A stretch of 39,677 nucleotides of DNA, from NCBI GenBank assembly GCA_020073105.1, contig JAIQFW010000052.1, forward strand, positions 1 through 39,677, written 5' to 3'. Under the pieces are notes generated by a model. That model worked only from the letters and a program-made list of their open reading frames with translations. It was not told where the DNA came from and did no database searches. Positions within the stretch are counted from its first letter, which is position 1. Each line of letters starts with the position of its first letter. Below are positions 1 to 39,677 of the stretch, piece by piece. The stretch is from Terriglobia bacterium (GTDB lineage Bacteria > Acidobacteriota > Terriglobia > Terriglobales > Acidobacteriaceae). A program made the position numbers and the translations under genes.

Positions 1-320
1 AGGGCCAGCAGAAATTCCAGCGGATGTACCAAGTGCGGATACTGTCGCAGCAACCGTTGCCGTTCTCTCAGTGATGCTCGCACCTGGGCGATGTCGCCGT
101 GTTCCAAGTAACGCAGCCCTCCGTGGATGATTCGTGTGGAGCGGCTGGTCGTACCGGCAGCGAAGTCGTGTTGCTCTACCAACAGAGTGCGTCTTCCCGC
201 CCGCGCGCACTCCCGGGCGATGGCAACACCGCTGATGCCCCCGCCGATCACGACCACATCGAAACGCTGGTTTTCCAGCGGTGGTCGCGGGTTCATTGGC
301 GAGTTTGAAGGTGTGCCCAT
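1..320 (-). CDS. glpD: Glycerol-3-phosphate dehydrogenase, N-terminal part
   Basis: The reverse strand is open from an ATG at 320 to the window edge, about 106 codons, so the gene continues outside. The translation has a Rossmann FAD-binding motif (VVVIGGGISGVAIARE, residues about 20-35), an acidic end of the second strand (LLVEQHDFAAGTTSRST), and then HGGLRYLEHGD, the signature of GlpD-type FAD-dependent glycerol-3-phosphate dehydrogenases. The family oxidises glycerol-3-phosphate to dihydroxyacetone phosphate at the inner membrane and passes electrons to quinone. A second in-frame ATG at 296 is the alternative start; neither has an obvious ribosome site. It is divergent from mazG. Only the N-terminus is visible, so a related FAD-dependent oxidoreductase cannot be fully excluded. 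Confidence 0.88.
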   Translation of the reverse strand, partial: MGTPSNSPMNPRPPLENQRFDVVVIGGGISGVAIARECARAGRRTLLVEQHDFAAGTTSRSTRIIHGGLRYLEHGDIAQVRASLRERQRLLRQYPHLVHPLEFLLA

Positions 321-347
321 GGCAGCACTCTAGATGCAAATGGTAGC

Positions 348-387
348 GCCGGCATCCTGCCGGCTGTCGCGAGGGCGTCTGGCCCTC
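348..387. repeat. Two small intergenic hairpins
   Basis: Two inverted repeats lie back to back between the divergent glpD and mazG genes. The first is GCCGGCA (348-354) / TGCCGGC (358-364) with loop TCC. The second is GAGGGC (371-376) / GCCCTC (382-387). There is no U-tract and both flanking genes point away, so a terminator role is unlikely. They look like the short dispersed palindromes seen elsewhere in this window. Confidence 0.6.
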
Positions 388-541
388 GTCTCGGCTCACC
401 GCCTCAGATTCAGGTTCAAGTTTCGCCGATCTGGTTGTTTCGGGAAAAGGTGACGTAAGTTTTTCAGTACACTACCGCTTTCAGCGCCACGGGCGTCATT
501 GCCCCCACCCTCCTGCCTCGTTTAAAGTGATTTTGCCTCCC

Positions 542-1447
542 ATGCCCACGACTGGAGAGCGTTTCGAACGCGCCGTTTCGATTATGGCCCGGCTGCGTGC
601 CCCCGGCGGTTGCCCCTGGGACCGCGAGCAGACCTTTGACTCGATCAAAGCCTACACCCTCGAAGAAACCTACGAAGTCCTGGAAGCCATCGACAACCGC
701 GATTGGCCCGAACTGACCGGCGAACTCGGAGACCTGCTCCTTCAAGTCCTGTTCTATGCTCAGATGGCAAAAGAGCAAGGCACGTTTTCCATCGATGAAA
801 TCCTCGACCGGCTCTCGAGCAAGCTGGTCGACCGCCATCCCCACGTGTTCGGCGATGTCAAAGCGGAGACTTCGTCCGATGTGCTGCGCAACTGGGAGGC
901 GCTCAAGGCGGAGGAGAAAAAGAAGCGTCTGGAGGCCGGAGGAGGGAAGGCCGCACCGGGCGGCGATGCGCCCGAATCCGTCCTGTCCGGGGTGTCTTCA
1001 GCGATGCCCGCCCTGCTGGAAGCTCACAAGCTCAGCTCGCGTGCGGCCCACATCGGCTTTGATTGGCCGAATATGGAAGGCTTGTTCGACAAGCTTCGCG
1101 AGGAAACCGCTGAGCTTCAGGAGCACCTCAAGGAATTTCCCGCGCCTGGTCCGCAGCCCCACGGGCGTGGCGTGGCAGGTTCCGGCCGGCCACCGATCAG
1201 CGACGACCTGCGCCAGCGGCTCGAAGGCGAAGTTGGCGACCTATTTTTTGTGTTGGTAAACATCGCCCGCTATCTTTCGCTTGACCCAGAATCCGCGCTG
1301 AAGAAGACCAACCGCAAGTTCAAACGCCGCTTTCAGTGGATGGAGGAGCAACTGCGTTCCTCTGGCCGCACGCCCCAGCAAACCTCCATGGAGGAACTCG
1401 AATCGCTATGGCAGCAGGCCAAGCAGCAGGAGCGCAGCGGGCAGTGA
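542..1447 (+). CDS. mazG: MazG nucleoside triphosphate pyrophosphohydrolase
   Basis: MazG hydrolyses NTPs and dNTPs to the monophosphate and pyrophosphate and is thought to clean damaged nucleotides or adjust ppGpp-related metabolism. The N-terminal domain carries RLRAPGGCPWDREQTF (residues 17-32) followed by the metal-binding helices EETYE (41-45) and ELGD (61-64). A second copy of the fold, with EETAE and EGEVGD, sits near the C-terminus, as in long two-domain MazG. At about 301 residues it is longer than the 263-residue E. coli protein. The extra length is a Gly/Pro-rich linker near 125-145 and a second insert around 200-217 between the paired helices of the C-terminal domain. An in-frame GTG at 527 is a possible earlier start; ATG at 542 fits the family N-terminus. 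Its stop overlaps the next gene by four bases. Confidence 0.93.
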   Translation: MPTTGERFERAVSIMARLRAPGGCPWDREQTFDSIKAYTLEETYEVLEAIDNRDWPELTGELGDLLLQVLFYAQMAKEQGTFSIDEILDRLSSKLVDRHPHVFGDVKAETSSDVLRNWEALKAEEKKKRLEAGGGKAAPGGDAPESVLSGVSSAMPALLEAHKLSSRAAHIGFDWPNMEGLFDKLREETAELQEHLKEFPAPGPQPHGRGVAGSGRPPISDDLRQRLEGEVGDLFFVLVNIARYLSLDPESALKKTNRKFKRRFQWMEEQLRSSGRTPQQTSMEELESLWQQAKQQERSGQ

Positions 1448-2196
1448 CCGCCGATTCAATTCTAATTCGGAAATGTCAGGGCCTCGACGAGATGCGAGCC
1501 TGCGTCGCTCTGCAGAAGGAGGTCTGGAATTTCACCGATATCGAACTCGTCCCACTGCGCATATTCGTGGTAGCGGAAAAAGTCGGCGGTCAAGTGGTCG
1601 GGGCCTTTCAAGGGAACGAGCTGGTCGGCTTCGCCTTCGCCATTCCCGGTGTGCGCGGCGGGCATGCCTACTTGTATTCCCACATGCTGGCAGTGAGAAA
1701 ACAGTATCGCAATGCCGGGCTGGGGCGGCGCCTCAAGCTCTACCAACGTGACGATGCGCTCGCCCGTGGCTTCGATCTCATGGAGTGGACTTTCGACCCG
1801 CTGGAGATCAAGAACGCCTACCTCAACATCGAGAAGCTGGGCGCCATCGTTCGCCGCTATAACCTGAACCAGTACGGCATCACCTCGTCTCCGCTGCAGG
1901 GTGGCCTGCCCACGGACCGGTTGGTGGCAGAATGGTGGCTGAAATCAAAGCGAGTAGAGACTCTGCTCGGCGGTGGGGCCAGACCCGGGTTCGAGGTCAT
2001 CAAGTCGATTTCAGTGCCGGTTCAGGTCTACGAATGGAAAACCTCCCCGGCAACCCGGAGTCAGGCCCAATCTGTCCAGGACCGGAATCGAGAGGAGTTC
2101 TTGAAAGCGTTCCGGGACGGCCTAGCAGTCCTGGGCTACCAGCGCGATCAACGGGGAAACGGCAAATTTCTACTGGGGAAGTGGGACGAGAAGTGA
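1444..2196 (+). CDS. GNAT-superfamily acetyltransferase (COG3375-like)
   Basis: A 250-residue protein resembling the predicted acetyltransferases of COG3375. The acetyl-CoA-binding region is recognisable as YSHMLAVRKQYRNAGLGRRLK, about residues 78-98, with the R/Q-x-x-G-x-G/A pyrophosphate loop (RNAGLGRRLK). Later comes WTFDPLEIKNAYLNIEKLGA, typical of this subgroup. The open frame extends upstream into mazG, but GTG at 1444 is the likely start. It makes a GTGA overlap with the mazG stop and has AGGAG at 1428-1432, so translation is probably coupled. The menC gene follows after 55 bases; COG3375 genes are, as I recall, often neighbours of MenC-type enolase-superfamily enzymes, which suggests a linked substrate. 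The true substrate is unknown. Confidence 0.8.
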   Translation: MTADSILIRKCQGLDEMRACVALQKEVWNFTDIELVPLRIFVVAEKVGGQVVGAFQGNELVGFAFAIPGVRGGHAYLYSHMLAVRKQYRNAGLGRRLKLYQRDDALARGFDLMEWTFDPLEIKNAYLNIEKLGAIVRRYNLNQYGITSSPLQGGLPTDRLVAEWWLKSKRVETLLGGGARPGFEVIKSISVPVQVYEWKTSPATRSQAQSVQDRNREEFLKAFRDGLAVLGYQRDQRGNGKFLLGKWDEK

Positions 2197-2251
2197 TCGT
2201 AATCGATGTCCTGGGTTCCTCTACGTCTTTTGTGCCCGCTGTGGTTGGTCT

Positions 2252-3376
2252 ATGACTATGAAGCTAGAAGCCATCACCCTTCGCGAAGTTCGCATGCCGC
2301 TGGTCCATTTTTTCGAGACCAGCTTTGGTCGCGTCTACGAGCGTACCGTGCTGCTCGCCACCGTGCATTGCGACGGCACTGACGGGTGGGGGGAGTGTGT
2401 CGCTGACGCTGCACCGTTCTACAGCTCGGAATGGTCCGACTCCGCCTGGATCACCATCCGCCGCTACCTCGCCCCGGCTGTGCTCGGGCAGAACCTAACC
2501 GACCCGCGAGAAATGGCGTCACTCATGGCAAAGGTGCGTGGCCACCGCATGGCGAAAGCCGCGATCGAGAACGCCGTCTGGGACGCCGAGGCCAGGCAGA
2601 AGCAGCAGCCTTTGTGGAAACTGCTCGGCGGCACGCAGCGGGAGATCCCCTGTGGCGTTTCCATCGGCATTCAGGACTCCGTCGAACAGCTGTTGGAGAA
2701 GATTCAGACCGAGCTCGCTGCCGGCTACCGCCGCATCAAGGTGAAAGTGAAACCGGGATGGGACCTGAAAGTACTGGAACGCATTCGTTCCCGCTGGCCC
2801 GACATCACGCTGAGTTGTGACGCAAACTCCGCTTACCGGCTCGACGAAATCGAACACCTGCGCAAGTTTGACCAGTTCAATCTGTTAATGATTGAGCAAC
2901 CGCTCTGGGACGACGACATCTACAACCACTCCCGCCTGCAACAGAAGCTACGCACTGCCATTTGCCTCGACGAATCGATCCGCCATGCCCGGGACGCCGC
3001 CCAAGCCATTGAAACCGGCGCCTGCCGGATCATCAACGTCAAGGTCGGCAGAGTTGGAGGATTTACTGAAGCCAAGAAGGTCCACGACGTCTGCGCTGCG
3101 CAGAAAATCCCTGTCTGGTGCGGGGGAATGCTTGAATCGGGAGTGGGCCGCGCCCACAACATCGCCCTCTCTACCCTGCATAATTTTCAGCTGCCCGGGG
3201 ACGTTTCAGCCTCCAAACGCTACTGGAAAGAGGACATCATCGAACCCGAAGTGGAGGTCACTCCACAGGGCACGATCCGGGTGAGCGATGAGCCGGGCAC
3301 AGGTTATCGTCTCCGCGAAGATCTGATCGAACAGCTGACATTGAAGAAAGAAACCATCCGCGCGGGAGCTGACTGA
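2252..3376 (+). CDS. menC: o-Succinylbenzoate synthase (enolase superfamily)
   Basis: A 374-residue enolase-superfamily protein of the MenC / N-acylamino-acid racemase branch. It dehydrates SHCHC to o-succinylbenzoate in menaquinone synthesis. The capping domain is N-terminal (to about 125). The barrel has the KVK catalytic motif at K163-x-K165, metal ligands D190 (CDAN), E215 (MIEQPL) and D240 (LDES), and the second catalytic lysine K264 (NVKVGRVGG). All are present, so the enzyme should be active. Some members of this branch also racemise N-acylamino acids, so the sequence alone does not settle one substrate. ATG at 2252 is followed in frame by a second ATG at 2258. It is 55 bases downstream of the GNAT gene and is probably co-transcribed. 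The oxidase genes at the other end of the window would draw on a quinone pool. Confidence 0.9.
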   Translation: MTMKLEAITLREVRMPLVHFFETSFGRVYERTVLLATVHCDGTDGWGECVADAAPFYSSEWSDSAWITIRRYLAPAVLGQNLTDPREMASLMAKVRGHRMAKAAIENAVWDAEARQKQQPLWKLLGGTQREIPCGVSIGIQDSVEQLLEKIQTELAAGYRRIKVKVKPGWDLKVLERIRSRWPDITLSCDANSAYRLDEIEHLRKFDQFNLLMIEQPLWDDDIYNHSRLQQKLRTAICLDESIRHARDAAQAIETGACRIINVKVGRVGGFTEAKKVHDVCAAQKIPVWCGGMLESGVGRAHNIALSTLHNFQLPGDVSASKRYWKEDIIEPEVEVTPQGTIRVSDEPGTGYRLREDLIEQLTLKKETIRAGAD

Positions 3377-3388
3377 GTCTCTGGGATT

Positions 3389-4300
3389 CTATTTTGCACT
3401 GGCGGCACCGTGAGGGAGATTCTCCGCCAATTCCGCGCTTTGTTTCTTCAGAAGTTCCACGCCCTGGGCAAAGGTCAGGTTGGGAGGAACCGCCCGGAAA
3501 TCGGTGAACGCCTCGTTGGTTTTGATATTGAGGCTTTTAAACAAGAATATTCTGCCGGTGAAGGCGAGATTCATGCGGGTGATTTCCCAGTCTCCGTCGC
3601 CCACCTGTCCTTGCTCCACTACGAAGCGCCCACCCTTGTCCAGGTGGCCCAGGATGCCCCAACCGAAGGCCACATCTTTCACCAGGGTACCGTCAATCTT
3701 CGCGACGCGGTGCTTGCCCGCGTCGATCAGAATGTATCCCTGCATTCCCGCAAGGACTTGCTCGGTCCGGGAAGGGGGATCGTATTCCGGGTTCGGACGA
3801 AATCTTAGCCGAACAAGTTCATCACCGGGAGCGCCGATTCCCAGCCTCCCCATTTCGACGCCGTCGCGCTCATACAGGAATGCTTCGGGCAGGGCTTTCA
3901 CCATCCGCATGGTGCGATCCGCATCTTCTTTTTCGGTCTTCTGCTTTTTTCGGAGTTCTTCGCGGTCTCGAGCCAGCCGCTCCAAACGCCCCTCTTCCGC
4001 TTGGCGCTGCTCCAGGGTAAGCGGCTTGCCGTCGATCGCTAATAGCATTCCTGCGGTCGCTTCGGTGGTCTCGACGATCAGTTTGGTTTGCGAACCATGT
4101 AAGGTCTCTTTCTGGTCCCGAAACATAAACTTCGCGGCGCCATTGTTGGATTTCAGCTCATTCTCGACCGTCTGCCGCACTAGGTCACCCGCACTCGCGG
4201 ACACAGTCTGCGCCTCGAGCAACCCTGTCCAATTCGCGATTGCCAAGATCACGCCAAACACCAGCCACAGCGTCGGTCGTGATGAGGTTGCCGGTTTCAT
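3389..4300 (-). CDS. Exported hypothetical protein
   Basis: About 303 residues. The N-terminus from ATG 4300 is a signal peptide with hydrophobic core LWLVFGVILAIANWTG and a likely cleavage after LEA. The mature part has a highly charged, probably helical stretch near residues 105-135 (EGRLERLARDREELRKKQK) and then a beta-rich region with MQGYILIDAGKHRVAKIDG. That last part resembles outer-membrane lipoprotein-sorting or lipid-binding folds only loosely. I do not recognise a named family. It is convergent with menC (12 bases between stops) and divergent from the bactofilin gene. An in-frame ATG at 4336 would lengthen the N-terminus by 12 residues before the signal peptide. Confidence 0.75.
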   Translation of the reverse strand: MKPATSSRPTLWLVFGVILAIANWTGLLEAQTVSASAGDLVRQTVENELKSNNGAAKFMFRDQKETLHGSQTKLIVETTEATAGMLLAIDGKPLTLEQRQAEEGRLERLARDREELRKKQKTEKEDADRTMRMVKALPEAFLYERDGVEMGRLGIGAPGDELVRLRFRPNPEYDPPSRTEQVLAGMQGYILIDAGKHRVAKIDGTLVKDVAFGWGILGHLDKGGRFVVEQGQVGDGDWEITRMNLAFTGRIFLFKSLNIKTNEAFTDFRAVPPNLTFAQGVELLKKQSAELAENLPHGAASAK

Positions 4301-4472
4301 GGCCTCAGGCCTTGATTCCAGGCCGTCCCGGTTCATCCCAGGGCGACCTCAAGGCTATCCTGAGGTTCAATTCTAAGCCACTTTTGCAGGCGCCCGGGCC
4401 TTCCGTGTATCCGCAAGTAGCCAAATGGCTTAGAATCCAGTATTCTGACTCCCATCCCCCGGTGGATGCCCC

Positions 4473-4479
4473 AAGGAGG
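4473..4479 (+). promoter_or_regulatory. Strong ribosome-binding site of the bactofilin gene
   Basis: AAGGAGG, a near-perfect anti-16S match, lies five bases before the ATG at 4485. It is the clearest Shine-Dalgarno in this part of the window and fixes the start. Confidence 0.85.
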
Positions 4480-4484
4480 TTGGT

Positions 4485-4949
4485 ATGGACACGCCCAAAA
4501 CCGCAGATTTCGCACATATCGGCAAGTCCGTCATCATCAAAGGAGAGCTTTCAGGCAGCGAGGATTTGTACGTCGATGGCGTGGTCGAAGGCACCATCGA
4601 GTTGCACGGCAACAACCTGGTGATCGGTCCCAACGGGCAGGTCCGCGCGAATGTTAACAGCAAGGGTGTGGTGGTCCAGGGCAAGCTGGAAGGCAACATC
4701 CGGGCCAGCGAGAGGGCGGAGTTGCGCAAGTCCGCGGTGGCGGTGGGCGACATCCTGACCCAGCGCATCGCCATCGAAGAAGGCGCCTATTTCAAGGGCA
4801 AAGTGGACATTCAGAGGGAAGCGGCTCAGCCTGGCTCAGCCACGACCACCCGGAGTGGAACTGCGGCCAGCGGAACGACCGTATCCGGGTCGGCCGCAGC
4901 GGTCGCGATGGGAAGTTCGGCATCCAGTACGCAAGTAACCAAGTCCTGA
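4485..4949 (+). CDS. Bactofilin (polymer-forming cytoskeletal protein)
   Basis: A 154-residue protein with a central bactofilin beta-helix from about residue 12 to 110. The repeats include IGKSVIIKGELSGSEDLYVDG, VEGTIELHGNNLVIGPNGQV and VVVQGKLEGNI. Bactofilins self-assemble into nucleotide-independent filaments, often at the membrane, and organise cell-wall or envelope enzymes. The C-terminal 40 residues are Ala/Ser/Thr-rich and probably disordered. The methyltransferase gene follows after 82 bases in the same direction. Confidence 0.92.
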   Translation: MDTPKTADFAHIGKSVIIKGELSGSEDLYVDGVVEGTIELHGNNLVIGPNGQVRANVNSKGVVVQGKLEGNIRASERAELRKSAVAVGDILTQRIAIEEGAYFKGKVDIQREAAQPGSATTTRSGTAASGTTVSGSAAAVAMGSSASSTQVTKS

Positions 4950-5031
4950 TGGTTTTCGCCCGGCTCTGGGCCGCGCGCCACGATATATTAGTGTAGTGCG
5001 AGCTTCTTGAGCCGGACGCTAGGAATTCGGA

Positions 5032-5757
5032 ATGGCATCCGTAACGCACAGCTTCATGAAGATCTTTCGCGGTTCATCGCTCGGCTCCCACCCCGGAGTC
5101 CAGCCCGCTCACCTGACCCAGCGGCTGACCCGCCGTTCCAGCGGCCTCGCGGAACTGGCGCGTTTGCTGCAGTCCGAGGAGCCGCTGTGCATCTTGGACA
5201 TCGGATCCACCTCTGCCGCCAATATTCGCTTTCTCACCGAGCGTGCCCACAAGATTTACAGCGAGGATCTCCTGGACGCCTCGACCGATCCCTCGCTGGT
5301 TATACGGGATGAGAAAGGCCAAACCACCCTCGATCACAAGCGCTTTCTTGCGGAAAACCTGGTTTATCGCAATGCGCAGTTTGACGTCGTGCTGTGCTGG
5401 AACCTGGCGGACTATCTGGACGAAAGCTTAGTCAAGCCGGTGATCGCCCGTCTGTGGTCGATGCTGAAGCCGGGCGGGATGCTGCTGGCCTTCTTTCACA
5501 CCCAGGAAGCGGGGCCGGATGCACCGTGTTACCGCTACCACATCATGGGCAAGGACGTGCTCGAGATGCAGCATATCGAGGCGCGGAAGGACATGCGCAA
5601 AGGCCCTGCAGGAGCGCTTCATACATCCGTGGAAAAGGGCTTCCGTCTGCAGCGCGTTTTCAATAACCGGCACATCGAGAACCTCTTCCGCGATTTCACT
5701 TCCATCAAGTTCTTCCTGACCCGCGACAACATCCGCGAAGTGCTGGTGGTGCGGTAG
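5032..5757 (+). CDS. Class I SAM-dependent methyltransferase
   Basis: 241 residues. The SAM-binding motif I is CILDIGSTSAANIRFL (about residues 53-68). Further motifs are FDVVLCWNLADYLDE (about 118-132) and LKPGGMLLAFFH (about 146-157), the usual order of a class I Rossmann methyltransferase. The C-terminal part (HIENLFRDFTSIKFFLTRDNIREVLVVR) is typical of a subgroup found, as I recall, beside bactofilin genes in acidobacteria. The substrate is not known. An in-frame ATG at 5056 (MKIFRG) is an alternative start. It is probably transcribed with the upstream bactofilin gene. Confidence 0.82.
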   Translation: MASVTHSFMKIFRGSSLGSHPGVQPAHLTQRLTRRSSGLAELARLLQSEEPLCILDIGSTSAANIRFLTERAHKIYSEDLLDASTDPSLVIRDEKGQTTLDHKRFLAENLVYRNAQFDVVLCWNLADYLDESLVKPVIARLWSMLKPGGMLLAFFHTQEAGPDAPCYRYHIMGKDVLEMQHIEARKDMRKGPAGALHTSVEKGFRLQRVFNNRHIENLFRDFTSIKFFLTRDNIREVLVVR

Positions 5758-5841
5758 ATCGCTGGTCCGCCTTTGCTGCCGCTTGCCATTGTCTTCTCGG
5801 ATCGTCTTCACATGTGGCCTAAGGCGCTGGTTTTGGGTGGA

Positions 5842-5859
5842 GCAGCGCTTCAGCGCTGC
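5842..5859. repeat. Hairpin repeat GCAGCGC-TTCA-GCGCTGC
   Basis: Perfect 7-base arms with a TTCA loop lie between the convergent methyltransferase and flavoprotein genes. A second GCGC-type palindrome follows at about 5884-5894 (GCGCTTTAGCGCC). No U-tract follows on either strand, but the location between two convergent gene ends would allow a bidirectional transcription stop. The core resembles the hairpin at 7087-7106. Confidence 0.6.
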
Positions 5860-5938
5860 ATTCAAACTCTTCCTTTTCATTCCGCGCTTTAGCGCCTGAG
5901 GGGCCGGCCTGATCAGCCGTGGAATCTCAGTTCTGCAT

Positions 5939-7048
5939 CTACCGGGTCTTCCTCGCCAAATACTTGGTCACCCGTGGCACCCTCTGCAGCATCGTGAGAA
6001 TTGGCGCACGCACTGCTCGCGGCCATGCCATGGTCCGGCGAATCCTAGATGCCATGCGGAAGACCGGCGTGAATCGGTTGCGATACGTCTCGACGTATTG
6101 CTGCTGCGCTTCTTCCAGACTGGCCTTCCCGGTGAAGAAGGGAATCAGGCACTGGGCTGCCAACTGACCACTGCGCAGCGCCAGGGAGATCCCATCTCCC
6201 ACAAACGGATCGACGAACCCGGCCGCATCGCCCACCTTCAAAATGCCATCGCGCTCTGGTTGAGGTTCTGCAAACAAGAGCGGCGACGTACTCACTGGCT
6301 CGCTGAGAGACCGCCATTGCCGCGCACGCTCCCCTAACGCAGGGTGCAAGGCAAAGACTTCATGGAGTGTGCTGGCAACCTCAGCACGGACCATGGCGCA
6401 AGCATTGACCCGCCCACCATTCGGTTGTCCCGTCAGGTCAACGGGCTGGACCCCGCAGTAGCCACCTTCAAAGAAGTAAAGGTCCACCGAAGCCGGCGGT
6501 GTGATCTCGGCAAAGTGCGCTTTGAGCCCAATCCACCTCGCTCGACCGCCGTTGCTGACGGGACCAGGGTTCAGGTTCGACCATCGTCCCGAGGCATCGA
6601 TCACGGCACGAGCCTTGAAATCCCCGCTAGAAGTCGTGACTATGAAGGGCCCAGTGCCACCGATCTTCTGCACCGTGACCTGCTGCCTGGCGTCAACACC
6701 GCATGCCGCTGCGGATTCCCATAGAGCAGCGTCCAATTCCAAACGCGCGATGCTCGCCCCTGCTGGTTCAACCGGGGTATGAAGCACCCGATCGTCCAAG
6801 AAGACCCGGGACTGGGCAACGCGCACAGCATCGTTCTGCAAGGTCGCACGCCGTCCATCCAGCAGTTCAAGCAATACATGAAGGGACTCGGCGGAGACGA
6901 ACTCCCCGCACACCTTATGGCGAGGATATTTCCCGCGCTCTAGCAGCAGGACCTGCGCGCCCGCCCGGGCGGCCGTAATCGCCGCCGCCGCTCCTGCGGG
7001 CCCACCGCCAATTACTACAAGATCGTAGATGCGTTCAGCACTCAGCAT
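5939..7048 (-). CDS. FAD-dependent oxidoreductase (geranylgeranyl reductase / hydroxylase type)
   Basis: A 369-residue flavoprotein of the p-hydroxybenzoate hydroxylase fold. It has an N-terminal dinucleotide motif DLVVIGGGPAGAAAA (about residues 9-23), LLLERGKYPRHKVCGEFV (35-52), ASGRW in the middle and the FAD ribityl motif VGDAAGFVDPFVGDGIS near 272. This layout fits the geranylgeranyl-reductase-like family and also the flavoprotein hydroxylases that tailor type III polyketides (SrsC-like). It follows a methyltransferase gene on the same strand after 114 bases. The pair methyltransferase plus flavoprotein normally travels with a type III polyketide synthase, which is not seen here. The substrate is therefore unproven. 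Confidence 0.83.
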   Translation of the reverse strand: MLSAERIYDLVVIGGGPAGAAAAITAARAGAQVLLLERGKYPRHKVCGEFVSAESLHVLLELLDGRRATLQNDAVRVAQSRVFLDDRVLHTPVEPAGASIARLELDAALWESAAACGVDARQQVTVQKIGGTGPFIVTTSSGDFKARAVIDASGRWSNLNPGPVSNGGRARWIGLKAHFAEITPPASVDLYFFEGGYCGVQPVDLTGQPNGGRVNACAMVRAEVASTLHEVFALHPALGERARQWRSLSEPVSTSPLLFAEPQPERDGILKVGDAAGFVDPFVGDGISLALRSGQLAAQCLIPFFTGKASLEEAQQQYVETYRNRFTPVFRMASRIRRTMAWPRAVRAPILTMLQRVPRVTKYLARKTR

Positions 7049-7086
7049 TGGTTTTCCGCGGCCGACAAATGAGTCGGATTCGTTAG

Positions 7087-7106
7087 CCCAGCGCGTGAGC
7101 GCTGGG
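7087..7106. repeat. Hairpin repeat CCCAGCGC-GTGA-GCGCTGGG
   Basis: Perfect 8-base arms with a GTGA loop, located between the methyltransferase and flavoprotein genes and so inside their presumed transcript. It could slow polymerase or stabilise an mRNA end. The core is like the element at 5842-5859. Confidence 0.65.
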
Positions 7107-7162
7107 TAGGCGACGAGTATGAAAACAGAATCCCTTCAGGCACGACCACGGGACAAGACAAA

Positions 7163-7840
7163 TCATTGCTTCCACACCACCACCCCCATGCGAAACAGGA
7201 AATGCTTCCGCACCTCTACGGCCGCAGCTTGCGTGCGTGCCAGCGTCTCACGCATCTCCGCCACGGTGTACGCCTGCCGCACCGAAGCCGGCGCATCGTG
7301 GCGCGTCAGCCGGCTGCGGTACAGCGGTGTTCCCGCGTACACCAGGCCCAGATGTATTGGATGCCGCACCAAATCGTTGATGAGCACGGCCTTCCGGCAC
7401 ACTCGCAAACCTTCGTCCACAAATCGCACCAATTCCTCAGATGCGAGGTGATGGGTAAAAAGGCACGAACTGACCACGTCGAAGCTGCCATCCGCGAAGG
7501 GAAGTGCCACCGCATCCCCGGCCACCGCACGCACCCCGTTGCTCGATCCGCCGCGCAAATGAGACAAGGCTCGATCCAGAAGCACAACATCGACCTTAGT
7601 TCCGTGCCTCGCCATGTGGTCGCGCACCACCGCCGGAACATAGCCCGCCCCGGCCGCCACCTCTAAGAGTGACAACGAAGACGCCCGCGTTTGCCGCGCC
7701 ACGTCGGCGACCATCACCTGGGTGGTTCCGGTACCCCCAAACCAACGGTTGAACCAGCGCAGATCGGAGAGGGAAGCAGCAACTTCAGAGGGCGTGCCCG
7801 CGTCGGTATCCAGCAACTCGGGTATGGCAACACGCTTCAT
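7163..7840 (-). CDS. SAM-dependent methyltransferase (SrsB-like, type III polyketide tailoring type)
   Basis: 225 residues from ATG 7840. The N-terminus IPELLDTDAGTPSEVAASL followed by LRWFNRWFGG is characteristic of methyltransferases found next to chalcone/stilbene-synthase-like genes in many bacteria. Motif I is LLEVAAGAGYVPAVV, with acidic D after VVLLD and a motif IV region FDVVSSCLFTHHL. The family is inferred to O- or C-methylate small aromatic or lipid compounds. The flavoprotein gene is directly downstream; an ABC exporter lies directly upstream on the same strand. A GTG seven codons earlier (7861) is an alternative start; neither has a convincing ribosome site. Confidence 0.8.
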   Translation of the reverse strand: MKRVAIPELLDTDAGTPSEVAASLSDLRWFNRWFGGTGTTQVMVADVARQTRASSLSLLEVAAGAGYVPAVVRDHMARHGTKVDVVLLDRALSHLRGGSSNGVRAVAGDAVALPFADGSFDVVSSCLFTHHLASEELVRFVDEGLRVCRKAVLINDLVRHPIHLGLVYAGTPLYRSRLTRHDAPASVRQAYTVAEMRETLARTQAAAVEVRKHFLFRMGVVVWKQ

Positions 7841-7874
7841 TGTGGAAGATGATTGTGGCACATCCGGGATGGTT

Positions 7875-7898
7875 GATTGTCAATCGCCGTTGACAATC
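7875..7898. promoter_or_regulatory. Palindrome GATTGTCAA-TCGCCG-TTGACAATC
   Basis: Perfect 9-base arms (7875-7883 and 7890-7898) around a 6-base centre fill the short gap between the exporter stop and the methyltransferase start. It could be the exporter's transcription stop, though no U-tract follows, or a regulator site for the methyltransferase gene. The AT-rich arms differ from the GC-rich repeats elsewhere in the window, which favours an operator. Confidence 0.5.
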
Positions 7899-7904
7899 GA
7901 CCTG

Positions 7905-9680
7905 TCAAACTTCGGCCAGCTCCTCTTCCAGCAGCTGCTTGTTGTAGAGGTCGGTGTAGTAGCCGTCTTTCGCCAGGAGTTCGTCGTGCGTGCCCCGTTC
8001 AACAATTCGTCCGCCGTGCAGGACGGCAATCAGGTCGGCGTTGCGCACGGTCGATACTCGGTGGGAGATGAAGATCGTGGTGCGGCCCTGCATGATCTCG
8101 CGCAGATGATTCAGTATCTTGTCTTCGGTGTGGGTGTCCACGCTGGAAAGGGCATCGTCCAGGACCAGAATTCGCGGATTGCGCATGAGCGCGCGTGCAA
8201 TTGCAGTGCGCTGCTTTTGGCCGCCGGAAAGCGTGATGCCGCGCTCGCCGACCAGGGTCTGGTACTGCTCAGGGAAGCCTTCGATATCTTCGGCAATGTT
8301 GGCCACCCGCGCTGCTGAACGAACATCGTCATCCTGGGCATTCTCCACCCCAAAGGCGATATTTTCACGCACGTTCTCGCTGAAGAGAAAAGTCTCCTGC
8401 GGCACAAACCCGATGTTCCGCCGCAACGGCCCAAGGGAATACTCCCGAATCGGCCTGCCGTCGATTAGAACGCTACCCGGCGCAGCATCGTAGATGCGCG
8501 GAATCAGGCTTACGAGCGTGGTTTTTCCCGAACCTGTCGGACCAACAATGGCAAGGCTGCTGCCCGCGGGAATGCGCAAGTTGATGCCATGCAAAACCGG
8601 AGTACCGTTGTAGGAGAAATTTAGGTTGCGAAACTCAATTTCTCCTTCGATTTCGATGCGCATCTCGCTCTCGCCTGCGACCTTTACTTCCGGCCCATCG
8701 GCGATCTCCGGCCTTTCCACCAGGATTTCGTTAATCCGCCCCATGGACGCCGTCCCACGCTGGAAAATGTTGATCACCCATCCCAAGGCGATTACCGGCC
8801 AGGTGAGTTGCACCATGTAGATATTGAACGCGACGAAGTCCTCAACCCTAATGTGACCCTGCAGGACCTCTCTCCCGCCTAGCCATAGCAACAGCACAAT
8901 AGCTAAGCCCAGCATCGCCTCCAGTGTCGGCCACAACATGCCCATCAGCCGGACCAGCTTCAAGCTGCGGGCAATGTACTCCCGATTGGAGGCTTCAAAC
9001 CCCGTAATCTCCGCCTCCTCTTGCACGTAGGCTCGGACCACTCGCGCGCCGGAGAAATTTTCCTGAGCGCGCGCGGATATGTCGGAAAACATGGCCTGGA
9101 TTCTCTCGAAACGTTCATGAATCCGCTTGCCAAAATACTGGATCGTGATGCTGACCACTGGCAACGGCAGGAAGGCATAAAGCGTCAGCCGTGAACTGAT
9201 GGCCAGCATGAAGGCCAGTGCACCCGCCGTAAAGACGATGGTGTTGGCGGAGTACATAATGGCCGGACCGAGCAACATGCGCACAGCGTTCAGGTCGTTG
9301 GTCGCCCTGGCCATGATGTCGCCGGTTCGCGTTCGCTGATAGTAGGGGTATGAGAGTTTCTCTAGGTGTCGGAACAAGTCGTTCCGCAGGTCGAACTCGA
9401 TCTCGCGCGAGATGCCGATGAGAATCCAGCGGGTCAGAAACTGGAAAATGCCTTTGGCGCAAGCTACCGCGAGAAGTACCCCAGCATAAATGAACAACTG
9501 GTGGTGAAGGGGACGGTGTCCCTCCATCGACTGTCTCAGATCACCAATCGCCCAGCGGACGGCTTGCGGGAACAGTATCCAGATTCCGTTGTTCAGAAAC
9601 ACGCACAGCGTACCCACCGCAAAGCTGCTGCGGTACTTTTTCAGATAGGGGAACAGGGGACGCAGGCTCTTGGGCAGCAT
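7905..9680 (-). CDS. ABC exporter half-transporter (MsbA/LmrA type)
   Basis: A 591-residue fusion of one membrane domain and one ATPase domain. The membrane domain (about 1-325) has the six-helix exporter pattern and the coupling-loop motif TRTGDIMARATNDLNAVR. The ATPase has Walker A GPTGSGKTT (380-388), Q-loop Gln428, signature LSGGQKQR (484-491), Walker B RILVLDD (503-509) and the switch His540. All catalytic residues are intact. It should work as a homodimer or with another half-transporter, exporting lipid or hydrophobic compounds. The methyltransferase and flavoprotein genes follow on the same strand, so export of their product is possible. MsbA itself is usually near lipid A genes, which are absent here. 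Confidence 0.9.
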   Translation of the reverse strand: MLPKSLRPLFPYLKKYRSSFAVGTLCVFLNNGIWILFPQAVRWAIGDLRQSMEGHRPLHHQLFIYAGVLLAVACAKGIFQFLTRWILIGISREIEFDLRNDLFRHLEKLSYPYYQRTRTGDIMARATNDLNAVRMLLGPAIMYSANTIVFTAGALAFMLAISSRLTLYAFLPLPVVSITIQYFGKRIHERFERIQAMFSDISARAQENFSGARVVRAYVQEEAEITGFEASNREYIARSLKLVRLMGMLWPTLEAMLGLAIVLLLWLGGREVLQGHIRVEDFVAFNIYMVQLTWPVIALGWVINIFQRGTASMGRINEILVERPEIADGPEVKVAGESEMRIEIEGEIEFRNLNFSYNGTPVLHGINLRIPAGSSLAIVGPTGSGKTTLVSLIPRIYDAAPGSVLIDGRPIREYSLGPLRRNIGFVPQETFLFSENVRENIAFGVENAQDDDVRSAARVANIAEDIEGFPEQYQTLVGERGITLSGGQKQRTAIARALMRNPRILVLDDALSSVDTHTEDKILNHLREIMQGRTTIFISHRVSTVRNADLIAVLHGGRIVERGTHDELLAKDGYYTDLYNKQLLEEELAEV

Positions 9681-9747
9681 GTGCTTCCAGTAGATGCGAT
9701 TCTATCAGCCCTGGCTTCAGTTTCCCCGTGCCGGCCGCGCTCCCGGG

Positions 9748-9864
9748 CTATGTGTGGTCGCGGCCAAACGCCATCCCGTAGGCCGCGAGCAACAGGATCA
9801 CCCAGCTCCCCAAGAAGAAGCCGGCAGAATCAATCAGGTAGGAATATACGAGGTCAACGTTCAT
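9748..9864 (-). CDS. 38-residue single-helix membrane micro-protein
   Basis: A short gene. ATG at 9864 is preceded by GGAG at 9871-9874 with six bases between, a good ribosome site. The peptide begins MNVDLVYSYLIDSAGFFL and has one strongly hydrophobic helix (FFLGSWVILLLAAYGMAF) with a charged tail GRDHT. It lies 17 bases after the 72-residue gene and 67 bases before the ABC exporter, all on the same strand. It may be a small membrane partner of the exporter. A longer reading of this frame to 10158 is not credible, because upstream it runs out of frame through the 72-residue gene. Confidence 0.6.
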   Translation of the reverse strand: MNVDLVYSYLIDSAGFFLGSWVILLLAAYGMAFGRDHT

Positions 9865-9881
9865 CTGCATCTCCGGAAGGC

Positions 9882-10100
9882 CTAGAACCTGGGCGTCGCC
9901 AGTTGGGCCTTGCCAGTCAAATCCCTGTAGTTCTCCAAGATCTCCCGTACTGCGGTCAGCCGTCCCAGCGACGTCAGGTGTGGATCGGTGAGGGAACGGT
10001 CGATCTGCGACATCCACCATTCCACTGCCCGATCCACAGCCAACGCCATCTCGCTGGCGATAGCGTCCACGACATCTTCCGATATTGCTGCACTCGTCAC
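9882..10100 (-). CDS. Small hypothetical protein, 72 residues
   Basis: GTG start at 10100, with a purine-rich GAGGAGGGGG ribosome site just upstream. The protein is predicted soluble and helical (VDAIASEMALAVDRAVEWW, then LGRLTAVREILENYRDL). I do not recognise the family. It is followed at once by the 38-residue membrane peptide and then the exporter, which suggests one transcript. An upstream hairpin at 10141-10164 separates it from the Spy-like gene. Confidence 0.65.
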   Translation of the reverse strand: MTSAAISEDVVDAIASEMALAVDRAVEWWMSQIDRSLTDPHLTSLGRLTAVREILENYRDLTGKAQLATPRF

Positions 10101-10140
10101 GGCTTATCCCCCTCCTCAATCGTCTGGTGAACCTTCCGGG

Positions 10141-10164
10141 GGAGGGGTCTTCCCCCACCCCTCC
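10141..10164. terminator. GC-rich hairpin, possible terminator
   Basis: GGAGGGGT (10141-10148) pairs with ACCCCTCC (10157-10164) around an eight-base loop. It lies between the end of the Spy-like gene and the 72-residue gene, both on the minus strand. It could partly end transcription of the former. There is no U-tract, and a dispersed repeat is the alternative. Confidence 0.45.
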
Positions 10165-10181
10165 CTCGGGGCCCCCTCAGA

Positions 10182-10679
10182 TTACTGGTCCGGTGTCTGT
10201 CCCGGGTCGGATGTCTCCTGGTGACGTTGCAAGCGCTCCTGGAACCTTTGCTCGCGCTTGGCCAGGAAATCGTTCAGCTTCGTCTTCTGGTCGGCGGTCA
10301 GGATCTGGTAGGCCTGCGACGCCAGCAGCGCATGCTGCACCTCGAGCTGGGCGCGCACTTGCGATGCCTGGTTGGCAATCGCCTCCGCCTTCGCCTGATC
10401 AAAGTTGCCACTGGTAATCAGCTGCCGCATTGCCTTGTGACTCTGCATTTCCTGTTGCCATAGAGGCGCCAACGTAGGCTTGGCGTTATCGAAGATTTGC
10501 TTGATCTGAGTGCGCTGCGCGTCGGTGAGATCCAGGAAATCACCGAACATCCCCATCATCGGCCCGCCAAAGAAATCATGCCCGTGACGGGGTCCGCCAG
10601 GGCCTTGCGCTAGGGCGACAATCGCTAACAGGATTGTGCCTAGCACTCCCACCATCACCTTGGTACGACTCGATTTCAT
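10182..10679 (-). CDS. Spy/CpxP-family periplasmic protein
   Basis: About 165 residues. ATG at 10679 has TCCTCC complement (GGAGGA on the sense strand, 10687-10692) seven bases upstream, which favours it over the ATG codons at 10685 and 10694. A signal peptide (VMVGVLGTILLAIVALAQ) precedes a Gly/His-rich stretch. The mature helical domain has two LTxxQ-type motifs, LTDAQRTQIKQI and LTADQKTKLNDF, the hallmark of the Spy/CpxP fold. Such proteins chaperone envelope proteins or bind metals and restrain the Cpx sensor. It is divergent from a response regulator / sensor kinase pair, exactly as cpxP is from cpxRA in E. coli, so it is probably both target and modulator of that system. Confidence 0.87.
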   Translation of the reverse strand: MKSSRTKVMVGVLGTILLAIVALAQGPGGPRHGHDFFGGPMMGMFGDFLDLTDAQRTQIKQIFDNAKPTLAPLWQQEMQSHKAMRQLITSGNFDQAKAEAIANQASQVRAQLEVQHALLASQAYQILTADQKTKLNDFLAKREQRFQERLQRHQETSDPGQTPDQ

Positions 10680-10759
10680 AAACATGTCCTCCACTCGTTT
10701 CGGTCCGTGTATCCCGAACTCGCTTCATTTGATAAGAACACCTTTTGAGGGCATAAGTG

Positions 10760-10849
10760 GTAAAGAGTCAGTCAACCAGAGTAAAGTTTTGTAATAGTCA
10801 CGACTGTGGTTTTGACAATTCTTTACTACCCGCCGTACACAACTGTAAT
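10760..10849. promoter_or_regulatory. Array of GTAAA-like half-sites in the cpxP/cpxRA-type divergent promoter
   Basis: On the plus strand GTAAA occurs at 10760, GTCAA at 10771, GTAAA at 10781 and GTAAT at 10791, about one helical turn apart (11, 10 and 10 bases). The last two form GTAAA-N5-GTAAT, close to the E. coli CpxR box GTAAA-N5-GTAAA. An inverted TTTAC lies at 10822-10826 and a further GTAAT at 10845-10849. The array sits 80-115 bases from the Spy-like start. It is the likely binding site of the response regulator. Confidence 0.6.
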
Positions 10850-10858
10850 AGAACTGAT

Positions 10859-11584
10859 ATGAGCAAAGTGGATCGCATTCTGGTTATCGACGACGATGTG
10901 GAGTTGTGCAGCCTGGTAGGTGAGTACCTCGAACCGGAAGGCTTTCAGATTGAGGCGGTTCACGACGGCAATGAAGGGCTGGAGCGGGCCCTGACCGGCA
11001 ATCACTTGCTCATCGTGCTCGATGTAATGTTGCCGGGCATCAACGGGTTCGACCTGCTGCGCCGGATTCGCAACTCTTCGAAGATACCTGTGCTCTTGCT
11101 CACGGCAAGGGGTGAAGATGTGGACCGCATCGTGGGCTTGGAAATTGGCGCCGATGATTACCTGCCCAAACCTTTCAACCCCCGCGAGCTGGTCGCCCGT
11201 ATCCGGGCGATTCTGCGAAGAACGCAGAAGCCGGAAAACGCCGGCGAGGCAATCCCGGAAATCCTGCGGGTTGGTGACATCGAGCTCGATCCTGCCACTC
11301 GCAGCGTGCGCCAGCATGGCAAGCCCGTAGAACTGACGTCGGTTGAGTTCAACCTGTTGCAGGTCTTGCTGAGCGAGGCCGGTCGCGTGGTCACCCGGGA
11401 GCGTCTGGCAGATACTGTCCTGGGCCGGAAATTCTCCCCCTTTGATCGCAGTATTGACATGCACGTCAGCAAAGTCCGCAAGAAATTGGGGGACTCCGAC
11501 AACGGCGCCGATCACATTAAGACGGTCCGCGGTGTGGGGTACATCTTTGCCCACCCTCGCGATGAGGCCGGGAGAGCAGAATGA
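10859..11584 (+). CDS. OmpR/CpxR-family response regulator
   Basis: 241 residues. The receiver domain has the acidic pocket DDD (11-13), phospho-acceptor Asp55 (IVLDVMLPG), Thr82 and Lys104 (LPKPFNP). The C-terminal winged helix-turn-helix includes LTSVEFNLLQVLLSEAGRVV and IDMHVSKVRKKLG, ending in the RGVGYIF wing. The start is ATG 10859; a longer frame from 10757 lacks family similarity and crosses the regulatory array. There is no clear ribosome site. The stop overlaps the kinase start by ATGA. The divergent Spy/CpxP-like gene indicates an envelope-stress role like CpxR. Confidence 0.9.
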   Translation: MSKVDRILVIDDDVELCSLVGEYLEPEGFQIEAVHDGNEGLERALTGNHLLIVLDVMLPGINGFDLLRRIRNSSKIPVLLLTARGEDVDRIVGLEIGADDYLPKPFNPRELVARIRAILRRTQKPENAGEAIPEILRVGDIELDPATRSVRQHGKPVELTSVEFNLLQVLLSEAGRVVTRERLADTVLGRKFSPFDRSIDMHVSKVRKKLGDSDNGADHIKTVRGVGYIFAHPRDEAGRAE

Positions 11585-12993
11585 GGAGCCTGTTCTTCCG
11601 CATTTTTCTTTCCTACTGGATCGCCCAGGCCCTGTTCGTCGTGGTGGCCATTCTGGTGGCCTCTGCCTTGCGGCCTTCCCACGAGCTTTCCACCCTGCAA
11701 GCGCAACAGTCAAAGTTTTTGAGTGAAGGCCTGGCAGCCTTCCAGGCCGGTGGCGAAACCGGCCTCTGGAAATACTCTCGTGGTGTTCACGAGACCCAAC
11801 ACGTGCGCCTCTACATCTCCGACGAGCAGGGGACCGACCTGCTGCGACGCCAGCCGCCTCCGTGGGTGCAGCGCGCCCAGCGGGGTGAGTCGCGCACCGC
11901 GGATTCTTTCTGGGGACGTCTCCGGCCCATGCAGTTCCTGCGCACTTCCATGACCGCCGCCGACGGTCACCGCTACACCTTGATCATCGAACTTCCTCCC
12001 GAGCCGCACCCCTTGTTTGGGCCACACGGTGTCCCCGGGCTGGGCGTCGTCATCGCAATTCTGGTATCTGGCCTGGTGTGTTACGTCCTGGCGCGTTACC
12101 TGACATCGCCCATCGTCCGGCTCCGTGCCGCCACCCAGAAACTGGCTGCCGGTGATCTGGCCGCCCGCGCCGGCATGCCGCAATCTCGCCGCTACGACGA
12201 AATGGGCGAACTGGTGCGCGACTTCGACCAAATGGCTGAGCGTCTCCAAAACCTGGTGAATGCCCAGCGGCGTCTGTTGACCGATATCTCCCACGAGTTG
12301 CGGTCCCCACTGGCTCGGTTGAATGTTGCCCTGGAGTTGGCGCGGCAACGCAGTGGAGCGGACGCTCGCAGCGCGCTTGATCGCATCGACCGCGAAACCA
12401 ACCGTCTCAACGAGCTGATCCAGAAACTGCTCACCGTAGCACGCCTCGAAGGGGGCGACGACTCGCTCCATAGAGCGCCAGTGCACCTTCAGCAGCTCGT
12501 CCGTGAAATTGCCAAAGATGCCGCGTTCGAAGCCCAAAATCGCCGTTGCGAAGTTGAGGTGAGCGCGGCGGACGAGTGCACGGTCATGGGCAATGCAAGG
12601 CTGCTGCAAAGCGCGATTGAGAATGTGGTGCGCAACGCCGTGCGCTATACCCAGGAAGGCACCTGCGTGCAGGTTCGGTTGGAGCGTGCGCCGGGCGCCA
12701 GCGGCGCGGTGGCGGTAGTGCGCGTGACCGACTCCGGGCCGGGTGTACCCGAGGACGCGCTCGACAGGCTGTTCCAGCCGTTCTACCGCATCGACGATGC
12801 CCGCGGCCGCGAGACAGGTGGCGTAGGATTAGGTTTGGCCATCACCGAGAGGGCTGTGTCACTGCACGGCGGCACCGTCCGCGCCGCCAACCGTCCCCAA
12901 GGCGGCTTGATGGTTGAGATTCGCTTGCCACTGTCCTCCGCCGAAGCTTCTGTCAATTTGTCCACTCCGGCGGCGGTTCCCACCGGCCAGTGA
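11581..12993 (+). CDS. Sensor histidine kinase (CpxA-like)
   Basis: 470 residues. An N-terminal membrane helix (about 8-30) and a second one (about 150-173, GVVIAILVSGLVCYVL) flank a periplasmic domain of roughly 120 residues. HAMP follows (about 174-226), then HisKA with TDISHELRSPLARLN (phosphorylated His238), then HATPase_c with N-box Asn348 (ENVVRNAVRY), G1 DSGPGVP and G2 GGVGLGLAI. The architecture matches CpxA. Its start codon overlaps the regulator's stop, so the two are translated together. The divergent periplasmic protein may be the inhibitor released under envelope stress. Confidence 0.9.
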   Translation: MRSLFFRIFLSYWIAQALFVVVAILVASALRPSHELSTLQAQQSKFLSEGLAAFQAGGETGLWKYSRGVHETQHVRLYISDEQGTDLLRRQPPPWVQRAQRGESRTADSFWGRLRPMQFLRTSMTAADGHRYTLIIELPPEPHPLFGPHGVPGLGVVIAILVSGLVCYVLARYLTSPIVRLRAATQKLAAGDLAARAGMPQSRRYDEMGELVRDFDQMAERLQNLVNAQRRLLTDISHELRSPLARLNVALELARQRSGADARSALDRIDRETNRLNELIQKLLTVARLEGGDDSLHRAPVHLQQLVREIAKDAAFEAQNRRCEVEVSAADECTVMGNARLLQSAIENVVRNAVRYTQEGTCVQVRLERAPGASGAVAVVRVTDSGPGVPEDALDRLFQPFYRIDDARGRETGGVGLGLAITERAVSLHGGTVRAANRPQGGLMVEIRLPLSSAEASVNLSTPAAVPTGQ

Positions 12994-13007
12994 CTTCGAC
13001 CGGCTGC

Positions 13008-13036
13008 CCCACCATTCGCGGTTTCCGAACGGTGGG
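13008..13036 (+). terminator. Stem-loop after the two-component operon
   Basis: Arms of 11 bases with one mismatch (13008-13018 and 13026-13036; CCCACCATTCG against CGAACGGTGGG) begin 15 bases after the kinase stop. The position suggests the end of the operon transcript. Only a weak T-run follows, much later, so it is a candidate rather than a clear intrinsic terminator. Confidence 0.5.
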
Positions 13037-13244
13037 AACATGGGCCAGCCCCTTTCCGAGATGGAGGGCAACTTTTTCCCTCTCCTCCGGTTCCTAACAC
13101 TTTGCCCGGTTTGCTCTTCACCCGGCATTCCTGATACACATTTTAGGGACTCTGCGACAAAATGCTTGCACTGGCTGCTCGTTGTGTGCGCGGTTTGCAA
13201 AGCACGAGATACGCCACAACCGAAAGACGGGAGAAAAAATCGGG

Positions 13245-14426
13245 ATGAAGGTCCGTTGTCTGACAAGTTTGCTTGCCCTCTCACTCTGCTGCTTCACTGC
13301 TTGCAGCAACCGAAACAGTACGGTGACATCATCGGGCACCGGGGTTCTGTACCTCACCACCCAGGGTAATTCTGCGCTGGAAGCCTTTAGCATCAACCTG
13401 GGTTCTGGAGGACTTAGCCTCAGCGGCTCCGCCGTCAGCACCGGCGCTTTTCCCACGGCCATTGCCCTCTCTCCCACCCTGAACGCCTTGTTCGTAGCCA
13501 ACAAGGACTCCAACGATATTTCGGCATATACCGTGAACTCCGACGGTTCGCTGACGGCAGCCAGCGGTACCACCAAGACCGGCACTACGCCCATGGGACT
13601 GGCCATTGACCCCGCCGGCAACTTCTTGTTCGTAGCCAATCAGGGATCGAGCGACATCTCAGTCTTCTCGATTGATGGCTCCTCCCTCAGCGAAATCCCC
13701 GGCTCCCCATTTACCACCATTCCGCCCGGCACCACGCTTCCGACCGATCCCGTAGGCGTGGTGGTCAGCGCCTCGGGGAATTTCTTGTACGTCACGAATA
13801 GTTTGAGCGGGACCGTCTCTGCCTATTCCATCGCCTCGTCAGGGACTCTCACGCCCCTCGGGACCTCGCCTTATCTGGCGGGTACGGCTCCTTCCGGGCT
13901 GGCGCTGACACCCGGTGGCGCGTTCCTCTATGTCGCCAACACGGGCTCAAACACCGTTTCCGCATTTTCCATCTGCGATAAGGTCGTCACCTCGTGTGCC
14001 GACCCAAATAACCCGGATGGCAAACTGACTGTCATCCCGGGCCCGGCTGCCCAGCAGGCCTTCTCTGCAGGGCAGGGACCAGTTGCCGTTGCTGCCGATC
14101 CCTCTTTCAATTTCCTGTATGTCCTCGACAAGGGGTCGAACCAGATTTCGGCATTCGCTTTCGGCAGTGGAACAGGGGTCCTGACCGCGCTCGCCGCTCC
14201 TACCGTTTCCACCGGGACGACTCCCGTGTCATTTGTGATTGTCTCGGGCGCGACGGGGAGCAATCAGGGCAACACGGTAACTAATCCGACCGACTACGTC
14301 TACGTCGCCAATAATGGCTCCTCCACCCTATCCGTATTCACACTCAACACCAGCAGTGGGATACTCACTCCCCTGGGCCAGTCGATCACCACCGCGACGA
14401 ACCCCTCCGCCGTAGCTGCGGATTGA
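13245..14426 (+). CDS. YVTN-type beta-propeller lipoprotein
   Basis: 393 residues. The start at 13245 gives a lipoprotein signal MKVRCLTSLLALSLCCFTAC, with the lipid-modified Cys at position 20; an earlier in-frame start at 13182 would bury this. The body is made of repeating blades of about 45-60 residues with phrases such as NALFVANKDSNDISAYTV, NFLFVANQGSSDISVFSI, AFLYVANTGSNTVSAFSI and YVYVANNGSSTLSVFTL. This is the YVTN / 6-phosphogluconolactonase-like seven-bladed propeller. In acidobacteria such exported lipoproteins are numerous. Enzyme activity is not implied, and the role is unknown. It stands alone between the kinase gene and a convergent minus-strand gene. Confidence 0.85.
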   Translation: MKVRCLTSLLALSLCCFTACSNRNSTVTSSGTGVLYLTTQGNSALEAFSINLGSGGLSLSGSAVSTGAFPTAIALSPTLNALFVANKDSNDISAYTVNSDGSLTAASGTTKTGTTPMGLAIDPAGNFLFVANQGSSDISVFSIDGSSLSEIPGSPFTTIPPGTTLPTDPVGVVVSASGNFLYVTNSLSGTVSAYSIASSGTLTPLGTSPYLAGTAPSGLALTPGGAFLYVANTGSNTVSAFSICDKVVTSCADPNNPDGKLTVIPGPAAQQAFSAGQGPVAVAADPSFNFLYVLDKGSNQISAFAFGSGTGVLTALAAPTVSTGTTPVSFVIVSGATGSNQGNTVTNPTDYVYVANNGSSTLSVFTLNTSSGILTPLGQSITTATNPSAVAAD

Positions 14427-14440
14427 GCGCCCATTTTGAT

Positions 14441-14516
14441 TGTCATCCTGCGCAAACGTTCTTTGCGCAGCGAAGAACCTGGGCGAGCCGCGCGAAATGT
14501 CGCGTTCGTTGCGACA
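14441..14516. repeat. Dispersed GTCATCCTG repeat with two hairpins
   Basis: Begins TGTCATCCTG, then the palindrome CTGCGCAAA (14448-14456) / TTTGCGCAG (14462-14470), then CGAAGAACCT. A second hairpin TGTCGC (14498-14503) / GCGACA (14511-14516) follows. The outer words match copies at about 35478 and 37747. It lies between two convergent genes. Confidence 0.65.
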
Positions 14517-14642
14517 CAAGAATCGCGCGTTTGGCTCGCTTCCTTGCTAAAACTGCACCGCTAACACTCGCGGAAGGGTTGTATTCGTGATAGGTGAGGC
14601 GTACCAGCCTGTGCTTCGCCGTTGCCTCCGGGAAGGGACCCC

Positions 14643-15077
14643 CTAGCGGTTCTGCTTCAACTGGTTTACCGAAATGGTGGCGTTGGCCAGCGAGACGGAT
14701 TGCTGGACGATCCGCTGCAGATCATCGGGCTTCAACACCTCTCGTGACGCCACCAGGGCGACAGCCTCGGCAAACTTGACCGCGTTCCACGATTTCAAGT
14801 GGACCTCCATGTCTGGGCTGAGGTTCACGAATTCGTCATTGTCCGCGCCCAGCACCAGTCGAAATCTGGGACGCAAGCGGGGAGGTTTCTCCGGCCGGAC
14901 GGTCCGCGCCACCAGTTCGCATGCCGAGGTATAGATCCGGGTGGCCTCATCGGCCGACCATTTCTTGTGTTTTGGATTCACCACTTCGAAGGGCTGCCCA
15001 TCCTGCGCGTGAGAAATTAGTGCGGGTGGGGTCTGCTCATTGCTCGGACTCTCGAGATTTCGGCGTCGCCGCTCCAT
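14643..15077 (-). CDS. Hypothetical protein, 144 residues
   Basis: A soluble protein with no signal peptide or membrane helix. The N-terminus is Arg-rich (MERRRRN). The rest mixes a basic/aromatic block (VNPKHKKWSADEATRIY), a beta segment (RPRFRLVLGADNDEFV) and helical parts (VKFAEAVALVASREV). The ribosome site AAGGAA precedes ATG 15077. I do not recognise the family. It lies 100 bases downstream of lptFG on the same strand and may be at the end of that transcript. Confidence 0.65.
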   Translation of the reverse strand: MERRRRNLESPSNEQTPPALISHAQDGQPFEVVNPKHKKWSADEATRIYTSACELVARTVRPEKPPRLRPRFRLVLGADNDEFVNLSPDMEVHLKSWNAVKFAEAVALVASREVLKPDDLQRIVQQSVSLANATISVNQLKQNR

Positions 15078-15177
15078 CCACGCATTCCTTTCGTGCGTGA
15101 AGGAAGATTAGCGCGCAACCGGCGCACACTACAGGTCACCGAGGTAACTGACCATTGGAGTGGTCCGACAGATCCCG

Positions 15178-17505
15178 CTACGTCGGCACCTTCAAGATCA
15201 TGTAGCCGCCGAGCAAGCCAAAGATGAGGTCTGGAGACCACGCGGCCAGAAAGGGCGGCAACTGGCTAATGTTGCCCATGGCTTCGAACAGCCCGGAAAC
15301 CGTCCAATACACCACGGCAATCCCCACCGCGACGGCCACGCCTGTCACCGTGCTGCGCCGGCCCGCCGAGAGAGCGAAGGGAATGGCCAGCACCGCCATC
15401 ACCAGGGCAATCGCGGGAAAGGCAAATTTCTTCTCCAACTGTACCCGGAGGCGCACCACGTCGAACCCACTCTGCTGCAGATCGCGGATGTAGCGCCGCA
15501 ACTCCTGATAACTCATCTCTGATGACTGTTTTACTTCCTTCTTGAAATACGTCGGAGGCTCGCTCACCCACGGAAAAGTCGCCACGTCAAAGGTGCGGTA
15601 GTCCTCGATCGCAGCGCCACGCAAATCGCGCTCCCACCCCTGAGTGCAGACCCAGCTCTGCAAGCTTTCTTCCCAGTGCGCCCGCTCGGCATAAATTCGG
15701 CGGGTCAATTGAAAGGTGCTGGGATCGAACTGGAAAACGGAGAGCCGCCCGAACTGGTCACGCTCGGAATCGAACAATTGGTAGTAATAGATGTCGGAGT
15801 GTTGCCCGAAAATCCACTTGCGATCGGGATTCAGATATGTCTGTGGAGGCTTGCCTTTGATCTGGTTGCGCAGCGCGTCTTGCCGTTGGTTGGCACGCGG
15901 CAAATAGGTTTGATCGAAGAAGAACAGCCCCGCGGCCAGCAACGCACTCGCCACCAGCACCGGCACAATGATGCGATAAATGCTGATGCCCGTGGCCTTG
16001 ATGGCCGTGACTTCGTTGGAGCGCTGCATCCAGCCCAGGGTGATGAGGACCGCCAGCAGGATGCTCAACGGGGCCACGTTGTACAGAAAATAAGGCGAGA
16101 CGTTCAGCAGGTACTCTCCCACCACCAGTGGCGACACCTGGTTGCGCAGAATGTCGCCCAACAGCTCAAACATGGTGAACACCAGGAGCAGGATCAGGAA
16201 TGTCGCCAGCACCAGCGCCAGGTTCACGCCAAAGTCGCGCAGGACGTAATCGTCCAGGATCATGGGGAAGTTGGCGCTGAATACTCGCCGCCTGGTTGAC
16301 ACCCGCTGAAAAACATCGATAACTCGGCTCTGTCGGACCACGCTGCCGTTCTTCGTTCCTCCCCGGAACAGGCTCAAGCGGTCCCGCAGGGACGCCACGT
16401 CAAGCGGCCTGTGCTCTGCGCGCCACAACAAAAACACGCCCCCAAGAAGGAACACCAGGTTCGCCAGCCATACCCCGACACCCGGCGAGACCCTGCCTTG
16501 GCGGGCCAGCGACACCCCGACCAAGGATGCGAAGTAGTAGGCAAACACCAGCAGGATGGTGAGCACAAAACCCGTGGACTTGCCGCCCTTCTTGGCTGAC
16601 AGACCGAGGGGAATCCCCACCAGCGCCAGTACCAGGCAGGAGGTCGGCAAGGCGAATCTCCGATGGAACTCGATTAGGTCCCATCGCGCCATCGGATTCG
16701 TTGCGTCCGCCGCCTGCCGCCAGAGCTCCCATGTGCCCAGTTGCGAGACCGGTGCGGCCTCTTGCTCCTTGCCATTCTCTGCATCGGGAACAGGGATCGG
16801 AATATCGGTTTGCTCAAAGGTCGACACCTGGTAGTTGTCCGGGCTCTTGGGATCGATCTCGTGGGTGGAACCATTGCTGAGCCGTAGATGCATCGTGCGC
16901 GGGCCTTCACTTACCAGGATGCCTTGCTGCGCCAAGGTAATGCGTGGTGAGGCTGGCGTGCTGGTATCCGCAATGAAAACTCCCTTCCAGATGGCCGCGC
17001 CCTGCGCTGCCTTCACGTTCTCCACGTAGAGCACCAACTGCGGAAAGCCTTCGTAGAACACGCGAGGCTGAACTTCGAAAGATACTTGGGAGGATTTCAT
17101 GCGGTTCTGCAACCGCGCCATCGCTGCCTGGGACTGCGGAGCTAGGTAAACCCCGTTCGCCAGGGCGAGGACCCACGCAGCCACCGCAAAAATGGAGATG
17201 CTGCGCAGGAAATCCCAAATGCCGATCCCGCTGGCCCGCATGGCCGTGATTTCGCTGTCCGCGGCCAAGCGGCCCAGCCCAATCAGAATTCCGACCAGTA
17301 CACCGGCGGGGATGCTGATGGTAAGGGCGACAGGAAGGATCAGAAAGAAAACCTGCGCCACGCTGGGCAGCGGGGCGCTGTTGCGAACCACCAATTCCAG
17401 AATCCGGCCCAGATCGCGCGTGAACAGAACAAAAGTGAACACCGCCACACCGATCAGGGCGTGGGCCGTGACTTCACGCAGGATATAGCGGGTGAGAATC
17501 CGCAT
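15178..17505 (-). CDS. LptF-LptG fusion, lipopolysaccharide export permease
   Basis: One 775-residue protein carries two LptF/LptG-family permeases in tandem. Half one (about 1-370) starts MRILTRYILREVTAHALIGV and half two (about 405-775) starts ILDDYVLRDFGVNLALVLA. Each has the family plan of three helices, a periplasmic beta-jellyroll and three more helices. Each also has the family motif region ITAMRASGIGIWDFLRS or VTAIKATGISIYRIIVP after helix two. The proteins form the membrane core of the LptB2FGC complex that extracts LPS. E. coli has two genes of about 360 residues; here the count and order of segments fit both fused. A start at 17529 eight codons earlier is possible. It follows glgB on the same strand after 59 bases. 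Confidence 0.88.
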   Translation of the reverse strand: MRILTRYILREVTAHALIGVAVFTFVLFTRDLGRILELVVRNSAPLPSVAQVFFLILPVALTISIPAGVLVGILIGLGRLAADSEITAMRASGIGIWDFLRSISIFAVAAWVLALANGVYLAPQSQAAMARLQNRMKSSQVSFEVQPRVFYEGFPQLVLYVENVKAAQGAAIWKGVFIADTSTPASPRITLAQQGILVSEGPRTMHLRLSNGSTHEIDPKSPDNYQVSTFEQTDIPIPVPDAENGKEQEAAPVSQLGTWELWRQAADATNPMARWDLIEFHRRFALPTSCLVLALVGIPLGLSAKKGGKSTGFVLTILLVFAYYFASLVGVSLARQGRVSPGVGVWLANLVFLLGGVFLLWRAEHRPLDVASLRDRLSLFRGGTKNGSVVRQSRVIDVFQRVSTRRRVFSANFPMILDDYVLRDFGVNLALVLATFLILLLVFTMFELLGDILRNQVSPLVVGEYLLNVSPYFLYNVAPLSILLAVLITLGWMQRSNEVTAIKATGISIYRIIVPVLVASALLAAGLFFFDQTYLPRANQRQDALRNQIKGKPPQTYLNPDRKWIFGQHSDIYYYQLFDSERDQFGRLSVFQFDPSTFQLTRRIYAERAHWEESLQSWVCTQGWERDLRGAAIEDYRTFDVATFPWVSEPPTYFKKEVKQSSEMSYQELRRYIRDLQQSGFDVVRLRVQLEKKFAFPAIALVMAVLAIPFALSAGRRSTVTGVAVAVGIAVVYWTVSGLFEAMGNISQLPPFLAAWSPDLIFGLLGGYMILKVPT

Positions 17506-17564
17506 CAGGCAATAACGGAAGTCTAGCACGCAGCCAAACTAGCTGTGAGGTGGCAAGAAGCGCC

Positions 17565-19529
17565 CTACCCGGCTTTCAGGAACAGCGCAGAGAGCGGGGG
17601 CAAGGTCAGATTGAGCGAGTACGGCCGTCCGTGGGCAGGCTGTTCTTCGGCCTGAATCCCCCCGAGATTTCCCATTCCACTGCCCGCATATTCCTTGGCG
17701 TCGCTGTTCAGCAGCTCCCGCCAGAATCCTCCCACAGGGACTCCCAGCCGGTAAGCTATCCGCGGGACAGGGGTAAAGTTACACACCACCACAACGCTCG
17801 GTTTGGCCCCCTTGGCCTTTCGCAGGAGAGAGATTGTGCTCGCCGCGTTGTCATTGCAGTCTATCCATTCGAAGCCGCCGGGTTCGTTGTCCAGTTCGTG
17901 CAGCGCTGGTTCTTCCCGATAAAGCCGGTTCAGCTGCTCGACCCATCTCTGCAAACCGCTGTGCACCGGATACTGCAACACGTGCCACTCCAGACTGGTG
18001 TCGTGGGCCCACTCGCGCACTTGTCCGAACTCTCCGCCCATGAACAGCAATTTCTTGCCGGGTTGCGCATACATGTAGCCGAAGAGCAACCGCAGATTGG
18101 CAAATTTCTGCCACTCATCTCCCGGCATCTTGCCCAGGAGCGATCCCTTCCCGTGCACGACTTCGTCGTGGGAAAGCGGCAACACGAAATTTTCTGTGAA
18201 TCCGTACAGCATGCGGAACGTGAGCTGGTTGTGATGAAAGCGGCGATGAATGGGGTCGTGTTTGAAGTATTCCAGCGTATCGTGCATCCATCCCATGTCC
18301 CACTTAAAGCCGAAGCCCAGCCCGCCCACGTAGGTTGGCTTGGAAACCATGGGCCAGGCCGTGGATTCTTCTGCGGAGGTCTGGATGTCGGGATGCTCGC
18401 TGTAGGCCTCCTGATTAAACTGCCGCAGGAAGTCAATCGCCTCCAGGTTCTCCCGCCCGCCGTACTGGTTGGGAAGCCAGTCGCCCTCGTTACGCGAGTA
18501 GTCCAAATACAACATGGACGCAACTGCATCCACCCGCAAACCATCGGCATGGTATTTGTCCAGCCAGAACATCGCGCTCGAAAGCAGGAAGCTGCGCACT
18601 TCGGTGCGGCCATAGTTGAAAATGTGCGTCTTCCAGTCCGGATGAAAGCCTTTGCGTGAATCCGCGTGTTCAAACAAGTGCGTGCCGTCAAAGTAGGCCA
18701 ACCCATGCCCGTCGGAAGGGAAGTGCGACGGCACCCAATCGAGAATCACGCCGATCCCATGCTGGTGCAGGTAGTCCACCAAATACATGAAATCCTGCGG
18801 TGTCCCGTACCGGGCCGTCGGCGCGAAGTAGCCGGTCGTCTGGTATCCCCACGAACCGTAGAACGGGTGCTCCATCACCGGCAGGAATTCGACGTGAGTA
18901 AAGTACATGCGCTTCACGTAATCTGCCAGCCGCGGCGCCATCTCGCGATACGTCAACGGGCGGTTGTGTTCCTCCGGGACCCGCATCCACGAGCCCAGGT
19001 GTACTTCATAAACCGACATGGGCGCGTGCAACGAATTCTTGGCCTTGCGCTGCTGCATCCACTCATCATCCGACCACCGATACTCCAGGTCCCACACCAC
19101 CGACGCGGTGCGCGGCGGCTTCTCATGCAACATTCCGAAAGGGTCCGCCTTGTCGGCGACGTGTCCGTGGTGATGCGAGACGATGTGGAACTTGTACAGC
19201 GCCCCCTTCGTCACTCCGGGAATAAACTCCTCCCAGATGCCCGAGTTCCCCAGAGGCCGTAGGGGATGCGCGTGAGCATCCCAGCGGTTGAAGTTGCCGA
19301 TCACTGACACTTCCCGCGCATTCGGCGCCCACACGCTGAAACACACACCCTGCTCGTCTCCGCTATTGATGAGGTGCGCGCCGAGCTTGCTGTAGGCACG
19401 GTAGTGGCGGCCCTCGTTGAAGAGATAGAGATCCTGCTCGCTCAGCAGGCTGACATCAGAACGCGGACCGGTAGCGGTTCTTTGCGGGGCTTGAGTCATT
19501 AGAGAGTCGGTCGTCGTAGACACCGCCAT
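17565..19529 (-). CDS. glgB: 1,4-alpha-glucan branching enzyme
   Basis: GlgB (GH13) cuts alpha-1,4 chains and makes alpha-1,6 branches in glycogen. From ATG 19529 there are 654 residues. An N-terminal CBM48 region ([20 protein letters not shown]) precedes the barrel. Catalytic residues are Asp334 ([15 protein letters not shown]), Glu387 (AEESTAWP) and the stabilising Asp455 ([13 protein letters not shown]), with the spacing of the E. coli enzyme (405/458/526). In-frame ATGs at 19592 and 19499 are other candidate starts; none has a good ribosome site, so the N-terminus is uncertain. No other glycogen gene adjoins it, but a GH57 glucan enzyme lies 3.5 kb away. Confidence 0.92.
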
Positions 19530-19648
19530 CAATAGTGTACCGGAACTGCCCCATGCTAGAGCGTTGGACGCTGGGCGGAAATAGGCTACCATCTCGTATG
19601 TTCAAGTAAATAGCTGGTCTTACGCTGGTAACCGTCGCCCGAGGAACC

Positions 19649-20377
19649 ATGCAGGAATACCGAGAAATCTCTCCCCCGGCACACCTGGCTGAGACCATCG
19701 AGTGCTTTTGGACAATGTCGCTGACGGGTCAACCTTCCGTTCGACATCGGGTGGTACCCGACGGTTGTGCGGACATCCTGTTCACCAGCGGCCCGGGCAA
19801 GCCATCCCTCGTTGCCGTGGGTCCGATGACCCGGTTCGAGGACTTCGAGATCCCCGCTGGGCAATGGCTCGTCGGCATAAGGTTCAGGCCAGGCATGTCG
19901 GCCTCCCAACTTCGCCTTCCCGGTAGTCGGATCACCGATGAGCGGCTGCCACTCGAAGACCTTTGGGGCCAGCCGGCTCGCAGGTTGCTCGAGCGGGTGG
20001 CCGAGGCCGGCTCTCCTGAGAAGTGCGCTGCCGAGCTTGCCGGGTGTGTGCGAGCCCCACATAGCCGCACTCCTGTGCAACGCGCCCTGGCCTGGATGGA
20101 AACACTGCGCGGCTGTGTTCGGTTGGATGACGTCGCACGCCAGGCGAATCTAAGCCCACGACAGTTCCGCCGCCAGTGCTTGGACCAGACCGGCCTGTCC
20201 CCAAAATTGCTGGCGCGTATCTTGCGATTCCGGCACGCACTTTTAAAGCTGAATGCTCAGGCTGGGGAACACGCTGGCCTGGCTGCCGACTGTGGCTATT
20301 TTGACCAATCTCACTTCATTGCTGAATTCCGCCGCTTTGCCGGGGAGAGCCCCACTCGCTATTTGCATACTCGCTGA
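19649..20377 (+). CDS. AraC-family transcriptional regulator
   Basis: 242 residues. The N-terminal domain (YREISPPAHLAETIECFW ... VVPDGCADILF) is the DUF6597-like sensor domain found in many short AraC proteins. The C-terminal half has two helix-turn-helix units: VRLDDVARQANLSPRQFRRQC and AGLAADCGYFDQSHFIAEFRRFAGESP, ending in TRYL. GAGGAA precedes the ATG closely. It is divergent from glgB, so it might regulate that gene, but the target and ligand are unknown. Confidence 0.88.
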   Translation: MQEYREISPPAHLAETIECFWTMSLTGQPSVRHRVVPDGCADILFTSGPGKPSLVAVGPMTRFEDFEIPAGQWLVGIRFRPGMSASQLRLPGSRITDERLPLEDLWGQPARRLLERVAEAGSPEKCAAELAGCVRAPHSRTPVQRALAWMETLRGCVRLDDVARQANLSPRQFRRQCLDQTGLSPKLLARILRFRHALLKLNAQAGEHAGLAADCGYFDQSHFIAEFRRFAGESPTRYLHTR

Positions 20378-20505
20378 CCGTTTCTTCCTATCGCGCACAA
20401 ACTCTCTGGCCTAAGATGACCTCGCAGTTGGGTTCTGTTGAATTCTCATCCGGAGGGGCCTTCAGGCCTCGAAGGACCCATGCATTGGGAATCGTTGAGA
20501 AAGCA

Positions 20506-20550
20506 GCCGCCTAGCGGCGTCATGTGACAGCCCGGCACGGAAGTGCCGGG
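20506..20550. repeat. Composite hairpin element
   Basis: GCCGC (20506-20510) / GCGGC (20514-20518) with loop CTA, then CCCGGCAC (20531-20538) / GTGCCGGG (20543-20550) with loop GGAA. It occupies the gap between the AraC and VOC genes. The second hairpin resembles the GGCACGG hairpin at 37841-37860. Confidence 0.6.
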
Positions 20551-20596
20551 GAGAGCAGCCAGAATCAGCCGAGTCCTTTCAGGGGCGCCACAAAAT

Positions 20597-21010
20597 ATGA
20601 AAATCGCAATCGCCCTAATTATTCTGTCCCTATTCGCCCAACAGGAGCCAAAACCCGTGCCGATCAACCCGAACAACAACCGCATCGACTACATCGAATT
20701 TCCCGCCACCGACGTGGCCAGGACCAAGGCCTTTTACGAGCAGGTTTTCGGATGGAAGTTCACCGATTACGGCCCGGACTACGCCAGCTTCGAAGATGGT
20801 CGCCTCGCGGGTGGCTTCACAAAAGAAGGAACTGTCTCGCGCGGAGGCCCGCTGGTGGTACTCTACGCCGCCGACCTTGCCGCCACGGAGAAAAGGGTCC
20901 GCGATGCGGGCGGCACCATCGTGAAAGACGCCTTCCCCTTTCCCGGCGGACGTCGCTTCCACTTCGCCGACCCCAGCGGCAACGTGCTGGCGGTCTGGTC
21001 GGAGAAATGA
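20597..21010 (+). CDS. VOC-family (glyoxalase/bleomycin-resistance fold) protein with N-terminal hydrophobic leader
   Basis: 137 residues from ATG 20597. The VOC domain starts at RIDYIEFPATDVARTKAFYEQVFGWKF and ends with FHFADPSGNVLAVW, the standard pair of beta-alpha-beta-beta-beta units of the small dioxygenase-superfamily proteins. The E of HFADPSGN-type ends and the first-strand ligand are atypical, so metal binding is unclear. The first 14 residues (KIAIALIILSLFAQQ) look like a signal peptide, unusual for this cytoplasmic family. An internal GTG near 20657 would give a normal cytoplasmic N-terminus. The frame also extends upstream to 20543 through the repeat element, which I do not accept. 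Confidence 0.78.
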   Translation: MKIAIALIILSLFAQQEPKPVPINPNNNRIDYIEFPATDVARTKAFYEQVFGWKFTDYGPDYASFEDGRLAGGFTKEGTVSRGGPLVVLYAADLAATEKRVRDAGGTIVKDAFPFPGGRRFHFADPSGNVLAVWSEK

Positions 21011-21175
21011 CGCGCGTCAGTCCATAAACGGTGTCTTATGAGACGAAAGTCCTCTGCCATTCTTTCGCGGAGGCGCTCAGCTTGTCCGGATTTCGTAACA
21101 AATCGTGATTTATCATGCAGCGGGGACATTTCCCATGTAAATTAGGGGTCCTAAAACTTCGCTTCGGAGGAACGC

Positions 21176-21741
21176 ATGCAGGCTGCAACTTTCCCCGGGG
21201 GCTTTACCTCAGTTCAGTTCGCAACCCTTTGCCTGATGGCGCTGCTGACAGTTACTTCCGGCGTCTCAGCCCAGAATCAGCCGATTCCAAATGTCGTGGT
21301 TAACCAGACTTTCTGCACCAGCAGCACCGCGCCCTGTGTGCTGACCTACCACAATGACAATAATCGCGACGGCGTAAACCCAATCGAAACTCGCTTTACG
21401 TCAACTTTTTTCCAGACCCACTCGTTGGCCGCCACAGCGGTTGCTGTGGATGGGTTGATCTATGCACAGCCCTTGTACATCCATCAACTCTCTGGAATAA
21501 CTGCTGGGGTCGGAACCGGCTGTGGCTCCGCGACGAACGTCGTCTTCGTAGCCACAGAAAACAACTCGGTTTACGCGATCAATGCCCAGACGGGCGGGGT
21601 CTGCTGGCAACATGGTTTCACAACGCCTGGCCCGCCATCGCGGGCGGAACACCCAACTATTTCGCGCCCGGCAATACAGCCTGTCCACCGGCAACGAGCC
21701 CCCCGTTTACCTGCCAGGGACAATTGACAATCCTAAAGTGA
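21176..21741 (+). pseudogene. Truncated exported beta-propeller (quinoprotein-like) gene with probable frameshift
   Basis: The first 150 residues read well: a signal peptide (FATLCLMALLTVTSGVSAQ) and then YHNDNNRDGVNP ... GLIYAQPLYIHQL and NVVFVATENNSVYAINAQTGGVCWQ, the start of PQQ-like propeller proteins common in acidobacteria. After about 21610 this frame becomes Pro/Arg-rich and stops at 21727. The +1 alternative frame then gives NAWPAIAGGTPNYFAPGNT and continues to a TGA at 21741. Family members are usually several hundred residues longer. I infer a deletion and frameshift remnant. A genuine short protein, or a sequencing error at about 21600-21620, is the alternative. Confidence 0.55.
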
Positions 21742-21766
21742 ATCTTGACTTGGGAGCGAATGTGCT

Positions 21767-22993
21767 ATGAAACGGCTTCTCGCAACAGTTGGGACGACGA
21801 CCCTTCTATGCGGAGCAGTGTTGCTCAGTTTGGGGGCTGGGCTAGCAGCGCAGAGTGCTGCGAAGTCTTCGCTCTCCTTCGCTCCCACTATTAGCATAGC
21901 CAGCCCGATCCTATATCCATCTGGAATCGCAGCTGGCGATATAAATCATGATGGGGTTCAGGACCTCGGCGTGACGGGCGTAGAAGAAGGCGGGCTGTGT
22001 TCAGCGCTGGGCCTGCGTCGGCCAAGTTCGACAGGGCGCTACCTTGCGCCGTGGATCTGCGGTGAAGCTGGCGCTGATGCTCCTTGGCTTTTGCAGTTCG
22101 TGGATATAGATCTCGACGGCAATTTGGATGTCGTCTCGACCGACGGAGATGAGCCCGTCGTGGCCATCGCATTTGGCGATGGAACCGGGCACTTTAGCAC
22201 TGCCCCATATCTCAGCAGTGACTGCGGCTTTGCAACGCGCCAAGCCGCAGTCGCTGATTTGAACGGCGACGGAATCCCTGACATCGTAGCCACCGTTCTA
22301 ATCGATGGGAGCGGTCCGGGCTGCATTGCCATCTTTCTCGGGCAAGGCGGTGGCCAGTTCGCTCCCGCGCAGGAGATTGACAGTGGCGGAATTAATCCAT
22401 TTTCCATCGCGGTCGGCGATATGAACAACGACGGCATCCCCGACTTGGTCGTCGTCAACACTGGCAATCCGGAGCAGGGCGTTTATGGCAGCCTGGCGGT
22501 GTTGCTCGGCAAGGGTGATGGCACCTTCCGGCAGCCTATCATTTATTCGTCCGGAATATACGAATTCACGGACGCAATTGTTGGCGATTTCAACCGCGAT
22601 GGAAAGTTGGATGTAGCAGTCGTGGCCAACGGCGTGAACGGCGTGATCGTCTACCCGGGTAAAGGAAACGGGGCGCTATCCTCACCAAAAGTGTACCCGG
22701 CCGGGGAGGTGCCGTGGTTCGTCGTTACGGCCGACTTCAACGGAGACGGTATCCCCGATCTGGCCGTTGGAAATTACACAAACCCGAAACCGTGCTACGT
22801 CTCTGTCATACTCGGAAACGGCGACGGATCATTTCAGCCACCGGTCCACTTTCGTGTTGGCGTAAGCCCTCTGCAGTTGATCACTGCCGACTTCAACGGT
22901 GACGGCAAGCCAGACATCGCAACCGTCAACGGCGGCGATTCGACCATCAGCATCCTGCTCAACACCACGCCCTGGCCGGCGAAATCCAAATAG
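21767..22993 (+). CDS. Exported FG-GAP/VCBS repeat protein
   Basis: 408 residues with a signal peptide (LLATVGTTTLLCGAVLLSLGA, cleaved near LAAQ). Seven repeats carry a DxDxDG-type calcium loop: GDINHDGVQD, VDIDLDGNLD, ADLNGDGIPD, GDMNNDGIPD, GDFNRDGKLD, ADFNGDGIPD and ADFNGDGKPD. Each is followed by a VAVxLGxGDGTF-like strand. This makes a seven-bladed integrin-alpha-like propeller. The family is extracellular or surface-bound and mediates binding; no enzyme motif is seen. It starts 26 bases after the remnant gene above. Confidence 0.9.
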   Translation: MKRLLATVGTTTLLCGAVLLSLGAGLAAQSAAKSSLSFAPTISIASPILYPSGIAAGDINHDGVQDLGVTGVEEGGLCSALGLRRPSSTGRYLAPWICGEAGADAPWLLQFVDIDLDGNLDVVSTDGDEPVVAIAFGDGTGHFSTAPYLSSDCGFATRQAAVADLNGDGIPDIVATVLIDGSGPGCIAIFLGQGGGQFAPAQEIDSGGINPFSIAVGDMNNDGIPDLVVVNTGNPEQGVYGSLAVLLGKGDGTFRQPIIYSSGIYEFTDAIVGDFNRDGKLDVAVVANGVNGVIVYPGKGNGALSSPKVYPAGEVPWFVVTADFNGDGIPDLAVGNYTNPKPCYVSVILGNGDGSFQPPVHFRVGVSPLQLITADFNGDGKPDIATVNGGDSTISILLNTTPWPAKSK

Positions 22994-23015
22994 AACACGC
23001 GTCGCGCAGGCAAGA

Positions 23016-23071
23016 CGTTTCATTTGGGGAATCCTGCGGGGATCAAAACCGCAGGAGTCCCCTCTGAAACG
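23016..23071 (+). terminator. Long imperfect stem-loop after the FG-GAP gene
   Basis: Outer arms CGTTTCA (23016-23022) / TGAAACG (23065-23071) enclose inner arms of 14 bases with one mismatch (23026-23039 and 23049-23062), loop about nine bases. It starts 23 bases after the FG-GAP stop and ends 32 bases before the GH57 gene. It may terminate the former transcript; without a U-tract it could also be a dispersed repeat. Confidence 0.55.
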
Positions 23072-23103
23072 CCACCCACGCGTGCTAGACTTCTTCTTTT
23101 GAC

Positions 23104-25368
23104 ATGCCCGTCCTCCGCGTCATCGTTTTGTGGCACCAGCATCAACCCTTCTACAAAGACTTGGTCACCGGCGAGTACCGCCTGCCCTGGGTCCGCCTCC
23201 ACGCGCTCAAAGACTATTACGGGATGGTCAAGCTGCTGGACGAGTTCCCCAATGTCCATCAGACCTTCAATTTGGTTCCCTCGCTGATTACCCAACTTCA
23301 GGACTATGTCGCTGGCACGGCCAAAGATCCGTTCCTGCTGGTGGCCTCCAAGCCTGCCCGCGATCTCACCCCGGAAGAGCGCCGCTTTGCCTTGCAATAC
23401 CTGTTCCAGGCAAACCCGGTGAACATGATCGGCCGCTATCCGCGCTATCGCGAACTGTGGGAGCGCTTCCGCGGCGCCGGCGATTCCCCCGCGCGCGCCG
23501 ACAAGTATTTTCAGCCCCAGGACTTCACCGACTTGCAGGTCCTCTCGCAAATCGCCTGGTTCGACGAATTCTTTCTCGACGATCCCAATATCGCTGCTCT
23601 GATCAAGAAGGAACGAGGATATTCCCTTGCCGACCAGAGCTTCGTCATCGCTCGCGAGCGCGAACTGCTGGGTAAAGTCTTGCCCGCGCACGCCACGGCG
23701 GCTCAGCAGGGAAGGATCGAAATCTCCACCTCGCCCTTTTACCATCCCATTCTGCCGCTGGTCTGTGACACCAACCAGGGAGCAATCTCTTCACCCGGAC
23801 TGCCCCTGCCGCAGAACCGTTTTCGCCATCGCGAAGATGCCCGCGAGCAGCTCAAACGCGGGCTTGATCTGCACCAGCAGGTTTTCGGCGTTCGTCCAGT
23901 CGGTGTGTGGCCGTCGGAAGGCAGCGTCTCCGAAGAAGTTCTGGCCATCGCCCAGAATCTGGGAGTGCAGTGGATGGCCACCGATGAAGGTGTCCTCGGT
24001 CGCACCCTCGGAATCAACTTTTCCCGCGACGGTGCCGGCCGCCTTTCCCTGCAGAACGCCGAGAAGCTTTACAACATTCATCGCTTCGAGGGCAGCTCCG
24101 CCCAGATGCACCTCATCTTCCGCGACCACACCATCTCCGATCTGGTCGGCTTTGTGTATTCGGGAATGCCGCCCGCGGACGCCGGTGCACACCTCATACA
24201 AAACATTAAACAAGCAGCTCAACCCATTCTTGATAAAGGGCGTGACGCCGTGATGCCGATCATTCTCGACGGCGAAAATGCCTGGGAATACTACCCGCAC
24301 TCGGGACGCGAGTTCCTGCGCCGCTTCTATGACATGCTGCAACGCGAACCCGGTGTCGAGGCGGTCACCGTCTCCGAGGCCATTGCCCGTCACAAGGGCT
24401 TCGGCCAGCTCACATTTCTGGTTCCGGGCTCCTGGATCAACGCCAATTTCAACGTTTGGATCGGCGCACCGGAAGACAACAAGTCCTGGGACTACCTCTA
24501 CCACGCCCACAAGTTCTATGCTGAAGCAGCGGCGCGCGCCAACGAGGCCCAAAGAAAACTCGCCTTCGAAGAGTTGCTCATCGCCGAAGGCAGCGACTGG
24601 AACTGGTGGTACGGTCCCGAGCACCACTCCGCCAACGACCGCGAGTTCGACGAACTCTACCGCAAGCATCTCTCCAACGTGTACCAGGCCCTTGGGGCAC
24701 CTCCACCGGATTACCTCGCCCAACCCATCGCCGCCGGGACCTCGCGGCCCGCGTTTGCGCCCCAGACCTCCTACATCCATCCCCGGGTGGCGGGTGACAT
24801 GGTCCGCTATTTCGAGTGGATGGGTGCGGCGGTTTACACCGCCGATCATCGTGCCGGCGCCATGCACGGCCAGCGGTTTCTAGTCGATTCGGTCTACGCT
24901 GGAATCGACGAGAGCCACGTCTATGGCCGCCTGGACTTCACCGAAAAAGTGCCGGAGATGGACTTCGGGTTGGTGGTGAACCTGGAATCCTGGGCAGCAG
25001 ACGCGCAGCGGCCGCGCCGGGCCTTGCGCATGGACGTGCAAGTCGAAGCGGGAAAGATGCAATCGTGGCAGGTGGGCGCGCCCAATGACGATCCACCCCT
25101 GGCCCGCTCGGAGCGCTTCCCGAATGACGTGAGAGTCGCGTTTGCGCGTAACTTCGAATTCAGACTCCCACTGACCTGGTTGCTGGCGACGCCGGTGGCC
25201 TCCTCCATCCAGACTCCGGCCGGCAAACCCACCACCCCGATCACCACCAAATTGCGCCTCCGCTTTAGTTTGTGGCAGAACCGCTTGCCGGTGGATGCTC
25301 TCCCCCTCGAAGGTTGGATCGAGCTGCCGCTGTTGAGTGAAGAAGAACTGGCCTCTCTCGCGTTCTGA
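23104..25368 (+). CDS. Glycoside hydrolase family 57 protein (alpha-glucan active)
   Basis: 754 residues. GH57 enzymes act on alpha-glucans as amylases, amylopullulanases, branching enzymes or 4-alpha-glucanotransferases. Motif 1 is WHQHQPFY at residues 10-17. The nucleophile region is GVWPSEGSVSEEVL with Glu272, and the acid/base is Asp389 in IILDGENAWEYYP. A helical region follows (YHAHKFYAEAAARANEAQ). A C-terminal beta-rich domain starts near residue 530. The layout fits the amylopullulanase-like branch with a DUF3536-type extension more than the shorter branching enzymes. No signal peptide is visible, so it is probably cytoplasmic and handles glycogen or maltodextrin. ATG 23104 matches the family start. 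Confidence 0.88.
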   Translation: MPVLRVIVLWHQHQPFYKDLVTGEYRLPWVRLHALKDYYGMVKLLDEFPNVHQTFNLVPSLITQLQDYVAGTAKDPFLLVASKPARDLTPEERRFALQYLFQANPVNMIGRYPRYRELWERFRGAGDSPARADKYFQPQDFTDLQVLSQIAWFDEFFLDDPNIAALIKKERGYSLADQSFVIARERELLGKVLPAHATAAQQGRIEISTSPFYHPILPLVCDTNQGAISSPGLPLPQNRFRHREDAREQLKRGLDLHQQVFGVRPVGVWPSEGSVSEEVLAIAQNLGVQWMATDEGVLGRTLGINFSRDGAGRLSLQNAEKLYNIHRFEGSSAQMHLIFRDHTISDLVGFVYSGMPPADAGAHLIQNIKQAAQPILDKGRDAVMPIILDGENAWEYYPHSGREFLRRFYDMLQREPGVEAVTVSEAIARHKGFGQLTFLVPGSWINANFNVWIGAPEDNKSWDYLYHAHKFYAEAAARANEAQRKLAFEELLIAEGSDWNWWYGPEHHSANDREFDELYRKHLSNVYQALGAPPPDYLAQPIAAGTSRPAFAPQTSYIHPRVAGDMVRYFEWMGAAVYTADHRAGAMHGQRFLVDSVYAGIDESHVYGRLDFTEKVPEMDFGLVVNLESWAADAQRPRRALRMDVQVEAGKMQSWQVGAPNDDPPLARSERFPNDVRVAFARNFEFRLPLTWLLATPVASSIQTPAGKPTTPITTKLRLRFSLWQNRLPVDALPLEGWIELPLLSEEELASLAF

Positions 25369-25529
25369 AAACCGGGTTTTGCAATCCTTGCCCGTCGGTG
25401 ATCCGCGTCACACCACAAACGCAAAAGTACCCTTACCAAAGTGTGCGGGCACGCGTCTGCAAATCACATCCCTCACGAGCAAAATTTCGGATCATGGTGG
25501 CAGAAGCTTCGGTTGATCGGAGACGAGAT

Positions 25530-25892
25530 ATGCCTTTCTTGGAGACATCCACGGCGCACACGGCACATAACGACGGCGCGCTGCAGGAACGACGAAAATA
25601 CCCCCGCCTGAAGATCGGCGTGCCGGTCGAATTCAAGACGGAAGGCGCGGATTGCATGACCCGCGCCCAGACATCCGACATCAGCTGTGGAGGCTGCTAC
25701 ATCGAGATGAACTTCACCTTGCCAGTGGGCACAAAACTGGATTTCGTCCTCTGGCTGAACGGCGAAAAGCTGGCCACCAAGGCTGCCGTCGCCACCCACC
25801 ATCCATATTTCGGGAAGGGCATCCAATTCGTGGATATGTCAGTCGCAGACCTGAACCGGCTGAACCGCTTCCTCAACGCCGGGTTACGGTAA
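25530..25892 (+). CDS. PilZ-domain protein, putative c-di-GMP receptor
   Basis: 120 residues from ATG 25530, which has GGAG at 25519-25522 seven bases upstream. The frame is open back to 25398 with ATG 25494 as an alternative. The PilZ ligand motif is complete: RRKYPR (R22-x-x-x-R26) and DISCGG (D50-x-S52-x-x-G55). These residues bind cyclic di-GMP in known PilZ proteins. There is no other domain, so it probably works by binding a partner protein. It stands alone between the GH57 gene and a convergent operon. Confidence 0.88.
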   Translation: MPFLETSTAHTAHNDGALQERRKYPRLKIGVPVEFKTEGADCMTRAQTSDISCGGCYIEMNFTLPVGTKLDFVLWLNGEKLATKAAVATHHPYFGKGIQFVDMSVADLNRLNRFLNAGLR

Positions 25893-25900
25893 AACAGGAA

Positions 25901-25923
25901 GGCCGGAGGAGGTTCCTCCGGCC
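25901..25923. terminator. Bidirectional terminator-like hairpin
   Basis: Perfect 10-base arms GGCCGGAGGA (25901-25910) / TCCTCCGGCC (25914-25923), loop GGT. It sits between the convergent stops of the PilZ gene and the TrbI-like gene and is a good candidate for ending both transcripts. Confidence 0.65.
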
Positions 25924-25962
25924 CTCTGGGAACTGCCAACCGAGAACTGTGAACTGGTTTTT

Positions 25963-26595
25963 CTACTGCCCTCCGGTGGTTACCGGTGCCATCTCCAGCG
26001 GGCGGCTCAATTCCATCACCAGCTCTGTGCCTGAGGGAAGCACGGCTGAATTCTTCTTGCCCAGCCAGTGGGCCACGGTGGCGGTTGCGCCAATCGCTCC
26101 GCCGATTAGCAGGCCCTTGCCCCCACCGGCCAGACCGCCGATCAGCATCCCACCGCCTGTGCCCATCCCGATTTCGGTCAGGTCCTTGCCGTCATGCCCT
26201 TTGCCCTTGAACTGACCCTCCTCGTTCACATCGGTGCCGTTCCGCAGGCTGGTATCCACCAGGCTGGCGTTCAGCATGAACCGGTCGCCGTTGGGCATGA
26301 TCAGCGTCTCGGGGAAAATGCCGATGGTGGGTTTGCCCGAGACTCGGCGTGGTTCGCTCACCTGCGTCACCCGGCCTTGCACCGTGGCCCCGATGGGGAT
26401 GACAGCCTTGCCGTCAAGCATTACAGCTTCAGTTACTCTGCCGGAAAACGGATCGCCGGTCTTGCTGGAGAAAGTGGCCAGGGTGCTGTCCAGCTTGACC
26501 TTCAGGGTCGTGCCCGTCGGCAAGGAAACATTGTTTTGCGCTATCGCTGCAGCCGATAACACAATCACACCAAGCAACACTGCTAACTTCTTCAT
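25963..26595 (-). CDS. Exported protein with TrbI/VirB10-like beta domain and glycine-zipper
   Basis: 210 residues with a clean signal peptide (MKKLAVLLGVIVLSAAAIAQ). The mature part starts LPTGTTLKVKLDSTLATFSS, then GDPFSGRVTEAV and AVIPIGATVQGRVTQV, the pattern of TrbI/VirB10 C-terminal beta domains. The middle has a Gly-rich membrane-like zipper (GMGTGGGMLIGGLAGGGKG). Near the end a second strand pair LPSGTELVMELSRPL repeats the first. Such proteins sit in the periplasm or outer membrane; no conjugation genes are near. Its AGGAGG ribosome site (26601-26606) lies inside the end of the upstream selenoprotein gene and its ATG is one base after that gene's TGA, so the two are tightly coupled. 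Confidence 0.75.
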   Translation of the reverse strand: MKKLAVLLGVIVLSAAAIAQNNVSLPTGTTLKVKLDSTLATFSSKTGDPFSGRVTEAVMLDGKAVIPIGATVQGRVTQVSEPRRVSGKPTIGIFPETLIMPNGDRFMLNASLVDTSLRNGTDVNEEGQFKGKGHDGKDLTEIGMGTGGGMLIGGLAGGGKGLLIGGAIGATATVAHWLGKKNSAVLPSGTELVMELSRPLEMAPVTTGGQ

Positions 26596-26596
26596 T

Positions 26597-27115
26597 TCAG
26601 CCTCCTGAGGTCTCTGGATTTTCCAACTTCTTCGCGACTTCCAAAACTGCTTCCAGGGGAATCCGGTCGGTCTGGGACGCTCCCCGGTAGATGAACCGTA
26701 CCGTCCCGGTTCGGTCGATCAGCAACGTCGCTGGATGCGCGATGTTGAAGGCATCGTGCCCGATGCGGTGATAGAGTCCATACGCCTTCGTGACAGTGCG
26801 GTCTTCATCCAACAAGAACGGAAATGACACCGGATGCTCCGTCAGGAACTTGGCCGGTTTGAACATGCCTTCGCGTTTCTCGGCAGCGATAAATACCGCC
26901 TGCAGTCCAACCTGACTGATTTCGTTCTTCAACGACTCAAACTGAGCCATGCGTTTCACGCAATTGGGTCACCACGTCCCGCGCAGGAAGTCCAAAATGA
27001 TCGGTCCCCTGGACAGTAAACCGCTGAGGGAAAACACCCCCTCTCGATTGGCCGCTGAGAGTGAAAAATCCGGCGCCCGCGAGCCAATGCCCAGAGTTTC
27101 GGTGACATTTTGCAT
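26597..27115 (-). CDS. Peroxiredoxin-like (AhpC/TSA) protein with in-frame TGA read as selenocysteine
   Basis: Read from ATG 27115 to the final TGA at 26599-26597 there are 172 codons. Codon 49 is TGA (26971-26969). Before it stands GSRAPDFSLSAANREGVFSL ... IILDFLRGTW, and after it PNCVKRMAQFESLKNEI, then PVSFPFLLDEDRTVTKAYGLY and HPATLLIDRTGTVRFIYRG. This is one unbroken AhpC/TSA thioredoxin-fold protein of normal length with no frame change. The TGA falls exactly on the first Cys of a W-C-x-x-C active site, giving U49-P-N-C52. A stem-loop follows at the expected distance. Sec at the redox position would make a reactive thiol-peroxidase-like enzyme. Alternatives are a nonsense mutation or restart at GTG 26959, but a restart would lose the active site. 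No Sec machinery gene is in the window. Confidence 0.88.
26932..26950 (-). promoter_or_regulatory. Candidate bacterial SECIS element
   Basis: On the transcript strand an 8-base stem ATGGCTCA / TGAGTCGT (two G-U type pairs) closes a GUU loop. The loop begins 26 bases after the recoded TGA. Bacterial SECIS elements lie just downstream of the UGA inside the coding region and carry a G or GU in a small apical loop, which fits. A second, closer hairpin (TGCGT-GAA-ACGCA, 26961-26949 on the minus strand) overlaps it and may compete. Confidence 0.65.
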
Positions 27116-27267
27116 CCTTCACTCGACTTTACGGGAGACGCGTAACCGGAACAAGACTCGAAGAGGACAACGAACCATGCGAGGCAACGCCGGGAGCAAC
27201 CATGGCCGCGGATCACCTTTTTCGCCCACTGTATCCCTTGTCACACTTCTTTTCGCATCGCCTGATT

Positions 27268-27273
27268 TATAAT
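27268..27273 (+). promoter_or_regulatory. -10 box of the enolase promoter
   Basis: A perfect TATAAT lies 36 bases before the eno start. No good -35 hexamer stands at 16-18 bases; TTGTCA at about 27238 is 24 bases away, too far. The 27116-27309 gap is the divergent control region for eno and the selenoprotein gene; nothing else was recognised in it. Confidence 0.5.
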
Positions 27274-27285
27274 CCCCGCTTCTAG

Positions 27286-28602
<1,317 letters not shown>

Positions 28603-28635
28603 AGGAGTGCGACTAGAGAATAGTACCTTGCCTAA

Positions 28636-28664
28636 TTGACTTAGCTAAGAACTTAGTCTATATT
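28636..28664 (+). promoter_or_regulatory. Promoter with embedded operator for the toxin-antitoxin pair
   Basis: TTGACT (28636-28641) and TATATT (28659-28664) are 17 bases apart, near-consensus -35 and -10 boxes. Between them lies the palindrome CTAAG-AA-CTTAG (28645-28656) and a direct repeat ACTTAG (28639 and 28651). Transcription should begin about 28671, one base before the ATG, and no Shine-Dalgarno exists. The antitoxin mRNA is therefore probably leaderless, and antitoxin binding at the palindrome would block the promoter. Confidence 0.7.
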
Positions 28665-28671
28665 TATCGTC

Positions 28672-28902
28672 ATGGAAGTCAACATCCACGAGGCCAAGAC
28701 CCATCTCTCGCGCTTGCTGGAACGGGTTGCGATGGGGGAAGAGGTGGTTATTGCGAAGGCGGGCAAGCCGGTGGCGAAACTGGTGGCCGTCGAAAAGCAC
28801 CCCAAAAAACGAATCCTCGGATCAGCGAAGGGCGAGTTCGTAGTACCCGACGATTTCAACGATCCACTGCCTAAAGAGATCGAGGACCTGTTCTGGCAAT
28901 GA
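28672..28902 (+). CDS. Antitoxin of the Phd/YefM (VapB-like) family
   Basis: 76 residues. The N-terminal DNA-binding fold reads VNIHEAKTHLSRLLERVAMGEEVVIAKAGKPVAKLVAV, the classical Phd/YefM signature. The acidic C-terminus (VVPDDFNDPLPKEIEDLFWQ) is the usual toxin-wrapping tail. Its stop overlaps the toxin start by ATGA. Like its family it should neutralise the toxin and repress the operon, probably through the palindrome in its promoter. Confidence 0.93.
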   Translation: MEVNIHEAKTHLSRLLERVAMGEEVVIAKAGKPVAKLVAVEKHPKKRILGSAKGEFVVPDDFNDPLPKEIEDLFWQ

Positions 28903-29282
28903 AGGCGCTCCTCGACACTCACACTTTCTTGTGGGCGATTGCAAACGACCCAAAGCTATCCCGCCGGGCGCAGCAGCTTTTCATCGGCCCCAGTGATCTT
29001 TCCTTCAGCGTGGCCAGTATCTGGGAGATCGTGACCAAATCGCAGACCGGCAGACTGGATCTACCGAAGCCCGTTGGTCCGTATGTGGTGAAGAAACTGG
29101 CGGAGAATAGGATTGGAGTGTTGCCTTTAGGGTTGGATCACGTTTTGCGGCTCGAAAGCTTAAGCCTTCATCACCGCGATCCGTTTGATCGCATTCTCAT
29201 TGCGCAGAGCCTGGAGGAGGGCCTGCCGTTGGTGACGGCTGATCCCCTGTTTGACCGGTATCCGATCCAGGTGATTTGGTAA
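28899..29282 (+). CDS. PIN-domain toxin (VapC-like ribonuclease)
   Basis: 127 residues of PIN domain. The acidic active-site residues are Asp6 (LLDTHTFLWA), Glu near 44 (SIWEIVTKSQTGRL), Asp near 94 (HHRDPFDRILIAQSL) and a final Asp in VTADPLFDRY. All are present, so the metal-dependent RNase should be functional. Typical VapC toxins cut initiator tRNA or rRNA. Translation is coupled to the antitoxin by a four-base overlap. Confidence 0.93.
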   Translation: MKALLDTHTFLWAIANDPKLSRRAQQLFIGPSDLSFSVASIWEIVTKSQTGRLDLPKPVGPYVVKKLAENRIGVLPLGLDHVLRLESLSLHHRDPFDRILIAQSLEEGLPLVTADPLFDRYPIQVIW

Positions 29283-29327
29283 TTCTAGTCCGGGCTCACC
29301 CGCGCAAATCCGCGGCGCAATCGATCT

Positions 29328-29831
29328 TCAGAACCCCATCCGGTCATCCGCCGAGGGCCCATACGTCGCCGGTAGCGGCTTGTCGTTCAATCGCAGATAT
29401 ACCCCTAGCTGGGCCCGGTGATGCACCAGGTGGTTAATAAACATTTGCCGGTAAGCCAGAAAGCGTCCTCCGCTAAAGATAGTCTTCCCTTGAAAACTAA
29501 GCTTCCAGTCCTGCATCCAGGCTTCGTCTGTCGTGTTCTGTAACACCGTTCGGGCTTTGGCGACATCTTCGTCAAATGCCTTCAACAGGCCCTGCAACTC
29601 GAACGGAGGACGCGAGCGGCTTCCGGCAGTGCTGAAGTCCAGTTCCGGGGTCGTCAAAATAATGACCCCAAAGCCTGCCAGTTCGGCCACGTGCGGGGCC
29701 AGCTTGTCCAATGGCATGGACTTGGGATGAGGCGTAAAGTCTTTCTTGTCGAACGGGACCCGCTCCAGCATGGTCCGCGTAGTCTTCATTTCCTGGTCGA
29801 ATTCCGGCAATAGCAACTGGCTGATCGGCAT
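29328..29831 (-). CDS. DinB-family protein
   Basis: 167 residues from ATG 29831, which has GGAG five bases upstream; a longer frame to 29879 is possible. DinB proteins form a four-helix bundle with a three-histidine metal site. Here HVAELAGFG in the first part and NHLVHHRAQLGVYLRL in the last provide the histidines. Substrates of most members are unknown; some are bacillithiol- or mycothiol-dependent S-transferases. Bacillithiol synthesis is suggested in this genome by bshC at 33850, which makes a thiol S-transferase role worth considering. Confidence 0.85.
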   Translation of the reverse strand: MPISQLLLPEFDQEMKTTRTMLERVPFDKKDFTPHPKSMPLDKLAPHVAELAGFGVIILTTPELDFSTAGSRSRPPFELQGLLKAFDEDVAKARTVLQNTTDEAWMQDWKLSFQGKTIFSGGRFLAYRQMFINHLVHHRAQLGVYLRLNDKPLPATYGPSADDRMGF

Positions 29832-29916
29832 GGTTTCTCCCGCCTCGGTTGGACGCCTGACGCCAGACCTCGGATGCATTTAATATCATGCCTGGAGACT
29901 CCTTCGAAACCGTCTT

Positions 29917-30468
29917 ATGAAAATCCATACACCGCTCCTCTTTTTGATACTCGCGACCGCCAGCGTGTTCGGCCAACAGCCGTCGGCGGCCACTAAGACC
30001 CCCGTGCCCGCCACTCGCGCCGACATCCTCCGCCTGTTCCGGGCCATGAACACCGACCAGCAGGTGAGGGAAGTCATGCAACAGGTGTTAGCACAGTCCC
30101 GTGCCCTCAGCCGCGAAGCCATCAAACAGCGGCATCCCGACGTCACCGAAGCCGAACTCGACCGCATGGACAAGGATAGCGAGGAAATTGCCAGGACTTT
30201 TCCCGTCGCGGAACTGATTCAGGACATGGTTCCCGTCTATCAGAAGCACCTGAACAAAGCCGACGTCACCACCATGATCGCCTTTTATTCTTCACCCACG
30301 GGGAAAAAGCTTCTGCGCGAAATGCCCGCCATTTCCGCGGAAGGCATACAGGCCGTCTATCCTCGCCTGCAGAAGAGCATTGATGAAACCCTGCGGCGTG
30401 CCCAAGAGAAGGTGGAAGTGCAGAACCCGGCGGCGCCCGCGCCCAAGACACCCGACGATAAGAAGTAA
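29917..30468 (+). CDS. Exported DUF2059-domain protein
   Basis: 183 residues. A signal peptide (LLFLILATASVFG) precedes a helical domain with VPVYQKHLNKADVTTMIAFYSSPTGKKLLREMP, the recognisable DUF2059 core. The function of DUF2059 is unknown. The C-terminus is Pro/Ala/Lys-rich. It is divergent from the DinB gene with an 85-base gap; no good ribosome site is seen. Confidence 0.85.
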   Translation: MKIHTPLLFLILATASVFGQQPSAATKTPVPATRADILRLFRAMNTDQQVREVMQQVLAQSRALSREAIKQRHPDVTEAELDRMDKDSEEIARTFPVAELIQDMVPVYQKHLNKADVTTMIAFYSSPTGKKLLREMPAISAEGIQAVYPRLQKSIDETLRRAQEKVEVQNPAAPAPKTPDDKK

Positions 30469-30479
30469 GCTTGCATTAT

Positions 30480-30690
30480 CCGTGTTCATCCATGAAAATC
30501 CGTGGCTGGTTTTCATCTGCGACAATCTGCGGCGTTTCTTTGCGGATCGAGACCGAAATAGTCTTGATTTGAAACTCTCGCTCCCCTCCTATAGATTCTT
30601 TTCTTGCTGTTTTCTCCGTGTCTCTGTGTCTCTGTGGTGAAATGGTTCTTTGGATCCGTGTTCATCCGCTAAAATCCGTCGCTGTTTTTG
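30480..30690 (+). repeat. Cluster of dispersed intergenic repeat units
   Basis: Three degenerate units fill the gap before gpmI: CCGTGTTCATCC-type units at about 30480-30510 and 30655-30690, and a CTCCGTGTCTCTGTGT tract at about 30614-30640. The tract resembles units at 32381, 38440 and 39264. They contain no open frame and no clear hairpin. Confidence 0.55.
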
Positions 30691-30715
30691 AATTAGCCGG
30701 AAGCTAGGAGCCGCC

Positions 30716-32326
30716 TTGCGTCCCAGACCTCTCGTCCTCATCATCCTCGACGGCTGGGGTTACCGAGCCGAAACCAACGCCAATGCCATCGCCCTCGCCC
30801 GAAAACCGACCTACGACCGCCTGCTGCACGAGTATCCCAACACTCTCATCCACACCAGTGGCCCCTATGTCGGCCTGCCTGACGGGCAGATGGGCAACAG
30901 CGAGGTCGGCCACCTCAACATCGGTGCCGGGCGCATCGTGCACATGGACAGCACCCGCATCGAGCTGATGATCCAGAATGGCGACTTCTTCTCCCACCCT
31001 GTCCTGGTCGCCGCCATGAAGAATGCCCGCACCAGAGGCCGCCGCCTCCACCTGTTCGGTCTGGTCTCCGACGGCGGCGTGCATTCCTACCAAACCCACC
31101 TCCACGCCCTGTTGAAGATGGCCAAGCAGCAAGGAGTGGATCGCGTCTTCGTCCACGCTTTCATGGACGGCCGCGACACCCTGCCCACCAACGGCGCTGG
31201 ATACCTCGAGCAGCTCCAACAGAAGATCCGTGAGTACAACACCGGTAAGATCGCCAGCGTCAACGGACGCTACTACGCCATGGACCGCGACCGCCGCTGG
31301 GAGCGCATCGCCAAAGCTTTTAACGCCATGGTTTATGGCGACGGCGAGGCCGGGAAGTACGTCGACGCCGTCCAGGGGGTCAAAGATTCCTACAACAAAG
31401 GTGTGACTGACGAATTCATCGTGCCCTTCGTTTGCGTCGACAACCGCGGCGAGCCACTGACTACGATTCGTGACGAAGACTCCTGCATCTGCTTCAATTT
31501 CCGCGCCGACCGCGTTCGCCAGATCACCCGTGCCCTAGCCCGAAACTCCGGCCTCAACGAAAAGGCCGGGCGCGATCTGCCCGGCGCCGATGACCTCGAC
31601 GCCGCCATTCCTCGCGACCGAGTCCCCAAGAATTTGCACTACGTCTGCATGACTCGATATGACAAGGGCTTCAGCCTGCCGGTGGTCATCCCGCCAGAGT
31701 CAATGAACAACATACTGGCCAATGTCATGGCCCAGATGAACATGCGCAACCTGCGCGTGGCCGAGACCGAGAAGTACGCCCACGTTACCTATTTCTTTAA
31801 CGGCGGAGTAGAGCAGCCTTTTCCCGGCGAGGATCGGGTTCTTGTCCCCTCGCCCAAGGTCGCCACCTACGATCTGAAACCAGAGATGAGCGCTGGCGGT
31901 ATCGCCGACGCCGTCGTCAAAGCCGTAAACGACGGCACCTTCGACGTCATCATTGTGAATTTCGCCAACGCCGACATGGTAGGCCACTCCGGCAAGATCG
32001 AACCTACGGTGAAAGCCGTCGAGACCGTCGACGTCTGCCTAGGCCGCATCGAGCCTGCGGTTCGGGCCAAAGGCGGCGCTATACTCATCACCGCCGACCA
32101 CGGCAACGCTGAGATGATGATTGATCCCGCGACTGGCGGGCCACACACCGCGCACACCACTAACCCCGTACCATTTATTGTGATTGCCGAAAACAGTAAG
32201 CAATTCACCCTCAGACCAGACGGCTCGCTGCGCGATATCTCGCCTACAATCCTAGGGATGCTTGGCCTCGACGAACCGAAAGAGATGACTGGCCAGGATT
32301 TGCGGGTACCCATGAAGGGCAAATGA
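30716..32326 (+). CDS. gpmI: 2,3-bisphosphoglycerate-independent phosphoglycerate mutase
   Basis: 536 residues; the enzyme interconverts 3- and 2-phosphoglycerate using two Mn ions and a phosphoserine. It starts with TTG 30716, with AGGAG at 30706-30710 five bases upstream. The metal/nucleophile sites are Asp12 (ILDGWGYR) and Ser62 ([12 protein letters not shown]), as in the family. The C-terminal metal cluster is NADMVGHSG and [10 protein letters not shown], followed by [10 protein letters not shown]. The length and all motifs are normal. It functions just before enolase in glycolysis, though the genes are separated. Confidence 0.96.
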
Positions 32327-32380
32327 GAACCGCGGACGATGCCGGAAACGCCGAGGAAAGAACACACCCTTTTCTTTGAT

Positions 32381-32410
32381 CCTCTGCGTACTTTGCGTAC
32401 TCTGCGTTAA
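32381..32410 (+). repeat. CTCTGCGTACT repeat unit
   Basis: A run of three related words (CTCTGCGTACT, TTTGCGTACT, CTCTGCGTTA) immediately precedes the dehydrogenase start at 32423. It belongs with the CTCTGTG-type units at 30614, 38440 and 39264. Confidence 0.5.
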
Positions 32411-32422
32411 GATTCGTTTCCC

Positions 32423-33409
32423 ATGAAACTCCTCATCGTCCTCCATCACCGCTTCGAGCTCTGGAACGCACCGGACTGGTTCGCTGAAAGACTGCGCAAG
32501 GACTTCCCTGATCTGGCAATCACTCACCTTTCTAGCTACGATCGCATCGACGCGGAAATCGCCGAAGCCGAAATCGCCGTCACCTGGTCGCTCCGCCCCG
32601 AGCAATTCGCCCTCGCGAAGAAGCTGCGGTGGATTCATTCGCCCGCCGCCGCTGTCCATCAACTCATGTTTCCAGAGCTCATGAACAGCGATGTCATCCT
32701 CACCAACGCCCGCGAGGTTCACGGCCCGGTCGTGGCCGAACATGTCATTGCCTTGATTTTCGCCCTCGCCAAAAAACTTCCCGATGCCGTCCGTCTGCAA
32801 GGAAAACGTGCCTGGGGTCAGGAGATTCTGTGGCGCGAGCGCCCTCGCCCGCGCGAAGTAGCCGGTTCAACCCTGGGTCTCGTTGGCGTTGGCAGCATCG
32901 GTCGCGAGGTCGCCAGGAAAGCCTCCGCGCTGGGCATGCGCGTCATCGCCGCTCGCGAAAACCCGGAGAAAGGAAGCCTCGAAGGCGTCGAACAGGTTTA
33001 CCCACCCTCCCAGCTCGAGCTTGTGCTGGGTCAATCTGACTATGTTGTCCTGGCCACGCCTGTCACTCCGGCCACTCGCGGCCTGATGAATTCCAACCGC
33101 CTGGCTCGAATGAAACCTGATGCGTGCCTGATCAACGTGGGACGTGGCCCTCTCGTAGACGAACGCGCCCTGGCCGACGCCTTACTCAATCACACGATCG
33201 GCGGGGCGGCCCTCGACGTCTTCGAAGAGGAACCCCTGCCTGCGGATTCGCCGCTGTGGAACTTGGAAAATCTGCTGATCACTCCCCACACTGCGGGTCT
33301 CACCGAAAAACTGTGGGAACGCCACTATGTCCTCCTCTCGGACAATCTGCGCCGCTACTTGGCGCACCAACCGCTCCGGGCCGTGGTGGATAAGAAAAGC
33401 GGCTACTGA
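32423..33409 (+). CDS. D-2-hydroxyacid dehydrogenase, NAD-dependent
   Basis: 328 residues in the D-isomer 2-hydroxyacid dehydrogenase family. The NAD-binding motif is GLVGVGSIGREVARK (about residues 153-167). The catalytic Arg is in NVGRGPLVDE, the Glu in DVFEEEPLP and the His in ITPHTAG, the expected R-E-H order. The substrate (glyoxylate, phosphoglycerate, hydroxypyruvate or other) cannot be told. It follows gpmI by 97 bases on the same strand and could act on a 3-phosphoglycerate-derived compound, but no ACT domain for serine feedback is present. Confidence 0.88.
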   Translation: MKLLIVLHHRFELWNAPDWFAERLRKDFPDLAITHLSSYDRIDAEIAEAEIAVTWSLRPEQFALAKKLRWIHSPAAAVHQLMFPELMNSDVILTNAREVHGPVVAEHVIALIFALAKKLPDAVRLQGKRAWGQEILWRERPRPREVAGSTLGLVGVGSIGREVARKASALGMRVIAARENPEKGSLEGVEQVYPPSQLELVLGQSDYVVLATPVTPATRGLMNSNRLARMKPDACLINVGRGPLVDERALADALLNHTIGGAALDVFEEEPLPADSPLWNLENLLITPHTAGLTEKLWERHYVLLSDNLRRYLAHQPLRAVVDKKSGY

Positions 33410-33513
33410 TGAATTGCCCCGGCCAACTGACCAATGAGTTACTACCCCTTACATTTAAGACTTTCCTTTTGCCCAGTGACCCGCTACAAAAACAGTAGGA
33501 TCGGGTTGATCTT

Positions 33514-33717
33514 GTGAAACGGCAGATCATGTTTTACGTTTTTCAAGCCACTGCCCTGTTTTGGGCCTTGGCGGTATGTTTGAGGACCGTGGATTTGGGC
33601 TGGAACCCGTTTACCGGCATCGGTCTGGGCATGTTCGGCGCCTTGCCGATTTCCTTCCTGGGCATTCGAATTCGAGCGCGGGATGTCCACAAGCAGGCGT
33701 CAGCCACCCCTTCCTGA
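33514..33717 (+). CDS. Small membrane protein, 67 residues
   Basis: GTG start at 33514. The peptide has a first membrane helix (IMFYVFQATALFWALAVCL) and a weaker second one (GIGLGMFGALPISFLGI), then a basic end. AGGA at 33497 is too far for an ideal ribosome site. I do not recognise a family. It lies between the dehydrogenase and bshC on the same strand, so it is plausible but not certain. Confidence 0.5.
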   Translation: MKRQIMFYVFQATALFWALAVCLRTVDLGWNPFTGIGLGMFGALPISFLGIRIRARDVHKQASATPS

Positions 33718-33849
33718 GCTTATTCCGGGTATGGTTGTTTGATCCTGCATCCCGCCGCCTTTTCAAACATCTGATCTATGACACGCCCGTAGAATGAGGC
33801 GTTGACTTTACATGAACTTCATCGTCCAAGGCTGTCAGGAGAAGAGCCG

Positions 33850-35466
33850 GTGAAATCGGACTGTTTGCCCTTCAGCCAGATTCCCCATACCACCCGGCTA
33901 TTCGCCGACTTCCTCTTCGATCATTCCAAGGTGCTACCGTTCTACCCGCGTTCTCCGTACTTCAACCAATGGTCAAAAGACGAGGCGTCCGCTGTGCATT
34001 ACGACGCCGATCGGCGCAAACAGGTTTCTGCAATCCTCGAGCGCCAGAACCAATCTTGGGGGGCCTCCGCCAGGACTCTGCAGAACATCGCCCGCCTGCG
34101 TGACGGCGCCGTGGCCATGGTCACCGGTCAACAGGTGGGACTGTTCGGGGGGCCGGCTTTCTCCATCTTCAAGGCCCTCACCGCCGTAAAATTGGCCGAG
34201 ATCGCGACCAAGAACGGTATCGACTGTGTCCCGGTGTTTTGGCTTGCCACGGAAGACCACGACCTGGACGAGATCAAGCACGTCGCCTTGCCCGGTCCCG
34301 ATGGTGCATTGCAACCTCTCATCGCGACTACTCAAGGCTTGCCTGACGCGCCCGTAGGTACCGTAACATTCGGCAGCGAGATCGAGTCGGTCGTCGATGC
34401 GGCCGCAGCCCTTCTGGGCGATTCTGAGGCGCTGGCCGTTTTGCGCGACGCCTACCGTCCTGGCGAGACCTTCGGCAGTGCTTTTGCCCGGCTCTTCGCA
34501 CGGTGGTTTGGTGATTGGGGGGTCATTCTGTTGGACGCTTCGGATCCCGACCTCCACCGCGTGGCAGCCCCTGTCTATCGCTCGGCGATTGAACGCGCTG
34601 CCGAACTGGATGACCGCCTCCTGGCTCGCGGCAAGCAACTGGAAACAGCCGGTTACCACCAGCAGGTCAAAGTCACTCCTTCGTCGACGTCGCTGTTCAC
34701 GCTGCGCAATGGCGCCCGGGTGCCAATTCACCGCCGCGTTAACGGGGGCGACAGCGAATTCATCATCGAAGAAGACAAGATCTCTCAGGCTGAATTGCTG
34801 GAACGGATTTCCGCATCCCCGCAAGACTTCAGTCCAAACGTGTTGCTCCGCCCGGTTGTGCAAGACTACTTGCTGCCGACTCTCGCCTATACCGGAGGTT
34901 CTGCGGAAGTTGCCTATTTCGCGCAAGCCGCCGTGGTGTACGAAGCACTGCTAGGGCGGGTCACCCCGGTGGTCCCACGTTTTTCCGCCACGCTGGTGGA
35001 ACCAAAACCTCAGACATTGGTGGATCGATACAAGCTAGTTCTGCCCGACCTCTTCCAGGGGCCGGAGCAACTGCGAGAACGCTTGGCTGCGCATGCTCTC
35101 CCCGGGGAGCTGCAGTCGGCCTTCGACGCTGCAAAAACTTCCCTGGAAAGATCGCTGGCCCCGATCCGCGACGCTCTCGCCCGCTTGGATAAAACTCTGG
35201 TGGATGCCGCCGACAATGCCAACTCAAAAATGCAGCATCAGCTGGAGAGCCTGCGTGCCCGGGCGGCCCGCGCCGAACTGCGTCAGAGCGAAGTTATCGA
35301 TCGCCATGCCGCGCTGCTCAGCAACACCCTGTTTCCCAACAAGACTCTTCAGGAACGCGAGATCGCCGGGGCCTACTTCATTTCACGTTATGGAACTGAG
35401 CTGCTTCGCAACCTGTACGATGCCATTCACCCCGACTGCCTCGACCATCAGGTAATCTGGTTGTAA
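33850..35466 (+). CDS. bshC: Bacillithiol biosynthesis cysteine-adding enzyme BshC
   Basis: 538 residues from GTG 33850, which has AGGAG at 33837-33841 eight bases upstream; the frame is open back to a TTG at 33802. BshC joins cysteine to glucosaminyl-malate to make bacillithiol. Recognisable are VTGQQVGLFGGPAFSIFKALTA (about 90-111), VPVFWLATEDHDLDEI and VLLRPVVQDYLLPTLAYTGG SAEVAYFAQ, with a long coiled coil near 430-480 and FPNKTLQEREI near the end. Bacillithiol is the low-molecular thiol in acidobacteria as well as in Firmicutes. BshA and BshB are not here. It supports a redox role for thiol partners in this genome. Confidence 0.95.
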   Translation: MKSDCLPFSQIPHTTRLFADFLFDHSKVLPFYPRSPYFNQWSKDEASAVHYDADRRKQVSAILERQNQSWGASARTLQNIARLRDGAVAMVTGQQVGLFGGPAFSIFKALTAVKLAEIATKNGIDCVPVFWLATEDHDLDEIKHVALPGPDGALQPLIATTQGLPDAPVGTVTFGSEIESVVDAAAALLGDSEALAVLRDAYRPGETFGSAFARLFARWFGDWGVILLDASDPDLHRVAAPVYRSAIERAAELDDRLLARGKQLETAGYHQQVKVTPSSTSLFTLRNGARVPIHRRVNGGDSEFIIEEDKISQAELLERISASPQDFSPNVLLRPVVQDYLLPTLAYTGGSAEVAYFAQAAVVYEALLGRVTPVVPRFSATLVEPKPQTLVDRYKLVLPDLFQGPEQLRERLAAHALPGELQSAFDAAKTSLERSLAPIRDALARLDKTLVDAADNANSKMQHQLESLRARAARAELRQSEVIDRHAALLSNTLFPNKTLQEREIAGAYFISRYGTELLRNLYDAIHPDCLDHQVIWL

Positions 35467-35477
35467 ATTTTGATCCC

Positions 35478-35539
35478 TGTCATCCTGAGCGAAGCATGAA
35501 CTCCGCGCAGCGGAGTTCATGCGAAGTCGAAGGACCCCT
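35478..35539. repeat. Dispersed GTCATCCTGAGCGAAG repeat with perfect hairpin
   Basis: TGTCATCCTGAGCGAAG leads into CATGAACTCCGC (35495-35506) / GCGGAGTTCATG (35510-35521), a perfect 12-base stem with GCA loop, then GCGAAGTCGAAGGACCCCT. The same outer words occur at 14441 and, in part, at 37747. Convergent gene ends flank it, so it may also stop transcription. Confidence 0.75.
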
Positions 35540-35604
35540 ACCCCCTCAACTTCTGCAAGACAGGCGCTAGGCATCCTCTCATCTGCTCAACGGGGAGCCA
35601 CACC

Positions 35605-36273
35605 TCACAGCCTCTCCTCCAACTCCTCCAACGACTCTACTCGCGTCACACCGCTCTCCCGGTACGCCCCAGCCACATCAAACAGCATCGCCTGCATCCG
35701 TGCTTGGGTCGCGCCCAGATAATCGACCGAATAGACATCGCCGACGTATAGGCTCTCTTCCGGCTTCGCGTTCATGGCCCGCAGGGCCGCCTCAAAGATC
35801 GCTGGGTGCGGCTTTTCGTAACCCACCAAACCCGAATCGGTGATCGACGCAAAGCAATCGGCGATCCGGCATCGTCCCAACACGTCTGCAATCTTGCCGT
35901 CCGCATTGGAGATCACTGCCAGCCGGTAGCGTTTTCCCAGGCGTTGCAGCAGTTCGCGGGTCCCTGGCCGGATCTCGCACCAGTTGGCAGAAATCTGCGT
36001 AGCCTTCATCAGCGAGTCGCGGAGTGTGCTGTCTTCCAGACCGAGCTGTTCGAGCAGGCGGGAATAGAACATGTACCAGAAACCATGGTCGACCGGGCCG
36101 CCATGTTGCACGATGTCGTCAAACTTCGGCTTAGTGAGCCGCTCGACTGCATGCCACTGCTCGAGACTCGGTGTCAGGTTCCGTTTGTGAAGCAGCGCCA
36201 AGATCTGCGTACGGTCGGGGAAGAGAAGCGTGTTGCCAACGTCAAAGAAGATCGTTTTCAGCAAAAGAGTCAT
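35605..36273 (-). CDS. HAD-superfamily hydrolase
   Basis: 222 residues. Motif I is FFDVGNTLL (Asp10; the usual second Asp of DxD is replaced by Asn in the pattern DVGNT, common in this subfamily). The helical cap follows, motif II is VISNAD, motif III is the Lys in GYEKPHPAIF, and motif IV is VGDVYSVDYLGA. The layout matches phosphoglycolate-phosphatase or haloacid-type HAD proteins. The substrate is unknown. A GGAAG ribosome site precedes the ATG. Confidence 0.86.
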   Translation of the reverse strand: MTLLLKTIFFDVGNTLLFPDRTQILALLHKRNLTPSLEQWHAVERLTKPKFDDIVQHGGPVDHGFWYMFYSRLLEQLGLEDSTLRDSLMKATQISANWCEIRPGTRELLQRLGKRYRLAVISNADGKIADVLGRCRIADCFASITDSGLVGYEKPHPAIFEAALRAMNAKPEESLYVGDVYSVDYLGATQARMQAMLFDVAGAYRESGVTRVESLEELEERL

Positions 36274-36320
36274 TCTCTTCCATATTCACACGAGACCGGG
36301 TTTGTCGTCACTAACCGCGG

Positions 36321-36360
36321 GTGCCCCGTTCTTTCGCGCTTTTTGCGAAAGGGCGGGCAC
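36321..36360. repeat. Long hairpin between HAD and permease genes
   Basis: Outer arms GTGCCC (36321-36326) / GGGCAC (36355-36360) and inner arms CTTTCGC (36331-36337) / GCGAAAG (36345-36351) with a T-rich loop. It is on the 5' side of the HAD gene and the 3' side of the permease gene, both minus strand, and may end the permease transcript. It also resembles a repeat. Confidence 0.6.
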
Positions 36361-36384
36361 GAAGGAGCCCCCCGATGGAGTTCG

Positions 36385-37752
36385 CTAAACCTGACTAGCC
36401 CGCATCTTCCGCCTTCTCCAAATCCATAAATACGCCGCCGGCCCTGACACCAGCGTCAGGATTCCCCACAGCCGTGTCGCCGGATCGCTGTTGATCATCG
36501 CCCAGGCAAACAATAACGTAGGCACAACCACCATTGCGACCGCCGCCTTCGCGCCTCCCGGAGCCCGAAAGCTTCTGGGCGCGTCCGCAAACTTCCGCCG
36601 CATCTGCCAAAACGAGAGCAGGGTCAGAAACGACGTCGCCATGCGCGCCCAAGCATACACGGCAATCAGTTGTGGGACGCTGAACACAGCGAGAACTGCG
36701 CAGAACGCCGTGGACAACAGTATCGATCGCACCGGCGTGCCAAACTTCTCGCTCACCTTCGCCAGCCCCGAATGTAGATACCCATCCTCCGCCATGGTCA
36801 ACGGCACGCGCGTCACCGAAAGAATCGTGCTCTCAAGCAGAACAAACGTCCCGATCACCGCGCCCACGAACATGGCCGTCCCTAGCCATTCGCCTCCGAC
36901 AAGCCGCGCCGCCGTCACCAGGTATCCCGTTTCCCACTTCTGCCAGTTCCCCAAGGCCGCCAGTCCCGCAGAGAAGGGAAGGAAGTAGCTCACCACAGCC
37001 AGCGGCACCGCAATGGCCAGCCCCAGCGGAAAATTGCGTTCCGGCTCCCGTACCTCTTCAATCACCGTCGACAGCTGTTCGTAGCCGGCATAGGACCACA
37101 GGGCTATCGCCAGTCCCACGCCATAGGCTTCGCGCCACGGCCGGCCAGCAGGAAACCAAGGGACAAAGGGGTTGAATTGGGCGTGGTGATAGCCTTTGAA
37201 AACGAAGATCACCAGCGGAACAAACATGACCGCTAACAGCACCACCGTCAATTCGCCCACCACCTGGATCCCCAGGATGTTGATGCCGGCCACAATCAAC
37301 AGAAAGAAAAATGCCAGCAGCCAATGGTCCATGCGCGAATGCAACGGAATCCAGTTGTCGACATAATCCGCCATAGCGACGCCATAGGCGGCGCTCATCA
37401 GGAAGCTTCCCGTCCAGTTCCACCATCCGGCTTGAAAACCCCAGAAGTCCCCCAGCGCCGCCCGGCTCCAGCGATAGAAGCCTCCCTCGACCGGCATGAT
37501 GGTCGCCATCTCCGCCGCCGCCAAAGCGATCGGCACCGAGAATAACAACGGCACCAGCAAGAGAAAGACCAGCGCGACGCCCGGGCCGGAGGTGGAAATC
37601 ATGGATTCCACCCCGAAGGGTCCGCCTGTGCAATAAGCAAACAACACCGCCACGAAGGGAATCAGGCCGATACGGCGCAGGTTATGGGTAGGCGGGGAAG
37701 AAGGTAAAGTAGCGGGATTCTGGCTCGATGTCGTCGATGCGGATCGTGTCAT
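36385..37752 (-). CDS. APC-family amino-acid permease
   Basis: 455 residues with about 12 membrane helices. The first helix motif is FVAVLFAYCTGGPFGVESMI, matching the TM1 substrate-binding break of APC transporters. Later comes GFYRWSRAALGDFWGFQAGWW, characteristic of the family. TM6-like IALWSYAGYEQLSTVIEEVREPERNFP has the conserved E-x-x-x-P loop. The likely substrates are amino acids or polyamines, taken up by proton symport. The N-terminal 25 residues are Ser/Thr/Pro-rich; the ATG lies inside a dispersed repeat at 37747-37809, which may have recruited the start codon. Confidence 0.9.
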   Translation of the reverse strand: MTRSASTTSSQNPATLPSSPPTHNLRRIGLIPFVAVLFAYCTGGPFGVESMISTSGPGVALVFLLLVPLLFSVPIALAAAEMATIMPVEGGFYRWSRAALGDFWGFQAGWWNWTGSFLMSAAYGVAMADYVDNWIPLHSRMDHWLLAFFFLLIVAGINILGIQVVGELTVVLLAVMFVPLVIFVFKGYHHAQFNPFVPWFPAGRPWREAYGVGLAIALWSYAGYEQLSTVIEEVREPERNFPLGLAIAVPLAVVSYFLPFSAGLAALGNWQKWETGYLVTAARLVGGEWLGTAMFVGAVIGTFVLLESTILSVTRVPLTMAEDGYLHSGLAKVSEKFGTPVRSILLSTAFCAVLAVFSVPQLIAVYAWARMATSFLTLLSFWQMRRKFADAPRSFRAPGGAKAAVAMVVVPTLLFAWAMINSDPATRLWGILTLVSGPAAYLWIWRRRKMRASQV

Positions 37753-37809
37753 GCTGAGCGAGGATTGAGCTTCGCGGAGCGACGCTCAACCGCAGTCGAA
37801 GCATCCCTG
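37747..37809. repeat. Dispersed repeat, diverged copy with nested hairpin
   Basis: TGTCATGCTGAGCGAGG opens the copy, then TTGAGC (37765-37770) / GCTCAA (37784-37789) enclosing TCGC (37772-37775) / GCGA (37779-37782), then CAGTCGAAGCATCCCT. The outer words correspond to those at 35478. The permease start codon is its first few bases on the minus strand. Confidence 0.65.
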
Positions 37810-37840
37810 CTTGCTCCCCGAATTGTACCGGAAAGGAAGG

Positions 37841-37860
37841 GCACGGCTTCCGCCGTGCCG
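37841..37860. terminator. Hairpin downstream of the oxidase operon
   Basis: GGCACGG (37841-37847) / CCGTGCC (37854-37860), loop of six. It begins seven bases after the operon's last stop on the minus strand. No U-tract follows. It resembles the second hairpin at 20531-20550. Confidence 0.5.
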
Positions 37861-37867
37861 GGGTAAC

Positions 37868-38113
37868 TTAGGTCAGATCTTGTCGCGACAGGTCCTCATC
37901 GCGCTTCTTGCCGTAGTGAAAGGCGAGACCTACCCCCAGAGTCATGAACCCTACCGGAGGCACCAGTAATACCAGGATTCCGCGGCTGATGGCGCGTTGT
38001 CCGTCCTTGGTGGTTCCCGCGGCATTGCTGTAGCACATGGCGCAACCCTGGGCAAACGCAGGTGCCGCCCATAGGAGACCCGTCAGCCCGATTGTCAGCA
38101 ATCGAAGTTTCAT
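37868..38113 (-). CDS. Exported CxxC mini-protein of the oxidase operon
   Basis: 81 residues from ATG 38113, which overlaps the stop of the upstream subunit gene by four bases (ATGA). A longer frame to 38203 would run through that gene. It has a signal-like segment (LLTIGLTGLLWAAPAFA) followed at once by QGCAMCYSNA, a CxxC motif with Met between, then a membrane helix (GILVLLVPPVGFMTLGVGLAF) and a charged tail. The CxxC should face the periplasm. The Cys/Met pattern suggests copper or redox chemistry, perhaps helping oxidase assembly, but no experimental function is known to me. Confidence 0.75.
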   Translation of the reverse strand: MKLRLLTIGLTGLLWAAPAFAQGCAMCYSNAAGTTKDGQRAISRGILVLLVPPVGFMTLGVGLAFHYGKKRDEDLSRQDLT

Positions 38114-38421
38114 TTCACGCCCAGATGAATGATGCGGAAAGCATCGGCAAAGAAAACACACATCAGGCACAAGCAAATACACACGGCGACCATCATTACC
38201 CATTTCATCGCCGCAATTTCATACTTCAGATGCATGAACCAGCCGATGATCAGGGCCGACTTGATGACCGACAGAATCATCAGCGCTTCCAGCATCCGGA
38301 TCGGCTGAAATACCTGCCTGTAGGCGAGGACCACTTCCACGGCCGTTAGCAGAAGCAGCGCTCCCCACACCCAGAAATACTGCCCCTTGCCCTCATCATG
38401 CGTGTCTGCGACTGTATGCAT
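38110..38421 (-). CDS. Cytochrome c oxidase subunit IV (bacterial caa3-type)
   Basis: 103 residues with three membrane helices (FWVWGALLLLTAVEVVLAY, MLEALMILSVIKSALIIGWFMHL and MKWVMMVAVCICLCLMCVFF). The E in LLTAVEVVLAY and the FMHLKYE sequence are family hallmarks of the small subunit that stabilises subunits I and III. It has a four-base overlap with the downstream CxxC gene and follows subunit III by 60 bases. Confidence 0.85.
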   Translation of the reverse strand: MHTVADTHDEGKGQYFWVWGALLLLTAVEVVLAYRQVFQPIRMLEALMILSVIKSALIIGWFMHLKYEIAAMKWVMMVAVCICLCLMCVFFADAFRIIHLGVK

Positions 38422-38439
38422 CGTTGGCCTGCCCCCAAT

Positions 38440-38475
38440 CTTCCTCTGTGAACTCTGTGTCCTCTGTGGTTTGGT
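38440..38475. repeat. CTCTGTG repeat unit inside the oxidase operon
   Basis: On the plus strand the tract reads CTCTGTGAACTCTGTGTCCT then CTGTGG. It fills the gap between two minus-strand oxidase genes and belongs with the units at 30614, 32381 and 39264. Confidence 0.5.
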
Positions 38476-38481
38476 TTTGTC

Positions 38482-39243
38482 CTATCCCTGCACTCGCGTC
38501 GACATCAGATACACCAGCGGGAAGATAAACATCCAGACTAAATCGACAAAGTGCCAGTACAGCCCGGAAATCTCCACATCGTGCGCGTCGTAATCTTTAG
38601 GCTTGAGAAACAGGATGACCGCCGCCACCGCCGTCGCAATCAGCAGTACGTGAACGCCGGTATGAAACACGTTGTCCGCCGGAGTCGCAAAGAACACGAT
38701 CGCCCAAATCACCAGCAGGATCGGCAAGAATTTCTTCCGCAACGCGACCACGCCCAGATAGATGACCCCAATAGTGACGTGCAGCATGTGCATGCCAGTC
38801 AGGGTAAAGAAAGTGCCTCCGAACTGCGGTACGTTCGCAGCCCAGGGATTCTTGAAGGGCGTCATACCTTCTTCGATCAGCTTGCTCCACTCCATGCCGT
38901 GCAACACCACGAAAGCTGAGCCAAACAACATGGTGAACAGTATCCAGTTACGCGTCCAACTGCGGTCCCCTCTCCTGGCCGCGAGCACCCCCAACACCAT
39001 GGTCAGGGAACTGGAGAGCAGACACCCCGTCATAATGGTGGCGTTGATGATGCTCTCTTTGTGGAATGGCGTGGGCCAGTCGGGATTGGAAATTCGCCCG
39101 TAGCTGTAGGCAAACAGCAACGCTCCAAACGTCAGCGTATCGGAGAGTAGGAACAACCACATCCCGATCTTCTTGGAATAGGTGCCAAACAGGGACGGCT
39201 CGTAAGCTCCCGCTATCCCGTGCTGCACCGCGATGTCAGCCAT
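38482..39243 (-). CDS. coxC: Cytochrome c oxidase subunit III
   Basis: 253 residues with seven membrane helices. Typical landmarks are IGMWLFLLSDTLTFGALLFAY, the conserved helix near VVLHGMEW, then FFTLTGMHMLHVTIGVIYLG and the C-terminal YWHFVDLVWMFIFPLVYL. Subunit III supports proton uptake and stability of the haem-copper core. The catalytic subunits should lie beyond the window end. The gene next upstream encodes another subunit III-like protein, so the locus has two. Confidence 0.9.
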   Translation of the reverse strand: MADIAVQHGIAGAYEPSLFGTYSKKIGMWLFLLSDTLTFGALLFAYSYGRISNPDWPTPFHKESIINATIMTGCLLSSSLTMVLGVLAARRGDRSWTRNWILFTMLFGSAFVVLHGMEWSKLIEEGMTPFKNPWAANVPQFGGTFFTLTGMHMLHVTIGVIYLGVVALRKKFLPILLVIWAIVFFATPADNVFHTGVHVLLIATAVAAVILFLKPKDYDAHDVEISGLYWHFVDLVWMFIFPLVYLMSTRVQG

Positions 39244-39263
39244 GTCGTCAGTCTCCCCTTAGC

Positions 39264-39295
39264 TTTCCTCTGTGGCCCCTGTGTCCCCTGTGGTA
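39264..39295. repeat. CTCTGTGG repeat unit
   Basis: Three near-identical words (CTCTGTGGCC, CCTGTGTCCC, CTGTGGTAAT) between the two subunit III genes. It belongs to the same family as the units at 30614, 32381 and 38440. Confidence 0.45.
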
Positions 39296-39302
39296 ATCGT
39301 CT

Positions 39303-39677
39303 TCACTGCATGAACCACAACAGCGCAAAGATGCCGACCCACAACAGAAACATGAAATGCCAGTACCAGGCCGTCACATCCACTACAATTCGCCGCCCCT
39401 CCACCGGCCTCCGGAGCAGGGAAACGACCGCCGCGTAAAGCAGAACCAGCACCCCGCCCAGCAGGTGGATCCCGTGGGCTGCAGTCAGCAGGTAAACGAA
39501 CGAACTGCTGGCGCTGGTCGCAACATAAAAACCGCGATCAGCCAACTCCCGCCACGCCAACCACTGCCCGGTCAGAAATCCACCACCCAAGAGGACGGTC
39601 ACCGCCAGCCACGGAAACCCGCGTCCCTCTCCTAGAGAGACACCCGGGATCGAACGTACCGGAGCCAGGGCCGCCTG
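39303..39677 (-). CDS. Second haem-copper oxidase subunit III-like protein, C-terminal part
   Basis: The frame is open from 39677 to the stop, 124 codons, and has no start in view, so the gene enters from outside. It contains LAVTVLLGGGFLTGQWLAW, FVYLLTAAHGIHLLGGVLVLL (the conserved AAHGxHLxxG helix), and ends VTAWYWHFMFLLWVGIFALLWFM. These are helices five to seven of subunit III. Two adjacent subunit III genes occur, as I recall, in acidobacterial caa3 / alternative-complex III loci. Confidence 0.85.
   Translation of the reverse strand, partial: QAALAPVRSIPGVSLGEGRGFPWLAVTVLLGGGFLTGQWLAWRELADRGFYVATSASSSFVYLLTAAHGIHLLGGVLVLLYAAVVSLLRRPVEGRRIVVDVTAWYWHFMFLLWVGIFALLWFMQ

Follow-up and report, generated by a model that had tools for sequence, protein, structure and literature searches.

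The window (the whole stretch of DNA that we analyzed, 39,677 nucleotides) is contig 21 of the genome of an uncultured acidobacterium (5.14 Mb, 308 contigs, 97.6% complete). On its reverse strand, a frame of 172 residues runs from an ATG at 27115 to the stop codon TGA at 26599-26597, and as the original prediction had stated, it is interrupted only by a single TGA at codon 49 (26971-26969). Another in-frame TGA lies two codons 5' of the ATG, which leaves no room for an earlier start. The translation around codon 49 reads RGTW-U-PNC, where U is the predicted selenocysteine (Sec). This is a UxxC motif (U49-P-N-C52), and TxxU is absent from the site. If we put Cys at position 49, then the best match in Pfam is Redoxin (PF08534; 80.5 bits, residues 11-156), and AhpC-TSA also matches (PF00578; 76.6 bits vs. 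a cut-off of 26, residues 10-141). Both matches are far above their cut-offs and extend across codon 49, which bears out the claim that the AhpC/TSA sequence is coherent on both sides of the TGA. A mechanical ORF call finds only a 120-residue ORF on the reverse strand (26959-26597) that begins with GTG just past C52. This truncated protein, which the original prediction had anticipated, lacks both U49 and C52 and hence the active site. It is all that such a call yields, and reading the TGA as Sec mends that.

The next ORF downstream (25963-26595, reverse strand) starts just 1 nt past the stop of the putative selenoprotein gene, and the two are probably in one operon. It encodes a 210-residue protein with no match in Pfam. 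By eye, this conserved protein has an apparent signal peptide and a Gly-rich segment. On the other side is a divergent gene for enolase (27310-28602, forward strand; identified with Pfam and tblastn), which is a conserved marker of synteny. Using tblastn, we looked for both neighbors at 31 loci (L030-L060). Enolase was matched at 19 of the 31, and the downstream ORF was also matched at 19 of 31 (or at 18 of 30 distinct places, as L052 and L030 are one place). Elsewhere in the window are a VapC-like protein with a PIN domain (28899-29282, forward strand; PF01850) and an Acido-Lenti-1 RNA (20505-20550, reverse strand; RF01687, 43 bits), which belongs to a described RNA family. At the gathering score, the Acido-Lenti-1 RNA was the sole Rfam match in the window, with no match to SECIS, and ARAGORN found no tRNA in the window.

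Is the TGA conserved? A search of genome contigs identified 24 loci with relatives of the gene, of which 21 are from Acidobacteriota (L039-L059); this and the Acido-Lenti-1 RNA place the window in that phylum. Codon 49 is TGA in 20 of these 21 relatives (19 that align at codon 49, and L058, where a frameshift has put the TGA out of frame), and it is TGC (Cys) in L057. In L058, the TGA and the motif are intact and the frameshift comes soon after, which might be an assembly error or decay. Among the three relatives from outside the Acidobacteriota, L060 (from Desulfobulbaceae) has TGA, and L061 and L062, which are short and distant matches, have Cys codons. Across 60 genomes of Desulfobulbaceae, we found no copy of the family except for L060 itself.

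We also searched 396 genomes of Acidobacteriota. A search with a single sequence (E ≤ 1e-25) found the gene in 10 genomes, and all of these have TGA. A profile search (E ≤ 1e-20) found the family in 28 genomes, with TGA at codon 49 in 24 of them, TGC in three (L082, L084, and L085), and TGT in one (L089). The same TGA is at the same place in relatives that are as little as 36-42% identical, and dozens of genomes, with copies that are 36-73% identical, combine the TGA with an intact frame after it. Within the family, Cys codons (in L057, L082, L084, L085, and L089) are the sole alternative to TGA, which agrees with the prediction that the TGA stands in place of an active-site Cys. The source genome's own paralogs (L002-L007) are more distant redox proteins with Cys or Thr at this site; for example, L007 has Thr and is a standard peroxiredoxin. 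We also searched plasmids and obtained 17 records, all below 60% identity. Of the best 8 of these 17 (31.7-34% identity), 5 are annotated as ResA, 1 is annotated as peroxiredoxin-like, and 2 are nameless.

Just beyond the TGA is a predicted bacterial SECIS (bSECIS) hairpin at 26950-26932 on the reverse strand, ATGGCTCA-GTT-TGAGTCGT, with an 8-bp stem and an apical loop of GUU. In the published form of the bSECIS element, as described in PMC13188914, the loop has 3-9 nt with a G within its first two positions, the upper stem has 4-16 bp, the distance from the UGA to the loop is 16-37 nt, and the minimum folding energy is at most -7.5 kcal/mol. The hairpin in the window fits this form: the loop (GTT) is 26 nt from the TGA, and the folding energy is -12.4 kcal/mol (for a stretch of 49 nt). 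The minimum-energy fold retains just 4 bp of the stem, and the energy is ordinary (z = -1.5, with 16 of 200 shuffled sequences folding equally well). We compared 43 rows with TGA to 13 control rows without it (paralogs, Cys-containing relatives, and distant matches). A stem of at least 5 bp in the SECIS geometry was present in 40 of 43 TGA rows and in 6 of 13 controls, or for at least 4 bp, in 42 of 43 and 9 of 13. By itself, the SECIS geometry is not very specific. When codons were shuffled, 26 of the 43 TGA rows reached the 5% level, as against 1 of the 13 controls, which was the Cys paralog L002, with an 8-bp stem. Among Cys-containing family members, a stem of this kind is missing from L057, L082, and L085, and is 4 bp long in L084 and 5 bp long in L089. 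In L082, L084, and L085 (where no SelA was found), there is an AGCTC-like palindrome where the relatives with Sec have their stems, which might be a relic or might be due to chance.

The strongest signal of the hairpin is codon choice. The Ala that is 8 codons past the TGA is encoded by GCT in 22 of 26 genes, vs. 53 of the 472 other Ala codons of these genes, and the Glu at +11 is encoded by GAG in 25 of 25, vs. a background of 128 of 252; these counts come from related genes and are not independent. Overall, there is strong evidence for synonymous constraint in the stem. In an alignment of 26 close genes, 90.1% of cells in a 7-bp stem pair, as compared to 24-47% if the partner is slid, and double-sided covariation is seen in just two cells. 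This alignment left out L037, L038, and L060, which have 0-2 of 5 pairs when read in the close clade's register; each of these has a stem elsewhere. A C-A mismatch interrupts the stem in both L043 and L045, and the stem of L079 is weak.

If the TGA is read as Sec, then selA, selB, selC (tRNA-Sec), and selD should be present elsewhere in the genome, as the original prediction had pointed out, and we found all four. There is one full-length selA (551 bits). SelD (348 bits; L025, on contig 206 of the source genome, G000) has a TGA of its own, in G-U-A-S-K, so it is predicted to be a selenoprotein itself. The tRNA-Sec scores 68.7 bits, and ARAGORN gives its anticodon as tca. Because three other tRNAs in this genome also exceed the cut-off for the tRNA-Sec family (at 47.6-53 bits), we relied on the 68.7-bit score together with ARAGORN to identify it. 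selB is in two pieces, which score 197 and 103 bits: positions 1-155 of the model match at the end of contig 215, and positions 211-578 match near the end of contig 110. Each piece's best match is TIGR00475, and neither exceeds the curated cut-off alone, as expected for a gene that was broken by the assembly; no single intact selB was seen.

The gene also tends to occur with SelA. Among 19 chosen genomes, SelA was above the cut-off in all 15 with a TGA copy, and no SelA was above the cut-off in the genome with the Cys-encoding L057 (G446) or in the three genomes that lack the gene. More broadly, SelA was found in 22 of the 24 genomes of Acidobacteriota with TGA and in 250 of all 396 sampled. 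This is a moderate excess (P is about 0.002 by a binomial test that assumes independent genomes, which they are not). The two TGA genomes without a detected SelA are G137 (with L078; 75% complete) and G196 (with L088; 91% complete, in 650 contigs), and perhaps SelA is missing because these assemblies are incomplete. Of the four genomes with Cys instead, only G170 has SelA.

A tree of 53 rows places the window's protein in a clade of 33 rows (support 96/87), which comprises 32 sequences with Sec and a single nested sequence with Cys, L057. Seven sequences from other Acidobacteriota, with motifs such as RGTW-U-PYC, form a branch that is separate from the supported RGTW-U-PNC clade. At deeper levels of the family, mapping Sec onto the tree takes 4 changes, and the tree includes some long branches. 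L057 is next to an enolase (79% identical), and the window's downstream ORF is partly matched there as well (at 38% over 110 residues), so L057 is very probably an ortholog. Since it is syntenic and comes from a genome in which no SelA was found, it amounts to a natural experiment. The simplest explanation, with the direction of change taken from the tree, is that Cys replaced Sec in L057 after the Sec system was lost.

The TGA is conserved, the hairpin is constrained, the genome encodes the Sec machinery, SelA tends to co-occur, and an ortholog has Cys; from these comparisons, we believe that the gene at 26597-27115 almost certainly encodes a selenoprotein. We weighed several other explanations for the TGA. 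It could be a nonsense mutation in a pseudogene or else a misread TGC or TGT. In-frame TGA codons from a fragmented assembly are always open to such doubts, and the frame of one relative (L058) is indeed broken, but given that the same TGA recurs in dozens of genomes with the frame intact after it, and that the hairpin is under synonymous constraint, this is extremely unlikely. A sequencing error, in particular, could not recur at the same codon in dozens of independent genomes. It is similarly hard to believe that the UGA specifies one of the ordinary amino acids, due to a variant genetic code or to read-through by a near-cognate tRNA. The frame is open if TGA is a sense codon, but TGA ends this very gene as well as 2 of the 6 other named genes in the window that we checked (GH57 and DinB). 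Also, the hairpin and the Sec pathway are present, and the only alternatives at the site are Cys codons. We give just as little credence to there being two genes, for a 48-residue peptide and for the 120-residue protein from GTG 26959. The mechanical ORF call does give this arrangement, but one Pfam domain covers both pieces, a start at the GTG would strip off the conserved active site, and the predicted structure is one continuous fold with high confidence (pLDDT 89.3 and pTM 0.87, from an alignment of 14 rows). On these grounds, we rejected all of these other explanations for the TGA.

A different kind of alternative accepts the selenoprotein but makes it a physiological peroxidase, with C52 as the peroxidatic Cys (as in Bcp/PrxQ) and with Sec49 as the resolving residue or as an additional residue that attacks peroxide. 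According to Foldseek, the best match to the predicted structure is a Bcp-type peroxiredoxin (Bcp4; TM 0.83 by query), and 48 of the best 50 matches (702 pass E ≤ 0.001) are to proteins of the peroxiredoxin type. When the sequence is aligned to 2cx3, C52 falls on the Cys of S-x-x-C, which is the peroxidatic position. Also, Sec is well suited to peroxide chemistry. On the other hand, U49 falls on the Ser of that motif, so it replaces the Thr/Ser of the canonical peroxiredoxin site, Pxxx(T/S)xxC/U, and the invariant P128 falls on an Arg of 2cx3 (in one pairwise alignment only). We take both this Arg and the Thr/Ser at the position of U49 to be catalytic in peroxiredoxins. Pro at the position equivalent to P128 is typical of thioredoxin-type proteins. 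These two replacements favor thioredoxin-like catalysis over the classical peroxiredoxin mechanism. Furthermore, ResA-type oxidoreductases match the protein's sequence about as well as peroxiredoxins do (E = 2.4e-9 vs. 1.6e-9 for the best peroxiredoxin). The original description of the protein as peroxiredoxin-like was right about the fold, but the residue at position 49 is not that of peroxiredoxins. We consider a peroxidase to be possible but rather doubtful, and selenol-disulfide oxidoreduction seems somewhat more probable than not to be the protein's chemistry.

For the selenoprotein with disulfide chemistry, we infer the actual insertion of Sec as well as the protein's location, substrate, reductant, and direction of reaction. 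Translation would begin at ATG 27115. At the UGA of codon 49, SelB would recognize the hairpin within the gene, just 3' of the UGA, and would bring tRNA-Sec so that the ribosome inserts Sec; without selenium, translation would halt after 48 residues. The product would be a probably cytosolic protein of 172 residues with the peroxiredoxin fold and with a redox pair, Sec49-Pro-Asn-Cys52, at the start of the helix at 50-61. In a reaction like that of thioredoxin or ResA, Sec49 would attack a disulfide (or a peroxide), the resulting bond would resolve to a selenenylsulfide between Sec49 and Cys52, and a thioredoxin-type donor would reduce the selenenylsulfide.

Selenoproteins of this general kind are already known. 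A report on the Sargasso Sea described UxxC "Prx-like" selenoproteins as distant homologs of peroxiredoxins with a thioredoxin-like UxxC motif (PMC1088965). Publications on them date back to 2005-2006 (PMC1088965, PMC1794560), and they are listed in a catalog from 2026 (Table 1 of PMC13188914). Thus, of the claim that this is a new selenoprotein, what holds is that the RGTW-U-PNC gene is a new member or subclade, and not a new kind. We found no description of the acidobacterial RGTW-U-PNC clade among the titles and abstract openings listed for open-licence articles in PMC, which is no real proof of absence. Table 2 of PMC1794560 gives 4 selenoproteins in 3 families for Acidobacteria. The gene adds a well-supported Sec clade to this phylum, on whose selenoproteins the papers that we consulted say little.

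As the catalog describes them, the Prx-like thiol:disulfide oxidoreductase selenoproteins (PF00578, UxxC or UxxU; for example, WP_010940744.1 in PMC13188914) have several features in common with the window's gene: the PF00578 domain, UxxC rather than TxxU, a SECIS-like hairpin downstream, and homologs with Cys. We matched WP_010940744.1 by its description only, and the window's RGTW-U-PNC clade branches apart from the RGTW-U-PYC type. Another entry in Table 1 of PMC13188914, a "Redoxin family protein" (HEU0032618.1), has PF08534 and UxxC in common with the window's protein and was also likened by description only. Sec-peroxiredoxins (TxxU) have the peroxiredoxin fold as well, but in the window's protein, Sec is at the position of the Thr, and the peroxidatic position, three residues farther on, is still a Cys. 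The Cys-containing ResA-type thiol-disulfide oxidoreductases have the W-C/U-x-x-C motif and match residues 11-114 of the window's protein; unlike them, the window's protein has Sec in place of Cys, and Foldseek ranks mainly peroxiredoxins ahead of them.

More speculatively, the gene may represent a distinct, Sec-dominated subfamily in Acidobacteriota (with RGTW-U-PNC, and adjacent to enolase among the window's relatives). In this subfamily, Sec would be ancestral and Cys a rare and late replacement; the proteins would use a peroxiredoxin scaffold for selenol-disulfide reduction, and the gene would be among those that maintain the Sec trait in the family of the window's organism. We put forward this combination only tentatively. 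The RGTW-U-PNC gene is not the general reason for the Sec trait in the phylum, since only 22 of the 250 genomes with SelA have a TGA member of the family at the threshold that we used. Within the family of the window's organism, 5 of the 9 sampled genomes with SelA carry the TGA gene.
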